From positions 744,001 to 808,000 of the forward strand of contig CP034928.1 of the NCBI GenBank assembly GCA_004102645.1: a stretch of DNA of 64,000 bases, read 5' to 3'. The translations under genes and the position numbers were made by a program. Positions within the stretch are counted from its first letter, which is position 1; each line of letters begins with the position of its first letter. The notes beneath the pieces were generated by a model, which was given only the letters and a program-made list of their open reading frames with translations, had not been told where the DNA came from and did no database searches. The DNA comes from Candidatus Bipolaricaulis sibiricus (GTDB lineage Bacteria > Bipolaricaulota > Bipolaricaulia > Bipolaricaulales > Bipolaricaulaceae). Positions 1 to 64,000 of the stretch are shown in pieces.

Positions 1-1314
1 TGGCAGGACATGGTCCAAGGTCACGACGACACGACGCCCCCCCCGGGGATGCCCTCGGCCTACGCCATGGTGGGCTTGGAGACGAGCATCGTGATGCACC
101 CCCAGGTATGGAAGGCGAGCGGGCACTACGACCTCTTCCACGACATGCTCGTGGACTGCCGCCGCTGCAAGGCGCGGTTCCGCGCTGACCAGCTGGCCAC
201 GAGCTCGTGCCCCGAGAAGCCCTCCAGACACCCCGGTGAGCACACGACGTGCGACCTCACCCCCCCTCGGGAGTTCAACCTCATGTTCAAGACCTACATT
301 GGAGCGCTGGTTGATCCGGACAGCGAGGCCTACCTGCGTCCGGAGACAGCCCAAGGGATGTTCGTCAACTTCCGGAATGTCCTCGCCACGGCCCGGGTCA
401 AGCTGCCGTTCGGGATCGCTCAGATCGGGAAGTCGTTCCGCAACGAGATCACCCCGCGGAACTTCACCTACCGGTCGCGGGAGTTCGAACAGATGGAGAT
501 CGAGTTCTTCTGCCGCCCCGAGGAGTCGCGACAGTGGTACGAGTACTGGCGCGACCGCCGTCTGCGGTGGTACGTGTCCCTGGGGCTGGCGAGCGAGAAG
601 GTGCGGCTCCGCGAGCACACCGCGGACGAGCTGAGCCACTACAGCTGCGGTACAGCAGACATCGAGTATGCCTTCCCGTTCCTCCCGGACGGGGAGTTTG
701 GCGAGCTGGAGGGGATTGCCCACCGTGGGGACTTCGATCTCCGCTCGCACATGGAGGGTAAGTTGGTCCGGCGGGGAGATGACCTCGTAGTGGAGACGGG
801 GCCAGACGGCAGGCCGCGGCACCCCGGCAGCGGGAAGGACCTCTCGTACTACGATGAGGAGACGAAGGAACGCCTCATCCCTCACGTGATCGAGCCCTCC
901 GCGGGGGTAGACAGGTCTGTCCTGGCCTTCATCTGTGAGGCATACGCGGAAGACGCCATCCCCGATGAGAGCGGTACCCCCCAGCCCCGGGTCGTGCTCA
1001 AGCTGAATCCACGCCTCGCGCCCGTGAAGGCGGCGGTGTTCCCTCTCATCCGCCGAGACGGGATGCCCGAACGGGCACTCGAGATCTACCGAGAGCTGAA
1101 GTCACGGTGGAACGTGGACTACGACGAGAAAGGCTCGATCGGCCGTCGCTACCGACGCCAGGATGAGTCTGGAACGCCATTCTGCATCACGGTGGACGGA
1201 GAGACGGCGGCTGACGAGACCGTAACCGTGCGCGATCGCGACACCACGGTTCAGCAGCGCGTGCCGATCAAGGACCTTGTTGGATTGCTGCAGGAGAGGA
1301 TCGTAGGTCCCTAG
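1..1314 (+). CDS. glyQS: Glycyl-tRNA synthetase, dimeric class II type (5' truncated)
   Basis: Charges tRNA-Gly with glycine. The frame is open from the first base (WQDMVQG...), so the true start lies upstream of the window. Visible class II landmarks are the Zn-type insert start (DCRRCKARFRAD), PETAQGMFVNF, motif 2 (GKSFRNEITPRNFTYR, with REFEQMEIEFF after it) and motif 3 (EPSAGVDRSVLAF). The C-terminal third is an anticodon-binding domain (from about LKLNPRLAPVKAAVFPL to the end). This is the single-chain homodimeric form, not the alpha2beta2 form. It stands alone on the plus strand; a new promoter begins about 50 bp after its stop, so it probably ends its own transcription unit. Confidence 0.97.
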   Translation, partial: WQDMVQGHDDTTPPPGMPSAYAMVGLETSIVMHPQVWKASGHYDLFHDMLVDCRRCKARFRADQLATSSCPEKPSRHPGEHTTCDLTPPREFNLMFKTYIGALVDPDSEAYLRPETAQGMFVNFRNVLATARVKLPFGIAQIGKSFRNEITPRNFTYRSREFEQMEIEFFCRPEESRQWYEYWRDRRLRWYVSLGLASEKVRLREHTADELSHYSCGTADIEYAFPFLPDGEFGELEGIAHRGDFDLRSHMEGKLVRRGDDLVVETGPDGRPRHPGSGKDLSYYDEETKERLIPHVIEPSAGVDRSVLAFICEAYAEDAIPDESGTPQPRVVLKLNPRLAPVKAAVFPLIRRDGMPERALEIYRELKSRWNVDYDEKGSIGRRYRRQDESGTPFCITVDGETAADETVTVRDRDTTVQQRVPIKDLVGLLQERIVGP

Positions 1315-1361
1315 GGACACGCCTGCGTCGCCTCCGTCCTGCACGTCCCCCGGCTGCCCTG

Positions 1362-1389
1362 TTGACGGGCGGTGTAACCCCACTATACT
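1362..1389 (+). promoter_or_regulatory. Sigma70-type promoter of the 21-residue micro-gene
   Basis: TTGACG at 1362-1367, a 16-nt spacer and TATACT at 1384-1389. It lies 49 nt before the ATG of the micro-gene at 1438. Confidence 0.7.
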
Positions 1390-1437
1390 CGCGCTCGGTC
1401 AGCCCTCGAATGCGGGCGACGAAGGAGGCGAAGTCAC

Positions 1438-1503
1438 ATGCTGATGAAGGAGAAGAAGGCGGAGAAGCCCAAGCAGCCGAAGAAGCCGTGCGGTTGTTGC
1501 TAA
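1438..1503 (+). CDS. 21-residue Lys/Pro-rich peptide ending in Cys-Gly-Cys-Cys
   Basis: Reads MLMKEKKAEKPKQPKKPCGCC and stops at TAA. Support for a real gene: a good promoter (1362-1389), a Shine-Dalgarno AAGGAGG at 1422-1428 nine bases before the ATG, and a hairpin terminator 54 nt after the stop, so a complete transcription unit is built around it. Seven of the first sixteen residues are Lys, and the last four carry three Cys, which suggests metal binding, thiol chemistry or a modified peptide; function is not recognisable. No neighbour looks like a modification enzyme. It could instead be a regulatory upstream ORF, but the terminator separates it from the next gene. Confidence 0.6.
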   Translation: MLMKEKKAEKPKQPKKPCGCC

Positions 1504-1556
1504 GGGATACATCGCGGAGTGCGATGACTCGGGGATGAACCTCAGGATCGCCGGGA

Positions 1557-1582
1557 GGGCGCGGGGAGCGCCCCTTCTTTCT
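1557..1582 (+). terminator. Intrinsic terminator after the micro-gene
   Basis: GGGCGC (1557-1562), loop GGGGA, GCGCCC (1568-1573), then CTTCTTTCT. An outer pairing CCGGGAG (1551-1557) with CTCCCGG (1581-1587) is also possible. Confidence 0.6.
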
Positions 1583-1851
1583 CCCGGGGACCCTACACGG
1601 GTGCCTGGAGGCCATTCCCCGACCTGAAGACCGACGATTTGACGCCCCGTGCCCAACGCCATAAGCTTGCCCAAGTGTTGAGCGTGACCGGGGAGGCGTG
1701 CAGCAGCGGGGGACGAGAACACACACAAAGGAGGATGAACCCCTCCGAGCGAGCGCCGCGAACTGGCTCCCCCGACTCCGATGTGGAGTTGCCACCCCAG
1801 TGGGCTTGACCCAGGCGGGCCGCGGGCAGCGAACGGAGGGTAAGGAGGGTT
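1583..1851 (+). other. Intergenic leader before the Ig-repeat lipoprotein
   Basis: About 270 nt with no convincing gene. A weak promoter-like TTGACG is at 1639-1644. A 24-codon ORF starts at 1735, but its AAAGGAGG touches the ATG, too close for normal initiation. I see no known riboswitch class. The strong AAGGAGG just before 1852 belongs to the lipoprotein. Confidence 0.4.
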
Positions 1852-2832
1852 ATGAACAGGAAACACGTGAAGAAGCTGTTGGGAGTAGGTGCAGTGGTGC
1901 TGGCAGGACTCCTGCTCGTCGGGTGTGGCGGGGATTTCAAGCTACCTACCACCACACTCACAATGTCAGTCCCACAGGGACGATCTGGTACAACCAAGGT
2001 GACGTTCACCCGCGAGAGGTTCGAGGGCGAGGTCAGCTTCTCCTTGACCGGGGCGCCGACCGGTGTGACGGCGAAGTTCGATCCTGTGAAGACGGACACG
2101 AAGGGCACCGAGACGACCCTGACCCTCACGGTGGGCGATACGGTGGCAGTGCAGAAGTACACCCTGAAGGTCGTGGCCCAGAGCGGGAACAAGAAGAAGG
2201 AGCAGACGCTTGAGCTCACCGTCCAGGTGAAGCCGGACTTCACCATCGCCGCGACCCCCGCTGCCCTCACCGTCAAGCAGGGCGCGAGTGGCACAGTAAC
2301 GGTCAACCTTTCCCGCAACGCAACGTTCACCGGTGCAGTCGCACTGACCCTTGAAGGGGCTCCCGCAGGAGTGACCGGGACGTTCAACCCGGCATCAGCT
2401 ACAGGCGCTACGAGCACGCTGACCCTCAATGTCTCCAGCACTGCTGCAGCCGGCGTGTACAACCTCACGGTCCGCGGCAAGGGCGACGGACTGGACAAGA
2501 CGACGCGGGTCACGCTTACGGTCGAAGCGCTGCCGGACTTCAGCCTCTCCGGCCAGCCTTCTGCGGTTGAGGTGAAGCGAGGCGAAGCCGCTACGGTGAC
2601 GATTACCGTGAACCGCGTGGGTGGGTTTGCAGAGCCGATCCAGTTCGAGATCGAGGGTCTTCCCACCGGTGTGACGGCGACCTTTGACCCCAATCCGGCC
2701 CCAGCGGGCACGGCCACACTGCGGATCACCACGGGAACGGCTGCCGCTGCGGGCACCTACCCGCTTCGGGTACGGGGCACGGCAGGTGCACTTTCGAGGG
2801 TGGCGAACGTCAGTCTGACGATCAGTCAGTAG
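1852..2832 (+). CDS. Lipoprotein with three Ig-like repeats
   Basis: 326 residues. A lysine-rich n-region and hydrophobic segment end in the lipobox LLVGCGG, so the mature protein should be lipid-anchored by Lgt/LspA/Lnt, all encoded in this window. The rest is about three 85-95-residue beta-sandwich repeats, each following the pattern P-x-x-x-x-V-K-x-G, then G-(A/L)-P-(A/T)-G-V-T-(A/G)-x-F-(D/N)-P, then G-x-Y-x-L-x-V-(R/V)-(G/A). These repeats are common in exported proteins of environmental bacteria and are usually structural or adhesive. The start is fixed by AAGGAGG a few bases upstream. Function beyond surface attachment is unknown. Confidence 0.85.
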   Translation: MNRKHVKKLLGVGAVVLAGLLLVGCGGDFKLPTTTLTMSVPQGRSGTTKVTFTRERFEGEVSFSLTGAPTGVTAKFDPVKTDTKGTETTLTLTVGDTVAVQKYTLKVVAQSGNKKKEQTLELTVQVKPDFTIAATPAALTVKQGASGTVTVNLSRNATFTGAVALTLEGAPAGVTGTFNPASATGATSTLTLNVSSTAAAGVYNLTVRGKGDGLDKTTRVTLTVEALPDFSLSGQPSAVEVKRGEAATVTITVNRVGGFAEPIQFEIEGLPTGVTATFDPNPAPAGTATLRITTGTAAAAGTYPLRVRGTAGALSRVANVSLTISQ

Positions 2833-2859
2833 AGTTCGAGTACCTGATCTGTACGGGGT

Positions 2860-2891
2860 GGGGGACGGCGCATCGCCGTCCCCCTTGTTTT
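2860..2891 (+). terminator. Strong intrinsic terminator
   Basis: Eleven-base-pair stem GGGGGACGGCG (2860-2870) and CGCCGTCCCCC (2874-2884) with a CAT loop, followed by TTGTTTT. Ends the lipoprotein transcript. Confidence 0.9.
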
Positions 2892-3160
2892 CGTTCCTCA
2901 TCAGAGGTCCCGCCGATCGCCGCTGGCGCCGCCTTCACCGCGGGGGGGTAGCCCGTGGGGGACGCCGCTCACCCGTGGCACGCCGACCTGCGGCGCGCAC
3001 TCCGCTGCGGTTCAGCGCAGCACGGTGGACGTTTGGAGGAAGCGGACGCTCGCAACCGGGGTGCAGACCCACGTCTGGTGGCCGGTATCGCATTCCGGGA
3101 CCGCGAACATCCGGTCTTTCATCGCGGAGCCGAAGGCTCGACGAGGACCCGCCCAGGCCG
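2892..3160. other. Intergenic region; possible 36-residue minus-strand ORF
   Basis: No recognised gene. On the minus strand, downstream of yvcK, 3122..3012 encodes 36 residues beginning MKDRMFAVPECDTGHQTW and containing two Cys. It lacks a clear Shine-Dalgarno sequence and may be chance or a remnant. Confidence 0.25.
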
Positions 3161-4474
3161 CTAGGTACTGAACCAGCGGGTCCAGGAGTGCCGAAGGGCC
3201 CGAGCCTCGCGCGCGAGCACCCGCGCCAGCCGGTGAGGGTCGTGCTTGATGGTGAGTTTCCCTTCCATCTCCACGACGTCCAGCACCGGTGCGCGGATCA
3301 CCCGCAGCCCCATGGTTCGCGGCCCATGCAGGTCGTCCAGCACCGGCTCGCTCCCCTCCTCCCGGTAGCGCGCGACGATCTCCGCGGGAGGAACGCCGCT
3401 GTTCACCACCACGGCGTGGAACCGTCGCAGGTCTACGTGGTCCGCGAGCGCCTTGAGGTGATCGCTGGCGGTGAACCGGTCGGTCTCTCCCGGCTCGGTC
3501 ATCAGGTTCATGATGACGATCTTCTCGGCGCGAGACTGGTCTACCGCATTGGAGATTCCCTCAACGAGAAGGTTGGAGATGATGCTCGAGTAGAGGCTCC
3601 CCGGTCCGACGAGGATCAGATCGGCACCCGCAATCGCGTCGAGGGCCACCGAGTAGGCTCGAGCAGGCTTCGAAAGGCGGAGGCTCCGGATCGGGGCATG
3701 CGCAGCTGCGATCTCGGCCTCGCCCACGATCGTCCGACCGTCGGCCAGCTCGGCCACGAGGTCTGCCCGGTCGAGGGTGGAGGGAACAACCTTTCCTCGA
3801 ACCGAGAGGAAGTGGCTGGCCTCTTCTACCGCGCGATCGAACCCGCCCGCCGCCTGTTCCATCCCGGCGAGGAGAACGTTCCCCAGCGAGTGGCCAACCA
3901 ACCCCTCGCCAGACCGGAACCGGTGTTGCATGAACCGCGCCATCCGTGCTTCGTCGTCCGCAAGGGCGAGCAAGCAGTTCCGCACATCACCCGGTGGCAT
4001 GACGTCGAGTTCCGCGCGCAGGCGACCCGAGCTGCCCCCAGTGTCCATCACTGTGACCACTGCGGTCAGATTGGCCGTGTAGGATTTGATCCCGCGGAGC
4101 AGGGTCGAAAGCCCCGTTCCACCACCGATCGCGACAACGTGCGGCGCGGCGCGCAGAACGCGTCCCTGGTACAGAGCTTCGGCGACAGAACCTCCTCCGC
4201 GAGGGGTCACCGCATGGAGAATCGCCCGAACCGCGCAGGCCATGCCGACCACCATGCCGACGAGGCCGCCGAACACCAGCGCTGCTCCGAACACGGGCCG
4301 CCATAGGAACGGAAAGTGCCGCAGCAAGAGGGCATAGAGTCCGCGCATGCCCTCATCACCGACCCAGCACAGCGCTCCGAACGCGACGAGCGCGATCGAA
4401 CCGAGAGCGAGGAGAAACCAGCGTTTCACACCCATCCCGGGAAGGAGAAGCTTGACGACTGGAGGGACCGTCAC
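3161..4474 (-). CDS. yvcK: YvcK/CofD-like gluconeogenesis factor with N-terminal membrane segments
   Basis: 437 residues from GTG 4474. The family signature is clear: AIGGGTGLSTLLRGIK, VMDTGGSSGRLR and PPGDVRNCLLALADD, the CofD-like nucleotide-sugar-binding fold. In Bacillus, YvcK binds UDP-GlcNAc and affects carbon metabolism and cell shape. Here two hydrophobic stretches precede the domain, one starting RWFLLALGSIALVAFGALC and one around VFGGLVGMVVGMACAV, so this version appears membrane-anchored. The chosen GTG overlaps the dnaE stop as GTGA, with GGAG just upstream, suggesting translational coupling; Met 4435 is an alternative. It is last in eno-ftsB-dnaE-yvcK. Confidence 0.9.
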   Translation of the reverse strand: MTVPPVVKLLLPGMGVKRWFLLALGSIALVAFGALCWVGDEGMRGLYALLLRHFPFLWRPVFGAALVFGGLVGMVVGMACAVRAILHAVTPRGGGSVAEALYQGRVLRAAPHVVAIGGGTGLSTLLRGIKSYTANLTAVVTVMDTGGSSGRLRAELDVMPPGDVRNCLLALADDEARMARFMQHRFRSGEGLVGHSLGNVLLAGMEQAAGGFDRAVEEASHFLSVRGKVVPSTLDRADLVAELADGRTIVGEAEIAAAHAPIRSLRLSKPARAYSVALDAIAGADLILVGPGSLYSSIISNLLVEGISNAVDQSRAEKIVIMNLMTEPGETDRFTASDHLKALADHVDLRRFHAVVVNSGVPPAEIVARYREEGSEPVLDDLHGPRTMGLRVIRAPVLDVVEMEGKLTIKHDPHRLARVLAREARALRHSWTRWFST

Positions 4475-7400
4475 CGCCACTCCACCCGCACGCCGGGGCC
4501 GAGTTGCGACAGGCGCTCCCCGAGCTCCGGGCACGGTTGCACTGTGTACTGGGGACCCGCGTTGACGACGAGCGCTCGCTCATCCCCGATCACGCGGACC
4601 CGTACGGCCGCCGGGCCGGGATGGTCGGCGAGGATCCGACCCAGCTGAGCTGCGCTCTCCCGGGTTACGAGGTCGAGCGGGACTTCGATCCAGCACAGCG
4701 CTGGGGCCGCGCGCGTGCCTAGGAGCGGTTCCACCTCAAGGGCCTGCAGCCGCCGCGATCCATTCCGTTCAGACCAGCGGACGCGCAGGTACAGCAACGC
4801 GCGTTCCTGGAGGACGCTGGCCCGTGTGCTGTACAGGCGCGAACCCACGATGACCTCCACCTCGCCGGTCGGATCCTCCAGGGACAGGAACGCCATCGGG
4901 CCGTCCTGGGTCGCCACGGTCTTCAGCGCGCGCACCAGACCGGCGATGCCGAAACTGCGGCTCTGCGTGGCGGCCTCGGCAAGGGGGATGGCGCCACGCG
5001 CCCTGATCTCCGCCGCGTGAGCATCCAGGGGGTGGCCGGACAGGTACAACCCCAGGAGCTCGCGCTCGAACTCGAGCAGCATCTCGCGGGGATACTCCTC
5101 CTCCCCGACCGCGAGTTTAGGTGCCAGATCCTCAGCCTCAAAGAACGACTGCTGTCCCGAGGCCCGCTGGGCCCGAGTCAGCTGCGCCAGACGCACACCT
5201 TCGCAGGCAAGGGCCATCAGAGCCTTGCGCGGGAGTCCGAACCGGTCCATCGCGCCAGCCTTGATCATGCACTCCACGGACTCGCGGGTGACGCGCTCCG
5301 GGTCGATGCGCTGGCAGAAGTCGAAGAAGCTTCGGTACCCGGAGCCGCGGTTGGCGAGGATCGCCTCAACTGCGCCCACTCCCACATGCTTGATCGCTCC
5401 CAACCCAAACCGGATGCGTCTCTCCCCAACTGGCGTGAACCCCACCGCCGACTCGTTCACGTCCGGCGGAAGCACCTCGATCCCCATCGCCCGGCAGTCG
5501 TCGATATACGCCGCGACCTTGTCCGTGTTGTCCTGGACCGAGGTCAGGAGAGCAGCCATGAACTCCGTCGGGTAGTGCGCCTTGAAGTAGGCTGTCCAGT
5601 AGGTGATGAAGGCGTAGGCTGTCGAGTGCGCCTTGACGAACCCGTACCGCGCGAACTTCTCGATGTCAGAGAAGATCCGGCGAGCCTCGTCGGCGGCGAT
5701 CCCGTTCTGGATACACCCTTCGACGAACCGTGACTCCATCTCCGCCATCTCCTCTGGCTTCTTCTTGCCCATGGCCCGTCGCAGGAGGTCCGCTTCCCCC
5801 AACGTGAAGCCCGCCAATCGCTGCGCCAGAAGGAGGATCTGGTCCTGGTAGATGGGAAGCCCGTAGGTCTCGGAGAGGACTTCCTCGGTCGCGGGGTGGG
5901 GGTACGTGACGGGCTGACGCCCGTGCTTGCGCTCGATGTAGTCATCAGCCATCCCGGAGTCGAGCGGACCTGGGCGGAACAGACCCAAGATGGCAATGAG
6001 ATCGCGGAATTCCGTCGGCTCGAGGCGCCGGATGAGCGCCCTCATCCCTGCCGACTCGATCTGAAACACGCCGGTCGTCTGTCCGGACTGGATCAGCTCG
6101 TAGGTCGCCCGATCATCGAGGGGAAGCTGGTCCAGGTTGACCTCGATTCCCGTTCGGGTCTCCACCAGCCGCGCGACATCGTCGAGGAGGGTCAGGTTGC
6201 GCAGGCCGAGGAAGTCCATCTTCAGAAGGCCCACGGCCTCAACGTCGTGCATGTCGAACTGGGTCACGAACTGGCCATCGGACAGGCGAAGCAGCGGGAC
6301 GAAACGCTCCAAGGGCTCCGGCGCGATCACGACGCCCGCAGCGTGGGTCGAGCTGTTGCGCAGCAATCCTTCCAGACGTCGCGCGATGGCGAACAGCTTG
6401 CGGGTGTCCTCCTCCCCCTCTGCCATCTCCCTCAGCGCTGGCACCTGCTCCAGGGCACGGGGGAGCGCCATCCCAAATGGGACAAGCTTGGCGATGCGGT
6501 CCGACTTCTCGTAGGGCAATCCGAGCACCCGGGCGACATCGCGCACCACGGATCGCGCGGCCATTCGGTCGAACGTCGCGATCTGGGCAAGGTGATCCCG
6601 ACCGTACCGCTCCGCGACGTAGCGGATGACCTCGTCCCGCCCCCGAACACAGAAGTCGATGTCGAAGTCGGGGAGGGTGACGCGATCGGGGTTCAGGAAC
6701 CGCTCGAACAGGAGGTGAAACCGCAACGGGTCGACCTGGGTGATCCCCAACGCATAGGCCACGAGAGACCCCGCGGCCGAACCACGACCCGGCCCGACCG
6801 GAATCCTGTTCCGGCGGGCGTAGCCGACGAAGTCGGCGACGATGAGAAAGTACGGAGCGAGGTCCATCCGCGTGATCACATCGAGCTCGTAGGTCAGCCG
6901 TTCCTGGACGTGGGCCGGAAGGGGATCGCCGAATCGACGCCGAGCCCCCGCCCACGCCTGGGCCGTCAGCTCCTCGTTCGGGGATAGGGCACTCGGATAT
7001 CGGGGCAGCAATCGCCGCCCCAGCTCCAGCTCCAGCTCGCAGCGCTCGGCCACGGCCACCGTAGCGGCGAGGGCGCCTGGGACCTCCCGAAACCGTTCTG
7101 CCATCTCCTCCTCGGTCAAGAAGTGATACCCAGTGCCGTCGAAGGCGCGCGCATCAGGATCGGACAGCTTCTTCCCCGCCTGGATGTTGATGAGAACCCG
7201 GTGCGGTTCGCGATCGTCGGCATCCAAGTAGTGCACATCGGAGGTCGCGACCACAGGGAGACCGAGGCGGCCCGCGAGGGCGAGCTGGTCACGGATCACC
7301 CCACGGTTTCGTTCTAGTCCGTGGTCCTGCAGTTCGAGGTAGAACCTGCCCGAGAAGATCTCGGCAAGCCGCCCCGCAGCACGAGCGGCCTCCTCCCCCC

Positions 7401-7848
7401 GCCCCTGCAGGAGCAACCGCTGCACCTCGCCTGACTCGCACGCTGACAGAGCGATCAATCCCGCGGAGTGCTCCGCGAGGAGATCCAGATCGACCCGAGG
7501 CTTGTAGTAGAACCCCTCGGTGTGCGCGCGGTTCGCAAGAAACAAGAGGTTCTGCCAGCCCGTCCGGTCCATCGCCAACGTGACGAGGTGGTAGGGAGAC
7601 CGACTGGCCGAGGCATCTCGGGAGAAACGTGAGTCTGGCGCGACGTACAGCTCAACCCCGAGCAGGGGTTTGACCCCTGCCTCGCGCGCTGCTCGGTAGA
7701 ACTTGATGGCCCCGGAGAGGTTCCCGTGGTCGGTGAGGGCGAGCGCAGGCATGCCCAGCTCGGCAGCACGGGCCACAAGCTCACGCACCCGTCCCATGCC
7801 GTCAAGAAGGGAGTACTCGGAGTGGACGTGCAGATGAACGAACGCCAC
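4471..7848 (-). CDS. dnaE: DNA polymerase III alpha subunit
   Basis: 1125 residues, close to the usual bacterial DnaE1 length. An N-terminal PHP domain keeps its metal ligands (HLHVHSEYSLLDG at 5-17, TDHGN near 40, ATSDVHYL near 201-208), so proofreading or pyrophosphatase activity is possible. The polymerase core shows GPGRGSAAGS (352-361) and the catalytic aspartates in PDFDIDF (D396, D398). Helix-hairpin-helix and a C-terminal OB domain (FGIAGLVRALKT...) follow. The start codon is GTG, one base after the ftsB-like stop, with GGAGG upstream. No separate proofreading subunit lies nearby. Confidence 0.98.
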   Translation of the reverse strand: MAFVHLHVHSEYSLLDGMGRVRELVARAAELGMPALALTDHGNLSGAIKFYRAAREAGVKPLLGVELYVAPDSRFSRDASASRSPYHLVTLAMDRTGWQNLLFLANRAHTEGFYYKPRVDLDLLAEHSAGLIALSACESGEVQRLLLQGRGEEAARAAGRLAEIFSGRFYLELQDHGLERNRGVIRDQLALAGRLGLPVVATSDVHYLDADDREPHRVLINIQAGKKLSDPDARAFDGTGYHFLTEEEMAERFREVPGALAATVAVAERCELELELGRRLLPRYPSALSPNEELTAQAWAGARRRFGDPLPAHVQERLTYELDVITRMDLAPYFLIVADFVGYARRNRIPVGPGRGSAAGSLVAYALGITQVDPLRFHLLFERFLNPDRVTLPDFDIDFCVRGRDEVIRYVAERYGRDHLAQIATFDRMAARSVVRDVARVLGLPYEKSDRIAKLVPFGMALPRALEQVPALREMAEGEEDTRKLFAIARRLEGLLRNSSTHAAGVVIAPEPLERFVPLLRLSDGQFVTQFDMHDVEAVGLLKMDFLGLRNLTLLDDVARLVETRTGIEVNLDQLPLDDRATYELIQSGQTTGVFQIESAGMRALIRRLEPTEFRDLIAILGLFRPGPLDSGMADDYIERKHGRQPVTYPHPATEEVLSETYGLPIYQDQILLLAQRLAGFTLGEADLLRRAMGKKKPEEMAEMESRFVEGCIQNGIAADEARRIFSDIEKFARYGFVKAHSTAYAFITYWTAYFKAHYPTEFMAALLTSVQDNTDKVAAYIDDCRAMGIEVLPPDVNESAVGFTPVGERRIRFGLGAIKHVGVGAVEAILANRGSGYRSFFDFCQRIDPERVTRESVECMIKAGAMDRFGLPRKALMALACEGVRLAQLTRAQRASGQQSFFEAEDLAPKLAVGEEEYPREMLLEFERELLGLYLSGHPLDAHAAEIRARGAIPLAEAATQSRSFGIAGLVRALKTVATQDGPMAFLSLEDPTGEVEVIVGSRLYSTRASVLQERALLYLRVRWSERNGSRRLQALEVEPLLGTRAAPALCWIEVPLDLVTRESAAQLGRILADHPGPAAVRVRVIGDERALVVNAGPQYTVQPCPELGERLSQLGPGVRVEWR

Positions 7849-7849
7849 C

Positions 7850-10507
<2,658 letters not shown>

Positions 10508-10509
10508 CG

Positions 10510-11430
10510 TCAGTCGTACTGGATCCGCGGGTTGACCACTCCATACAGGAGGTCAACGATCAGGTTGATGACCACGAAGGCAAGCGCCAACAGCAGGACC
10601 GCCCCCTGCACGACGGGATAGTCGCGAGCGCTGATCGAGTCGACCATCAGCCGCCCCACACCTGGCCAGGCGAAGACGGTCTCGGTCAGCACCGCTCCTG
10701 AGAGCAGCGCGCCAAACCGAAGTCCGATGATCGTCACAATCGGAATCAGCGCGTTGCGCAACGCATGGCGAAGCACAACCGAGCTCTGGCGCAACCCCTT
10801 GGCCCGCGCTGTGTTTACGTAGTCCTGGCGCATCACTTCGAGCATCGTCGACCGGGTGAAGCGAGCCACCAGGGCCACCGAAGATGCCGCCAAGGTCACC
10901 GAGGGGAGGATGAGGTTGATCGGCCCCCCTCGGCCGGCAGCGGGGAGCCACCCCAGTCGCACCGAGAACAAGAGCATCAGCATCAGCCCCAGCCAGAACA
11001 CCGGGGCGGACAGCCCGACCAAGGCACCGAACATGCTCGCGTAGTCAAAGACCGAGTAGGGCTTGGTCGACGAGATCACCCCCACCGCCACCCCGAGGAG
11101 CGTCGCCAAGAGCAGGCTCACGAACGTCAGCTCGAGGGTGGGCACCATCCGCGACCACACCTCCTGGCTCACGGGGAGACCAGTCCGAATCGACGTCCCG
11201 AGGTCACCCCGGAACAACCCAGCCATGAACCGCCCGTATTGGATGTGGAGTGGCTGATCCAACCCGAGCGTTCGGCGCACCTGCTCGATGTACTCTCGCG
11301 TGGCGTGTACCCCCGCCATCGCCTGCGCGGGGTCGCCGGGGAGCATCCGTACCATGCTGAACACGAGCAGGGTGACCCCGAACAGGGTCGGAACTGCCAG
11401 CAGGAGCCGCCGTACCGTGTACTGAATCAA
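10510..11430 (-). CDS. ABC importer permease, DppB/OppB family
   Basis: 306 residues with the family N-terminus (YTVRRLLLAVPTLFGVTLLV), the LPGDPAQAM motif and the EAA loop (DYVNTARAKGLRQSSVVLRH then ALRNALIP). The first codon is TTG, and the upstream sequence is pyrimidine-rich with no Shine-Dalgarno sequence; translation may depend on events after the binding-protein gene. It forms the transmembrane pore with the DppC-like protein. The two ATPase genes normally linked (dppD, dppF) are absent here. Confidence 0.93.
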   Translation of the reverse strand: MIQYTVRRLLLAVPTLFGVTLLVFSMVRMLPGDPAQAMAGVHATREYIEQVRRTLGLDQPLHIQYGRFMAGLFRGDLGTSIRTGLPVSQEVWSRMVPTLELTFVSLLLATLLGVAVGVISSTKPYSVFDYASMFGALVGLSAPVFWLGLMLMLLFSVRLGWLPAAGRGGPINLILPSVTLAASSVALVARFTRSTMLEVMRQDYVNTARAKGLRQSSVVLRHALRNALIPIVTIIGLRFGALLSGAVLTETVFAWPGVGRLMVDSISARDYPVVQGAVLLLALAFVVINLIVDLLYGVVNPRIQYD

Positions 11431-11444
11431 GGGAGGAGGGAGCA

Positions 11445-11473
11445 GGGAGGGCCTGCCCAGGGCAAGCCCTCCC
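11445..11473 (-). promoter_or_regulatory. Intergenic hairpin between binding-protein and permease genes
   Basis: GGGAGGGC (11445-11452) pairs with GCCCTCCC (11466-11473) and the stem continues inward TGCC/GGCA after one mismatch; no U-tract. Such structures after a binding-protein gene often stabilise the upstream message or reduce read-through to the permeases. Confidence 0.55.
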
Positions 11474-11487
11474 CAGCCTTCATCCTG

Positions 11488-13014
11488 CTACTGATCGAGC
11501 CACGCCCGGTGGGCGAGGATGTACTCCCGCGGGTGGTGGATGAGCCCCTTCGCCACCGTCCTCTGGGCGTTGAGCTGTCCCTCGTAGTGGAGGTAGAGCC
11601 AAGGCGCATCCTTCCACAGGTAGCTGAGCAACGAGGCGTAGGTTGCACGCCGGCCCGCCGGATCGGACACGACGCGCGCCAGCTCGAGGAGAGTGTCGAC
11701 CGTCGGATCCGAGTAGAAGCTGCGGTTGGACCCCACCGGTGCCCACTCGCTCGTGTGGAACAACGCGAACAGTCCGTAGTCCGCATCCAACGTCACGCAG
11801 CCCCAGCCGAGCATGAACATGTCAAACGTCGCCTCGCTGACCGGCCGACGGAGGTAGGCCAGGTACGCCGCCCACTCCATCGTGATGAGCTGGGCCTCGA
11901 TCCCCACATCAAGGAGGTAGGCCTGCACGGCCTCGGCAATCGCGGCGTCCATCATGTACCGGCCCGTCGGGTGATAGAGCGTGCACTTGAACCCGTTCGG
12001 GAACCCTGCCGCCTTGAGCAGCTCTCGCGCCTTTTCCGGATCGTACGTGTAGGGTTCCTGAGGCGCGTGCCCGAACACGAGCGGCATGATGGCGGCATCG
12101 GAGACGCCACCCACACCACCCAGGATCTCCTTCACGATTGCTTCTTTGTCTACCGCATAGTTGACCGCCTGACGGACCCGCACGTCCGTCCACGGTGCCT
12201 TCTGGTAGTTGAACGCAACGTAGATCGTTCGCACGCTGGGGATGTTCAGGAGCTCGAGCCCCGGCGTTGCTGCCACGCGGGGGGCATCGAGCGGGGGGAC
12301 GCGCATCATGGCGTGAAGCTGGCCCGTTTCCAGGAGAACGAGCCGGGTCGCGTCGGACGGAACCACCTTGAACACCACCGAGTCAAGGTAGGGCTTCTCC
12401 CCCCAGTAGTTGTCGTTGCGGACAATGCGTACGTGATCCCCGCGCACCCACCGATCGAACTTGAACGGGCCGGTCCCGACGGGCTCCATGATGTCCTTGC
12501 CCTCAGGAAGCTCGGCGATCTGTTTCGGGCTCACGATTGCCACGAAGTTGTGGGTGAGGTGAGAGATGAGCGGTGCGAATGGCTTGTCCAGATTGAGCCG
12601 CACCGTGTACTCGTCCACCACGTCGATCGTGTTCACCCGTGGAAAGAGGAGGAACGCGTACGTCGACTTCCTGAATCGCTCGAGGTTGGTCTTCACCGCG
12701 TCCGCATTTAACGGGGCCCCGTCATGGAAGAACACGCCTCGGCGCACGTACAACGTGACCGTCAGGCCATCCTCAGAGACATTCCAGTTTTCCACGAGAA
12801 GCGGCGCCACTTTGAGGTCCTCTGTCATCAGAAGGAGGGTCTCCGCGATGTGCGTGAGAATCATTCCTGCTGGTGCCGAGGTAATCTTGTTCGGGTCGAG
12901 GGATTCGGGGTCCGTCCCGAAGCCGATCACCATCTCCCCACCCGGTTTCGGCGCCGCCCAGGCCGCCAACCCAACAAGCAGAACACTTGCCAAGATCCAT
13001 GCCTTTCGTGCCAT
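11488..13014 (-). CDS. Extracytoplasmic peptide/nickel-type binding protein (SBP family 5)
   Basis: 508 residues. The signal peptide starts MARKAWILASVLLVGLAAWA and mature sequence follows AAPKPGGEMVIG. Family 5 features: the early GTDPESLDPN segment, LTVTLYVRRGVFFHDGAPLNADAV (the classic FHDG region), and VRQAVNYAVDKEAIV. It captures peptides or similar ligands for the permeases downstream. The start at 13014 is set by GGGAGG nine bases upstream; longer ORF starts have no ribosome site. A canonical -10 (TATAAT) is 148 nt upstream, giving a long 5' leader. Confidence 0.94.
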   Translation of the reverse strand: MARKAWILASVLLVGLAAWAAPKPGGEMVIGFGTDPESLDPNKITSAPAGMILTHIAETLLLMTEDLKVAPLLVENWNVSEDGLTVTLYVRRGVFFHDGAPLNADAVKTNLERFRKSTYAFLLFPRVNTIDVVDEYTVRLNLDKPFAPLISHLTHNFVAIVSPKQIAELPEGKDIMEPVGTGPFKFDRWVRGDHVRIVRNDNYWGEKPYLDSVVFKVVPSDATRLVLLETGQLHAMMRVPPLDAPRVAATPGLELLNIPSVRTIYVAFNYQKAPWTDVRVRQAVNYAVDKEAIVKEILGGVGGVSDAAIMPLVFGHAPQEPYTYDPEKARELLKAAGFPNGFKCTLYHPTGRYMMDAAIAEAVQAYLLDVGIEAQLITMEWAAYLAYLRRPVSEATFDMFMLGWGCVTLDADYGLFALFHTSEWAPVGSNRSFYSDPTVDTLLELARVVSDPAGRRATYASLLSYLWKDAPWLYLHYEGQLNAQRTVAKGLIHHPREYILAHRAWLDQ

Positions 13015-13161
13015 CAGCAACCTCCCTTGGTAGGATGTAGTGCACATCGGGTACGACCTGTCTGCCCTTACGCTGCTTTCGCTGATCACCTCCCGACGGG
13101 CGGAAGTTCCGGAGGAGCTGGCGCACCGCTCGGGGCGCCTGCCCCCCGGCGTCCGGGTGCA

Positions 13162-13167
13162 TTATAG
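13162..13167 (-). promoter_or_regulatory. -10 box for the binding-protein operon
   Basis: Exact TATAAT on the minus strand. The -35 region is weak, which may mean activator dependence. The resulting leader of roughly 140 nt is GC-rich and includes GCGCC inverted repeats but no riboswitch I recognise. Confidence 0.5.
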
Positions 13168-13204
13168 CGGGGAACGACGACCGAAGTTGGTCGCTCAACC
13201 ACAG

Positions 13205-13233
13205 CAAGGCCCGGCCACGAAGGCCGGGCCTTG
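13205..13233 (-). terminator. Hairpin terminator after the PKD operon
   Basis: CAAGGCCCGGCC (13205-13216) and GGCCGGGCCTTG (13222-13233) form a perfect 12-bp stem with a 5-nt loop. The following minus-strand sequence (CTGTGGTT) is only weakly U-rich. Confidence 0.6.
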
Positions 13234-13256
13234 TTGCGCCGATCGACGGCGAGATC

Positions 13257-15347
13257 CTAGAAGCCCTCGAGCGCTCCGATCGTCGTCTGCCAGAACACGA
13301 TCCGCACGAACTCGGTGTACGATAGCGCTGAACCGATACGGAAGTTGAGCGAGGGAACCAGCGCCCCCGTGAACCCTTCGGGGCTTCCGACCACCAACGG
13401 GTTCGTCGGTGGGCTCACCATCAGCTGCCTCAGCCGTACGAACCCCTGGGAGCGATCGAGGTTCCCGTCACCGTCCATGTCCAGTCGCAGGTCCATGTAG
13501 ATCGAGGTTGCATTGCGAACCTGGAACGAGTGCGTGACCCGGCCTGACGTGACTGAGCCCTCGAACACCACCCGCCAGCCCTCGCTCACAGGTTCTGGAA
13601 TCAGACCCAGCGGAACCGGTCCCGCATCCGTCGATACGTTGATGAACTGTCCATCTGTCCTCAGCTCGAGCCGGTAGCCTCGTGGCATCGTCCACGTCGA
13701 CGCTCCGTTGACCGTGATTCTCCACGTGTCCGTTCCCCACACGTAGATTCCCGGTACGGTCATCGGCGGCATCCCCGGAGGCCCGGCTACCGCTACGATC
13801 ACCGGTTGCGTGGTCTGGCCCGTGGCCCCCTGGTTGTCGGTGACGTAGAGCGTCGCGTTGTACGCCCCCGCTGACCCATACGTCCACGTCACCACCGGGC
13901 CCGAGCGGTCGATAACCCCGTTCCCGGTCAGGTCCCACGCGTAGGACACGATGCTACCGTCCGGATCGTAGGATGGGGTCCCGTTGAAGGTCACGGTTGC
14001 CCCTGGCGTCGGAGCAGACGGTGTGAAGGTGAACTGCGCCACCGGTGGCTGGTTCACCACCACCGGGGTCACCACGACCGTCTGGGTACGCTGGGCTGTG
14101 GCCCCCTGATTGTCGGTCACGAGCAGCCGCACCGTGTACGTACCGGCAGCCGGGTACTGGTGGAACACCACCTGCCCCGTTGCATCGAACGTGCCGTCGT
14201 TCTGGAAATCCCACTGGTAACTGGCAATGAACCCATCAGGGTCAGAGGACGCGCTTGCATCGAACCGGACCCAGTCGCCTGGCCTCGGAGCTGCGGGCGT
14301 GAACGTGAACTGAGCCACTGGCGGTTGATTGACAGCGACCACGACAACCTGACGGATCGTCTGTCCCGTCGCCCCCAGACCGTCAGTGACCACAAGCCGG
14401 ACGTTGTAGGTGCCAGGGGCGGGGAACGTCCAGGTGGTCGTGACCCCAGTCCGCTCAAACACACCGTTGTTGTTGAAGTCCCACTGGTACCCGACGATCG
14501 TCCCATCGGGATCGTAGGACGTTGCCGCGCTGAACGAGACAGGAACCCCGGGGGCTGGGCTGGCGGGCGTGAACGTGAACTGAGCCACCGGAGGTTGGTT
14601 CACCGGAGTAGTCGGCGACAGCACAACCTCCAAGGTTCGCGTCCCCCCGGCCACGAGGAACACCCGTGCCGTGTAGTCCTGGTACCCGGTCTTGCGGATG
14701 AGGACATCGTGAAATCCCGGCACAAGGTTCACCGTCCGTGGCGTGTACCCACGGAACACGCCATCCACGTACAGCTTGGCCGTCGCTGGCGAAGAGCGGA
14801 CCACGAGGGTTCCGTATCCCGGGGCCGGCCCGGACACGATCTGGAAGCTTGTGAAATCGAAGGCGCGCTGAGTCGGCTCGGGAACGAGGCCGAGAACCTG
14901 CGCCCCCCACGCCTCGGGATCCGATCCCAGCAGAGGGAACGGATCGCCTGGCGAGTAGCCGGCGAACCCACTGACCGGTTGCACAGAAGCCATGATCTGC
15001 AACCACTCCGTCCCCAGAGGGGGGGCTACCGTGAACTGGTACCCGCGCCCTGGGGTGGGGATGGTGTGGGTTCCGGCGGCGAAGTAGTTCTGCGACTCGT
15101 ACTGGTTGGGGAAGATCTGTTGGACGTTCCCATCCGGCATGATGTCCCAGATGTAGACGTACGCCGGTCGGTTGAGGGTGAACGAGATCCTCACCGTCTC
15201 TCCCAGCGCGTAGGCTGGCTTGTCCGTGGAGATGGTCACCGTCAGGTCGCCCGCCGGCGGCTCGACGACGATCCCCAGAGGTTCCACTTGGCCCAGGGCC
15301 GATAGGCCCACGATCAGAACCAACGCGACGATCCATGTGTTTCTCAT
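13257..15347 (-). CDS. Exported DUF4384-PEGA-PKD3 protein
   Basis: 696 residues. Signal peptide MRNTWIVALVLIVGLSALG; then a DUF4384-like domain (TISTDKPAYALGETVRISF ... YVYIWDIMPDGNVQQIFPN), a PEGA domain (VRSSPATAKLYVDGVFRGYTP), and three PKD domains each opening NQPPVAQFTFTP and carrying the SYDPDG / WDF signature. The C-terminal 180 residues hold an EF-hand-like MDGDGNLDRS. These are extracellular binding or scaffold modules. The start is set by GGAGGAGG upstream. It is the last gene of the ECF sigma operon, 22 nt after the preceding stop, so envelope regulation is likely. Confidence 0.88.
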   Translation of the reverse strand: MRNTWIVALVLIVGLSALGQVEPLGIVVEPPAGDLTVTISTDKPAYALGETVRISFTLNRPAYVYIWDIMPDGNVQQIFPNQYESQNYFAAGTHTIPTPGRGYQFTVAPPLGTEWLQIMASVQPVSGFAGYSPGDPFPLLGSDPEAWGAQVLGLVPEPTQRAFDFTSFQIVSGPAPGYGTLVVRSSPATAKLYVDGVFRGYTPRTVNLVPGFHDVLIRKTGYQDYTARVFLVAGGTRTLEVVLSPTTPVNQPPVAQFTFTPASPAPGVPVSFSAATSYDPDGTIVGYQWDFNNNGVFERTGVTTTWTFPAPGTYNVRLVVTDGLGATGQTIRQVVVVAVNQPPVAQFTFTPAAPRPGDWVRFDASASSDPDGFIASYQWDFQNDGTFDATGQVVFHQYPAAGTYTVRLLVTDNQGATAQRTQTVVVTPVVVNQPPVAQFTFTPSAPTPGATVTFNGTPSYDPDGSIVSYAWDLTGNGVIDRSGPVVTWTYGSAGAYNATLYVTDNQGATGQTTQPVIVAVAGPPGMPPMTVPGIYVWGTDTWRITVNGASTWTMPRGYRLELRTDGQFINVSTDAGPVPLGLIPEPVSEGWRVVFEGSVTSGRVTHSFQVRNATSIYMDLRLDMDGDGNLDRSQGFVRLRQLMVSPPTNPLVVGSPEGFTGALVPSLNFRIGSALSYTEFVRIVFWQTTIGALEGF

Positions 15348-15369
15348 GTTCCTCAACCTCCTCCGTACA

Positions 15370-16035
15370 CTACGGTCCATACGCGCGGTACGCGATCTGC
15401 TGGACCAGTTCGGCCGTCAGCGCCTCGAGGAGACGGTCCACGTCACCCGGGTCAAGCACCGCCCCCCGCAACTTCACGAAGCGCGAGCGCACAAACGCCT
15501 CCAGTGACTCCCGTGGTTGGCTGATCACGAAGTCCCCCACGGCCCACGCCATCTCCAACACCAGGCGGTCCTGAGGCAAGAGCGGGCCTCCCGGTCCCTG
15601 GGGACCAACCCCGACGATCCGGTACTGGATCAGCACCTGCTGCGCAGCGCCCAAGAGGTTGTAGCGGATCTTCAGGTTCGTCAGCACGGCCTCCCAGGGT
15701 TGGCCCATCTGCAAGACCTTCAGCACATCGTTCATCAACGGATCCGTGATGAACCCACGGTCGAGCGCGTGGTGGATGACCCAGACCACCTCCTCAGCCT
15801 GAGCGGGGGACAGCGCCGCGATCTGCCGCAGGAAGGGGAGACTGACCCCCGGCGTCGCTCGTCCTGTGCTCAACCCGGCGCTGAGTACAGGAGCGAACAG
15901 AGCCTTCAGCTCGGCGGAGATCGGCATCGTCTTGAGGAAATCCAGCACCTCGTCCGTCGAGGGGGCCGGAGGCAGCACAAGCTGGGCACTCACTGCCATC
16001 GAGAGCAAGACCGCCGCGACAGCCACGATCCTCAC
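15370..16035 (-). CDS. Exported protein of unknown function in the ECF operon
   Basis: 221 residues from GTG 16035, which overlaps the stop of the preceding gene. A signal peptide (VRIVAVAAVLLSMAVSAQ) precedes a mostly helical, soluble region without cysteines or a family I recognise. Motif-like stretches include LPFLRQIAALSPAQAEEVVW and ALDRGFITDPLMNDVLKVL. Position between an anti-sigma-like gene and the PKD protein suggests a periplasmic or surface partner. Confidence 0.75.
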   Translation of the reverse strand: MRIVAVAAVLLSMAVSAQLVLPPAPSTDEVLDFLKTMPISAELKALFAPVLSAGLSTGRATPGVSLPFLRQIAALSPAQAEEVVWVIHHALDRGFITDPLMNDVLKVLQMGQPWEAVLTNLKIRYNLLGAAQQVLIQYRIVGVGPQGPGGPLLPQDRLVLEMAWAVGDFVISQPRESLEAFVRSRFVKLRGAVLDPGDVDRLLEALTAELVQQIAYRAYGP

Positions 16036-16568
16036 ATTCCATCTCCCCCGATGTAGCGGACGGACACGTACTCGCCGAACGTTCGCACGAACTCCGCTGC
16101 GCGCGGGTCCTGACCCACCCAGCGCCCGTCGACAACGAACGCGTATTCGTACCGGCCCGGTGGGAGGGCGACCGTCACCGACCACACGCCGTCACCGTCA
16201 AGGTCGAACAACGAGATCGGCTGCCACGCCGAGAAGTCACCCACCACAACAACCTCCTTGGCACCTGGCGCAGCCACGGTGAACAGGTTGGCTCCGGACG
16301 CGGGAAGCGATCGAGGTGTGGGAACCGACAGTCTGCCGATGAGAACTCCGAGCGCGATGAGCAGCCCGCCGACGGCGACCGCCCACCTCGGTTCGACGGT
16401 CGCCGTGGAGAGGGCCTCCACAAGCCGCGCCTTCAGTGTTCGTCGGATCGCCGGGCGGGCCAAGCGGCGTACCACACGCCCCTCCACACCCTGCAGACTC
16501 GGCAAACCGGCCTGCACTTCCCGCGCGATCGCCCCTTGGATCAGGGAATCCAACTCATCCAACGGCAT
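16032..16568 (-). CDS. Membrane protein with external CBM48/AMPK-type domain; probable anti-sigma factor
   Basis: 178 residues: a cytoplasmic helical part (1-60), one membrane helix (about 63-80), then an E-set/CBM48-like domain (about 95-172) with the pattern FTVAAPGAKEVVVVGDFSAW, GVWSVTVALPPGRYEYAFVV and DGRWVGQDP. Such domains bind glycogen-like glucans or serve as interaction modules. It overlaps the ECF sigma gene by 14 nt, the usual place for a membrane anti-sigma factor, but no zinc-binding anti-sigma motif is visible. The anti-sigma role is inferred from context; carbohydrate sensing is a guess. Confidence 0.8.
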   Translation of the reverse strand: MPLDELDSLIQGAIAREVQAGLPSLQGVEGRVVRRLARPAIRRTLKARLVEALSTATVEPRWAVAVGGLLIALGVLIGRLSVPTPRSLPASGANLFTVAAPGAKEVVVVGDFSAWQPISLFDLDGDGVWSVTVALPPGRYEYAFVVDGRWVGQDPRAAEFVRTFGEYVSVRYIGGDGM

Positions 16569-17097
16569 CCCGAATCACCCCGCGTGCCACAAGCTCTGCC
16601 CGCACCAGAGCTCGTGCCCGGTGCAAGCGTGTCTTGACCGTCCCCAGTCGGAGGCCGAGTACGGCACCGATCTCCTCGAGCGGGAGGTCGTGCCAGTAGC
16701 GGAGCACGAGCGGAGCCCGGTACGATTCCGGCAACCCCCACACGGCCTCGCGCACGGTCATCTCCATATCCTCTTGCCACACCGTCCAGGCCGGATCCTC
16801 AGCCCACACCTCCTTCGGTTGGGGATCTCGGCGCCGCTTGCGCAGCGCGTTCTTCGCCACATTGGCAGTGACCGTGAACAGCCATGTCGAAAACTTCCGC
16901 GACAGATCGTACCGCCGCAATCGTTCATAGGCCCTCACGAACGCATCCTGGACGGCGTCCTCGGCATCCGCACGGTTGCGGAGGATCGCCACGGCAACTC
17001 CGAACGCCGCCTCCTTGTATCGGCTCACGATCTCTCCCCATGCCTCCAGGTCGCCGTTCAGGCTGCGCTGGAGGAGCTCAAGCTCCCCGACCTCCAC
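16555..17097 (-). CDS. ECF-type RNA polymerase sigma factor
   Basis: 180 residues from GTG 17097, four bases after AAGGAGG. Region 2 is clear (SRYKEAAFGVAVAILRN, ADAEDAVQDAFVRAYERL, FSTWLFTVTANVAKN) and region 4 carries the helix-turn-helix (LPLEEIGAVLGLRLGTVKTR then LHRAR). There is no region 1 or 3, as expected for group IV. It leads a four-gene operon with the membrane CBM48 protein and two exported proteins. A promoter-like element in front matches one in front of the divergent PKD lipoprotein, so autoregulation is likely. Confidence 0.93.
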   Translation of the reverse strand: MEVGELELLQRSLNGDLEAWGEIVSRYKEAAFGVAVAILRNRADAEDAVQDAFVRAYERLRRYDLSRKFSTWLFTVTANVAKNALRKRRRDPQPKEVWAEDPAWTVWQEDMEMTVREAVWGLPESYRAPLVLRYWHDLPLEEIGAVLGLRLGTVKTRLHRARALVRAELVARGVIRDAVG

Positions 17098-17117
17098 CCT
17101 ACCTCCTTCTGAGCCAA

Positions 17118-17145
17118 TATACACCGCGCTGCAATCGGCGGTTTC
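17118..17145 (-). promoter_or_regulatory. Putative ECF-dependent promoter of the sigma operon
   Basis: GAAACC (minus strand, 17145-17140), 16-nt spacer, TGTATA (17123-17118). Same architecture as the divergent element at 17176-17203. A TATATT overlapping the -10 could also serve sigma70. Confidence 0.55.
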
Positions 17146-17175
17146 GTCTGGACAGATGTCCGCTCGCCGATGGAC

Positions 17176-17203
17176 GGAACCGCGGTGTGGAGTTCGCTGT
17201 ATT
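17176..17203 (+). promoter_or_regulatory. Putative ECF-dependent promoter of the PKD lipoprotein
   Basis: GGAACC (17176-17181), 16-nt spacer, TGTATT (17198-17203). The preceding ACG and the spacing match the divergent sigma-operon element. Confidence 0.55.
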
Positions 17204-17266
17204 CTCATTGGATGTGCTGGGATCGAGCTACGCTCGTCGCAGCTCCCAATGACAAAGGAGGTCGGT

Positions 17267-18232
17267 ATGCGCAGGATTTGGAAGATAGGGTTGACAGTGG
17301 TGATCGGTCTAGGACTTGCGGGTTGCGCATGGTTGTTCTCCCCGCCGCAAGCCGTGTTGACCGCGAGTGTGACATCAGGGACGGCTCCTCTCACTGTGCA
17401 GTTCGACCTGTCGGGATCGACGGGCCAGATCGCCAGTTACACTCTCACGTTTGGAGACGGCTCGGAGCCCGCAACGGGGACGGACATCACGGTCACAGTC
17501 GTCCATACGTACACGACCGCCGGGACCCGCACCGCAACACTGACCGTCCAGGACACGCGCGGGCGCACGAGCTCCGTGTCCGTGACGATCACCATCACCG
17601 CTGCCCCGACGACCACGGCCAGCTTGGGTGCTATCCCTGCCTCGGGTCCCGTTCCTCTGAACGTCGACTTCTGGGCCAACATCACCGCGGCCCCAGGGCG
17701 CAGGATCAAGCACGTCCGGCTGGAGTACGGGGACGGCGCGCCCGACTTCACGGCCGACGTTGACTTCGCAAGCTATGACTTCTGGATCCTGGGCGCGGGG
17801 CACACGTACACAACCCCGGGCACCTACACGGCAACCCTCACGCTGACCGATGACGCGACACCCGCCCAGACCACCACCGCCACCGCCACGATCACCGTCA
17901 CCAGCCCGCCGCCCGAGATCACCGCGTTCACGGTCAATGGGTCTGACGTCGAGCCCGTAGAGGTCGTGGTGGGCACAGACGTTACGTTCGCGTTCGCGGC
18001 CCAGGCAGGGGACGCGGATCGTCGGCTGGTGAAGTGGGAACTGCGCTCCGGTGACGGATACGTCGTCACGGTGGATGTCGCCCCCACGAGCACTCTCAAC
18101 GTCACCCATGTCTACCTCGGTGGCTACACTCAGACAGGGTCACGTACAGCGATGGTCAAGGTGTGGGACGACCTCAGCCCCGCGAAGACCGACGAGGCCA
18201 CGCTCAGCGTAAGCGTCGTAGCCGGTCCCTAG
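17267..18232 (+). CDS. PKD-domain lipoprotein
   Basis: 321 residues. The signal peptide MRRIWKIGLTVVIGLGLAGC ends in a lipobox (LAGC), then about three PKD-type beta domains (TAPLTVQFDLSGSTG, then VPLNVDFWANITAAPG, then a less typical third with VTFAFAAQAGDADRRLVKWE). Each ends in HTYTTAGT/HVYLGGY-like strands. The start has AAAGGAGG upstream; the longer frame runs through the promoter. It diverges from the ECF sigma gene and probably shares its regulation, making it a candidate regulon member at the cell surface. Confidence 0.88.
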   Translation: MRRIWKIGLTVVIGLGLAGCAWLFSPPQAVLTASVTSGTAPLTVQFDLSGSTGQIASYTLTFGDGSEPATGTDITVTVVHTYTTAGTRTATLTVQDTRGRTSSVSVTITITAAPTTTASLGAIPASGPVPLNVDFWANITAAPGRRIKHVRLEYGDGAPDFTADVDFASYDFWILGAGHTYTTPGTYTATLTLTDDATPAQTTTATATITVTSPPPEITAFTVNGSDVEPVEVVVGTDVTFAFAAQAGDADRRLVKWELRSGDGYVVTVDVAPTSTLNVTHVYLGGYTQTGSRTAMVKVWDDLSPAKTDEATLSVSVVAGP

Positions 18233-18234
18233 CT

Positions 18235-19710
18235 TCACATCCGTCCCCGAGTGGTTCGCAACTGACCTCCGCGGCCCCGCCCCGGGCGGGGCCGCTGTGT
18301 TGTCACACCGACGATGAGGAGGAGACCGGCGAGTCCAAGGACCGGGCCATCCCCTGCCCTCACGTAGGGTGTGAGCCCGGTGTGCAGAGGCACGTCGAAG
18401 ATACCGATCCCCTGTGTCCACGGAGGGAGGCGATCCAGCTCTCGACCCCGCCGATCCCAGACCCCGCTGATGCCGGTCTGGCCCACTTGGACGAACGACC
18501 GGCCGGTCTCCGCCGCCCGGAGCGATCCCCAAGCGTAATGCTCCCACAGAATGCGCGTTCGGCCAAACCAGGCGTCGTTCGTCGGGGTGATCAGAACCTG
18601 TGCTCCCTGTCGAACGAGCTCCCGAGCGACCCCAGGGAACGTAGACTCGAAGCAGACGAGAATGCCCAGCGGACCGACCGGACGAATCGCCTCCCCGGGG
18701 CTCTGATCGAAGGGTAGGTACGGATCGATCAGCGACGCGAGGCCAATCCGTGTCCAGAAGTCGCGCCATGGGACTCGCTCTCCAAACGGGACGAGGCGGG
18801 TCTTGGCGTAGGAACCCTCAACTTCCCCGGTTGGTGACAGAACGAGGATTGTGTTGAAGACCTCTCCTTCTTCGAACACCCCCGTTCCAACGACGACGCG
18901 CGCCCCTGTCCGTTGCGCCGTGTCCTCGAACAGCTTCATGTACGGGGGTTCCTCCAGCAGCCACGGGAGGGCGTTCTCCGGGGCCACGACCAGCTCGACC
19001 CCAGACGGAACCGCACCGAGGAGGTCCTGGTACACCTGGACCTGAACTGGCAGATTGCGGGGATCGAGCTGATCGATCTTGGCGATGTTCGGTTGCACAA
19101 GGGCGACTGTGACCGAGCCGACCTCGGGCGTCCCGGCGGGTACCTGAGCCATAGCGAACAGGATCACTGGACCCAGCGGCGCGGCCCACCACCAGCGGCG
19201 GTCGCGCACGCCCCGCGCCACACAGCTCGTGGTCCACACCATCCCCAACGAGAGCAACCATGGACCGCCCGTTGCGGCGGCGGGGACGAACGGTCCGCCT
19301 GCCATCGCGGCTGGCAGACTGCCAAACGTGAAGCCCAGCGGCCCTGCTGCCCGCAGGGCCTCCATCAGAACCCATGCCCCCACCCACACGAAGGGATGGC
19401 TCCACCGACCCGCCACCAACCCAAACGCGGCGAAGAAGAGCCCTCCGAGCAGCGCGAGCGCGGTGCAGACAAGGTAGACCATCGGTCCGACGAACGGCCA
19501 CAGCGACACCAGCGACGAGAACTCCAGCGCGAAGAACGTGACCCCGAACAACGCCCCCAGGGCCAACCCACGGCGCCCCCTCTGCCCATCGAGTGCCCAT
19601 AGGAACGGGATCGCAGCGCACCAGGCCACCCATCCCCAGCCTGGGAGGAACCCTACCCAGAGGAGGCCAGCGGCGCCGAGGGTTGCGAGCAGTCGAAACC
19701 GGAAGGGCAC
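18235..19710 (-). CDS. lnt: Apolipoprotein N-acyltransferase
   Basis: 491 residues from GTG 19710. N-terminal half: several membrane helices. C-terminal half: a nitrilase-fold domain with the catalytic triad regions, Glu in VVAPENALPW, Lys in YAKTRLVPFGERVP and Cys in ILVCFESTFP. It N-acylates lipoproteins after Lgt and LspA, suggesting fully triacylated lipoproteins and usually an outer membrane. The last 19 residues are Arg/Gly-rich and coincide with a terminator hairpin for the convergent gene, so the tail is probably not conserved. It diverges from lgt with overlapping -10 boxes and appears leaderless. Confidence 0.95.
   Translation of the reverse strand: MPFRFRLLATLGAAGLLWVGFLPGWGWVAWCAAIPFLWALDGQRGRRGLALGALFGVTFFALEFSSLVSLWPFVGPMVYLVCTALALLGGLFFAAFGLVAGRWSHPFVWVGAWVLMEALRAAGPLGFTFGSLPAAMAGGPFVPAAATGGPWLLSLGMVWTTSCVARGVRDRRWWWAAPLGPVILFAMAQVPAGTPEVGSVTVALVQPNIAKIDQLDPRNLPVQVQVYQDLLGAVPSGVELVVAPENALPWLLEEPPYMKLFEDTAQRTGARVVVGTGVFEEGEVFNTILVLSPTGEVEGSYAKTRLVPFGERVPWRDFWTRIGLASLIDPYLPFDQSPGEAIRPVGPLGILVCFESTFPGVARELVRQGAQVLITPTNDAWFGRTRILWEHYAWGSLRAAETGRSFVQVGQTGISGVWDRRGRELDRLPPWTQGIGIFDVPLHTGLTPYVRAGDGPVLGLAGLLLIVGVTTQRPRPGRGRGGQLRTTRGRM
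18271..18303 (+). terminator. Terminator for the PKD lipoprotein, inside the 3' end of lnt
   Basis: GCGGCCCCGCC and GGCGGGGCCGC form a near-perfect stem (18271-18295) followed by TGTGTTGT on the plus strand. It lies within the last codons of the convergent lnt frame. Confidence 0.7.
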
Positions 19711-19716
19711 CTGGTG

Positions 19717-19724
19717 ATTATAAT
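19717..19724. promoter_or_regulatory. Overlapping divergent -10 boxes of lnt and lgt
   Basis: ATTATAAT contains TATAAT on both strands: 19719-19724 for lgt (plus) and 19722-19717 for lnt (minus). Only six bases separate the minus-strand box from the lnt GTG, predicting a leaderless lnt mRNA. Neither -35 region is strong. Simultaneous occupancy looks impossible, so the two genes may compete for polymerase. Confidence 0.65.
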
Positions 19725-19743
19725 GCTGGCTCGGTGGTTGACG

Positions 19744-20517
19744 ATGCATCCTGTCTTCCTGAGGTTGGGACCGCTTGAGATCCGCTACTACGGGCTGATG
19801 TACGTCGTCTCGTTCCTGCTCGCGTACTTCATCGTCCAGCACGAAGCCCGGCGGAAACGCCTGTTCTCCAAGCCTGACGACGTGCTGGACCTTCTTCTCG
19901 TGGTCATCCCCCTCGGGATCGTCGCCGCCCGCCTCTACTACGTGGCGTTCCAGTGGGAGTGGTACCGCGGTGCACCGTGGGAGGTGTTCATGGTCTGGCA
20001 CGGGGGCCTGGCGATCCACGGCGGGATCCTCGGCGGAGTACTCGGTCTGTGGATCGTTGCCCGCTGGAAGCGTGTTCGGTTCTGGCGCCTGGCCGATGCG
20101 GTGGTCCCGGCCCTCGTGGTCGGACAAGTGCTTGGTCGGATCGGCAACTTTTTGAACGGCGACGCGTTCGGGACGCCGACGAGCCTCCCCTGGGGCTTGG
20201 TGTTCCCCCTCGCTTCCCCTGCGGGTGCTGCGTACCCCGGTGTTCCGCTCCACCCGGCGATGTTGTACGAGGCGCTTGGAAACCTGCTGCTCCTGGGCCT
20301 GCTGTGGCGCCTGCGCGTCCGCCCAGCGAAGGACGGGTTCCTGTCGTCCGTGTACTTCATCGGGTACGCCCTCGTGCGGTTCGCGTGCGAGTTCTTCCGC
20401 GGTGACGCCCTCATGCTCGGTTCGTGGCGCGCGGCCCAGGTGGCGAGCGTTCTTCTCGTCCTCGCCTTCGGGGGGTGGCTTGTCGCAGGCCGGCTGTGGC
20501 AGCGGGCGAGCGCCTGA
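19744..20517 (+). CDS. lgt: Phosphatidylglycerol-prolipoprotein diacylglyceryl transferase
   Basis: 257 residues starting MHPVFLRLGPLEIRYYGLMY, the family N-terminus; upstream in-frame Met codons lie at or before the -10 box. First step of lipoprotein maturation at the cytoplasmic membrane. Hallmarks: several helices, HGGLAIHGGILGGVLG with the conserved HGGL, GRIGNFLNGDAFGTPTSLPW (the essential Arg/Asn signature), HPAMLYEALGN, and the final RFACEFFRGD. It is followed 14 nt later by alaS, with which it is probably co-transcribed. Confidence 0.96.
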   Translation: MHPVFLRLGPLEIRYYGLMYVVSFLLAYFIVQHEARRKRLFSKPDDVLDLLLVVIPLGIVAARLYYVAFQWEWYRGAPWEVFMVWHGGLAIHGGILGGVLGLWIVARWKRVRFWRLADAVVPALVVGQVLGRIGNFLNGDAFGTPTSLPWGLVFPLASPAGAAYPGVPLHPAMLYEALGNLLLLGLLWRLRVRPAKDGFLSSVYFIGYALVRFACEFFRGDALMLGSWRAAQVASVLLVLAFGGWLVAGRLWQRASA

Positions 20518-20531
20518 ACGACAATCCCCCC

Positions 20532-23127
<2,596 letters not shown>

Positions 23128-23141
<14 letters not shown>

Positions 23142-24261
23142 CCGGCATGCAGACGTAGATGAACCCTTCGTCGCCGGGCGCGATCTCGCCTGCGGGCTCG
23201 ATGAGGCCCGCTCGCTCCGGCGCGGAAAGCCATATCGCCACCTGATCAGACTCCATCCTCCGCAGGGCGTCGATCAGGTACTCCGCCCGGAACGCGATCT
23301 CCACCCCTTTGGCCGGGGTCTTGAGGAGGTGGACCGACTCTCGCCCTTGGCCCTTGTCCTTTGACGCGGCAGTCATCTCCAGCTCGGGACCCGCTGCCCT
23401 GAGGTTCACCGCGCCTGACTCCTCGGCTGCGAACACCTCGAGTCGCCGCAGCACGTCGAGGAGCTCGGACCGAGGAGCAAACAGGCCGATCTCGCTGTCC
23501 TTGGGCACCACGCGCTCAAAGTCCGGGAACTGCTCCTGGATCGTCCGGCACGAGAAGAGGATGGTCCCGGCAGCGAAGTGGAGCTGGCCGCCGTCGGTGT
23601 AGATCGCCACACTGTCGTCCGCCAGTCCAGAGAGTACGCGCGATAGGTCGCCGAGCACCGCTGCGTCAACCAAGTACGATCCCTCGTAGTCATCGGGGAG
23701 GCCCGTGACGGACACCTTCTTGATCGCCAGCCGGTAGCCGTTCGTGGCTGCAAGCTTGGCCGCTCCTTCCCGCAGCACGATGTCGACCCCCGTCAGCGCC
23801 AGGCGGGTTGTCTCCGAGGCACGCAGCGCTGCGAACGCGGTCTGGGCAATGCCTTGGAGGAGAGCTGATCGCGCCACGTGTCCGATGGGGTCACCCTGCG
23901 GGCGCACCCCGTCCGGGAACTCCTCTGCTGGGAGAGTCAGAAGATCAAAGCTTGCCGACCCGCACGCAAGTCGGACCCGCCCATCCTCTTCCCGCAGCTC
24001 GAGGTCCTCTGCTTCGGGAAGGCGACCCACGAGCTGGGACAGGATCTGTCCCGGGAGGACGACCGCGCCGGAGCCCTTGACCTGTGCCGGGATCCGGCAC
24101 CGGATGGACCGCTCCAGGTCCGTCGCTGCAAGTTCCACTTCGTTGCCATCGCCTTGGCAGCGGATTCCCCCGAGAATGGGCATCGCGGTCCGTCCCCCCA
24201 GAGCGTGACTAACGGCCCTCACACCGAACACAAGGTCTTCTCTCCGGCAGACGATCTCCAT
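23128..24261 (-). CDS. dnaN: DNA polymerase III beta sliding clamp
   Basis: 377 residues; start MEIVCRREDLVFGV with AAGGAGG eight bases upstream, preferred to an ATG eight codons earlier. Three repeated clamp domains (opening respectively near the N-terminus, near LLQGIAQTAFAALRASETTR and near RSELLDVLRRLEVFA) and the C-terminal YVCMPVRLL that forms part of the peptide-binding pocket. It is not linked to dnaA or gyrB here, though gyrB is in the window. Confidence 0.96.
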
Positions 24262-24281
24262 GGACCCTCCTTGACGGCTGA

Positions 24282-24887
24282 TCATATCCCAGGAAGCGGA
24301 AGATGGGCCAGAATCTCCCCTAGCACTCGCTCCTCGGACAGGGTGCCGTCGATCACGTAGGCACGAGGTACCGAGCGGATGAGCTCGAGGTAGCCTACCC
24401 GGACCCGGGTGAAGAACTCGAGCCCTTCTCCCTCGAAGCGATCCCTCTCCCGGGTCCGGTCATAGGCGACGGCAGGCGGAAGATCGAGGAGGAAGACGTA
24501 GTCCGGCTCAAGTCCGCCCGTGGCGAGCTGGTTCAGGCGGCGGATGAGATCGAGGTCCAATCCCCGGCCCCATCCCTGATAGGCGAGCGATGACAGCGTG
24601 TACCGTGAGCACAGAACCCAGGTTCCGTTCTGCAGCGCGGGTCGGATGACGGTCTCCACGTGCTCGTGACGGGCCCCGACGATGAGCAGAAGCTCGGTCA
24701 GGGGGGCCATCGAACAGCCAGGGGAGAGAACGAGCTCCCGAAGGCGCTCCCCGAGCGGCGTCCCACCCGGCTCCCGGGTCACGATGAGGGGGATGTTGCG
24801 CCGTCGCAGCGCCTCCGCGAGCAGCTGGAGCTGCGTGGACTTCCCTGACGCGTCAGGCCCTTCCAGGACGACAAACCGAGGCTTCAC
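24282..24887 (-). CDS. tmk: Thymidylate kinase
   Basis: 201 residues from GTG 24887, overlapping the lspA stop as GTGA. Phosphorylates dTMP to dTDP. Walker A is LEGPDASGKSTQ; TREPGGTPLGERLREL is the DRX/substrate loop region; SRYTLSSLAYQGWGR and the LID Arg cluster (RTRERDRFEGEGLEFF) follow. The upstream extension of the frame overlaps lspA in another frame and is not part of the protein. Confidence 0.95.
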   Translation of the reverse strand: MKPRFVVLEGPDASGKSTQLQLLAEALRRRNIPLIVTREPGGTPLGERLRELVLSPGCSMAPLTELLLIVGARHEHVETVIRPALQNGTWVLCSRYTLSSLAYQGWGRGLDLDLIRRLNQLATGGLEPDYVFLLDLPPAVAYDRTRERDRFEGEGLEFFTRVRVGYLELIRSVPRAYVIDGTLSEERVLGEILAHLPLPGI

Positions 24888-25330
24888 TTCGTTCTCCCTC
24901 CCCAGAGCAGCGCCAAGGCGAGAAGCCCTGCCCCGACCACGATTCCCGCGTCCGCAACGTTGAACACGGAGAAGCCCGGTACCTCCAGAAAATCGAGCAC
25001 GTACCCCCACCGGATGCGATCGACGAGGTTCCCGGCCGCTCCCCCGAGGAGGAGCGCACCTCCCACCCCTGCGAGCCCCCGCCACCGGCCCCTCACCAGG
25101 ATCGCGCCGAGGACGATCACCACGAGTGACGAGACGAGGACGAACGCCCACGTGTGCTGAGGGAGTAGGCCGAATGCCCCGCCGGGATTGTGCACGCGCG
25201 TGAGGCGAACGATATCCCCGAGGAGCGCCCGCGACGCTCCCCGCTCGAGCGCCCGGGCGACCCACGCCTTGGTGCCAAGGTCGAGCGCGAGAACCAGCAC
25301 GGCGAGAAGAATGGGGCGCATAGAACGCAT
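24884..25330 (-). CDS. lspA: Lipoprotein signal peptidase
   Basis: 148 residues, four membrane helices. The catalytic aspartates are in GNLVDRIRWG and FNVADAGIVVG; the early ALDLGTKAW and HNPGGAFGL motifs are also family marks. It cleaves diacylglyceryl-prolipoproteins at the conserved Cys. Start Met 25330 lies 8 nt after a -10 box, implying an almost leaderless mRNA; Met 25321 is possible. Co-transcribed with tmk. Confidence 0.95.
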   Translation of the reverse strand: MRSMRPILLAVLVLALDLGTKAWVARALERGASRALLGDIVRLTRVHNPGGAFGLLPQHTWAFVLVSSLVVIVLGAILVRGRWRGLAGVGGALLLGGAAGNLVDRIRWGYVLDFLEVPGFSVFNVADAGIVVGAGLLALALLWGGRTK

Positions 25331-25338
25331 CGGCAGCC

Positions 25339-25367
25339 AGTCTACCCGCGTTCGATACGAAGGGCAA
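25339..25367 (-). promoter_or_regulatory. lspA promoter, leaderless type
   Basis: TTGCCC (25367-25362), 17-nt spacer, TAGACT (25344-25339), then 8 nt to the ATG. Same plan as the gyrB promoter. Confidence 0.75.
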
Positions 25368-25427
25368 TGCGTATGGGGTCTCGATCCCTTGCCTGAACGG
25401 CTGTCCTCTCTTACCCTTCACCCCGCC

Positions 25428-25979
25428 ATGGCCAACCTCTACGTCGCCCTTCTCCACTTTCCAATGCACAGCCGAGAGGGAGAGATCGTGGCGACTGCGC
25501 TGACGTCGATGAACGTGCCGGACATCGCTCGCACCGCTCGCACGTATGGGGTGTCCCGCTACTACGTGGTCACGCCCCTCGCCACGCAGCGGAGGATCGC
25601 TGAGCGCCTGTGCGCATTCTGGATGGAGGAGGAAAGCCTGTCCAACCGACGAGAGGCAGTGGCGCTCGTCGCAGTGAGAGAGGATCTTGAGGAGTGTTAC
25701 CACGAGGTCAGCCAGGCCGAAGGCCGGCCCCCTCTTGTGTGGGGCACGAGCGCACGCAGCGACCTTCCCTATCCCCGGCTGAGTTGGGAACAGGCGCGCG
25801 CTCAGCTCCGCGACAGTCCGGTGTTGCTGCTGTTTGGCACGGGGAACGGGATGGCCAACGAGCTTCTCGCCGCCTGCGACGCGCTCCTCCCCCCCGTGCG
25901 TGCTCGCGGGTACAATTACCTGTCGGTGCGGGCTGCGGTGGCCATCATCTTAGATCGGTTGAAAGGAGAGGAAGTATGA
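25428..25979 (+). CDS. SPOUT-type RNA methyltransferase, TM1570 family (PF09936-like)
   Basis: 183 residues. The start MANLYVALLHFPMHSREGEI closely resembles the Thermotoga TM1570 family, and the trefoil-knot SAM site is visible in LLLFGTGNGMANELL and YNYLSVRAAVAIILDRL. The family is a stand-alone SPOUT fold related to TrmD; its RNA target is, as far as I know, not firmly established. Its frame ends in an ATGA overlap with rplS, and in thermophilic lineages this family often sits between trmD and rplS, supporting a link to translation. trmD and rimM are not in the window. Confidence 0.85.
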   Translation: MANLYVALLHFPMHSREGEIVATALTSMNVPDIARTARTYGVSRYYVVTPLATQRRIAERLCAFWMEEESLSNRREAVALVAVREDLEECYHEVSQAEGRPPLVWGTSARSDLPYPRLSWEQARAQLRDSPVLLLFGTGNGMANELLAACDALLPPVRARGYNYLSVRAAVAIILDRLKGEEV

Positions 25980-26314
25980 CGGGTATGGACGATCTCATCC
26001 ACGCCCTCGAGGCCAAACAAGTACGAGATGTTCCCGAGTTTCGGCCCGGGGACATCATCCGCTTCTACGAGAGGGTGTCAGAGGGAGCGCGGGAGCGTCT
26101 TCAGCCCTTCGAAGGGGTTGTGCTCTGCATCTCGGGTTCGGGCACGCGAACGATGATGACCGTGCGCAAGATTGCGGCCGGGGTCGGGGTGGAGCGCACC
26201 GTACCCGTGCACTCGCCGAAGCTCGAGCGGATCGAGGTTGTCAAGCGGAACACGGTGACCAAGAGCCGTCCGTACTGGCTGCGCCGGGTAAGCCGCATCC
26301 ACAAGATCGAATGA
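25976..26314 (+). CDS. rplS: 50S ribosomal protein L19
   Basis: 112 residues; RPGDIIRFYERVSEG, RLQPFEGVVLCISGSG, TMMTVRKIAAGVGVERTVPV and SPKLERIEVVKR match L19. ATG 25976 overlaps the previous stop as ATGA with GGAGAGG upstream; Met 25985 is an alternative. It is coupled to lepB by another ATGA. Confidence 0.97.
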   Translation: MTGMDDLIHALEAKQVRDVPEFRPGDIIRFYERVSEGARERLQPFEGVVLCISGSGTRTMMTVRKIAAGVGVERTVPVHSPKLERIEVVKRNTVTKSRPYWLRRVSRIHKIE

Positions 26315-27219
26315 GTCCCTGGCCGCGTCGCAGGCGCAAGAAAGAGAAGAGACCGCCCTGGATCGTCCGCCTCCTGCGGCGCCGCGGGGTCCGGCTTTCT
26401 CCGCGGACCGAGTACTGGCTAGGCTGGGCAGAAACGATCGTCGAGGTTGGGGTCATCTTCTGGCTCACGATCACCTTCGTCACTGTCCGGATGACGGTGC
26501 CGACCGGGTCCATGAACCCCACGATCGCCCCCGGGGACTCGTTCTTCGTGGACATCCTCACCTACCACTTCCGTGACCCCGCGCCGGGGCGGGTGATCGT
26601 GTTCTGGCAACTCGAGGAGCTACGGGTCACCGACGTCACGCCCGGCAGCCCCGCCGCGGTGGCCGGGGTGCAGGCCGGAGACTGGATCACCCACGTCCAG
26701 TACCCCACGATCGGCATCGGGGGGGAGCCCGTCCCCTCCGTGCGCACGGCCAACCGCAGGATCGAGGCTGCCCAAGGTGGGGACCTTGCGTTCGTGGTCC
26801 TGCGTGAGGCGGTGGGGCACCAAACACTGACCGTATCGGTCCCAAGCGGTGCGACGGACCTGGCCGCGCTGGGGATCAAGTGGCGCTCTCGTCAAGAGCG
26901 GTACGTGAAACGACTCATCGCCGTCGGTGGTCAGACCGTGCAGATCGTCGGCGGGAAGGTGCTGGTGGATGGACAGCCGCTTGCCCCTGTCGCCGGACGC
27001 ACCTACTGGACCCAGGGGATGGGCATGCAGTACGGGATCGCCCCGACTCTGGTTCCACGGGGTCACTACTTCGTGCTCGGCGACAACACGATGAACTCCT
27101 ATGACTCGCGGTACTGGGGATTCGTTCCCGAGGAGGAGCTGATCGGGGCCCCGTTCTTCCGAGTGTGGCCCCTCAGTCGGTTCGGGCCGATGAACGGCTA
27201 CTGGTGGTCGGGCCTCTAG
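26311..27219 (+). CDS. lepB: Signal peptidase I with an inserted PDZ domain
   Basis: 302 residues. A basic N-terminus and one membrane helix (about 42-58) precede the catalytic Ser67 in VPTGSMNPTI. The catalytic Lys200 is in YVKRLIAVGGQTVQI, and box E (VLGDNTMNSYDSRYWGFV) follows. Between them, residues about 104-178 form a PDZ domain: VTDVTPGSPAAVAGVQAGDW, then VPSVRTANRRIEAAQGGDLA and strands ending VSVP. In most signal peptidases the Ser and Lys are far closer. It releases exported proteins from the membrane. Translationally coupled to rplS. Confidence 0.93.
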   Translation: MSPWPRRRRKKEKRPPWIVRLLRRRGVRLSPRTEYWLGWAETIVEVGVIFWLTITFVTVRMTVPTGSMNPTIAPGDSFFVDILTYHFRDPAPGRVIVFWQLEELRVTDVTPGSPAAVAGVQAGDWITHVQYPTIGIGGEPVPSVRTANRRIEAAQGGDLAFVVLREAVGHQTLTVSVPSGATDLAALGIKWRSRQERYVKRLIAVGGQTVQIVGGKVLVDGQPLAPVAGRTYWTQGMGMQYGIAPTLVPRGHYFVLGDNTMNSYDSRYWGFVPEEELIGAPFFRVWPLSRFGPMNGYWWSGL

Positions 27220-27779
27220 CGCCGATAGCGTTCCCCACGCCAAGGATTGCCGACATCGTGGTAGCCGCGCGTCTCCCAGTACCCGCGGCGGAGACCAGTC
27301 AGGAACTCCAGCCCCGAGAGGTACTTCGCGCTTTTCCACGCGTAGAGGGAGGGGATCACGAGCCGCAGGGGGAACCCGTGTTCAGGCGGGAGCGGCACGC
27401 CGTTCATCCGGTGGGCGAGGAGGCTCCGGCCCTCCTGGAATGCGGCATAGGGCACGTTCGTCGTGTAGCCCTCCCGTCCGTGGGCGATCACCCACGTTAC
27501 GTCGGGGTGCGGCCGGACGAGCCGGATGATCTCCTGAGTGAGGACCCCTTCCCACCGAACGTCGGGCACGCTCCACCCCGTAACGCAGTGGAAGTCCGCT
27601 CGCACCTCCGCCTGCGGGAGCGCCAGGACCTCGTCCCAAGAGAGCTCGCAGGAGCGCTCCCCCGAGCCGAACAGGCGGAGCCGGAACCCAGACAGGTCAA
27701 CGTCCGGAACCGGTCCGATATCGTAGGGGACAGGCTTCTCCACCCATCGCTGGCCAACCGGGAGCGCTCCGGGCACCAT
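27216..27779 (-). CDS. Sulfite oxidase-like molybdopterin oxidoreductase
   Basis: 187 residues beginning MVPGALPVGQRWVEKP. Oxidoreductase molybdopterin-binding domain: FHCVTGWSVPDVRWEG contains the Cys that should ligand Mo, and PLPPEHGFPLRLVIPSLYAW and GYWETRGYHDVGNPW complete the family signature. There is no signal peptide or heme domain, so it resembles short cytoplasmic members whose substrate is unknown. The start is supported by a TTGCCC-N17-TACCGT promoter 7 nt upstream. Its stop overlaps the convergent lepB stop by 4 nt. Confidence 0.9.
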   Translation of the reverse strand: MVPGALPVGQRWVEKPVPYDIGPVPDVDLSGFRLRLFGSGERSCELSWDEVLALPQAEVRADFHCVTGWSVPDVRWEGVLTQEIIRLVRPHPDVTWVIAHGREGYTTNVPYAAFQEGRSLLAHRMNGVPLPPEHGFPLRLVIPSLYAWKSAKYLSGLEFLTGLRRGYWETRGYHDVGNPWRGERYRR

Positions 27780-27786
27780 AGGCCGT

Positions 27787-27815
27787 ACGGTAGCGCTCGG
27801 TTGCCGCGCGGGCAA
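27787..27815 (-). promoter_or_regulatory. Leaderless-type promoter of the molybdopterin oxidoreductase
   Basis: TTGCCC (27815-27810), 17-nt spacer, TACCGT (27792-27787), 7 nt to the ATG. Confidence 0.65.
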
Positions 27816-27864
27816 GCGGGAGGCACCGTGGCCGATCCTGAGCTGGGGAAGAAAGGACACCACC

Positions 27865-28434
27865 ATCCGGTACCGCGAGAACATCGTGTGGATCGATCTG
27901 GAGACCACCGGGCTCGACCCCGAGACCAGCGTGATCCTCGAGATCGCTGCTGTGATCACGGACAAGCACCTCAACGTCCTCTCCCAGGAGTCGCTTGTGA
28001 TTCACCATCCGAACGATGCGCTCGTGGGCCTCGACGAGTGGGTCCAGACCCAGCACCAGGCCTCGGGGTTGCTCGACGAGGTCCGCCGGTCGGCCGTGGG
28101 CCTCACCCAGGCTGAGGAGCGGGTTCTCGGCCTCGTTGCGGCGCGGTGCCCGCCTCGGGCGTGCCCGCTCGCCGGGAGCTCCGTCTGCTTCGACCGCCGG
28201 TTCCTAATGCGCCACATGCCGAAGCTCGAGGCCCACCTCAGCTACCGCCAGATTGACGTGAGCTCGCTCAAGGAGCTCGTCCGGCGCTGGTACCCCCACA
28301 AGGCGCCGCCGAACGGTTCCGAGGCCAAGCACCGGGCGTTGCCCGACATCCTGGAGTCGATCGAGGAGCTGCGCCGCTACCGGGCGGAGGTATTCGTTCC
28401 CCCGGCGGGGCCCCTGCAGCTTCCCCTCGACTAG
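27865..28434 (+). CDS. orn: Oligoribonuclease
   Basis: DEDDh 3'-5' exonuclease that finishes RNA decay and degrades pGpG from c-di-GMP turnover. Motifs: WIDLETTGLDPE (I), CFDRRFLMRHMPKLE (II), and KHRALPDILESIEELRRY (III, with His and Asp). The only standard start is GTG 27886, which has no ribosome site and removes the usual N-terminal strand. The codon ATC at 27865 has AAAGGA 6 nt upstream and gives IRYRENIVWIDLE, matching family length, so I place the start there with low certainty. The pGpG role would fit the c-di-GMP regulon at 61.5-64 kb. Confidence 0.88.
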   Translation: MRYRENIVWIDLETTGLDPETSVILEIAAVITDKHLNVLSQESLVIHHPNDALVGLDEWVQTQHQASGLLDEVRRSAVGLTQAEERVLGLVAARCPPRACPLAGSSVCFDRRFLMRHMPKLEAHLSYRQIDVSSLKELVRRWYPHKAPPNGSEAKHRALPDILESIEELRRYRAEVFVPPAGPLQLPLD

Positions 28435-29207
28435 ATCTCGACGAGCTCGAGGTCGCGGGCCGAGTGGATCGCCGTGCCGGGACGTAGCACCGCAACCCGC
28501 CGGAGGGTGCCCCCGTAGGCCTGCGACGTGAAGAGCGTCAGGCAACGGTCGCCGTAGAGGTAGGTGGGGGAACCTGGCTGATGCGACCGGACGAGGACTG
28601 CGATCCCGAGGCGAGCAATGACCTCCGCGAAGTAGTCCCGGCCGAACGCGGGACGCCCCGTGTCCCCGGCTCCGAACGCGTACCCGGGGGCGTCGACCCA
28701 GTCGCCCCACGTGGTCGCCCGCCACGCCGGAGAACCAAGCGGGAGGCGCGCGATCTCTCCCAGATCGCCGACGTCGGGGAGGGCCCCGTGGAGGGCGAGG
28801 ACCCCCGCTGGGTGGTGGGCGGCCAGCGGAAGGGCGGCCAGAACCTCCTCGAGCGCCTTCGCCTCGGGGGGGGAGAGCTGCTCCCAGAAGTCAGCCGGCG
28901 AGAACCGCTGCACTGCCCACGCCTCGTGGTTGCCCATCAGGAGGTGGACCCAGTCCGGGTGGGCGAGTTTGGCCTCGACGAGGAGCGTGAGGTTCCCGAG
29001 CGAGTCCGGCCCCCGATCCACGTAGTCCCCGAGGAACACGAGAACGTGCTCTCCCGGAGGGAACCTGTCCAGCACCCGCGCGGTCGCCTCGCGGTCCCCG
29101 TGGGTATCCCCCACGAACACGGTTGTCCGGGCGGGAGGCAGCGAGATCAGACGCCGACGGGCGTCCAGCACCCGCGCCAGGTGTCGCGCCCGATCTCCGA
29201 AGGTCAC
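28431..29207 (-). CDS. PPP-family metallophosphatase
   Basis: 258 residues, GTG start 3 nt after the rsmA stop. All calcineurin-like motifs are present: VGDTHGD, LGDYVDRGPDS, LMGNHEAW, LHGALPD and VRSHQPG, typical of bacterial PP1/PP2A-like Ser/Thr phosphatases or diadenosine tetraphosphatases. An insert around residues 105-170 is lineage-specific. No kinase gene is adjacent; substrate is unknown. Confidence 0.88.
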   Translation of the reverse strand: MTFGDRARHLARVLDARRRLISLPPARTTVFVGDTHGDREATARVLDRFPPGEHVLVFLGDYVDRGPDSLGNLTLLVEAKLAHPDWVHLLMGNHEAWAVQRFSPADFWEQLSPPEAKALEEVLAALPLAAHHPAGVLALHGALPDVGDLGEIARLPLGSPAWRATTWGDWVDAPGYAFGAGDTGRPAFGRDYFAEVIARLGIAVLVRSHQPGSPTYLYGDRCLTLFTSQAYGGTLRRVAVLRPGTAIHSARDLELVEI

Positions 29208-29210
29208 GGG

Positions 29211-30038
29211 TCAACCGTAAGCCCTTCCCGCAAGGCGGTCCAGCGTCTCCAGCGAGAGCGCCTCGCCACGGACCCGGGGATCGAGGCCGACTTCGGTCAG
29301 GATCCGGTCCACCTCCGCCGCCGGAAGTTGCCCGAGGAGGACCCGGCGGAGGGTCTTCCGCCGACTGGAGAAGACGAGGGCGAGCGTCCGCTCGAACGCG
29401 TCCTCCGGCACGGTGATCCGCGGCTGGGCGAGCTTCCGCAGCCGGATCAGCGCCGAGTCCACCTCTGGCGGGGGGAAGAACACGGTGCGCGGTACCTTGC
29501 GTACCACCTTGACGTCGAAGTACGCCCGCAGGTGGACGCCGAGCCGGCTCGCCTCCGGCCCCGGCGGGGCGACAAGCTTTTCCCCCACCTCCCACTGAAC
29601 CATGAACACCGCCCGCGCCACTTCCTCCCGCTCTCGGATGACCTTCACAAGCACATCGCTCGTGATCCCGTACGGCAGGTTCCCCACGAGGAGGAGCTCT
29701 CTCCCCAACGCTCCGAGCGAGAGCTCCCGAAAGTCACTGCAGACCATCCGCACGTTGGGATGAGCGGCGGTCGTCTCCTCGAGGACCGGGATCAACCGCC
29801 GGTCCACCTCCACCGCCACGAGATCCCGCACCCGCGGGGCGAGGGCGCACGTGAGGGTCCCCGCGCCCGCGCCCACCTCGACGGCGGTTTCATCCTCCTG
29901 CGCTTCTGTCGCCTCGACGATCCTTGCCAGGGTGTTCTCATCTGCCAGGAAGTGCTGGCCGAGCTCGGAGCGCAGGTGGACCCCGTGCCGGGCCAGGAGA
30001 TCGCGGAGTACTGTGGGCGACGTCAGCTTCCCTGGCAT
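29211..30038 (-). CDS. rsmA: 16S rRNA dimethyladenosine transferase
   Basis: 275 residues. Dimethylates the two adenines near the 3' end of 16S rRNA. Motifs: LGQHFLADENTL, VEVGAGAGTLT (SAM), NLPYGITSDVL (the N-L-P-Y catalytic motif), and VFFPPPEVDSALIRL. Start Met 30038 is 7 nt after a TATCAT box; the in-frame ATG at 30047 lies inside that box. The next gene (PPP phosphatase) follows after 3 nt. It diverges from thiL. Confidence 0.94.
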   Translation of the reverse strand: MPGKLTSPTVLRDLLARHGVHLRSELGQHFLADENTLARIVEATEAQEDETAVEVGAGAGTLTCALAPRVRDLVAVEVDRRLIPVLEETTAAHPNVRMVCSDFRELSLGALGRELLLVGNLPYGITSDVLVKVIREREEVARAVFMVQWEVGEKLVAPPGPEASRLGVHLRAYFDVKVVRKVPRTVFFPPPEVDSALIRLRKLAQPRITVPEDAFERTLALVFSSRRKTLRRVLLGQLPAAEVDRILTEVGLDPRVRGEALSLETLDRLAGRAYG

Positions 30039-30191
30039 CTCGTGCATGATAGCCCGCCCTGCGCGTGCCGGGCTGCGGTGGTCCGCCCACACAACGGCCC
30101 ATCACCCGTCACATTCTCTCTCCTGCACGCTGCCGCTCTCTCTTCTCGCGGAGCCGGCGCGCGGGCCCGCGCTGCTGGGTACGATGAAGGC

Positions 30192-31193
30192 ATGCGCATC
30201 GGGGACGTCGGGGAGTTCCCGCTCATCGAGCGGCTGGCGTGGATCGTGAGGCGAACGCGATCGGACGTGGTCGTGGGGATCGGCGACGACGCGGCCGCCC
30301 TCGACCTTGGGGGGGAGGACCTCGTCCTCCTGACCGTGGACAGCCAGGTCGAAGGGAGCCACTTCGTGCGGGACCGGATCGACCCCCGCCACCTTGGCCA
30401 GCGTCTGGTGGCCGTGAACGCGAGCGACATCGCGGCGATGGGCGGCCGCCCCACCCACGCCGTCGTGTCCCTCGTTCTTCCCTCGGATCTCGGCCTGTCG
30501 TGGGTGGAGGGGCTCTACACCGGTCTCGCCGAGGAGGCGGACCGGTTAGGGATAGCCGTGGTCGGGGGCAACGTCGCCCGCTCCGGGGACGGGATCGTCC
30601 TCGACCTCGCCCTCGTCGGCCGCGTGGCCCGAGGGCACCTCCTCACCCGAAGCGGGGCAAAGGCGGGAGACCTCGTCCTCGTGACGGGCGCCCTCGGCGA
30701 GGCCGCGGCCGGGCTCTACCTGAGCGAGCACCCCGAGGTCGCGGACCCCGACCGGGAGGCGCTCCGCGCCCGCCACCTCGCCCCGACTCCGCGGGTGTGG
30801 GAGGGGCAGCTCATCGCCGCCTCCGGGCTCGCCACGGCGATGATCGACCTCTCGGACGGCCTGGCGGGCGACGTGGCCCACGTGTGCGACCAAAGCGAGG
30901 TCGGCGTGCGGATTCACGCCGCATCGCTCCCCGTGTCGCCCGGGGTCGAGCGGGTGGCAAGACGGATGGGGAAGCAGGGATGGGAACTAGCGTTGTCTGG
31001 GGGCGAGGACTTCGAGCTCCTGTTCACCGTCCCGCCCCACGCGGCCGAGGGTCTTGCCACGCGGGTTTCCGCCCAGACGGGCACGCCGGTGTCCGTGGTC
31101 GGGGAGGTCCTACCCACCCCCGCGGGGCGACTGCTCGCCCTTCCCGGCAACCGGGAAGTGCCCCTCGCGCCGCGGGGGTTCACCCACTTTTGA
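30192..31193 (+). CDS. thiL: Thiamine-monophosphate kinase
   Basis: 333 residues. Last step of thiamine diphosphate synthesis. Features: GDVGEFPLIERLAW, VVGIGDDAAALDL, NASDIAAMGGRPTHAVVSL, GGNVARSGDGIVLD, ATAMIDLSDGLAGD and SGGEDFELLF, all classic ThiL/AIR-synthase-like motifs. TACGAT lies 6 nt before the ATG, again a leaderless arrangement. A thiamine importer with a TPP riboswitch is 3.5 kb downstream, so salvage and phosphorylation are near each other. Its end overlaps the convergent 96-residue ORF by 14 nt. Confidence 0.96.
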   Translation: MRIGDVGEFPLIERLAWIVRRTRSDVVVGIGDDAAALDLGGEDLVLLTVDSQVEGSHFVRDRIDPRHLGQRLVAVNASDIAAMGGRPTHAVVSLVLPSDLGLSWVEGLYTGLAEEADRLGIAVVGGNVARSGDGIVLDLALVGRVARGHLLTRSGAKAGDLVLVTGALGEAAAGLYLSEHPEVADPDREALRARHLAPTPRVWEGQLIAASGLATAMIDLSDGLAGDVAHVCDQSEVGVRIHAASLPVSPGVERVARRMGKQGWELALSGGEDFELLFTVPPHAAEGLATRVSAQTGTPVSVVGEVLPTPAGRLLALPGNREVPLAPRGFTHF

Positions 31194-31470
31194 GGTCCTC
31201 CTCCAAGAGCTCGTGGCAGCGGCGGGCCTGCTCTGGGGAGTACGCGGGGTCCATGCACAGGAACTTCGCCTGCGCTCGGACACGCCGTTCCTCGGACTCG
31301 GCGTGGGCCCTCTCGACCCGACCGGCGAGCTCGGGTTGTCCCGCGTCGCGCAGCGCCCCGGCCAGGGCGTGCCAAAACGAACCGGGGAGCGGAACCCGGC
31401 GGCCGTCGTCCTCCAGCCACAGACCGTCTTCGTCGGCCTGGATCCTCAACGCCACGCACAGCTTGTCCAT
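31180..31470 (-). CDS. Conserved-looking hypothetical protein, 96 residues
   Basis: ATG 31470 is preceded by CAGGAGGTGGCC, a good ribosome site. The predicted protein starts with a short beta stretch (DKLCVALRIQADEDGLWLE) and ends with charged helices; Cys at LCMDPAYSPEQARRCHELLEE. Codon use looks coding. No family recognised. It stands between thiL and a decayed locus. Confidence 0.65.
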   Translation of the reverse strand: MDKLCVALRIQADEDGLWLEDDGRRVPLPGSFWHALAGALRDAGQPELAGRVERAHAESEERRVRAQAKFLCMDPAYSPEQARRCHELLEEDLKSG

Positions 31471-31609
31471 GGGGCCACCTCCTGGGGTCACGGTAGCCCG
31501 CGGTCCGGGCGGAGTCAATTCCCAGGGGGGCGAACGCTCGGGCGCGACCTGCCTGACGAGTCGATCCTCTTCTCGCCCGGGTTGTCCGGTCGGATCACAG
31601 CTGACCGCC

Positions 31610-32522
31610 TCAGACAAGGATGACGACATCCGATCTCAAGCGAGTCAAGGGGCCATCCGCCACGACGAGCCGCCCCGGGGTTCGACCCCACGACGAGGGA
31701 CCCGACTCGCGGCCGTGCACCCCTCCGCGCAGAAGATCCCCGACGTGCCGCAGGTGAACGAGCAGGTTCCCCACGGCCGGCGTCCACAACGCAGTGAGCA
31801 GGAAATCCCCGTCTGGGTTGAACGAGACCTCGGCGAGGCGGAACTCCACCTCGGGGCTGATCGCGAGAACGGCCTTGAGGTCCAGGAGAGCCACTTCCTG
31901 TTCGGTGCCAGGCTTCTCGAACCGGACCGTCCTCTCAGCGAGCCCCGACGCGCCGTACTGCCCGTTCGGTGAGAGGCTCAGGAGGCCCGCCTCGAGCGAG
32001 GGGAGCCGGAGCACTTTGGACGTCGCCCCCAGGGGCCCATCCCACATCGTCACGTTGGCTAGGGGGCCGGAGGATCCCGCGACGAGGAGCGGGCCTTCGG
32101 GAAGGCAGAACAGCTATCCGGGGAACCCCCGCGCCACGTGGCCGGTGGTCATGTCCCACACCCCGGACGTCCAGGTGACCGGCTCCCTTGAGCTCACGCT
32201 GACCCACCACGGGATCGCTATCACCCGCCAGTTCCCATCGGGACTCAACCCGATCCGCTCCAGCTTCGGTCGAGGGACGTCCCCGGGCCCGGCCCCGCGG
32301 CGACCGGGCACCACGAGAGGGGATTTCCGGGGGGCACACCCCATCGCTTCACGCCTGCGAGGCATGGGGACCTCCTGCACCCACCAGGAGCCCCCCTCCC
32401 AGGGCGACGAGCGCGTCGGCCTAGGGGGCGCTTCCTCTAGGCCAGGGGACGCGCCTGTTGTTCGCCCGAGCAACGGGTCCGAGCACCGCCGACACGCCCG
32501 ACGCCAAGAACACGGTATGCAT
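31610..32522 (-). pseudogene. Decayed beta-propeller-like gene
   Basis: From 32300 down to 31610 the minus strand encodes propeller-like blades with repeated SPDG/SPNG/NPDG turns (LERIGLSPDGNWRVIAIPWW; LLSLSPNGQYGASG; VSFNPDGDFLLTALW). A TAG at 32116-32114 interrupts one continuous frame; it would be CAG (Gln) with one base change. The likely signal peptide (MHTVFLASGVSAVLGPVARA from 32522) is in another frame, so at least one indel also occurred. The intact gene was probably an exported propeller protein. Confidence 0.65.
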
Positions 32523-32542
32523 CGAGCCCCTTCTTGCTGCGC

Positions 32543-32635
32543 CCACTCACCGTCTCCTGCCTCGCCCACGACGGCGATGACCGCACAGCGAAGCCCCGCT
32601 GGTTCCACCAGCCCATCGAGCACCCCGCGGATCAC
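32543..32635 (-). pseudogene. Degenerate copy of the 30-residue ORF at 34454-34546
   Basis: Starts GTG ATC CGC and aligns without gaps to the intact copy (VIRGVLDGLVEP versus VIRWVHDGMVDQ; then LRCAVIAVV versus LRRAILAVG). The stop codon TGA of the other copy is TGG here, so the frame runs on. Confidence 0.6.
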
Positions 32636-32664
32636 CCCCGCTGGGTTCCACTTCCCCGCGTCCC

Positions 32665-33119
32665 TCAGGCATCACCTCCGGGTGGGGTCGGTCTACGCCG
32701 ACGGATCCGTGCCCACACCAGGGAGGTGATGAACCAGACCGCTACGAGCGCCAGGAGTGCAGTACCCCCGACGCCGGTGGCGAACCGTTCGAGGTCCGGC
32801 AGCGGCGGAGCGGCGACGACCAGGGCCGCCGCCGTCCCCACCGCTGTACCACCGTACACCAGCAGCAAGGCCAGGATCCGCAGCCCCTTCCTGAAGCCTG
32901 AGGAACGGCGCTGAGCCCACAACTTCAGGACGTCGCGGAAGACCAGGACGCTGAACAGGGTGATGATGGGCAACCACCAGACGATGGTCTGTGACCCGGT
33001 GATGCCCTGCCGGGTCCGGTAAGCAAGAACAAGACCCACCCTGCCGTCAGGACCCAGGTGATCACCCACGGGGTTGCCCTCCACAGTGCACAGCGTTGGC
33101 ACCGCCGCTGTCCCTTCAC
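32665..33119 (-). pseudogene. Frameshifted small membrane protein with a CxxC start
   Basis: A GTG at 33119 with GGAGG upstream opens VKGQRRCQRCALWRATPWVI and one membrane helix, then the frame is lost near 33030. The coding trace continues in another frame with more helices (TIVWWLPIITLFSVLVF; LRILALLLVYGGTAVGTAAA; TALLALVAVWFITSLVW) to a stop at 32665. A single-base indel would join them. No family recognised. Confidence 0.6.
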
Positions 33120-33243
33120 CAGGGCACCTCCGGACCACTGCTGTCCATCATCGGGTAAGGGTAGCCACAGGTTGCTGGCGCGACTCCCCGCAAAGCACGT
33201 GCCCGTAGCTCCAACCGACGCCACACGCGTGATAGCTTCGGCA

Positions 33244-34065
33244 TCAGCCTGGGGGTACTGCAGAGACCGTGTTGGCATCGTCTTCGCAGCGGGTCGTGTC
33301 GCTGTCAGGGATGTTCCACCCTGTGGTGGCGCCCCGGGAGAAGGAGACAAGATCCAATCTGTACTCGCGCACCACCCTACCGTCCACTTCCTCCTGCCCC
33401 TCGATCGTGACCCAGTTGCCCACGTCGTCGCTGCCCCAAGCCGTGCCCTTGTGGATCCGCAGCGTGGGTTTCCGCCCAACCCATTCAGTCCGGGTTTCAG
33501 CGCGGTACTGTAAGCCAGTGGCTTTCATCAGACCCCCGGCCGCTTCTAGCGTACCAGGACCGATGGACTCGAGGGTGACGCGGTAGATGACCTCGCCCAC
33601 CGCTTCCCCGGCTGACTCGATCGGCATCCGCCACTCCCACACGGCCGGCTCGGTCTCCTCCCGTCGGATCCCCACTCGAGCCGCGCCTTCCTCCGGCCGT
33701 TGGCTGGCGTCGAACCACAAGAATAGCGTGGGCAACGGCCATCGGACGACGTCGACTCCCTCCATCTCATGGACATAGACGGTCTCGTGCGCCGACACGG
33801 GGAACCCGTACCGGTCGTGCTCGACGAGGAGGGTCCACACCCACAGCTGGGCACCGAGCCGCCACGGATCCCTCCTCGCTCCCTCGACCACAGCCATCGC
33901 CAGGGTGTAGTCATCGTGATAGGGTAGCTGGGTGTACGGCCCCGGCACCTCCACGGACTGGACGCGGTAGGCCCAGGTGTCTCCAACCCGCCAGGTGCTT
34001 TCCCAATTGGCCCCGGCGGATTCAAGGGCCAGCACAGACGTCAGGAATGCCAGCATCAGAATCAT
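33244..34065 (-). CDS. Exported protein of unknown function
   Basis: 273 residues. ATG 34065 has AAAGGAGG nine bases before it. A short signal peptide (MILMLAFLTSVLALESAGA) precedes a beta-rich domain starting WRVGDTWAYRVQSVEV, a pattern seen in several uncharacterised exported proteins. It contains one Cys near the end. It is the only intact larger gene of this locus and lies downstream of the Cys-rich gene in the same direction. Confidence 0.75.
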   Translation of the reverse strand: MILMLAFLTSVLALESAGANWESTWRVGDTWAYRVQSVEVPGPYTQLPYHDDYTLAMAVVEGARRDPWRLGAQLWVWTLLVEHDRYGFPVSAHETVYVHEMEGVDVVRWPLPTLFLWFDASQRPEEGAARVGIRREETEPAVWEWRMPIESAGEAVGEVIYRVTLESIGPGTLEAAGGLMKATGLQYRAETRTEWVGRKPTLRIHKGTAWGSDDVGNWVTIEGQEEVDGRVVREYRLDLVSFSRGATTGWNIPDSDTTRCEDDANTVSAVPPG

Positions 34066-34078
34066 CCTGCCTCCTTTG

Positions 34079-34457
34079 CTAGAATGGAACGGGGTCCAAT
34101 CCATACGGGATGGACACGAGGCATGCGCACTGCGTGCTGTACCACTGGCACAAGGTGACCACTGGACAGCGCTCGATGCATTCCGAGAGGCAGACGGGTA
34201 CACCACGGCCAGAACAGAGCCTGGCAGCTGTTGACGCACAGAAGACTTGGGGCCGAATGCCAGGAAGCGCACACCCGCTCGCAGTGGTAGACCGTCCCGG
34301 GCGGGCACAGCTCACCCATGGGTTGCCCCATCGTTCCGGAGTCGTGGATGGGCCCCGCCACGCTCCCGTCACCTGCCAGGCCCATGACCCCAACCGCCAG
34401 CACCAGTGCCAACACCCACCACGTCGTCGGATCACGCACCTCCGTGTGGTTCCTCAC
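34079..34457 (-). pseudogene. Cys-rich exported protein, probably frameshifted
   Basis: GTG 34457 overlaps the stop of the 30-residue ORF (GTGA). It gives a signal peptide (WWVLALVLAVGVMGLAGDG) and a Cys-rich stretch (LCPPGTVYHCERVCASW, LLCVNSCQALF). In that frame the Cys pattern is lost near 34215, but one base on, the next frame continues VCLSECIERCPVVTLCQWYS and TQCACLVS to a TAG at 34079. A +1 shift would join them; the undisturbed frame instead runs to 34062. Probable ancestral product: a small disulfide-rich secreted protein. Confidence 0.55.
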
Positions 34458-34546
34458 TCATCCGTTCCGCCCTCGCTCCCGACGGCGAGGATCGCACGGC
34501 GAAGCGCTTCCTGGTCGACCATGCCGTCGTGTACCCAGCGGATCAC
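34454..34546 (-). CDS. 30-residue ORF, first gene of a small exported-protein operon
   Basis: Encodes MIRWVHDGMVDQEALRRAIL and ten more residues, from GTG 34546 with GAGGGG just before it. It has a promoter (TTGACG-N16-TATAGT) whose predicted start is about 10 nt upstream, couples by GTGA to the next gene, and has a second, degenerate copy at 32543-32635. Duplication with protein-level similarity argues for a real peptide; function unknown. Confidence 0.5.
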   Translation of the reverse strand: MIRWVHDGMVDQEALRRAILAVGSEGGTDE

Positions 34547-34562
34547 CCCCTCAGTAATGTTC

Positions 34563-34590
34563 ACTATACTGTCCCCCCCCCAGACGTCAA
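34563..34590 (-). promoter_or_regulatory. Promoter of the 30-residue ORF with a G9 spacer tract
   Basis: TTGACG (34590-34585), 16-nt spacer, TATAGT (34568-34563). Nine consecutive G residues occupy the spacer, so slippage could change promoter spacing. Confidence 0.55.
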
Positions 34591-34688
34591 GGGGTGATTC
34601 TTGGTGCGCCAGGCAGTTGCCAGCTCGCGGAGGTGCCAGGACACGGTTGAGCGAGCACGCGCACCTGGCGTGATCAGGGGGAGCCGCA

Positions 34689-34694
34689 TACAAT
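34689..34694 (+). promoter_or_regulatory. -10 box before the TPP riboswitch
   Basis: TACAAT about 7 nt before the start of the aptamer; no good -35 box. Confidence 0.45.
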
Positions 34695-34700
34695 TGCTGC

Positions 34701-34796
34701 GGGGTAACTGGGGGAGCCCGTACAGGGCTGAGAGGGGGTCCCACGCCTCGACCCCAGAACCTGATCTGGGTCATGCCAGCGGAGGAAAGGTTACCC
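34701..34796 (+). promoter_or_regulatory. TPP riboswitch (THI element)
   Basis: Conserved core pieces are all present in order: GGGGAGCCC, AGGGCTGAGAG, AACCTGATCTGGGTCATGCC and AGCGGAGGAAA. It binds thiamine diphosphate. About 100 nt separate it from the ATG at 34898, enough for an expression platform; I could not identify the exact alternative hairpin. It controls the thiamine importer that follows and would shut it off when TPP is plentiful. Confidence 0.95.
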
Positions 34797-34897
34797 ATGC
34801 CAACGCGTCCTTCCGCGGTCCAGGCTCGCTGGGCCGCTACCCAGCCTGTGCACGCCCCGTGCGGAGATCCGGTCCCCAGTCCCCAAGGAGGTATCCC

Positions 34898-35914
34898 ATG
34901 AAGAGATTCATCGGGTCCGTGGCCGCCCTGGCGCTCGCAACGTCCGCGGTGGCGGCCGAGCAGTTCGTTGTCTACGCCAGCCGGTCGTTCGTGCGGTGGG
35001 GGCCCGCGGCGGCGATCGAACAGGCGTTCGAGGCTGCCCATCCGGGGGTGGACCTCGTGTGGGTCGCCCCAGCCGGGGCCGCGGAGATGCTGTCCCGCCT
35101 CATCGCCGAGCTCTCCGCGGGAAGGACGGACGCGGACGTGTTCCTCGGGATCACCGCCGGGAGCCTGCCCCGCGCGCTCGCGGAGGGGGTGTTCCGACCG
35201 TTCGACCCTGACCTCATCCCGAACCTCGCGTTCATCCCCGAGGACCTGCGGGTCGATCCCTCGAACCACGTTCTCCCGTTCGACCATGGGTACATCGCGT
35301 TCGTGGCGAGCCCCGCTCTCTCCGAGGACCTCCTCCCGCGGTCGTTTACCGACCTTCTCCGGCCAGAGCTCGGGGGGAAGATCATCCTCCAGGACCCGCG
35401 GACGTCGGAGACCGGGCTCGCGTTCCTCCTGTGGACGGTGGCCCACTTTGGCGACAGCTGGCCGCAGTACTGGAGGGCCCTCCTCCCCAACCTCCTCACG
35501 ATCACCCGCGGCTGGACCGAGGCGTTCGCGATGTTCGAGGCCGGCGAGGCCCCGCTCGTCCTCTCCTACTCCACCGACGCTGCCTACGCCTACCTCACGG
35601 TCGGGGAGGCGAAGTACCGCGTGCTGACCTTGGACGGGGAGGGGTACCGCCTGATCGAAGGCCTCGGCATCGTCCGGACGACCCGCAGGGCCGATCTTGC
35701 CCACGCGCTCATCGACATCGTCCTCTCGCCAGAGATCCAGGAGCTCATCCCGACCTCGCAGTGGATGTTCCCGGTACACAGCGGAGTCGCGCTCCCACCC
35801 GACTTCGCGCGGCTCGCGGTGGTGCCCGAACATCCGGTGTTCCTCGATCCGGGTGAGGTAGCCCAGCACCTCGACGACTGGATCAGCCAGTGGCAGGCCA
35901 TCCTCGGCAACTGA
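34898..35914 (+). CDS. thiB: Thiamine ABC importer binding protein
   Basis: 338 residues. ATG 34898 with AAGGAGG upstream; signal peptide MKRFIGSVAALALATSAVAA. Bacterial binding-protein fold of the ThiB/iron type (FVVYASRSFVRWGPAAAIEQ; PFDHGYIAFVAS; LVLSYSTDAAYAY). Family 1 binding proteins also take up iron, but the TPP riboswitch and permease organisation make thiamine or a phosphate ester the likely ligand. It overlaps thiP by 25 nt. Confidence 0.92.
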   Translation: MKRFIGSVAALALATSAVAAEQFVVYASRSFVRWGPAAAIEQAFEAAHPGVDLVWVAPAGAAEMLSRLIAELSAGRTDADVFLGITAGSLPRALAEGVFRPFDPDLIPNLAFIPEDLRVDPSNHVLPFDHGYIAFVASPALSEDLLPRSFTDLLRPELGGKIILQDPRTSETGLAFLLWTVAHFGDSWPQYWRALLPNLLTITRGWTEAFAMFEAGEAPLVLSYSTDAAYAYLTVGEAKYRVLTLDGEGYRLIEGLGIVRTTRRADLAHALIDIVLSPEIQELIPTSQWMFPVHSGVALPPDFARLAVVPEHPVFLDPGEVAQHLDDWISQWQAILGN

Positions 35915-37638
35915 CGGGACGAGGGGCGGCGGGAGCGGCGCTCGCCCTTCTGCCGCTCCTGTTCCTCGGGGTCGCGTTCTTCTGGCCCCTGTGGGACGTC
36001 CTGCGCCTCGGGCTCCAGATCGACGGGCGGTGGACCGGGGAACGGCTCCAGGCCGCTCTCTCCGACCCCTACGTGCGGCGGCTGATCCTGTTCACGCTCG
36101 AACAGGCCGCCCTGTCCGCGCTCCTCTCGCTGGGGCTTGGGTTCCCGTTGGGCTGGTTCCTCACCCGGTACCGGTTCCCTGGGCGGAGACTACTGCGGGC
36201 ATTCACGATCGTCCCGTTCGTCCTGCCCTCGATCACGGTGGCGCTGGGGTTCGTCCTCTTCTTCGGTCGCTCCGGGCACCTCAACCGGTTCCTGATGGCC
36301 CTATTCGGCCTCGGGGAGCCCCCGATCCGGGTCCTCTACACCCTGTGGGCGGTCGTGCTCGCCCACGCGTTCTACAACGCACCGGTGGTGGCGCGGTTTG
36401 TGAACGCGGCCTGGGAGCGGGCCGACCCCACGCCTGTCGAGGCGGCACGGACCCTCGGTGCGCGTCCGCTCCGCGCGTTCCTCACCGTGACCCTCCCCCT
36501 GCTCGTTCCGGCCGTTCTATCCGCCCTCGCCCTCGTGTTCGTCCTGTGCACGCTGTCGTTCTCGATCCCGCTCGCTCTGGGCGGGGCGCGCTATGCCACC
36601 GTCGAGGTCGGGGTGTACCTCTACACCCGGGGGGTGGTGGCGAGCTTCCCCCGCGCGGCGGCGCTGGCCATCCTCACCCTCGGCCTGTCCCTTGTCCTGA
36701 CCTACCTTCACCTGTGGGGAGGGGGGATGTTCTCCGCGCGTCAGGGCGGAGTACGACTTGGCTCTACCGTGCCCCTCTTCACCCGGGAGAAGCCGAGGCG
36801 CGCGCTGTGGCTCCTCTACCTCCTCCCGGCAGCGGTCGTGTTCCTGGGGCCGATCGGGGCGGTGATCGCCGACTCGTTCCTTCATCCCGCTCCCGGCGGC
36901 GCGTCCCCGACCCTCCACTGGTATCGGATGATCGCCTCGCCCGCCTGGAACCCGTTCATCGAGTCCTCCCCCCTGGCTGCGGTGCGGACGAGTCTCCTCG
37001 TCGGCGGGGGCGCGACCGCACTGTCCCTCGTCCTGGGCCTTAGCGTGAGCGCGGTGCTGCGCCGCGTGCGGTCGCGGGTCCTGGAAACGGTCCTCATGGC
37101 ACCGCTCGCTGTGTCCTCGGTCGTGCTCGGGCTGGCGCTCCTCCTCGCGTTCCGCCGCCCGCCCCTGTCCGCGCTGAGGGGCGGGTGGGCGATCGTGCTC
37201 GCCCACACCCTGATCGTGTACCCGTTCGTCGTGCGGGCGATTCGGCCTCTGTGGGACGCCCTCGACCCCGCCCTTTCCGAGGCGGCGCGGACCCTGGGGG
37301 CAAGCCCGTTCGCCACGTTCCGGACCGTGACCCTGCCCCTCCTCGGGAGCGGGGTCCTTGCCGCGGGGGCGTTTGCGTTCGCCCTGTCCTTGGGGGAGAT
37401 GACTGCGGTGGCGATGCTCTCCGGGCCGGGGGCGATGACGATGCCGATGGCGATCTACCACTTCCTCGGGAGCCGCGACTTCGGGGCCGCGTCGGCGATG
37501 GCCACCGTGCTCATGGTCACCACCGCCCTCGCTGCGTGGGCGTGGGACCGCGCCGGCTCCCGCTGGCTGAAGCGCGACGGAGCCCTCGCAGTTTCTCGTC
37601 CTACCGCCGAGAACCAGGCCGTGCCGGGTGACGCGTGA
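35890..37638 (+). CDS. thiP: Thiamine ABC importer permease
   Basis: 582 residues, a fused double permease: two similar halves, each with about six helices and an EAA loop (VEAARTLGARPLRAFLTVTL and SEAARTLGASPFATFRTVTL). This fused form is typical of ThiP and FbpB. GTG 35890 lies inside the end of thiB, suggesting coupling; no better start precedes the first helix. Confidence 0.93.
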   Translation: MAGHPRQLTGRGAAGAALALLPLLFLGVAFFWPLWDVLRLGLQIDGRWTGERLQAALSDPYVRRLILFTLEQAALSALLSLGLGFPLGWFLTRYRFPGRRLLRAFTIVPFVLPSITVALGFVLFFGRSGHLNRFLMALFGLGEPPIRVLYTLWAVVLAHAFYNAPVVARFVNAAWERADPTPVEAARTLGARPLRAFLTVTLPLLVPAVLSALALVFVLCTLSFSIPLALGGARYATVEVGVYLYTRGVVASFPRAAALAILTLGLSLVLTYLHLWGGGMFSARQGGVRLGSTVPLFTREKPRRALWLLYLLPAAVVFLGPIGAVIADSFLHPAPGGASPTLHWYRMIASPAWNPFIESSPLAAVRTSLLVGGGATALSLVLGLSVSAVLRRVRSRVLETVLMAPLAVSSVVLGLALLLAFRRPPLSALRGGWAIVLAHTLIVYPFVVRAIRPLWDALDPALSEAARTLGASPFATFRTVTLPLLGSGVLAAGAFAFALSLGEMTAVAMLSGPGAMTMPMAIYHFLGSRDFGAASAMATVLMVTTALAAWAWDRAGSRWLKRDGALAVSRPTAENQAVPGDA

Positions 37639-37742
37639 TGCGTGACGGGCTGAGGCACCCACGAAACACCGATGGCGTCCACCGGACCGCGGAGCCGCCG
37701 TCTCCTCTTGGGGTCTCTGGGTTGGGGGGGGCAGGCGGTTCC

Positions 37743-38756
37743 ATGCTTGAGGTCCGCGGGCTCACAAAGCGGTTCGGGCCTGTCGTCGCGGTCGAGAACT
37801 TCTCGCTCGCTGTGGCCGACGGCGAGATCCTGGCCCTTCTCGGCCCGTCCGGATGCGGGAAGACAACCGTCCTGCGGATCGTTGCCGGGCTGGAGCGACC
37901 CGATGCCGGCCGGGTGGTCCTCGCTGGCCGCGATGCCACCGACTGGCCGCCGGAGAGGCGCGGGGTAGGGCTCGTGTTCCAGAGCTACGCCCTGTTCCCC
38001 CACCTCTCGGTGGGGGCGAACGTCGCCTACGGCCTCCGGTTCAGAGGTGGAGACCGGAAGGGGCGGGTGCGGGAGCTCCTTGCGCTCGTCGGCCTTTCGG
38101 GGTTCGAGCGGCGGAGGCCCCACGAGCTCTCCGCAGGCCAGCAGCAACGCGTGGCCCTGGCCCGGGCGCTCGCCCCCGAGCCGCGGGTCCTTCTCCTCGA
38201 CGAGCCCCTGTCTGCGCTCGACGCCGCGCTGCGGAAGGACCTCCGCGCCGAGCTGCGGGGGCTCCTGGGGAAGCTGGGGACAACCTCCCTCTACGTGACC
38301 CACGACCAAGAGGAGGCCCTCGCCCTCGCCGATCGCGTGGCGGTGATGCGCGAGGGGAGGGTGGAGCAGGTTGCCTCGCCCGAGGAGCTGTACCACCGGC
38401 CCAAGACCCCGTTCGTCGCTTCCTTCCTTGGCCGGGCCAACCTGTGGCCGGGCCGCGTGGTGTCCGTGGACGGCGACCGCGCGCTCGTCGAGGTGGCCGG
38501 CGACCAGTTCCCCGCCGAGCGGGGAGCGTGCCGAGAAGGCGACGAGGTGTTCCTCTTCTTCCGGCCCGAGTGGGTGGAGGTGGGCGCCGGGCCGTTCACC
38601 GCCGAGGTCGAAGGCGCCGAGTACCTGGGCGACCGTTGGGCACTCCGCGCCCGGTTCCACGGCCTGCCGCTCGTCTTCATCGCTGCCAGGGACCCGCGAT
38701 CCGATGGCGGGCTCCCCTTCACTGTCACTACCGCTCAGGCGATTCGAAAGCAGTAG
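37743..38756 (+). CDS. thiQ: ABC importer ATPase, ThiQ-like with C-terminal TOBE domain
   Basis: 337 residues from MLEVRGLTKRFG. Walker A GPSGCGKTT, Q-loop FQSYALF, signature LSAGQQQRVALARAL, Walker B VLLLDEPLSALD, H-loop VTHDQEEAL. A TOBE-like beta domain from about residue 240 makes it longer than E. coli ThiQ and more like FbpC/PotA. 104 nt after thiP without a promoter I can see. It energises the thiamine importer. Confidence 0.9.
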   Translation: MLEVRGLTKRFGPVVAVENFSLAVADGEILALLGPSGCGKTTVLRIVAGLERPDAGRVVLAGRDATDWPPERRGVGLVFQSYALFPHLSVGANVAYGLRFRGGDRKGRVRELLALVGLSGFERRRPHELSAGQQQRVALARALAPEPRVLLLDEPLSALDAALRKDLRAELRGLLGKLGTTSLYVTHDQEEALALADRVAVMREGRVEQVASPEELYHRPKTPFVASFLGRANLWPGRVVSVDGDRALVEVAGDQFPAERGACREGDEVFLFFRPEWVEVGAGPFTAEVEGAEYLGDRWALRARFHGLPLVFIAARDPRSDGGLPFTVTTAQAIRKQ

Positions 38757-38915
38757 CCACAGCCGTCTGCCCGACAACGAGCCACAAGAGTCAGCGGGAG
38801 CTGGCGGAGTCCGATGCAGGGGAACAGAACAGGCGGATGCGGCGAGGCGGGGATTCAAAGAGTGAACATCTGACCCCGGCTTCGTGGGGCCGTGGGCACG
38901 GAGCTGAGGTGGTAG

Positions 38916-39542
38916 CTAGGGGAAGCGCCAGCCCTCCGGGCGTTCCACCGCGACGTGCGGGCGCGGGGTAAGACGAAACACCCCAATCACCTCGATCTGC
39001 CGCCCTATGCTCCTCAGGGGGACCGTGTTCGTAAGCGCGTCGTCCACGAGCTCGACCGGGATCACACCCGTCCCGTCGTCGAGACTGAGCTGGCACCCCC
39101 GCACGCACAGGGTGAGGATGCGCCCGGTCAGGATGACCTCCTGGCCCGCGTGCTGCGCTGCCGCTGCGATCAGCTCGGCCACGCGGAGCGCCACCGGGCC
39201 GTCCGGCCTCCTCGCCAGTGCCGCGCTGTCCTCCGGTAGGGCGGCGTCCGTGACGCTGCCCACCGCCTGTGGGGACTCGCTCTCTTCCCACTCGGCCTGG
39301 CGTTCCCGCTCCACGTGGGGCTGGAGAGCAGCCGATTCACCAGGCGTCTGCCCAGCGGGACCGGTTGTGACAGCCCCGACGGCCGTTGCCGCGGTAGGGG
39401 AGAGGGCTGCGACGGCGGGAGATCCCGAGGGTGGATGCTGGATGCGGTCTGTGCCCCTGAAGACGCCCAGCCCGACGGCGGCGCCCAACCCGGCCAGCAC
39501 GATTGCTGCAACGATGAGTACCCAGCCTGCCTTGGTGTTCAT
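38916..39542 (-). CDS. Membrane-anchored OB-fold protein
   Basis: 208 residues: an N-terminal anchor (WVLIVAAIVLAGLGAAVGLG), a low-complexity Pro/Ala/Glu linker, and an OB-fold-like C-terminal domain (GQEVILTGRILTLCVRGCQL then SLDDGTGVIPVELVDD) with two Cys. ATG 39542 overlaps the ATPase stop (ATGA). It is the last gene of the MacB-like cluster and may be its periplasmic accessory; nucleic-acid binding is unlikely outside the membrane. Confidence 0.78.
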   Translation of the reverse strand: MNTKAGWVLIVAAIVLAGLGAAVGLGVFRGTDRIQHPPSGSPAVAALSPTAATAVGAVTTGPAGQTPGESAALQPHVERERQAEWEESESPQAVGSVTDAALPEDSAALARRPDGPVALRVAELIAAAAQHAGQEVILTGRILTLCVRGCQLSLDDGTGVIPVELVDDALTNTVPLRSIGRQIEVIGVFRLTPRPHVAVERPEGWRFP

Positions 39543-40198
39543 TCTAGCCTCCCATCGCGGACGCGGTGTACCACGCTCATCCGGGCTGCCACCCGTTCGT
39601 CGTGGGTCACGATGACGAGCCCGGTGCCTCGATCGCGGTGGAGAGCGTGCAGCACCTCCAGGACCTTCATGCCGCTATCGGAGTCAAGGTTTCCCGTTGG
39701 CTCGTCGGCGAGCACGAGCTGGGGAGCGTTTGCCACAGCGCGGGCGATCGCCACGCGCTGCTGCTCACCACCGGACATCTCGCTCGGCAGGGCGTCCCGT
39801 TTGTGCCCGAGTCCCACCCACTCCAGCGCGGCGAGCGCCTTCTCGCGCCGGCTGGCCACGCGACCGAGTTCAAGGGGAAGGAGCACATTCTGGAGCGCCG
39901 TCATCGCCTCGTTGAGGTAGTACTGCTGGAACACGAACCCCATCTGGGTTCGACGGACGAGGCTCACCTCGCGGTCGCTCAGGCTGGCCCGGGACACGCC
40001 GTCGAGGAGGACCTCGCCCTCGGTGGGGATGTCGAGGCACCCCAGGAGGTGGAGGAGGGTGGACTTGCCGGACCCCGACGGGCCGACGATCGCGAGGTGG
40101 GTTCCTCCGTCCACGGACAGGCTCACGTCCCGGAGGGCCCAGAACCGGCCGGGCCCGGATCCGTAGGCCTTCGACACCCGGTGGAGCTCGATCCTCAT
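39539..40198 (-). CDS. ABC exporter ATPase, MacB/LolD family
   Basis: 219 residues. Walker A GPSGSGKSTLLHLLG, FVFQQYYLNEAMTALQNV (family Q-loop), signature MSGGEQQRVAIARA, Walker B LVLADEPTGNLDS, VTHDERVA. The EPTGNLD motif is diagnostic for MacB/LolD/FtsE-type ATPases that move lipoproteins, peptides or antibiotics by mechanotransmission. Start ATG 40198 overlaps the permease stop (ATGA). Confidence 0.93.
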   Translation of the reverse strand: MRIELHRVSKAYGSGPGRFWALRDVSLSVDGGTHLAIVGPSGSGKSTLLHLLGCLDIPTEGEVLLDGVSRASLSDREVSLVRRTQMGFVFQQYYLNEAMTALQNVLLPLELGRVASRREKALAALEWVGLGHKRDALPSEMSGGEQQRVAIARAVANAPQLVLADEPTGNLDSDSGMKVLEVLHALHRDRGTGLVIVTHDERVAARMSVVHRVRDGRLE

Positions 40199-41310
40199 GG
40201 TGCCCTCAGCGCCTGGATCGGCTCCGTCTGCGCCGCCATCCACGCGGGGTACAGCGCGGCGGCGCTGCCCACCCCCGCGGCGACGAGGAGAGAGATCCCA
40301 ATGTAGCTCGGGGAGAAGTGGGGCGCGGCGGCGAGCCCGAACCCGGTCGTCCGCGGCAGGAGCTGGGTCGCGACGTAGCCCCCCCCGACCCCAACCGCCC
40401 CGGCCAGCAGGGCGACCCACAGGGACTCGACGAGAAACAGGCGGAACACGTCTCCGCGCGTCGCCCCGACCGCCCGGAGGAGCCCGATCTCTGCTCTCCG
40501 CTCGTACACGGCCATCGTCATCGTGTTCATCGTGGTCAACACGCCGACGACGATCGCCACGCCGGTAATGAGCATGAGAGTTGAAGCCACCGAACCGAAC
40601 AGCCCAACCAGCATGTCGAACACCTCCGAGGGGGGCACGGCCTGGAGGTGGGGGAGCCGCCCCAGGGCCTGCCGAGTCTGGGCCACCCGGTCCACGGCCT
40701 CCGTCTGGATGAGGACCGCGCTCAGCTCGTTCTGGAGCGCGAGCACGCGCTGGGCGACCTCGAGGGGGATGAACACGAACGTGTCATCGCGCCCGCCGGT
40801 GCGCGGCAGGATTCGGATGACGGCCAGCTCGTCCTGGGCGTAGAGAGAGAGGGTGATCCGGCTCCCCACCGTCAGGCCGAGCCGGGCAGCGGCGTCGCTT
40901 CCCACGACCGCTCCGTCGAAACGGGTGCCCCCCCACCGCTTGAGGTAGAGGATGTCGTCGGTCGCCCCGTAGATCGGGGTCATCTCGCCGTTCACCCGCA
41001 CTCGGCCCACAACCACGGGGAGGGCCAGCCGGACGTTGTCCACCGCCCGCACCGCGGCGAGGCGCTCCTGGGGGATGTAGTCGAGGGTGTCGGTCCCCTG
41101 CATGAGGGCGAGGGTCAGCGTGTATGGGCACCCTACGGGGAGGAGGAGGATGTGCGCTCCCAGGCCTCCGATTTCCCGCTCCAGCCCGCGTTGGATCCCT
41201 GCACTCGACGCGAGCAGGGCGAACAGGGTGGCGACCCCGACCGCGATCCCGGCCACGGTCATCACGAACCGCGCCTTCCGCCTTCGGGCATTGGCCCATA
41301 CGATCCACAT
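40195..41310 (-). CDS. ABC exporter permease, MacB/FtsX family
   Basis: 371 residues: helix one (VMTVAGIAVGVATLFALLAS), a periplasmic MacB-PCD-like domain, and three C-terminal helices with the FtsX domain (MAVYERRAEIGLLRAVGATR then GDVFRLFLVES; LLVAAGVGSAAALYPAW). Works with the overlapping ATPase. No adaptor of the MacA type is present; the two neighbours with export signals may fill that role. Confidence 0.92.
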   Translation of the reverse strand: MWIVWANARRRKARFVMTVAGIAVGVATLFALLASSAGIQRGLEREIGGLGAHILLLPVGCPYTLTLALMQGTDTLDYIPQERLAAVRAVDNVRLALPVVVGRVRVNGEMTPIYGATDDILYLKRWGGTRFDGAVVGSDAAARLGLTVGSRITLSLYAQDELAVIRILPRTGGRDDTFVFIPLEVAQRVLALQNELSAVLIQTEAVDRVAQTRQALGRLPHLQAVPPSEVFDMLVGLFGSVASTLMLITGVAIVVGVLTTMNTMTMAVYERRAEIGLLRAVGATRGDVFRLFLVESLWVALLAGAVGVGGGYVATQLLPRTTGFGLAAAPHFSPSYIGISLLVAAGVGSAAALYPAWMAAQTEPIQALRAP

Positions 41311-41343
41311 GGGTCTAGCCTCCTCTCCCTGTGCCGCGTCCCC

Positions 41344-42321
41344 TCACGGGCACAGCCACGTCCAGCGCACGTGCTCGGGGGACACGAGGGCCTCGAGGTC
41401 CGCCGTGAGGTGGACGTGAGACGACCCGTGACCGTGGGGGGCGAGGAATCCCTCAAGCCCAGCACTTCCCGTCTGGTGGACGAGCATGCAGCCCTCCGCG
41501 AACGGGGCTTCGCCCTCCGCCGCGCGGAGGGCGTGGACCATGAAGCTGTCGACGGGATCGGCGTTGTCGAGGCGATCGTGCCAGGCCAGGGTGAGCGACG
41601 AGATCCGCCCGTCCCGACCCAGCGCCAGGAGCACGTCGAGGGCCGTGACGAGCCCGGGCTGGAAGACGTCTCCCCGGACCCCGGACGGTTCGACGACGAC
41701 GTCGTGGGCGACGAGCGTCCACCGCGGCCCACGGATCGTGACCTCGGGGACGACCACCCGGCCGGCGTTCGCCGCCCGGCGCACCACCTCGTCGCGGAAG
41801 CTCCGTTCGATCGCGGCCAGCCGCTCCGGCGCCTCCAGGTAGAGGCGGATCGCCATCCCATCCCTCACCGGGAAGTGGTCCATCCGCACCGCAGGGCGCT
41901 CGAACTCGCCGCCCGGGTACCGGGCGTCGTACCACCACCCGGGCAGGCCGTTCAGCGAGAGGATGACGTGGGTGGCGGTGCCCTCGTCCCACCGGTAGGC
42001 GAGCGCGATCTCCCCCCGCTCGGCGAGGTGCACCACCACGTCGAACACCGAGAAGTGCCCGGGCGCGAACAGGTCCGGCCGGGTGGTGCGGACGGCGGCC
42101 GGGTCGAACGACAGGACGCCCACGCCGCGGATCTCCACCGTGCCTCCGGCCGCGGGCCGGCGTCCGGCGTAGTTCCCGGGGATGGACCAGCTTCCTTCAG
42201 GGGTGGGAAGCACAACCTGGGCGGGGCCTTCTGCCCATCCAAGGACTCCCGCGAGCAAGACCACCGACACCGCGACCGCCGCCCGGGTGCCCCGCGCTCC
42301 TATCCGCATCCCGCGCATCAT
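41344..42321 (-). CDS. Exported protein preceding the MacB-like exporter
   Basis: 325 residues from ATG 42321 (GGAGG six bases upstream). A signal peptide (VAVSVVLLAGVLGWAEG) precedes two similar halves, each with an F-x-P-G-(H/L)-(F/V) ... hydrophobic helix (HFSVFDVVVHLAERGEIALA; LVTALDVLLALGRDGRISSL), reminiscent of DUF4430-like binding domains; this likeness is tentative. One Cys is near each of the ends. First gene of a four-gene operon with the exporter; may be the substrate or a ligand-binding partner. Confidence 0.75.
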   Translation of the reverse strand: MMRGMRIGARGTRAAVAVSVVLLAGVLGWAEGPAQVVLPTPEGSWSIPGNYAGRRPAAGGTVEIRGVGVLSFDPAAVRTTRPDLFAPGHFSVFDVVVHLAERGEIALAYRWDEGTATHVILSLNGLPGWWYDARYPGGEFERPAVRMDHFPVRDGMAIRLYLEAPERLAAIERSFRDEVVRRAANAGRVVVPEVTIRGPRWTLVAHDVVVEPSGVRGDVFQPGLVTALDVLLALGRDGRISSLTLAWHDRLDNADPVDSFMVHALRAAEGEAPFAEGCMLVHQTGSAGLEGFLAPHGHGSSHVHLTADLEALVSPEHVRWTWLCP

Positions 42322-42550
42322 TCGGTACCTCCGGAGAGCCCTACCCACCGGGGGTGGATAGAACGAATGTCGCGAGGGTATGCCCCCTGGGTGGAGAGAA
42401 CCGGGGCGGACGATGGAGATTCCGTGGAGGAAGGTCAACGAAGCGGTGGGCTCCGGACCGGCGAGCCCCGGGAGAGCCACCGAGCGGGTCGGGATCTGTC
42501 TATCGCCGGGCCGAGGGCATTCCAGAGCTGAAGCGTGCGGGGCCGCCTGC

Positions 42551-43831
42551 TCAGCGGGCCCGCGCCAGTTCCCAGAGCCGGCTCAAGGCGGGACGGAACC
42601 GACGGACGAAGTCGTCGTGTGTGGTGGGCTCCGGGACGTTGTGCACGGTGACATATGGGATCCTCACCCATCCTGCGGAGACGTAGCCGTCGCCTGCTGG
42701 GGCGAGGGCGGCCCAGTCGTCGGAGGCGTAGGTGCGCTCCATCTCCTCGCGAGGGACGGAGTGGGTGAGGATACCCGCTCGGCGCGCTCGGTCATAGCGC
42801 GCCAGATTGCGGCGCCACGACTCCTCAAATGGAACGTCGATGTACAGAACAGCTGCCTGGTTCAGGATCTCAGGTGACAGGAGGGGCAGGGCGTCGCGGT
42901 ACGCAGTCGGGCCACCGCGGGCAAACTCGACGATCACCGTCTCCCCGGGCCGCGCCCCCCGCCTCCTGAGCTCTTCCCGCAACTTGCAGATCAGGAACGG
43001 CCACAGGCTGTCGTGGGCCACCGCGTAGTTCTCTGCTGCCCGGCGGGAGTGGAGGCGCCCCCGCCCGACTTCCTCCCATAGATCGTCGTCGACAAACATC
43101 TGCCACAGGATGGGGAAGTCGTCGACGACCCGGGGGCTCCCGAGGTGGTAGTCATGAGCCCTCTCTTCGGTGGGCAGGTTCATCAGAAATCGGATCAGCT
43201 TGGACTTCCCTGCGGCGGGGCGGCCGAGCAGCAGCAGGTAGGGGAGGACTGCGCCGGAGGGCCGGAGCGGGTAGGCGAGACCCGCGGCTGCGGTGAGATC
43301 GGCCAGAACCTCGGCCGGAGGGCGATCGGCGTCGATCGCTCGGAGATCGCTCCGGCGCTCGGCATGCCACCGATCAAGCGCGGCGAGCATCTGTGTCAGG
43401 ACGTCTGCGGGCACGGCGTACCGCGGGTCGCCGCGCGCGGCCTGACGGGTGAGAGAGACGGAGATCGGTGCCGTCAGGCGCAGGAACAAGGTGGGCCAGC
43501 GCAGGCCGGCCTCGCGCCGCCTGAACTCCTGCAGAAAGGGCTGATCGCGAACAGCGGCAGCGTAGGCGGCGTGCACCCCGAGGTGCGACTCCTCGATGAC
43601 CACAGAGCCTGCGCGCAGAGCGTCGGCAATGATCCTTTCGCGCACGGGGACCGCGGACCAGATCGCGCTGCTCAGTCGCTCTCGTTGGCGGAACAGATCG
43701 ATCCCCTCCTTCTCGGCGACCTCCTTGACCAATTCGGGGAGGACCGTCACCCGGCGAGGGTAGTAGAGGCGGAGTACAGACAGAATCTCGCTCTTCCCGA
43801 GCGCGGGCAAACCCTCGATCGAGATGTGCAT
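42551..43831 (-). CDS. Protein with two P-loop kinase domains
   Basis: 426 residues with two nucleoside/nucleotide-kinase-like halves. First Walker A: EGLPALGKSEIL (6-17), followed by PVRERIIADALRAGSVVIEE like a deoxynucleoside or thymidylate kinase. Second Walker A: LLGRPAAGKSKLIRFL (201-216), with a Walker-B-like VIVEFARGG and VLYIDVPFEESWRRNLARYD. Both P-loops look functional. I do not recognise a named family. It starts 13 nt after the 3' end of tRNA-Val on the same strand, so the two may be in one transcript. Confidence 0.75.
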   Translation of the reverse strand: MHISIEGLPALGKSEILSVLRLYYPRRVTVLPELVKEVAEKEGIDLFRQRERLSSAIWSAVPVRERIIADALRAGSVVIEESHLGVHAAYAAAVRDQPFLQEFRRREAGLRWPTLFLRLTAPISVSLTRQAARGDPRYAVPADVLTQMLAALDRWHAERRSDLRAIDADRPPAEVLADLTAAAGLAYPLRPSGAVLPYLLLLGRPAAGKSKLIRFLMNLPTEERAHDYHLGSPRVVDDFPILWQMFVDDDLWEEVGRGRLHSRRAAENYAVAHDSLWPFLICKLREELRRRGARPGETVIVEFARGGPTAYRDALPLLSPEILNQAAVLYIDVPFEESWRRNLARYDRARRAGILTHSVPREEMERTYASDDWAALAPAGDGYVSAGWVRIPYVTVHNVPEPTTHDDFVRRFRPALSRLWELARAR

Positions 43832-43843
43832 GGGCGGTGGCTG

Positions 43844-43916
43844 TGGGCGGAGGAGGACTTGAACCCCCGGCTTCTCCCCCGTGAAGGGAGCGCTCTACCA
43901 ACTGAGCTATCCGCCC
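43844..43916 (-). tRNA. tRNA-Val (anticodon CAC)
   Basis: 73-nt cloverleaf: acceptor GGGCGGA/UCCGCCC, D-arm AGCUCAGUUGGUAGAGC, anticodon stem CUCCC/GGGAG with loop UUCACGG (anticodon at 43883-43881), T-arm GGGGGUUCAAGUCCUCC. CCA is not encoded. Confidence 0.95.
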
Positions 43917-43961
43917 TGCCAGACGATAGTAGCGCCCGCTTCCCCCGCTTGCAAGCGTGGT

Positions 43962-45200
43962 CTAGGTTTCGGTGACGTCCTCGATCGTCGCGGCCAGCGA
44001 CTCACCCTCGCGGCGGCGGGTGATCTCCACCAGCCCGAGCTTCGTCACTCCAATGAGGTCAGCGGGCACGCGGTCCTTGCGCAGTTCTGCTTCGAGGAGG
44101 GAGATCACCTGTTGCGCATCGGCCTCGTTGTCCATGTCCACGAGGTCCACGATGATGATCCCCGATATCTTGCGCAGTCGGAGGATTCTGGGGATTTCCT
44201 TCGCGGCCTCGAGGTTCGTGTTGAGGATCGCCGAGTGCTGGGTGCGGTGGCGAACGTCGGAACCGGTGTTCACGTCGACAGCGGTGAGCGCCTCGGTCTC
44301 GTCCACGACGAGGAACCCCCCCGCCTTGAGCGGGATCTTGCGCTGGAGCGCCTCGCGCAGCCGTCGCTCGATGTCGTAGCGAACGAACAGGGGGACCTGG
44401 CCGCGGTACAGCCGCACGCGACGGCGAAGCTGGGGAAGACGTAGCTGATCAAGGAACTCCTGGATATCGCGCTGCTGTTCTTCATCATCCACGATGAGGG
44501 AACTCACGTTCTCCAGGAACCGGTCGCGAATCACGGTCCTGACCAGATCGAGCGGCTGGTGGAGCAGACGGGGGGGCGACGATGCCTCGGCAAGGCGTGT
44601 GATCTCTTCCCACTGGCTGCGGAGGTGGTGATAGTCCCGTTCGAGCTCTTCGCGCTCGGCTCGGAATGCGGCGGTGCGGGCAATGAGCCCTTCCCGTTCT
44701 CCTTTGAGCTCGTAGGCTATCTGGCGGAGGCGCCGCGCGGCCTCGGGGTCCCCCACCCGCCGCGAGATCCCCACGCGGTCCTCGGTTGGCAGGAACACCC
44801 AGTACCGCCCAGGCAGGCTGATCTTGGTCGTCCCCTGCGGGTTCTTCTTCCCCATGCCCTCGCGTCTGACCTGGATGAGCAACGGATCCCCAGGGCGGAG
44901 GACCTTCTGGATGGGCACGGCCTCCTTCCACGGCTCAAACCCTTTCGCCACGAGGAGCGCGTCGTTCAGCTCGTGCTCGGACAGGAAGAGGGCTTTGCGC
45001 TCCCCCACGTTCACGAACGCGGCTCCCATCCCGGGGAGAACCGTCTCCACCCGGCCCCAGTAGATGTTGCCGACCAGATTCCGCCGGGTGGGAACTGCGA
45101 AGTGGACCTCGACCAGTTCGCCGTCCTCAATGATCGCAACCCGCTGGCGGACGCCGGCAAGGGTCCGCTCCACCGTGATCAGGATGTGGTTACCCTTCAG
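43962..45200 (-). CDS. rng: RNase G/E-family endoribonuclease lacking the zinc link
   Basis: 412 residues. RNase E/G core: embedded S1 domain (NIYWGRVETVLPGMGAAFV and NVGERKALFL), 5'-sensor and DNase I-like catalytic part with both metal-binding Asp (TAVDVNTG and IVDLVDMDNEAD). The chain stops right after VEITRRREGESLAATIED, before the CPxCxG zinc-link and small domain found in typical enzymes. No ATG starts the domain: CTG 45200 has GGGAGG eight bases upstream and gives LKGNHILITV, matching the first strand. Processes rRNA and mRNA 5' ends. About 230 nt separate it from rplT. Confidence 0.9.
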   Translation of the reverse strand: MKGNHILITVERTLAGVRQRVAIIEDGELVEVHFAVPTRRNLVGNIYWGRVETVLPGMGAAFVNVGERKALFLSEHELNDALLVAKGFEPWKEAVPIQKVLRPGDPLLIQVRREGMGKKNPQGTTKISLPGRYWVFLPTEDRVGISRRVGDPEAARRLRQIAYELKGEREGLIARTAAFRAEREELERDYHHLRSQWEEITRLAEASSPPRLLHQPLDLVRTVIRDRFLENVSSLIVDDEEQQRDIQEFLDQLRLPQLRRRVRLYRGQVPLFVRYDIERRLREALQRKIPLKAGGFLVVDETEALTAVDVNTGSDVRHRTQHSAILNTNLEAAKEIPRILRLRKISGIIIVDLVDMDNEADAQQVISLLEAELRKDRVPADLIGVTKLGLVEITRRREGESLAATIEDVTET

Positions 45201-45428
45201 CGTACGACCTCCCGCGGGCCGGCAGAGCGTCGAGGATGCAAGGAGGTGGTTATCCCGGTCCACGGGGCCATGGCCGTGCGGACCGACGGCTCGGCGACAC
45301 CCCTCCACGCGGACCCCGCGTCGCTCCTGTGTGCGAAGGTCCGGTTTGGGAGCGAGCTTCGATCACGGTCTCCCCGGGTGGTGACCGATGCCGTGCCGGA
45401 CCCCATGGCGCGTGACCGACACGCCAGC

Positions 45429-45785
45429 CTAGACGTGCTCGGTCCCCTTCGCGATCGCAACTACCTGAGAGAAGGTCTCCGGATCACGGTGGGCGAGGTC
45501 GGCCAGCATCTTGCGGTTCAGTCCCACGCCGGCCTTGCGCAATCCCCCCATGAAACTGGAGTACGAAACCCCGTGCGTGCGAGTAGCAGCGCCGATCCGG
45601 ATCATCCACAGCTGACGCATCACGCGTTTCTCGAGCTTTCGCGACACGTACTGGTGCCGCAACGCCTTGATCACGGACTGCTTGGCGATGCGGTAGCATG
45701 ATCCGCGCTTACCCTGGAACCCCTTGGCCAGCTTCAGAACCTTGCGCCGTCGCCGGCCATGCTTCACCCCACCTGGAACTCGCAT
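45429..45785 (-). CDS. rplT: 50S ribosomal protein L20
   Basis: 118 residues, MRVPGGVKHGRRRRKVLKLA, then KGFQGKRGSCYRIAKQSVIK and RQLWMIRIGAATR, all typical L20. In many bacteria L20 or IF3 controls this operon. Follows rpmI by 12 nt. Confidence 0.97.
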   Translation of the reverse strand: MRVPGGVKHGRRRRKVLKLAKGFQGKRGSCYRIAKQSVIKALRHQYVSRKLEKRVMRQLWMIRIGAATRTHGVSYSSFMGGLRKAGVGLNRKMLADLAHRDPETFSQVVAIAKGTEHV

Positions 45786-45797
45786 CTCTGTCCCTCC

Positions 45798-45989
45798 CTA
45801 GATGTTCAGTATGCGCCGCAGTCGCTTGCGATCGGCGCCCAGCACCTCGGCGGGTCGACCCGCCTCGCGGCGGTACTGAGGCCTCATCTTCGACAGCTTG
45901 TGCTTCCGATTAGCACGCTGATGGAAGATCCTCCCTGTTGCCGAAACCTTAAACCTCTTCGCTGACGCTCTGTGCGTTCTTGTCTTCAA
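45798..45989 (-). CDS. rpmI: 50S ribosomal protein L35
   Basis: 63 residues from TTG 45989 with AGGAGG a few bases before; KTRTHRASAKRFKVSATGRI and HKLSKMRPQYRR are L35 features. It overlaps the 3' end of infC by 41 nt in another frame; both readings are conserved protein families, so the overlap is real. Confidence 0.95.
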   Translation of the reverse strand: MKTRTHRASAKRFKVSATGRIFHQRANRKHKLSKMRPQYRREAGRPAEVLGADRKRLRRILNI

Positions 45990-46503
45990 CGCGTCCTCCT
46001 TTGCGGGGAAGGGGGACAAGCAACATCTGCAGGGTCCTTCCCTTGCTCATCGTATCCTGGTCTACCTTGGCCATGTCCTCCGTGGCGGTCGCTACGCGGG
46101 CCAGGATCTCCTCGCCCTTCGCGGTGTGGATGATCTGGCGTCCCTTGAAGAACACGGATACGCGCACCTTGTGGCCGTCTTCGAGGAACTCGCGGATCCG
46201 CGCAAGCTTCGTCTGGAAGTCATGTTCCCCAGTCTGGATCGTGAACTTCACCTCTTTGAGCCGCGACGCCTTCTGCTGCTTCTTCTCCCGCTTGCCCTGT
46301 TGGTATCGGTACTTCCCGTAGTTCACGATCTTGCAGACAACCGGATTCGCCTCCGGGGCCACCTCCACGAGATCAAGCCCCTTCTCGCGCGCCAGGGCCA
46401 GTGCCCGGTCAATGGGCAGCACGCCTAAGCTGCGTCCTTCAGGGTCGATCAGGAGAACTTCTCGCGATCGGATCTGCTCGTTTACTCGAAACTCCCGTCG
46501 AAT
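45949..46503 (-). CDS. infC: Translation initiation factor IF-3 (AUU start)
   Basis: 184 residues when read from ATT 46503: the N-terminal domain RREFRVNEQIRSREVLLIDP continues through GRSLGVLPIDRALALAREKG into the linker and C-domain (VKFTIQTGEHDFQTKLARIR; VRVSVFFKGRQI). A strong GAGGAGGGACCC precedes the ATT. AUU is the conserved infC start that lets IF3 repress its own translation. Starting at the first standard codon (46422) would delete the N-terminal strand. Followed by rpmI and rplT. Confidence 0.95.
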   Translation of the reverse strand: MRREFRVNEQIRSREVLLIDPEGRSLGVLPIDRALALAREKGLDLVEVAPEANPVVCKIVNYGKYRYQQGKREKKQQKASRLKEVKFTIQTGEHDFQTKLARIREFLEDGHKVRVSVFFKGRQIIHTAKGEEILARVATATEDMAKVDQDTMSKGRTLQMLLVPLPRKGGRVEDKNAQSVSEEV

Positions 46504-46527
46504 GGGTCCCTCCTCATACCACGCATT

Positions 46528-47139
46528 CTAGCCGCCCTCGCGCCGGGCGGCCACGCCGTACAGCCCGTGTTCGCGGATCCAGCGATCCACCTCAGTGGGG
46601 ATCATCCCCGCAGTCGGCATTCCTTCACGATAGCGGCGGCGGAGCTCGGAAGAGGAGATGGAGATGAGGGGCATGTTGAGCACGTGAACCTCGGCGGCGG
46701 TGAACGGGGGGCGGTGGAACTGGGCGGGTGAGGCTCCAGGGCGGGGAGCGACGATAAACGGACAGCTCTCCAAGAGCCTCCTCCAATCGCGCCAGGTCTC
46801 GATGCGGGCGAAGATGTCCGCCCCCACGATGTAGGCCACGCCCTCAGGGTGGAGTTCCTTCATTGCGGCGACGGTGTCCACGGTGTAGGACGGGCCGGGC
46901 CGGTCGACCTCGATGCGGGACACGGAGAACCGTGGACGGTCCTTCACTGCGAGGCAGACCAGCGTGTACCGTGTCTCCGCAGGTGTGCCCTCGTCTACGG
47001 TGCGGTGAGGGGGGCAGCCGGTAGGAATGAACACCACCTCTCGCAGCCCGAACTGCCGCAGCGCCTCCTCGGCCACGCGCAGGTGGCCTGTGTGAATGGG
47101 GTTAAACGTGCCGCCGAACAGCCCGGTTCTACCCTGCAA
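46528..47139 (-). CDS. nadD: Nicotinate-nucleotide adenylyltransferase
   Basis: 203 residues from TTG 47139 (AGGAG seven bases upstream), overlapping the obg end. Motifs GLFGGTFNPIHTGHLRVAEE (nucleotidyltransferase HxGH), FIPTGCPPHR, VGADIFARIETW and the ISSSELRRRYREG. Makes NaAD in NAD biosynthesis. The usual partner rsfS is not next to it here. Confidence 0.94.
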   Translation of the reverse strand: MQGRTGLFGGTFNPIHTGHLRVAEEALRQFGLREVVFIPTGCPPHRTVDEGTPAETRYTLVCLAVKDRPRFSVSRIEVDRPGPSYTVDTVAAMKELHPEGVAYIVGADIFARIETWRDWRRLLESCPFIVAPRPGASPAQFHRPPFTAAEVHVLNMPLISISSSELRRRYREGMPTAGMIPTEVDRWIREHGLYGVAARREGG

Positions 47140-48400
47140 ACTCAAACTCCTGCCCTCCGATGTGCACGGTCGTGCCAGGGGCCACCCCTCGTCGCTGGAG
47201 TGCAGCGATGACGCCCAGACGCTCGAGCCGCTGTTGAAAGTACTTCTGGGCATCAGGGGTGGAGAGGTCCAGACGCTGTGCCAGTCGCTCCACGATCGGA
47301 CCGCGCACTGCGAACTGCCCCTCGGTCTCGACCACCTCGAACGGGATAGCATCCGGGGTGAGCTTCCACACGCGTCTGGCTGGCGGGAGAGCCGCCGGCG
47401 TGGGGGGGGGGATCTCCTGAAGTGCCCGCCAGAGGTGGAACAGCAGCTCGCGGACCCCGCGTCCAGTGACCGCGGAGATCGGGTGGAGGACGATCCCTTC
47501 GCTGCGGAACCGCTCGACCTCGGCCGACACGCGCTCCGGGGGGAGAAGATCGGCTTTGTTCCCGGCCACGATTTCCCGTTTGTCCCGTAGGTCGTCCCAC
47601 GCGTCCAGCTCTCGACGCAGGAGGTGATGGTCTGTCAGCGGATCACGCCCTTCGACGCCGGCCAGGTCTACGACATGGAGCAGAACGCGGGCTCGCGTGG
47701 CATGGCGCAGGAACCGATCCCCCAATCCCTTCCCCTCGTGTGCGCCCTCGATGAGCCCCGGTAGATCAGCCAAGACGAGGGTGTGCCCATCGCCAACCTC
47801 GACGAGCCCGAGATTGGGAGACAATGTGGTGAACGGATAGGGGGCGACCTTGACCCGCTTTCGGGACACCCGCGACAGGAGGGAGGACTTGCCCACATTG
47901 GGGAACCCCACGATCCCCACGTCGGCCAGAACGCGCAACTCGAGCTTGAGCCAGCGTTCCTCGCCCCGCTCGCCGAACTCGCGGATCCGGGGGGCCTGGC
48001 GGGCTGAGGTGGTGAACGCCCGGTTGCCGCGTCCCCCCCGGCCGCCACGGGCAACCCGCATCTCTGCCCCCTCTTCTGCAAGGTCGGCAAGGATCTCGTC
48101 GGTCGCGGCGTCGCGAACGACGGTCCCCACCGGAACGTGGATCACGAGCGGGGTACCGCTCCTGCCCTGCCGGCAGTTCGGCCCTCCGTGACCGCCGTGG
48201 CCGGCGCGAAAGTGGATCTGGTTCTGAAACTGAAGGAGCGTGCCCACGGACCGGGTCGCGCGTACGATGACGTCTCCCCCACGGCCGCCGTTCCCGCCGT
48301 CGGGGGTACCACGGGGATTGTGGCGCGTGCGGTGAAAGCTGACGAGCCCGTTTCCCCCCCGTCCCGAGGCGACGTGGATCTTCGCCTCATCAACCCACAT
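47129..48400 (-). CDS. obg: Obg GTPase
   Basis: 423 residues. N-terminal glycine-rich Obg fold (VASGRGGNGLVSFHRTRHNP, many GG repeats), G domain (G1 GFPNVGKSSLL, G3 DLPGLIEG, NKADLL), and a C-terminal OCT domain (from KLTPDAIPFEVVETEG). Couples ribosome assembly to stress signals. A run of ten C (minus strand) encodes Pro residues near 47401. The L21-prp-L27-obg-nadD order is the common conserved cluster. Confidence 0.97.
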   Translation of the reverse strand: MWVDEAKIHVASGRGGNGLVSFHRTRHNPRGTPDGGNGGRGGDVIVRATRSVGTLLQFQNQIHFRAGHGGHGGPNCRQGRSGTPLVIHVPVGTVVRDAATDEILADLAEEGAEMRVARGGRGGRGNRAFTTSARQAPRIREFGERGEERWLKLELRVLADVGIVGFPNVGKSSLLSRVSRKRVKVAPYPFTTLSPNLGLVEVGDGHTLVLADLPGLIEGAHEGKGLGDRFLRHATRARVLLHVVDLAGVEGRDPLTDHHLLRRELDAWDDLRDKREIVAGNKADLLPPERVSAEVERFRSEGIVLHPISAVTGRGVRELLFHLWRALQEIPPPTPAALPPARRVWKLTPDAIPFEVVETEGQFAVRGPIVERLAQRLDLSTPDAQKYFQQRLERLGVIAALQRRGVAPGTTVHIGGQEFEFAG

Positions 48401-48409
48401 TCGGGGGGG

Positions 48410-48670
48410 TTACACCGCCTCTTGGAGCGGGTCCACGCTGACGTAAACGCGCTTGTGCCCCGAGAACCGCACCGTTCCCGTGGTCTTGGCGAAGATCGTG
48501 AAGTCGCGGCCAAGGCCGACGCCGGAGCCTGGGTAGAACCTCGTACCCCGCTGGCGGACGATGATGCAGCCAGGCTGTACCAGCTCGCCCCCGTATCGCT
48601 TGATGCCCAGGCGCTGTCCGGGTGAGTCGTGTACGTTCTGAGTTGAACCGCCGCTTGTCTTATGCGCCAT
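48410..48670 (-). CDS. rpmA: 50S ribosomal protein L27
   Basis: 86 residues, [20 protein letters not shown] then [20 protein letters not shown]. It begins directly with the mature-type N-terminus and has no cleavable extension. Placed between the Prp-like gene and obg. Confidence 0.97.
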
Positions 48671-48679
48671 TCTGTCCTC

Positions 48680-49000
48680 TCATACCTTGATACCCTCGCC
48701 TACCTCGTGGACCGTGACTCGCCCCGGACGGGCGCTGGCCAGGAAACGCAACCCCAACACCATCGTCTCGATCACGGCGTCGATCTCACGGTCGAGGAAG
48801 AAATCGGATCGGTCCACACGGAATCGGACCGCACGCCCTTCCTTGCTCACTTCGGGGTCGAGATGGAGGTAGTCTCGAAGACCGAGGATCGGCGCTTCGA
48901 CCAGCGCCTCAGCGGCGAGACCTTCTGCCGACTCGTCGCTGTGCAAGGTCACCGTTTGGACCCGGCCTTCCTCGTCTCGGTCGATCACCACTTCCACCAT
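48680..49000 (-). CDS. Prp-like protein without catalytic residues
   Basis: 106 residues; position between rplU and rpmA, small size, and the opening VEVVIDRDEEGRVQTVTLHS identify the ribosomal-processing protease Prp family. Active members have GHA... with catalytic His and a downstream Cys in D-I-V-C-A-A. Here those places read HSDESAEGL and AEALVEAPIL, without His or Cys at the expected spots. Probably not a protease; it may keep a chaperone or assembly role. Confidence 0.75.
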   Translation of the reverse strand: MVEVVIDRDEEGRVQTVTLHSDESAEGLAAEALVEAPILGLRDYLHLDPEVSKEGRAVRFRVDRSDFFLDREIDAVIETMVLGLRFLASARPGRVTVHEVGEGIKV

Positions 49001-49005
49001 CGCCG

Positions 49006-49323
49006 CTACCTCCTCTCGATCGCCAGGATCCGTGTGCGCATGTACGGCTGGCGGTGGCCCTTCCTCCGACGGTACCCCTTCTTCGGGGAGAACCGCTGGA
49101 TGATGACCTTCGGCCCTCGTCCGGCCTCCGTTACCTCTCCGGTCACCTGCACGCCGGCCAGGTACGGACGGCCGACTTCGACACCCGCGCCGTTCCGCAA
49201 CAGGAGAACGCGGTCGAACGTGACCTTGTCCCCCACGCTCACCGTGGGAAGGAGCTCGTGCACGATCTCGGCACCGGCCGCGACGCGGTACTGCTTGCCA
49301 CCGATTTCCACCACAGCGTACAT
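49006..49323 (-). CDS. rplU: 50S ribosomal protein L21
   Basis: 105 residues, MYAVVEIGGKQYRVAAGAEI; ends KKGYRRRKGHRQPYMRTRIL. The frame is open much further upstream, but homology starts at this Met with GAGGTGG before it. First gene of the L21-prp-L27-obg-nadD series. Confidence 0.97.
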   Translation of the reverse strand: MYAVVEIGGKQYRVAAGAEIVHELLPTVSVGDKVTFDRVLLLRNGAGVEVGRPYLAGVQVTGEVTEAGRGPKVIIQRFSPKKGYRRRKGHRQPYMRTRILAIERR

Positions 49324-49367
49324 AGCCACCTCACTCATCATAGTGGGAACAACGGACGGAGGCAATC

Positions 49368-51332
49368 CTAGCGAATCCGGGCCCCCGGTTCCACCTCGCG
49401 TTCTGGCGTGAGGAGAGCCAGTGTTCCGTCCGCTGCGGCAAGGACCATGCACTCCGAGCGAATCCCACGGATCGTGGCGGGCTTCAGGTTGGCCATCACC
49501 GCCACCAGCTTCCCCGTGAGGTCGGCCGGTCGGTAGTGCTGACGGATCCCTGCCACGGCCTGGGCCTGGCGGTCGCCGAGGTCGATCTGCAGCCGGAGGA
49601 GCTTGTCTGCGCCCGGAATCTCTTCGGCGACGAGGATCCGCCCCACGCGCAGGTCCAGCTTCTGGAACTCCTCGAACGATACGAGACCTTCTTCCTTCAT
49701 CTCCTGGTACCTCCTCTTCAATTCGGCAACATCCACGTGGGCGAGGAGCGGGCGGGGCTCGCGGGCCAGCGCGTGCCCGCTGAGCCCGCACCGGGCGTCC
49801 GCGAAGCGAGGGTTCGCGATCCCCAGAATCGCGTAGACGTCCTGCGAGAACATCGGAACGAACGGCTCAAGGAGGATGGCAAGGGCCTTGACAAGGTGAG
49901 CAGCGGAAGCCACGGCGCGGGCGTCCCCAGTTCGCCATGGGGCAGTGCGCTGCATGTACTCGTTCCCTGTCCCCGCCAAGAGGGCGATCGCTCGCAGAGC
50001 GGGAGCGAGGGCTCCCGCTTCCACCGTGCGCACAACCTCGGTCAGCGTGGCTTCGATCGCCTCGATGACTTCGGGATCGGTTGCCCGATCGGGGACCGTG
50101 GCATTGTGCCGGGTCCAGACATAGGACAGAACGCGGTGCACGAAGTTGGCGATGTTGTCCACGAGGACGTGGTTGACCGCTTTGTCGAACTCCTCCCACG
50201 AGAACTCGACGTCCTTCGACTCGGGGCGGTTGTAGAACAGGTAGAACCGCCAGTAGACGGGCGGAAGGAGCTCGAGGGCCTCGTCGGCGAAGATCCCTAC
50301 CCGTCGTGTCTTCGAGAACTGCTCCCCGCCGATCCAGTTCAGGTACTCGGTCGCCGCGATCTGGTCCGGGAGGTGGTACCCCCGCCCCGCAGCGAGGAGC
50401 TGGGCGGGGAAGATGATGGTGTGGAACGGGATGTTGTCCTTGGCCTGGGTGTAGATCTGCCACACCTGGTCCCCGAACCAGAACTCGCGCCACCGCTCCT
50501 CGTGGCCGAGCCGACGGAAGTGTTCGATCGTCGCCGAGACGTAGCCCAGGGCAGCCTCGGCCCAGACGTAGATGACCTTGCCTTCTGCCCCGGGAAACGG
50601 AGCAGGAATCCCCCACCGGATGTCGCGGGTCACCGCGCGTGGGCGGAGGCCGTCCTGGATCAGCCGCTCGGTGAACAGCTTGACGTTTCCCCGGAAGTCG
50701 CGGCTTCCCACGTAATCGAGAAGCTTCGGGGTCAGCTTCTCAAGATCGAGGTACCAGTGGCGGGTGGTGCGCGGCTTGATGTCGGATGAGCCGCAGAACG
50801 CACAGTGGGGGGACCGCAGCGACTCGGGCTCCAAGAGCGCTCCGCACGCGTCGCACTGATTCCCTTGGGCATGGAGGTAGCCGCAGCGGGGGCACGCGCC
50901 GATGATAAATCGATCGGCGAGGAATCGGTTGCACCCCTGGCAGAACGCCCGCGCTTCCTCGCGGGACACGATGTACCCCTCGGTCTCCATCTCACGGTAG
51001 ATCTGCGTCACGAACTCGTGGTGGACTGGGGATTCAGTGGTTGTGTAGTTGTCGATGGCGACCTCGAACCGCGCCAGGATCTCGGTGATCTTTCGGTGCA
51101 CGCGGTCGGCCAGGTCGCGGGGTGAGACCCCGGCTTGGGCTGCTTCGAACTCGACCTTTGTTCCATGAGCGTCGGTCCCCGACACGTGGAGTGTCTCAAA
51201 GCCACGCAGCCGGTAGAAGCGGGTAAACGCGTCCCCGGACAACAGGCAGCCGATCAGGTTCCCAAGGTGAGGCAGGCCCGATCCGTAGGGCCAGGCACTG
51301 CACACGAGGATGCGTTGGGTGGATGGGTTCAT
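49368..51332 (-). CDS. metG: Methionyl-tRNA synthetase with C-terminal tRNA-binding domain
   Basis: 654 residues. HIGH-type motif in PYGSGLPHLGNLIG; KMSKS-type motif in GGEQFSKTRRVGIF; two zinc knuckles (CQGCNRF...CPRCGY and CDACGALL...CAFC). C-terminal EMAP/Trbp111-like OB domain (FQKLDLRVGRILVAEEIPGA). A -10 TATAAT lies about 17 nt before the ATG with no strong Shine-Dalgarno sequence. It diverges from the ACT-domain gene with close, overlapping promoters. Confidence 0.98.
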   Translation of the reverse strand: MNPSTQRILVCSAWPYGSGLPHLGNLIGCLLSGDAFTRFYRLRGFETLHVSGTDAHGTKVEFEAAQAGVSPRDLADRVHRKITEILARFEVAIDNYTTTESPVHHEFVTQIYREMETEGYIVSREEARAFCQGCNRFLADRFIIGACPRCGYLHAQGNQCDACGALLEPESLRSPHCAFCGSSDIKPRTTRHWYLDLEKLTPKLLDYVGSRDFRGNVKLFTERLIQDGLRPRAVTRDIRWGIPAPFPGAEGKVIYVWAEAALGYVSATIEHFRRLGHEERWREFWFGDQVWQIYTQAKDNIPFHTIIFPAQLLAAGRGYHLPDQIAATEYLNWIGGEQFSKTRRVGIFADEALELLPPVYWRFYLFYNRPESKDVEFSWEEFDKAVNHVLVDNIANFVHRVLSYVWTRHNATVPDRATDPEVIEAIEATLTEVVRTVEAGALAPALRAIALLAGTGNEYMQRTAPWRTGDARAVASAAHLVKALAILLEPFVPMFSQDVYAILGIANPRFADARCGLSGHALAREPRPLLAHVDVAELKRRYQEMKEEGLVSFEEFQKLDLRVGRILVAEEIPGADKLLRLQIDLGDRQAQAVAGIRQHYRPADLTGKLVAVMANLKPATIRGIRSECMVLAAADGTLALLTPEREVEPGARIR

Positions 51333-51413
51333 GGGGCCGTCCGGGGGGGATTATAGCGGCGCCGTTGGGCAACCGTGGGGCTTCGGTGTACACTACCCTC
51401 GTACGGAGAGGGA

Positions 51414-51818
51414 ATGCGCGAGGCGACCATAGGCAGAGAGCTGGTCGTGGTGACGGAGAACCGCGTGGGGGTGCTTGCCGGTATCGCGCGCCTTCTGTCC
51501 GAGCAGGGGATCAACATCCTTGCCCTAGCGGTGATGGTTCATGACGACACGGCTGAGCTCCACCTCGTCCCCGACTCGCCTAGCTATGCCCTTGACGCAC
51601 TTCGTCGTGCCGAGTACGAGGTCAGGGAGCACGACGTCGTCCTTGTCGAGCTGCCTCACCGAGCGGGCTTCCTGCGACGCATCACTGAGGTGTTGGCGCG
51701 CCAAGGACTCGACATCCGCTATCTGTACGCGAGTGCGTTCGAGGCGGGGCACAGCTCGCTCGTCGTCTTCACCTGTACCAACAATAGCAAAGCGGTGCAG
51801 CTTCTGCGGGAGAGATAG
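51414..51818 (+). CDS. Tandem ACT-domain protein
   Basis: 134 residues: two ACT domains (VVTENRVGVLAGIARLLSEQ then GINILALAV; and VELPHRAGFLRRITEVLARQ then GLDIRYLYAS). Such proteins bind amino acids and regulate enzymes or transcription. ATG 51414 has GAGAGGG; a promoter TTGGGC-N18-TACACT is upstream. Ligand and partner unknown. Confidence 0.9.
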   Translation: MREATIGRELVVVTENRVGVLAGIARLLSEQGINILALAVMVHDDTAELHLVPDSPSYALDALRRAEYEVREHDVVLVELPHRAGFLRRITEVLARQGLDIRYLYASAFEAGHSSLVVFTCTNNSKAVQLLRER

Positions 51819-51967
51819 GTCGCCCTCCGTTGTCCTCTGGGCTGCGGACACATGCCGCAGCGTCCCCGGTCGACCACGGCAAGATCGGCCATCGCACCGC
51901 TCGCTCTCCCCTGGTTGAGACGAGGGTCTTCCCGAGAAGAGAGCGTGGTGATCGAGGAGATGGCCTT

Positions 51968-52060
51968 ATGTCAAGTCGTGATCGCGTGTTGACCTGGATC
52001 GCCGGGCTGTTGGCCCTGGCGGCAATGGTCTCGGTCCTGCTGCTCGCCGGTACTCCTTAG
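51968..52060 (+). CDS. 30-residue single-helix membrane peptide
   Basis: MSSRDRVLTWIAGLLALAAM then VSVLLLAGTP. GAGGAG lies nine bases before the ATG. Short basic start plus one helix resembles many small membrane proteins; whether it is made is uncertain. Convergent with mscL. Confidence 0.45.
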   Translation: MSSRDRVLTWIAGLLALAAMVSVLLLAGTP

Positions 52061-52114
52061 CGGCGCGACCCGGAGGCCCCGGTCGCATCCAGGAGCGCTC
52101 CACCCCCTCTGCGG

Positions 52115-52555
52115 CTAGCCCTTTCCCCCCAGGTCCGAAGTGCAGTGCGGGCACCGTGTGGCGTTGATCGGGATCTGGGTCTTGCAGAACGGGCACTCCT
52201 TCGTGGTCGGGGCAGGGGCAACCTTTGGCTTCTCCATCCTGCTGTAGGCCTTGACGATGAGGAACACGACGAGGGCGATGATGAGGAAGTTGACCACGGC
52301 GTTGATGAACGCGCCGTAGTAGATCGCCGCTGCCCCCGCCGCCCGCGCTGCGGCTGCGGACTCGTAGCTCTGGCCCGACAGGTTGATGTACAGGTTGGCA
52401 AAGTCCACGTTGCCGACGAGCTTGCCGATGATCGGCATGATGAGGTCGTTCACGAATGAGCTCACGACCGTGCCGAACGCGACACCCATGATGAACGCCA
52501 CGGCAATCTGGACGAGGTTTCCCTTGACGATGAACGCCTTGAACTCCTTCCACAT
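52115..52555 (-). CDS. mscL: Large-conductance mechanosensitive channel with C-terminal zinc ribbon
   Basis: 146 residues. MscL core MWKEFKAFIVKGNLVQIAVA and IMPIIGKLVGNVDFANLYI, second helix INAVVNFLIIALVVFLIV. After the second helix comes a linker and a zinc ribbon (CPFCKTQIPINATRCPHC) in place of the usual helical bundle. ATG 52555 with GGGGGG purine-rich site upstream. Promoter TTGACG-N18-TATAGT. Safety valve in osmotic down-shock. Confidence 0.93.
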   Translation of the reverse strand: MWKEFKAFIVKGNLVQIAVAFIMGVAFGTVVSSFVNDLIMPIIGKLVGNVDFANLYINLSGQSYESAAAARAAGAAAIYYGAFINAVVNFLIIALVVFLIVKAYSRMEKPKVAPAPTTKECPFCKTQIPINATRCPHCTSDLGGKG

Positions 52556-52580
52556 GGCGGATCCCCCCTTGGATAGACGC

Positions 52581-52610
52581 ACTATAGTGATCGTGGAGGG
52601 AGGGCGTCAA
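52581..52610 (-). promoter_or_regulatory. mscL promoter
   Basis: TTGACG (52610-52605), 18-nt spacer, TATAGT (52586-52581), 25 nt before the ATG. Confidence 0.65.
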
Positions 52611-52774
52611 CTGCTCGGTAGGAGGCCGTCGGTAAGGACCACCCGCGGCGCCAGGAACACGCGGAGGGCGGGGCGACCAGGGAGGAGGGATCGGGTCCCG
52701 TCTGTTCGGGAAGGGTGCGGGGGCCGTCGTTGCGCGGGCTGTGGGGATCTCGCCGCGGAGCTACCATTCGTCCG

Positions 52775-53467
52775 ATGACTGGCACGTGGGTCAACATGGG
52801 CACGGTGCTTGTTGGAGGGCTTCTGGGCTGGGTGCTCGGGGCCCGTGTGCCGGCGCGGGTGCGCGAGGGGGCGGCGATTGGAGTGGGGCTGGCCACGCTC
52901 GTTCTCGGGCTACGGCTCGCGCTGGGGACCGGCAACGTGCTCGTTCTCCTGCTGGCTGTGATCCTGGGAGGAGCAGTGGGGGCAGCGCTGCGCCTCGGGG
53001 AACGCCTCGAGCGGGGGACAAAGCGGGTCGAGGGGATGTTCCGGGGGCGGCCGCTTGCGGAGGGATTCCTTGCGGCGAGCCTGCTGTTCTGCGTGGGGCC
53101 AATGGCGCTGCTGGGGGCGATCCAGGATGGGCTGCACGGCGACTGGTCCCTGCTGGCGGCGAAGGCTATCCTGGATGGGATTAGTGCTCTCACGCTGGCA
53201 GCGGCGCTCGGCCCCGGGGTTCTCCTGTCGCTCGTGGTGATCTTCGTCTACCAAGGGGGCGTGACGTGGATCGCGGGCCTTTTCTCGTCCCACTTCGCCC
53301 AGCTGTCGGTGGACGCGCCCGCCCTCGTGGAGCTGTCGGCAGCCGGCGGGGCGGTGGTCCTTGCCCTGGGGCTGTCACTCCTTCGGCTGCGCGACCTCCG
53401 GGCAGCCGATCTGCTGCCGGCGCTGCTCCTTGCCCCGCTCTTGGCGTGGATCGCCTCGCTCCTGTGA
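52775..53467 (+). CDS. DUF554 membrane protein (YqgA/YdfK family)
   Basis: 230 residues, about seven helices; the start MTGTWVNMGTVLVGGLLGWV and FLAASLLFCVGPMALLGAIQDG are DUF554 hallmarks. Function in general unknown. TACCAT lies 7 nt before the ATG (leaderless-like). The stop overlaps the MFS start as GTGA. Confidence 0.9.
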   Translation: MTGTWVNMGTVLVGGLLGWVLGARVPARVREGAAIGVGLATLVLGLRLALGTGNVLVLLLAVILGGAVGAALRLGERLERGTKRVEGMFRGRPLAEGFLAASLLFCVGPMALLGAIQDGLHGDWSLLAAKAILDGISALTLAAALGPGVLLSLVVIFVYQGGVTWIAGLFSSHFAQLSVDAPALVELSAAGGAVVLALGLSLLRLRDLRAADLLPALLLAPLLAWIASLL

Positions 53468-54684
53468 CGGCCAGGGGCAGCTGGAGTCTATTGCGTGCCG
53501 AGCTTGCGCGGTTCGATCGCGCGCTGTGGGTGCTCGTGGCCAGCCAACTCATCACCTCGGCGGGCTTCTCGATCGCACTGCCGTTCCTATCGCTGTACCT
53601 CCACCGGGACCGGGGCCTGTCGATGACGGTCGTTGGGGCCATTGCCCTGGCGAACGGCGTGGTGAGTGCGGCGGGCCGGATCCTTGGCGGCGAGCTGGCA
53701 GACCGGGCCGGCCGTCGGGTGACGGTGCTCCACGCGGTGGGCTGGCGAGTGGTCCTGTTCCTTGGCCTCGCAGCCCTCGTGGGGGGGGACGGATCCATCG
53801 GGGCGATCGTGGCGGTGTACCTCGCGGTGAGGATCACCGGGGCCCTGGCAATGAGCGCGATCACAGCCATGGTCGCGGATGTTGCCGGACATGATCGGCG
53901 CATGGAGGCATACGGCCTTCTTCGTGTGGGAGGCAACGTGGGGTGGGCGGCCGGCCCTGCTCTGGGAGGATACCTCGCTTCGTTTCTTCCGTACTGGACA
54001 ATGTTCGCAGCGACGTCGACCCTGACAGCGCTCGCCTTCGCCCTCCTTGGCCGCTTTGCCCGGGAGCCCAGCCTCAAGAGTGGGACTCCATCGCGAGGGG
54101 GCGGGCTGGGCGATGTGCTGGAGGACCGGCGGTTCATGGGGTTTGTCGCGATCTCGCTTCTGGTGTTCATCGTCGCGGGCCAGCTCGTCTCGACACTATC
54201 GGTGTTCACGGTGGACCGCCTGGGGTTCTCAGAGGCCCAGTTTGGCGGACTGCTCACATTGAACGGGCTTCTCGTGGTGGCTCTTCAGTACCCATTGGCG
54301 CGGAAGCTGGCTCGGTTCCCGCGGCGCCGACTGCTCGCCGCGGGGAGCGCGTTGTACGGGTTGGGGTACCTGGTCTTTGGCGTCAGTCCAGCGTACGCGG
54401 CCTTGCTCGGAGCGATGGTGATCGTGACGTGTGGGGAGATGACCTTCGCTCCTAACACACTGGCGGTGACGGCGGACCTCGCTCCCGCCGGGCGCCGCGG
54501 GCGGTACCTGGGCGCGTTCGGCCTCGCCGAGACGCTGGGGTGGTCGGTCGGCGCGTTCTTCGGCGGGGTCCTTCTCGATGCGTTTCCCCGTTCTCCTCTT
54601 GGGACGTGGGGTGTGATCGGCGGGCTGGGGATGGTCGCCGCGGTCGCGTTCAGTCTGTGGGACCGGCCGCGGGGGCGTAGTTGA
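53464..54684 (+). CDS. MFS transporter
   Basis: 406 residues, twelve helices predicted by hydrophobicity. The intracellular loop 2-3 motif is ILGGELADRAGRR; helix one is VASQLITSAGFSIALPFLSL. Resembles drug or small-molecule exporters; substrate unknown. GTG 53464 overlaps the DUF554 stop; its own end overlaps murF by 35 nt in the opposite direction. Confidence 0.9.
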   Translation: MTARGSWSLLRAELARFDRALWVLVASQLITSAGFSIALPFLSLYLHRDRGLSMTVVGAIALANGVVSAAGRILGGELADRAGRRVTVLHAVGWRVVLFLGLAALVGGDGSIGAIVAVYLAVRITGALAMSAITAMVADVAGHDRRMEAYGLLRVGGNVGWAAGPALGGYLASFLPYWTMFAATSTLTALAFALLGRFAREPSLKSGTPSRGGGLGDVLEDRRFMGFVAISLLVFIVAGQLVSTLSVFTVDRLGFSEAQFGGLLTLNGLLVVALQYPLARKLARFPRRRLLAAGSALYGLGYLVFGVSPAYAALLGAMVIVTCGEMTFAPNTLAVTADLAPAGRRGRYLGAFGLAETLGWSVGAFFGGVLLDAFPRSPLGTWGVIGGLGMVAAVAFSLWDRPRGRS

Positions 54685-56029
54685 TGAGACCTTCGATTGC
54701 TCGTTCGAGGGCCATTCCCCGCGAACCCTTGACCAAGAGCAGGGTGGGTGCTGACCAGATCGTGCGCCGCACCTCGCTCAACAGACGGTCCAGGTCAGTG
54801 GCCTCCGCCGTGCCGGGCCCATTCCAGGCTGCATACGCTGCCGTGGACCGTGGGCCGAAACAGAACAGCGCGTCCACACCGGCGTCTCTTGCCTCGCGGA
54901 TGGCCTGCGCGTGGAACTGCTCCTCGTCGAGTCCCAGGTCCAGCATGTCCCCAAACAGGACGACCCGCTGGGCCACGGGCACCTTCAGGGACACGGCGGC
55001 CCGAAGGGCGGCCTGCATCGAGAGGGGATTGGCGTTGTAACAGTCGTCGAGCAGCCATCCAAACGGCGCGGGGCGAAGGTGGAGCCTGTGCGGAACCGGT
55101 TCGACGTGGGCGAGGGCCTGAGCGGCACTCTTCTCCGGGACGCCCATTCCCCAGGCGAGGGCAATCGCACCGCAGGCGAGGACCGGGACGTGCTCCCCCA
55201 GCAACTTGAGCTGAACGGAGAACGCTCCAGCCGGTGTCACCGCGTCAAACGCGACGCCCTCGGGTCTGTCCGTGGCCACGTTCCGGGGGTGGAAGTCGGC
55301 GTCGGCTGTGCTCCCGAATCGGAGGCACAGGCCGGGGTACCGATCCGCGCGCACCCGGAGCTCGGGGTAGTCCCAGCCAAGGGCGAGGATACCCTCTTCC
55401 GGGAGTGACTCCGCGAGCTCCCACTTTGCGTCCGCAATCGCTTCGATGGACCCGAGGCTTCCGAGGTGGGCGGGTCCGATCGAGGTGATCACCCCGGCCC
55501 ACGGCTGCAGGAGATCGCTCAGCTCTCGAATCTCACCGCGGGCGGTCATCCCCATCTCGAACACCGCTGCCTCAACATCGTCGGGTATCGACAGAATCGC
55601 CAGAGGGACGCCGATCTCGGTGTTGTAGTTCTCGGGAGCGCGGTAGGTGCGGTACCGTGCCGAGAGCGCGGCGGCAACAAGCTCCTTCATCGTGGTCTTC
55701 CCGAACGAACCCGTCACCCCGACGATCGGGGCTTCGATCGCTGTCCGGCGCCATGACGCGAGCTCGCGGAGGGTTGTCGCGACGTCGGAAACGAGGACCA
55801 GGTTGCTTCCTGCTCCCGGATCGCGGGAAACAACCGCGCCCACGGCGCCGCGGGCGAACGCCTCGCCGAGGAAGTCATGCCCGTTGGCCCGGCTCCCCGT
55901 GAGGGCGATGAACACATCGCCGGGCTGAACGCGGCGCGAGTCGCACGTTGCGCCCGAGACGACGAACGGCGCCATCGGCCGGATGAGCTTGGCTTCGAGC
56001 GCTTCGGCCGCCTCTCGGAGATCCCACAT
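54650..56029 (-). CDS. murF: UDP-N-acetylmuramoyl-tripeptide-D-alanyl-D-alanine ligase
   Basis: 459 residues. Mur ligase fold: N-domain (SGATCDSRRVQPGDVFIAL), ATP loop VTGSFGKTTMKELV, NYNTEIGVPLA, DDCYNANPLSMQAAL and GDMLDLG. Completes the peptidoglycan precursor, so the cell has a wall. It begins immediately after the S55 peptidase stop, in one operon with sucC. Other mur genes are not nearby. Confidence 0.96.
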   Translation of the reverse strand: MWDLREAAEALEAKLIRPMAPFVVSGATCDSRRVQPGDVFIALTGSRANGHDFLGEAFARGAVGAVVSRDPGAGSNLVLVSDVATTLRELASWRRTAIEAPIVGVTGSFGKTTMKELVAAALSARYRTYRAPENYNTEIGVPLAILSIPDDVEAAVFEMGMTARGEIRELSDLLQPWAGVITSIGPAHLGSLGSIEAIADAKWELAESLPEEGILALGWDYPELRVRADRYPGLCLRFGSTADADFHPRNVATDRPEGVAFDAVTPAGAFSVQLKLLGEHVPVLACGAIALAWGMGVPEKSAAQALAHVEPVPHRLHLRPAPFGWLLDDCYNANPLSMQAALRAAVSLKVPVAQRVVLFGDMLDLGLDEEQFHAQAIREARDAGVDALFCFGPRSTAAYAAWNGPGTAEATDLDRLLSEVRRTIWSAPTLLLVKGSRGMALERAIEGLINYAPAAGPTD

Positions 56030-57805
56030 CTACCTCTCCTTCTGGTCGTGGTTCTGCACCGGGAGGATGACGGACGCTGTGCCGTAGACGACCGATCCTG
56101 GAACCCGGTCGGTCACGCCGTCGACACCGTACAGCCATGCCTGGCCTGTCACGTTCGAGATTGGATCAAGGGCGAACAGCTCGACGGTCAACGCGTCGTA
56201 CGGGGGGATCCCCTCGATGTACGCGACGAGGTCCTGCAGCGACTCAAGCACGGGCGCCGCCTCGCCGCGCTCACGTGGGCGCGGCCCCCCATACGCGCGT
56301 AGCTCCACGTAGGGCGATTCACTGTCTGCCGGGATCTCGACCCAACCCTCCCATTGTTCGACGCTGCCTCGCCAGGAGCGGATGGTGACGACAAACCGCA
56401 CCCGGTCGCCGGGGGCGTAGCCGGTTCGGTCGGTGTGAAGCGAGAGGATCTCGGTGGCTCTGAACCCGGGCTCCACTGCTGCGTCCAACGTTACGGTGAC
56501 CAGGCTTGGGTCCGCGAACTCGTTGTACAGGAGTGCGTCGGCGACGAGGGCCATCTCCCAGGGCACGAGCAGCGCGATGTCCTGGGTCGAGAGGAACACG
56601 TTCTCGCGCACGAGAGGCCGGGGCAGGGCGCGGCCAGTGATCGTGTAGCGGACCGTTGCGGTCCCAGGCCCGATCCGATCCAGGGCCCGGTCCGCAGCCT
56701 CGAGTCCGGCCACATAGAGGAGCAGGGCGGAAAGCTGCGGTTCTTCCACGACCTTCACGGCCAACGTCTGGTCGGAGCCGCGGCCGAGGTCAGTGACGCG
56801 GAAGCTGGCGGAGACCCCGCTTGGGATACGGCCTACGAGCCCTCCCACCGCGGCCCAGCGATCGGCGAACACCCCGCCGCGAACCTCGCCTACCGTTCCC
56901 AGTTTGTAGGAGATGTCGAGGGCGGCCACGGTGTCGAAGACATGGGCCGCGGTAAGGAAGTAGCGAGACGGGCCAGTGAACAGGAACGGGTGGCCGAATG
57001 CGAGGACCGCGTCTTGATCCACGAGGGTCACGGTCCCCAGTGCCCCGATCGTGATGTCGCCGGTGACGAGCCCCACCCCCACCGGTGCTCCCGGGACGAG
57101 GTCGAGTGCGTTCACCTGTGGGGGTGCCGCGGGGGCTGCCAGCACACGGGAGACGCCGAGGGCGAGAAGGCCGTTGCCCTGCTCGCGCCATCCGGGGACC
57201 AGTTCGCTCACGGGGTGCCACGGTGTACGACTGTCGAAGCCACGCTCGAGCGTGGCCCGGCCGCGGTCGGACAGGCCGCTGACCATCACCGGTGCGGAGA
57301 GCGCCTCAACGGACGCATGGTGGGGACCGACGAGGAGGGTCGCATCGGAGAGCGCCGCTCTGCATTCGGCACGGGGGCCGTCGGCTGGGATGGGGGGTGT
57401 CTCAGGAGGGGTGACCTCGGCCAGAACCCGGAGCATGGCCTCGATCGGGGTGACAAAGGCGAGCGGGCGATCCCGATCAGCAGACCAGGGGGCGGCGCGG
57501 GAGAGGGCGCCCGCCAGCCGGCCACCATCGAGGTAGATCGGGCTTCCCGACATGCCCTGGGCGACACCACCCGAGCGAACGATCGCGGGCCCTGACACCC
57601 GGATGATGATGAAGTCGTTCGTCTCTCCTGGCACGTCGAGGACATCGACCACCTCGACGTCGAATCGGACGATCTCAGTCCCGGCGACGACGGTCAGGCC
57701 ATATCCTAGCATTCCCGGCGTGATCTCCGACAGGGGGATGACATCCGCGCCCCATCCGCCGAGACCGATGCACGCGATGGCGAACGTGACCAACCTCTTC
57801 ATCAT
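56030..57805 (-). CDS. SpoIVB-type S55 serine peptidase domain protein
   Basis: 591 residues with an N-terminal signal (MMKRLVTFAIACIGLGGWGA). S55 features: TPGMLGYGLTVVAGTEIVRF and RVSGPAIVRSGGVAQGMSGS followed by PIYLDGG with the serine motif (84-91), and later VLAFGHPFLFTGP with the His. In SpoIVB the His comes before the serine motif; here it follows, an order also seen in long exported S55 proteins of non-sporulators. No sporulation gene is in the window. The start overlaps the sucC stop (ATGA). Confidence 0.85.
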   Translation of the reverse strand: MMKRLVTFAIACIGLGGWGADVIPLSEITPGMLGYGLTVVAGTEIVRFDVEVVDVLDVPGETNDFIIIRVSGPAIVRSGGVAQGMSGSPIYLDGGRLAGALSRAAPWSADRDRPLAFVTPIEAMLRVLAEVTPPETPPIPADGPRAECRAALSDATLLVGPHHASVEALSAPVMVSGLSDRGRATLERGFDSRTPWHPVSELVPGWREQGNGLLALGVSRVLAAPAAPPQVNALDLVPGAPVGVGLVTGDITIGALGTVTLVDQDAVLAFGHPFLFTGPSRYFLTAAHVFDTVAALDISYKLGTVGEVRGGVFADRWAAVGGLVGRIPSGVSASFRVTDLGRGSDQTLAVKVVEEPQLSALLLYVAGLEAADRALDRIGPGTATVRYTITGRALPRPLVRENVFLSTQDIALLVPWEMALVADALLYNEFADPSLVTVTLDAAVEPGFRATEILSLHTDRTGYAPGDRVRFVVTIRSWRGSVEQWEGWVEIPADSESPYVELRAYGGPRPRERGEAAPVLESLQDLVAYIEGIPPYDALTVELFALDPISNVTGQAWLYGVDGVTDRVPGSVVYGTASVILPVQNHDQKER

Positions 57806-58920
57806 GCTGCCTCCTTGGCGAGCGCGACCGCGCGGGCTGCGCCCTCTTCCATTGTGCGGACCGGGGTCAACCCGGCTCGCGAAAGGACTGCTCGTCCTTC
57901 GGCTTCGTTGGTCCCCGTCAGCCGGATTACCATCGGGAGCTCGAGTCCCGCCGTAGCCTCGGCCACGCCGTGGGCCACCTCATCGCAACGCGTGATGCCG
58001 CCGAACACGTTGACAAAGAGGACACGGGCCTTGCCGTCGCGGAGGATGAGCTCCACGCCCTTGCGTACCCGGTCGGCCCGCGCTCCTCCGCCGATGTCGA
58101 GGAAGTTCGCGGGGCGGCCGCCTGCCTGCGCCACGAGATCAAGCGTGGCCATGACGAGCCCTGCCCCGTTCCCGAGGATCCCGATGTCACCGTCGAGTCG
58201 AACGTAGGTCATCCCTGCCGAACGTGCATCTGCCTCCAACGGGTCCACCACCGCATCAGCTAGGCCTGCGAACTGCTCCCCCGGCCGGTGATCGTCGTCG
58301 AGGATGACCTTGGCGTCGAGAGCGACCAGGCCGTGGGCGGTCTCGGCGAGGGGGTTGATCTCCACCAGGTTCGCCTCGTAGCGGGTGAAAACCTGGAACA
58401 GCTTGCTGGCGATCTCAGCGAGCGGCTTCCGCAGCTCGGGCGCGGCCAGGGAGACGAGGCGCCGCAGCCGAAACCCGAGCGGACCCTCAAGCGGGGGGAT
58501 ATGCACCTGGCAGATGGCTCTCGGGTCGGTTCGGGCTACGTCCTCGATGTCCACCCCGCCCTTGGGCGAGTAGATCATGACCGGGGTTCGGGCACGGCGG
58601 TCGAGCGTGACGGACAGGTAATGCTCAGACTTCACCGCCGTCGCCTCGACGATGAGAAGCTCCCTGATTGGCAACCCCTTGAGCTTTGATCCGAGGAGCT
58701 CCCCGGCGATCCGCGCCGCCTCCTCGGGGTCTCGGGCGAGTCGAATGCCCCCTGCCTTGCCCCGTCCGCCGACTGGGACCTGCGCCTTGAGCACCACCGG
58801 CCCCCCCACGGCACGCGCAACCGACCGTGCCGCGTCGCCGGTCGATGCCACATCGCCTCGGGGGACTGGGATCCCTGCCTCTGCCAGAATTCGCCGTCCT
58901 TGCCACTCGAGAAGCCGCAC
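57802..58920 (-). CDS. sucC: Succinyl-CoA synthetase beta subunit
   Basis: 372 residues from GTG 58920 (GGAGG before it). ATP-grasp domain (VRLLEWQGRRILAEAGIPVP; QVPVGGRGKAGGIRLA), NLVEINPLAE, and the C-terminal CoA-ligase lobe (DIGILGNGAGLVMATLDLV, FVNVFGGITRCDEVA). The alpha subunit gene sucD is not adjacent; the next gene is a peptidase. Acyl-CoA preference cannot be read with certainty. Confidence 0.94.
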   Translation of the reverse strand: MRLLEWQGRRILAEAGIPVPRGDVASTGDAARSVARAVGGPVVLKAQVPVGGRGKAGGIRLARDPEEAARIAGELLGSKLKGLPIRELLIVEATAVKSEHYLSVTLDRRARTPVMIYSPKGGVDIEDVARTDPRAICQVHIPPLEGPLGFRLRRLVSLAAPELRKPLAEIASKLFQVFTRYEANLVEINPLAETAHGLVALDAKVILDDDHRPGEQFAGLADAVVDPLEADARSAGMTYVRLDGDIGILGNGAGLVMATLDLVAQAGGRPANFLDIGGGARADRVRKGVELILRDGKARVLFVNVFGGITRCDEVAHGVAEATAGLELPMVIRLTGTNEAEGRAVLSRAGLTPVRTMEEGAARAVALAKEAA

Positions 58921-59002
58921 CCGTGCCTCCTTTCGGCGGAAGGTTACCCGCAGCTCGTCGACCAGGCCAGGGAGCGGCAGGTGCGGACCGGATTGCATCT
59001 GG

Positions 59003-59031
59003 TTGCCCGTTTGTGCGGTCTGGGTTACACT
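59003..59031 (+). promoter_or_regulatory. gyrB promoter, leaderless type
   Basis: TTGCCC (59003-59008), 17-nt spacer, TACACT (59026-59031), 8 nt to the ATG at 59040; predicted leader about 2 nt. Confidence 0.75.
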
Positions 59032-59039
59032 TCGCGGTG

Positions 59040-60947
59040 ATGGCGGTGACCCACGACACGAACTACGACGTAGACAAGATCCACGTCCTGGAGGACATCG
59101 ATGCGGTCCGGAAGCGGCCGGGGATGTACATCGGCTCGACCGGTCCCGATGGCCTCCTCCAGATGATCTACGAGGTTGTGGACAACTCTGTTGACGAGGC
59201 CCTGGCCGGGTTCTGCAAGACGATCGACATCACCGTACATGAGGACAAGCGGATCACGGTCCGGGACGACGGGCGGGGAATCCCTGTGGGCATTCATCCT
59301 GAGGCCGGTGTGAGCACGGTGGAGCTTGTTCTCACCACCCTCCACGCGGGCGGCAAGTTTGACGAGGGCGGGTACAAGGTGTCGGGCGGATTGCACGGGG
59401 TGGGCGTGTCGGCGGTGAACGCGCTCTCAGAGCAACTTGTGGTCGAGGTGCGGTGGCGCGACGGAAAGGTCTACCGCCAAGAGTTCCAGCGAGGACGGAA
59501 GGTAACCGAGCTCGAGTCCGTAGGGGCGACTGACGTCACCGGAACCACGATCACGTTCCTCCCTGATCGCGAGATCTTCGGGGAGATCCACTACAACTTC
59601 TCCAAGCTCTCGCACCGACTGCAGGAGCTGGCCTACCTGAACGCGGGGCTTGCCATTCACCTCGACAACCGTATCACGGGCGTGAAGCGGACCTTTCACG
59701 CTGAAGGGGGGATCGCCGCGTTCGTGAGCGAGCTAGCCACCGGCAAGGATCCGCTCCACGAGGGGCCGATTTACCTCGCTGAGGACCGCGGCAATCAGTC
59801 GGTCGAAGTTGCCATGCTCTTCACGGATGCGATGGACGAGGAGGTGTTCACCTTCGCCAACAACATCAACACGCGGGAAGGGGGCACCCACCTCACCGGC
59901 TTCCGTGCGGCGCTGACGAAGGTGCTCAACGACTACGCCCGTGAGAAGCGCATCCTGCGCCAGGAGGACGACGCCCTGCCTGGCGAAGCCATCCGCGAGG
60001 GTTTGGTGGCGATTGTGTCGGTGAAGCTCCAGCAACCGGAGTTCGAGGGACAGACCAAGGCCAAGCTGGGAAGCCCCGGGATCCGCGCGTTCGTGGAGGA
60101 GGTGGTGCGGGAGCAGTTTGGGCAGTACCTCGCCAAGAACCCGGGGGTGGGGCGGGCAATAATCGAGAACTCCCTGTCCGCGCATCGGGCGCGCATGGCG
60201 GCGGCCAAGGCGCGCAAGCTTGTCCGGCGCAAGGGGGCGTTGTTCGGCGGCGGGCTCCCAGGGAAGCTTGCCGACTGCACGAGCAGCTCACCGGAGGAGG
60301 CGGAGCTGTTCATCGTCGAGGGTGACTCGGCGGGAGGCTCAGCCAAGCAAGGACGCGATCGCAACTTCCAGGCGATCCTTCCCCTCCGCGGGAAGGTCCT
60401 CAACGTGGAGAAGGCGCGTCTGGGGAAGCTCCTCGACAACCAGGAGCTGCGGGCGATCATCACGGCCCTTGGCACAGGGATCCGCGACCAGTTCAACCTC
60501 GACGAGCTGCGCTACCACAAGGTGATCATCATGGCCGACGCCGATGTGGACGGGTCTCACATTCGTACCCTGCTGCTGACGTTCTTCTTCCGGAACCTGC
60601 GCCCCCTGATCGAGCGCGGCCACATGTACATCGCGAAGGCGCCGCTCTACCTCGCTCAGCGGGGCACGACGCGGGTCTACCTGTACTCCGACGAGGAACT
60701 GCAGGCTCACCAGGCATCTCAGGACGGCAAGTACACGATCCGCCGGTTCAAGGGTCTGGGCGAAATGAACCCCGAGGAGCTCTGGGAGACGACGATGAAC
60801 CCTGCAGCCCGGATCCTTCGGCAGGTCACGATCCGTGATGCCCTCGAGGTGGACGAGGTGTTCACCACCCTGATGGGTACGGACGTGTCGCGGCGGCGTG
60901 ACTTCATCCGCGAGAATGCGCATCGGGTGGTGGCCCTAGACATCTAG
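59040..60947 (+). CDS. gyrB: DNA gyrase subunit B
   Basis: 635 residues. GHKL ATPase (EVVDNSVDEALAG, DDGRGIPVG, GGLHGVGVSAVNALS), transducer, and Toprim (ELFIVEGDSAGGSAKQGRDR, IMADADVDGSHIRTLLLTF). C-terminal YTIRRFKGLGEMNPEELWET. Compact form without the enterobacterial insert. It supplies negative supercoils with GyrA (not in window). Confidence 0.98.
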   Translation: MAVTHDTNYDVDKIHVLEDIDAVRKRPGMYIGSTGPDGLLQMIYEVVDNSVDEALAGFCKTIDITVHEDKRITVRDDGRGIPVGIHPEAGVSTVELVLTTLHAGGKFDEGGYKVSGGLHGVGVSAVNALSEQLVVEVRWRDGKVYRQEFQRGRKVTELESVGATDVTGTTITFLPDREIFGEIHYNFSKLSHRLQELAYLNAGLAIHLDNRITGVKRTFHAEGGIAAFVSELATGKDPLHEGPIYLAEDRGNQSVEVAMLFTDAMDEEVFTFANNINTREGGTHLTGFRAALTKVLNDYAREKRILRQEDDALPGEAIREGLVAIVSVKLQQPEFEGQTKAKLGSPGIRAFVEEVVREQFGQYLAKNPGVGRAIIENSLSAHRARMAAAKARKLVRRKGALFGGGLPGKLADCTSSSPEEAELFIVEGDSAGGSAKQGRDRNFQAILPLRGKVLNVEKARLGKLLDNQELRAIITALGTGIRDQFNLDELRYHKVIIMADADVDGSHIRTLLLTFFFRNLRPLIERGHMYIAKAPLYLAQRGTTRVYLYSDEELQAHQASQDGKYTIRRFKGLGEMNPEELWETTMNPAARILRQVTIRDALEVDEVFTTLMGTDVSRRRDFIRENAHRVVALDI

Positions 60948-60983
60948 CAGTTGCACCGTCGGCCCCCGTGGGGAGAATCACGT

Positions 60984-61056
60984 GGGGCCGTAGCTCAGTT
61001 GGGAGAGCGCTAGCATGGCATGCTAGAGGCCACGGGTTCAAGTCCCGTCGGCTCCA
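60984..61056 (+). tRNA. tRNA-Ala (anticodon GGC)
   Basis: 73-nt cloverleaf: acceptor GGGGCCG/CGGCUCC, D-arm AGCUCAGUUGGGAGAGC, anticodon stem CUAGC/GCUAG with loop AUGGCAU (GGC at 61017-61019), T-arm ACGGGUUCAAGUCCCGU. CCA is not encoded. 36 nt after gyrB. Confidence 0.96.
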
Positions 61057-61508
61057 GTTCCCCCCGTCTCCATCTCCGAGACACGCAACCCCGGCGGCAG
61101 GGAGCGCGCCCACCCTCAAGCTCAGCGGCCTCCGTGGCTGGTTCCTGAGGGACTCTTAGCACGGGTGCACGCGGCGCCACGCACGGCACGGGAGGCCCGT
61201 TGCGGGGGAATCGAAGATCTGCCACAGCGTCGCCAGAAGTGGTCCGCAGACTTCGGTGCCTGGGGAGCGTGTGAACGCCCGTGCGGTTTCTCCCCCGTGC
61301 GCCGGTTCTCGGAGTGGACCTGCCCCCCTCCAGTCAACGTTCCTCCCGGGCGAGCTCTGTGGGGTGGGATGGCTTGTCTCAAGGCAGGTTCTGACCGCAG
61401 GAACCCGGGCCTCCGCTGTGCTGAGGATCCGCGATCGGTCCAGGAGGCTGTGGTAGCTCAGGCGGCCTCGCCCCGCTCCCTCCGCTTGGCGCACCCTCCC
61501 CATCAGGG
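61057..61508. other. 450-bp region without a recognised gene
   Basis: Short open frames on both strands lack ribosome sites and homology-like composition. I see no RNase P, SRP, tmRNA or 6S signature. The end carries the -35 of the subtilase promoter. It could be spacer or a decayed gene. Confidence 0.5.
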
Positions 61509-61537
61509 TTGACAGGACGGACAGAAACCCCTATATT
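61509..61537 (+). promoter_or_regulatory. Near-consensus promoter of riboswitch 1 / subtilase
   Basis: TTGACA (61509-61514), 17-nt spacer, TATATT (61532-61537). The best sigma70 match in the window; expected start near 61544, about 20 nt before the aptamer. Confidence 0.85.
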
Positions 61538-61565
61538 ACGTCCGTAACCACTGGTCCCGCTGGGC

Positions 61566-61646
61566 GGGCCACGACAAGGGCAAACCCTTCGCGAGGGGGG
61601 GACGCAAAGCCACGGGTCCCATGAGGACAGCCGGGTTGCCGAATGG
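61566..61646 (+). promoter_or_regulatory. c-di-GMP-I (GEMM-I) riboswitch 1
   Basis: Conserved pieces in order: AGGGCAAACCC, a GCGA tetraloop stem, GGGACGCAAAGCC, then AGCCGGGTTGCCGA. The GNRA loop and the receptor-side helix fit the class. The ATG of the protease (61643) falls at the 3' end of the aptamer, and no U-tract follows, so control is probably at translation. Confidence 0.93.
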
Positions 61647-62713
61647 AACGGAATGCGGGCGGGCGGCTTCGAGTGCTGGCGATCAGCCTTCTGGGGCTGG
61701 TGGCTGCCTGTGTGGTTGTTCTAGCTCCTCCGGAGGAAGTCGCGGGAGGCGCGGGGACGGCCGCCTCGCCGGTTTCTGGCCTGGCTGGACTCCCGTGGGG
61801 TCTGGCGCGGATTCGCGCCCCTGAGGCGTGGCAGGTCACGAGAGGAAGCGAGGAGATCATCGTTGCCGTCATCGACAGTGGTATCGACAGGACGATCCCC
61901 GAGCTCGCTGCGGTGTTGTGGACGAACCCCCGGGAGGTCCCCGGAAACGGGCTCGACGACGATGGAAACGGGTACGTGGACGACGCTCTCGGCTGGGATT
62001 TTCGGGACAATGTCCCGGCCCACCTCCGGCGTACGCAGCTCCATTGGCACGGCACCTTCGTCGCGGGGATCATCGCCGCCCGCCTGACCGAGGGTGGCGC
62101 GGCTGGGGTGGCCCCGAACGTTCGGATCATGGACGTGCGATTCCTCGACTCCCGTGGCTTGTTCACAACCAAGGACTGGGACCGCCTGGGAGCGGCCATT
62201 CGCTACGCGGTGGACAACGGTGCGCGGATCATCAACCTCAGCCTGTACGCCAAGGGGACCCCGCCGGCGGTTGTGGAAGGAGCCCTTGCCTACGCGGCAT
62301 CGCGCGGGGCGATCGTGGTGGGGATCGCCGGGAACGAAGCCCGGGCAGAGGTCCTCTATCCGGGTCGGTACAGCACCGTTCTCGCTGTGTCCGCCACGGA
62401 TGCTGCCGACGCCCTGGCCTCGTTCAGCTCGTGGGGTCCGGAGGTCGCTGTGGCGGCCCCCGGGCACGAGGTCGTCTCTCTCCTACCAGGAGGGAGGTTG
62501 GCCACGAACTCCGGCACCTCCTTCGCTGCCCCCCACGTGAGCGGCACGTTGGCCCTCATCCTGTCCGCGAATCCAGCTCTGAGTGCAGACGAGGCGGTGC
62601 GGATCCTCCTTGCCACCAGCTCACCCCTTGCACCGACCCCGGACCCGCGCTTCGGGGCGGGCCTGGTGAACGCGGGGCGCGGGGTGGCCGCAGCGGCAGG
62701 GATCGACCGCTAG
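61643..62713 (+). CDS. Subtilisin-like serine protease (S8), c-di-GMP riboswitch-controlled
   Basis: 356 residues. An arginine-bearing n-region and hydrophobic segment (about 11-28; VAAC at 20-23 is a weak lipobox) send it out of the cytoplasm. Subtilase core with the full set: Asp78 in VIDSGID, His136 in HWHGTFVAG, Asn231 in GIAGNEA and Ser293 in SGTSFAAPHVSG. A GLDDDGNGYVDD loop (103-114) may bind Ca. It lacks a long propeptide. There is no classic Shine-Dalgarno sequence before ATG 61643; GTG 61673 is a poorer alternative. It could mature or shed the surface protein at 63364. Confidence 0.92.
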   Translation: MERNAGGRLRVLAISLLGLVAACVVVLAPPEEVAGGAGTAASPVSGLAGLPWGLARIRAPEAWQVTRGSEEIIVAVIDSGIDRTIPELAAVLWTNPREVPGNGLDDDGNGYVDDALGWDFRDNVPAHLRRTQLHWHGTFVAGIIAARLTEGGAAGVAPNVRIMDVRFLDSRGLFTTKDWDRLGAAIRYAVDNGARIINLSLYAKGTPPAVVEGALAYAASRGAIVVGIAGNEARAEVLYPGRYSTVLAVSATDAADALASFSSWGPEVAVAAPGHEVVSLLPGGRLATNSGTSFAAPHVSGTLALILSANPALSADEAVRILLATSSPLAPTPDPRFGAGLVNAGRGVAAAAGIDR

Positions 62714-62727
62714 GGACAGATGTCCTC

Positions 62728-62755
62728 TTGACAGCGGACCGCTGCCGCCTACACT
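62728..62755 (+). promoter_or_regulatory. Promoter of riboswitch 2 / RHH-MshEN gene
   Basis: TTGACA (62728-62733), 16-nt spacer, TACACT (62750-62755). Confidence 0.75.
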
Positions 62756-62777
62756 ACAAACCAACGTAAACACACCC

Positions 62778-62858
62778 TGAAAAGGGCAAACCCACGGGAA
62801 CGTGGGGGCGCAAAGCAACGGACCCAGGACGGGTGGCCGGGCTGCCAGGTGGAGGTAC
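62778..62858 (+). promoter_or_regulatory. c-di-GMP-I (GEMM-I) riboswitch 2
   Basis: AAAGGGCAAACCC, a CACG-GGAA-CGTG hairpin with GNRA loop, GGGGGCGCAAAGC, ACGGACC, then GGCCGGGCTGCCAGGTGG. The 3' strand also forms the 5' arm of the terminator at 62838-62879, so aptamer and terminator exclude each other. Confidence 0.93.
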
Positions 62859-62879
62859 GACCTGGAGCCCGTTTTTGTT
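62838..62879 (+). terminator. Terminator overlapping riboswitch 2
   Basis: CGGGCTGCCAGGT (62838-62850) pairs with ACCTGGAGCCCG (62860-62871) with one bulged G, followed by TTTTTGTT. c-di-GMP binding should prevent this hairpin and switch the gene on. Confidence 0.88.
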
Positions 62880-62910
62880 GGCCCGGGATGACCGTGAGGA
62901 GGGCGGAGAC

Positions 62911-63237
62911 GTGCAGGTGACGCTGTACTACAACGACGAGGATCAGTACCTGCTGGAGCTGGTCGATGAGCTGGCCGAACGAGAGCGGAAGTCACGTTCG
63001 GCTGTCATCATGTGCATTCTAGAGGAGCACTTCGAACGCGGGAAGCGGTTGGGAGAGATTCTCGTCGACATGAGGGCGATTACCCCCCAGGATGTGCAAG
63101 AGGCTCTGGTCGAGCAGAGTTCGAGTTCGGGAAACGGGCCTCGGAGACTGGGAGAGATTCTGGTCGCGAGGGGCTGCGTGCGGGATGAGACGGTGCGGCG
63201 GGCTCTCGTTGTTCAAGGGCGTTATTGCCGAGGTTGA
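62911..63237 (+). CDS. Ribbon-helix-helix protein fused to MshEN-like c-di-GMP-binding repeats
   Basis: 108 residues from GTG 62911 (GAGGAGGG upstream; the open frame before it is inside the riboswitch). Residues 2-44 are an RHH/CopG DNA-binding fold: beta strand VQVTLYYND, helix DQYLLELVDELAERE, then KSRSAVIMCILEEHFER. Residues 46-69 and 79-102 are two copies of the MshEN motif: RLGEILVDMRAITPQDVQEA then LVEQ, and RLGEILVARGCVRDETVRRA then LVVQ; the first has Arg where Gly is usual. MshEN domains of MshE/PilB-type ATPases bind c-di-GMP. I infer a c-di-GMP-sensing transcription factor, itself under a c-di-GMP riboswitch. Confidence 0.82.
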   Translation: MQVTLYYNDEDQYLLELVDELAERERKSRSAVIMCILEEHFERGKRLGEILVDMRAITPQDVQEALVEQSSSSGNGPRRLGEILVARGCVRDETVRRALVVQGRYCRG

Positions 63238-63264
63238 GGTAGGGGGAATTCGATCGCAGTGTAG

Positions 63265-63345
63265 TCCGCCGAAAAGGTAAACCCGGAGCGATCCGGGGGC
63301 GCAAAGCCATGGACCTCCTGTAGGCCGCCAGGCTGCCGAAGCGCA
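63265..63345 (+). promoter_or_regulatory. c-di-GMP-I (GEMM-I) riboswitch 3
   Basis: AAAAGGTAAACCC, stem CCGGA-GCGA-TCCGG with GNRA loop, GGGGGCGCAAAGCC, then AGGCCGCCAGGCTGCCGAAG. CCTCCT at 63314-63319 inside the aptamer is complementary to the Shine-Dalgarno AGGAGG (63353-63358), so ligand-dependent release of the ribosome site is possible. No clear promoter of its own; it may be reached by read-through from the RHH-MshEN gene. Confidence 0.9.
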
Positions 63346-63363
63346 ACCAGGTAGGAGGAAACC

Positions 63364-64000
63364 ATGGCGAACTTGATTGAGCTGTTCAGTGTGAGTTCGA
63401 ACCGCGTTCCGCGGTGGGCGGTTGGAGCGGTTCTTCTTTTGGCCGTGCTGGCGAGTGGGACGGTATCACCGTTGGTTTCGGCACAGAACTGCAACAACTA
63501 CACCGTGACATTCCTCGGGGCGACGTTTGACGGGACGAACACCACCTTTAGATACCGTGTATGCTCCAATGGCAACCCGGCGATCAGTCACTGGGTGATG
63601 GGCCTTCCTGGCGGATGTTCGACGTGCGCCGACGTGGTATCGGCAGGGCGAGTCGGCAGCAGCTCGGTAACTTGGTCGTGCGGAACGGATCCCACTACCG
63701 GCGTGTTCGGAGTGAAGTTCGATTTTGGGTTCACCTCAGTCGGGCAGTGCGAGGAGTTCTGGATCACGCTTCGCGGATACTGGCCTACCGGCTACACCAC
63801 AGCCGCGGTGAAGGCAGGGTCAGGCAACTGCTTCTATCAGGTTGAGGGGCCGGCATGTCCTCCTCCCGGCCAGCCGGGGCTGGTGCTCGAGAAGAAGACG
63901 AACGGGGTCGACGCCGATAGCCCGCCCGGTCCGGTGGTGGTGGTGGGGTCGACGGTGACGTGGACGTACGAAGTGACGAACACGGGGAACGTGACGCTGA
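63364..64000 (+). CDS. Large exported surface protein with DUF11/DUF7507-like repeats (3' truncated)
   Basis: ATG 63364 follows AGGAGG; open to the window end (212 codons). A signal peptide spans about residues 18-40 (WAVGAVLLLAVLASGTVSPL, then VSAQ). Then a Cys-containing domain (NCNNYTVTFLGATFDGTNTT; CSTCAD; SVTWSCGTD; CEEFWITLRG) and, from LVLEKKTNGVDADSPPGP, the first copy of a repeat with VGSTVTWTYEVTNTGNVTL, the signature of DUF11/DUF7507 repeats in adhesins and S-layer-like proteins. Controlled by c-di-GMP riboswitch 3, so surface attachment is a likely role. Confidence 0.88.
   Translation, partial: MANLIELFSVSSNRVPRWAVGAVLLLAVLASGTVSPLVSAQNCNNYTVTFLGATFDGTNTTFRYRVCSNGNPAISHWVMGLPGGCSTCADVVSAGRVGSSSVTWSCGTDPTTGVFGVKFDFGFTSVGQCEEFWITLRGYWPTGYTTAAVKAGSGNCFYQVEGPACPPPGQPGLVLEKKTNGVDADSPPGPVVVVGSTVTWTYEVTNTGNVTL

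Follow-up and report, generated by a model that had tools for sequence, protein, structure and literature searches.

SigW of Bacillus subtilis, the closest described counterpart of the sigma factor studied here, is an autoregulated factor with envelope targets, and several other systems provide points of comparison. The promoter motif of SigW reads TGAAAC-N16,17-CGTA (PMC2375139); ECF autoregulation is further illustrated by EcfG, where the sigma gene and the divergent phyR gene are both transcribed from the sigma factor's own promoter type (PMC8103513); class I anti-sigma factors (ASDI) are built of N-terminal helices, often followed by a membrane helix, and of a C-terminal sensor domain, and include non-zinc forms (PMC7406223); and the clostridial SigI proteins are sigma factors tied to extracellular polysaccharide sensing (PMC4711584, PMC6056542). 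The Bipolaricaulota are a candidate phylum of unusual cell shape, with bipolar prosthecae in one member (PMC6092417, which makes no mention of sigma factors). Our search of the open-access literature, in which an absence is to be taken as a weak one, returned no work that, by its title, concerns sigma factors in Bipolaricaulota/Acetothermia and no ECF anti-sigma factor with an AMPK1_CBM domain.

Here, we examined a 64 kb stretch of the genome of Candidatus Bipolaricaulis sibiricus (the window, whose numbering is used throughout), for which an initial annotation had proposed that two matching ECF-type promoters separate a sigma operon from a PKD lipoprotein gene. The features on which our analysis relies are the following:

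13257..15380, minus strand: fourth gene of the presumed operon, with DUF4384, PEGA and PKD domains; probably exported; its true start may lie some codons downstream
15370..16035, minus strand: gene three of the presumed operon; no Pfam family; probably exported, to judge by eye from the N-terminus
16032..16568, minus strand: candidate anti-sigma factor gene, overlapping the sigma gene by 14 nt; membrane helix and AMPK1_CBM/CBM48-like domain
16555..17097, minus strand: ECF sigma factor gene, GTG start preceded by AGGAGG, 180 aa, regions 2 and 4, nearest to SigW
17118..17145, minus strand: promoter of the sigma operon and predicted site of sigma autoregulation; -35 GAAACC at 17145-17140, N16, -10 TGTATA at 17123-17118
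17150..17161, palindromic: GGACAGATGTCC, flanked by both -35 boxes and found at the locus in all 12 genus genomes
17172..17181, plus strand: GGACGGAACC, the form that the GGACGNACC element takes in this genus, starting 21 bp after the start of the palindrome's GACA; the plus-strand -35 coincides with its final six bases
17176..17203, plus strand: second, sub-consensus match, predicted to be a lineage-limited promoter of the PKD lipoprotein; -35 GGAACC at 17176-17181, N16, -10 TGTATT at 17198-17203
17229..17234, plus strand: TACGCT, a TAnnnT element whose start lies at +57 relative to the start of GGACG; a candidate for the -10 in an older, presumably non-ECF lipoprotein promoter
17267..18232, plus strand: divergent PKD-domain lipoprotein gene, 321 aa, lipobox LAGC by eye

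Reading the 64 kb window confirmed both motifs at their annotated positions, with the bases and the shared N16 spacing that had been reported, as ACGAAACC-N16-TGTATA on the minus strand (17147-17118) and ACGGAACC-N16-TGTATT on the plus strand (17174-17203). Contrary to the annotation, the promoters stand back to back and diverge instead of facing each other, with the -35 boxes as their inner ends. As for the ACG said to precede each motif, AC does stand before the hexamer GRAACC, but the G of ACGRAACC is part of the hexamer itself. Such a pair is hardly expected by chance, as GRAACC-N16-TGTAT occurs twice in the window against a mean of 0.01 in 100 dinucleotide shuffles, none of which contained two. 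The longer ACGRAACC-N16-TGTATW, with up to three mismatches, has eight matches in the window where 3.9 are expected, and no match other than the two sites is free of mismatches. We also scanned all window positions on both strands with a weight matrix trained on 60 sites, all from other genomes and with lipoprotein-side sites excluded. The minus-strand site ranked first (31.9 bits), the plus-strand site second (18.3) and the next position third (10.9); since nearly half of the training set (29 of 60) consists of sigma-gene promoters orthologous to the minus-strand site, the independent test lies in the rank of the plus-strand site only. The training sites score from 18.9 to 38.3, which places the plus-strand site below every one of them and well above background. 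A terminator scan of 16900-17400 returned two terminator-like sites where 0.2 were expected, one of which falls within the spacer of the plus-strand promoter, where a terminator-like hairpin is followed by T-rich bases (17182-17200).

At the protein level, the sigma factor carries Sigma70_r2 (3.8e-18) and Sigma70_r4_2 (5.2e-14) within its 180 aa according to Pfam, and thereby displays the regions 2 and 4 alone, at a length of about 180 aa, that distinguish ECF (group IV) factors. It passes the NCBIfam TIGR02937 cut-off (99 vs 42.9), and its nearest solved structure is SigW (5wuq, E 1.1e-28). SigW is likewise its best NCBIfam match, yet with scores far below the cut-offs (141.1 vs 209 and 121.6 vs 243.1 bits), so that the protein is not classed as a SigW equivalog. 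The promoter TGAAAC-N16,17-CGTA(T) of the SigW/RsiW system of B. subtilis (PMC2375139) resembles the GAAAC-N16/17-TGTATA found here as regards the -35 GAAAC and the spacing, although the -10 opens with T (TGTA) in the present case and with C (CGTA) in that motif.

To what extent the sigma promoter is conserved can be judged from 60 relatives, in which a search with the sigma protein gave a match in 55 genomes, 52 of the best matches being near-full-length orthologues (E < 2e-46; the one of G037 has a TGA inside). The upstream DNA was read for 50 of these 52 loci, G046 and G056 being excluded. Within 150 bases upstream, the strict promoter GRAACY-N15/16-TGTATA is found at 36 of the 50 loci (dinucleotide shuffles: 0), a loose form at 47 (0.3) and the core AAC-N16-19-GTA at all 50, the conserved -35 being GAAAC. 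The strict and loose promoters span seven families of the class, and the eighth, f6, is represented by a single locus (G043) with a weak core alone; only the core is likewise present in G028 (f1) and G038 (f3), and these three loci are to be read against a chance expectation of 3.45 in 50 for the core. The -10 of the sigma promoter takes a variant form, GTGTAATATA or GTGTAAGATA, in G017 and throughout the loci read from genus g13. The sigma gene is thus preceded by a conserved copy of its own presumed target promoter, as would be expected of an autoregulated ECF factor. This is the form that the initial annotation had recognized, and it now finds strong support, the sigma promoter being kept across families and the motif being enriched in the genus and the family, mostly ahead of genes for exported proteins. 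The sigma factor would recognize GRAACC-N15/16-TGTATA, and the minus-strand site would drive the genes of the sigma factor, the probable anti-sigma factor and the two probably exported proteins as one presumed operon.

The genome encodes another ECF factor (L098, G000:C1:1455616-1456092), the neighbor of which is, by eye, an anti-sigma candidate of the HxxxCxxC type. The existence of this second gene lends some substance to the idea that the motif belongs to that factor, which would then control the sigma operon studied here. However, the 400 bases upstream of it hold no match to GRAAC-N14-18-[CTG]GT[ACT], its neighbor appears to be of the zinc type, and the motif persists ahead of the SigW-like sigma gene across many genera and families. 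We ruled this owner out on its motif-free upstream region and give the idea next to no credence.

Turning to the targets, the search of the genome for the motif ahead of genes, run as a refutation test for which a lack of enrichment was the adverse outcome, found enrichment and did not refute the claim. In the genome itself (1,701,655 bp, one contig), the pattern with N15-17 allowed has four exact sites, all four with N16, vs one for the reversed pattern, and all four occupy promoter positions, ahead of the sigma gene, the lipoprotein gene, a chagasin-type I42 exported-looking protein and an exported-looking protein without Pfam match. When one mismatch is tolerated in the TGTATA form, the count rises to 12 sites vs 3 reversed, the sites beyond the known four comprising four ahead of exported-looking proteins, one with a long leader and three that look unrelated or unclear. 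These counts bear on the notion that both motifs are ordinary housekeeping promoters with a TATATT/TATTCT-like -10, a notion suggested by TGTATATT, which includes TATATT, one base off TATAAT. So few sites in 1.7 Mb (four exact, 12 once a mismatch is tolerated), mostly ahead of exported proteins, are at odds with it, as are the conserved -35, which is GAAAC and not TTGACA, and a sigma-70 scan of 16900-17400, which found no complete promoter. On rarity and target classes we ruled this explanation out, and we hold it to be very improbable.

Across the 12 genus genomes, GRAACC-N15-17-TGTAT has 49 sites vs 4 reversed. The strict GRAACC-N15/16-TGTATA has 88 vs 3 in the family (37 genomes) but shows hardly any enrichment in the rest of the class (13 vs 8 reversed in 23 genomes). 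Sorted by context, the 49 genus sites are distributed among the sigma promoter (12), the lipoprotein side (10, the contig of G001 ending near the start of the lipoprotein gene), a protein family that we call family X (10, in 9 genomes), Q/A-rich exported-looking proteins (5), I42-type proteins (3), other exported-looking proteins (2) and a conserved long leader (5, the gene behind it being less certain), with two unexplained; by eye, 42 of the 49 thus precede the sigma gene, the lipoprotein gene or the gene of another exported protein. Across the family's remaining genera there are 39 non-sigma sites, of which 28 precede exported-looking proteins, with the gene at most 41 bases from the -10 in 24 cases and at 85-122 bases in four, and 11 do not; the targets there include family X, Cys-rich, DUF4384-like and VIT-like (by eye) proteins, among others. 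Start codons and signal peptides were assigned by eye with a crude hydrophobicity score as an aid. Pfam was run on six proteins of the own genome only, of which one matched I42 (8e-21), one DUF4384 (3.7e-20) and one, Cys-rich, gave a weak, sub-cut-off match to FlgD_ig; the remaining three, namely the family X, Q/A-rich and L101 proteins, had no Pfam match. The 33 family genomes with a full sigma orthologue hold 86 sites and the four in which none was detected (G014, G016, G020 and G030, 58 to 96% complete) hold 1, 1, 0 and 0, respectively; G016, at 88% completeness, has one good-looking site nonetheless.

Some of these targets deserve separate mention. Family X (L004:741-1478 and orthologues), exported-looking and Pfam-less, is the most recurrent target away from the sigma locus (9 of the 12 genus genomes), and on one contig, G006:C77, its promoter and gene start occur twice in inverted orientation (L068 and L079), perhaps as an assembly duplication. 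At L110 (G000:C1:1584297), L060, L067, L069, L089 and L092, the motif is followed by a conserved-looking leader, which contains GGCAGAGGG in several of these loci, and not by an immediate start codon; the regulon may have a small RNA here, or the transcript a long 5' leader.

Overall, the sequence comparisons indicate that the sigma factor very probably activates, besides its own gene, a limited number of exported-protein genes through one common promoter signature, and that it would drive such a regulon elsewhere in the genome. We consider it likely that the locus combines a SigW-like ECF factor with an autoregulated sigma operon and an exported-protein regulon; this kind of system is already known, and its support at the sequence level is good.

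The gene directly downstream of the sigma gene is conserved with it, being detected at 49 of the 50 loci with a profile built from 41 of these loci (the contig ends at the 50th, L009) and at all nine of the loci L111-L119. With the same 41-locus profile, it was found outside the phylum at one of the 70 loci L120-L189 (L141, a Spirochaetales record). Its predicted structure (mean pLDDT 69.8) begins with three helices, which are modeled with low confidence (block pLDDT 54-69); residues 60-80 probably form a membrane helix, and residues 94-173 a beta sandwich. The latter resembles the glycogen-binding domains of AMPK (1z0m_C: TMt 0.81, E 3.3e-06); two tryptophans of the AMPK sugar site seem to be kept, and other contact residues do not. 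By position and build, the protein is likely an anti-sigma factor, which would carry an extracytoplasmic AMPK/CBM48-like sensor domain and which, to judge from the fold, could bind sugar. No HxxxCxxC motif was seen in it by eye, and it differs from the partner in the SigW/RsiW system both in this respect and in its AMPK/CBM48-like domain. SigI is not an ECF factor, and the RsgI proteins carry carbohydrate modules of other families than that of the present partner. The order of N-terminal helices (here from a low-confidence model), probable membrane helix and C-terminal domain would resemble the ASDI build (PMC7406223), and the tie between a sigma factor and polysaccharide sensing, predicted here from the fold, would be shared with clostridial SigI (PMC4711584, PMC6056542).

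Regulon membership is less certain for the divergent gene. Two divergent units on the sigma factor's own promoter type would recall EcfG and phyR (PMC8103513), but at the present locus the gene opposite the sigma gene encodes a PKD lipoprotein, and its predicted ECF promoter has a limited lineage range. Lipoprotein homologues lie divergent to the sigma gene at 42 of the 50 loci (profile trained on 13 of them), and two of the eight loci without a match are contig ends. At the position of the plus-strand site, 10 of the genus genomes have matrix scores between 13.6 and 19.0, whereas G005 has 2.4, G015 has 12.6 and the other placeable loci run from -15 to -37; the site is broken in G005 (TCGATT) and in G006, where GGAGCT replaces the -35 and the pattern did not place it. 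The plus-strand motif is absent elsewhere, including in G025, the other species of the genus of G015 (itself of another genus of the family). The -10 of the plus-strand site is TGTATT, where 36 of the 39 other genus sites have TGTATA. The assignment of the lipoprotein to the regulon therefore stands in part: the exact motif is present in 10 of the 12 genus genomes and in G015, but it is lineage-limited and sub-consensus and overlies an older module. Regulon membership of the lipoprotein is likely a property of this genus and not a general one. A search for an RNA hairpin in the lipoprotein leader gave an unremarkable z-score of -1.0.

This older module is common to many divergent-lipoprotein loci and consists of GACAnnTGTC (or nearly so), GGACGNACC 21 bp on and TAnnnT about 57 bp on (start to start). 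A fixed pattern finds it in 34 of the 50 loci, namely 32 of the 42 with a lipoprotein, two contig-end loci and none of the six without a lipoprotein; among the 10 lipoprotein loci that the pattern missed, four (L012, L039, L041 and L050) seem by eye to have the block and six do not clearly do so. Of the 34 block loci, 23 have TAnnnT at +56..59, where shuffles predict 0.7, and re-registering by hand eight loci with TAnnnT at +53..55 (anchor four bases late) brings the count to 31; the remaining three, all of genus g13, have none. In L046 and L047 (family f3), the palindrome lies about 19 bp further from the sigma -35 with the distances inside the module kept, which indicates that the module belongs to the lipoprotein side. 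The strict module pattern occurs in 25 of the 60 genomes, once each, vs 0 reversed, and 24 of these matches sit at the sigma/lipoprotein locus; the module was rejected as a wider regulon, the 25th match (G014) lying inside a dehydrogenase-like reading frame. Nor does the palindrome GGACANNTGTCC behave as a global operator, with 44 places vs 21 reversed in the 12 genomes, 12 of the 44 at this locus, hence little enrichment elsewhere. In the own genome, GGACAGATGTCC has six places, one of which adjoins a dnaA-like gene (L082), and the five other than the present one have no common theme. A second copy within the window (62714-62725) lies, by eye, directly 3' of the stop codon of a subtilase-like frame. 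From its sequence, the module probably represents an activator-dependent promoter of non-ECF appearance.

The superposition raises the question of which promoter serves the lipoprotein. The sigma operon could be autoregulated and the plus-strand match go unused by the sigma factor, as a by-product of the older module (GGACGNACC plus a TTCC-like element about 16 bases on), the lipoprotein being then transcribed from a housekeeping-type promoter with TAnnnT as its -10 and an activator on the palindrome. The tie of the pattern-defined module to loci with a lipoprotein and the TAnnnT spacing retained after hand re-registration both speak for such an arrangement, as do the sub-consensus quality of the plus-strand site, the lack of an ECF motif at this position in all module loci but those of the genus and of G015, and the fact that the -35 half of the site is already accounted for by the older GGACGNACC element. 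Against it, TGTATTC at the -10 of the plus-strand site is kept in 11 of the 12 genus genomes where other genera differ, and the exact N16 together with the second rank in the window under a lipoprotein-free matrix is hard to obtain by accident; moreover, the sigma-70 scan of 16900-17400 returned no promoter, and the pattern misses the module in 10 of the 42 lipoprotein loci, though four of them seem to have the block. We regard an unused plus-strand site as rather unlikely, and use of this site by the sigma factor as reasonably probable on the sequence evidence. Under the latter reading, the weaker plus-strand site would probably let the sigma factor drive the divergent PKD lipoprotein too within the genus. 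Since the ECF site would overlie the older lipoprotein module, the lipoprotein probably has a second, sigma-independent promoter in addition.

Taken as a whole, we tentatively picture a glycan-sensing envelope stress system, in which a SigW-like ECF factor would be held by a membrane anti-sigma factor with an outer AMPK/CBM48-type module, and in which a lineage-specific second ECF promoter, laid over a single-copy operator module, would capture the lipoprotein; this full picture is offered with much less assurance than its autoregulatory part. With regard to the biology of the phylum, the Bipolaricaulota gain an envelope-type regulon that is defined, with named genes and a promoter code open to testing, and the intergenic region seems to illustrate how a few base changes over a control module already in place bring a gene adjacent to a sigma factor into the regulon of that factor.
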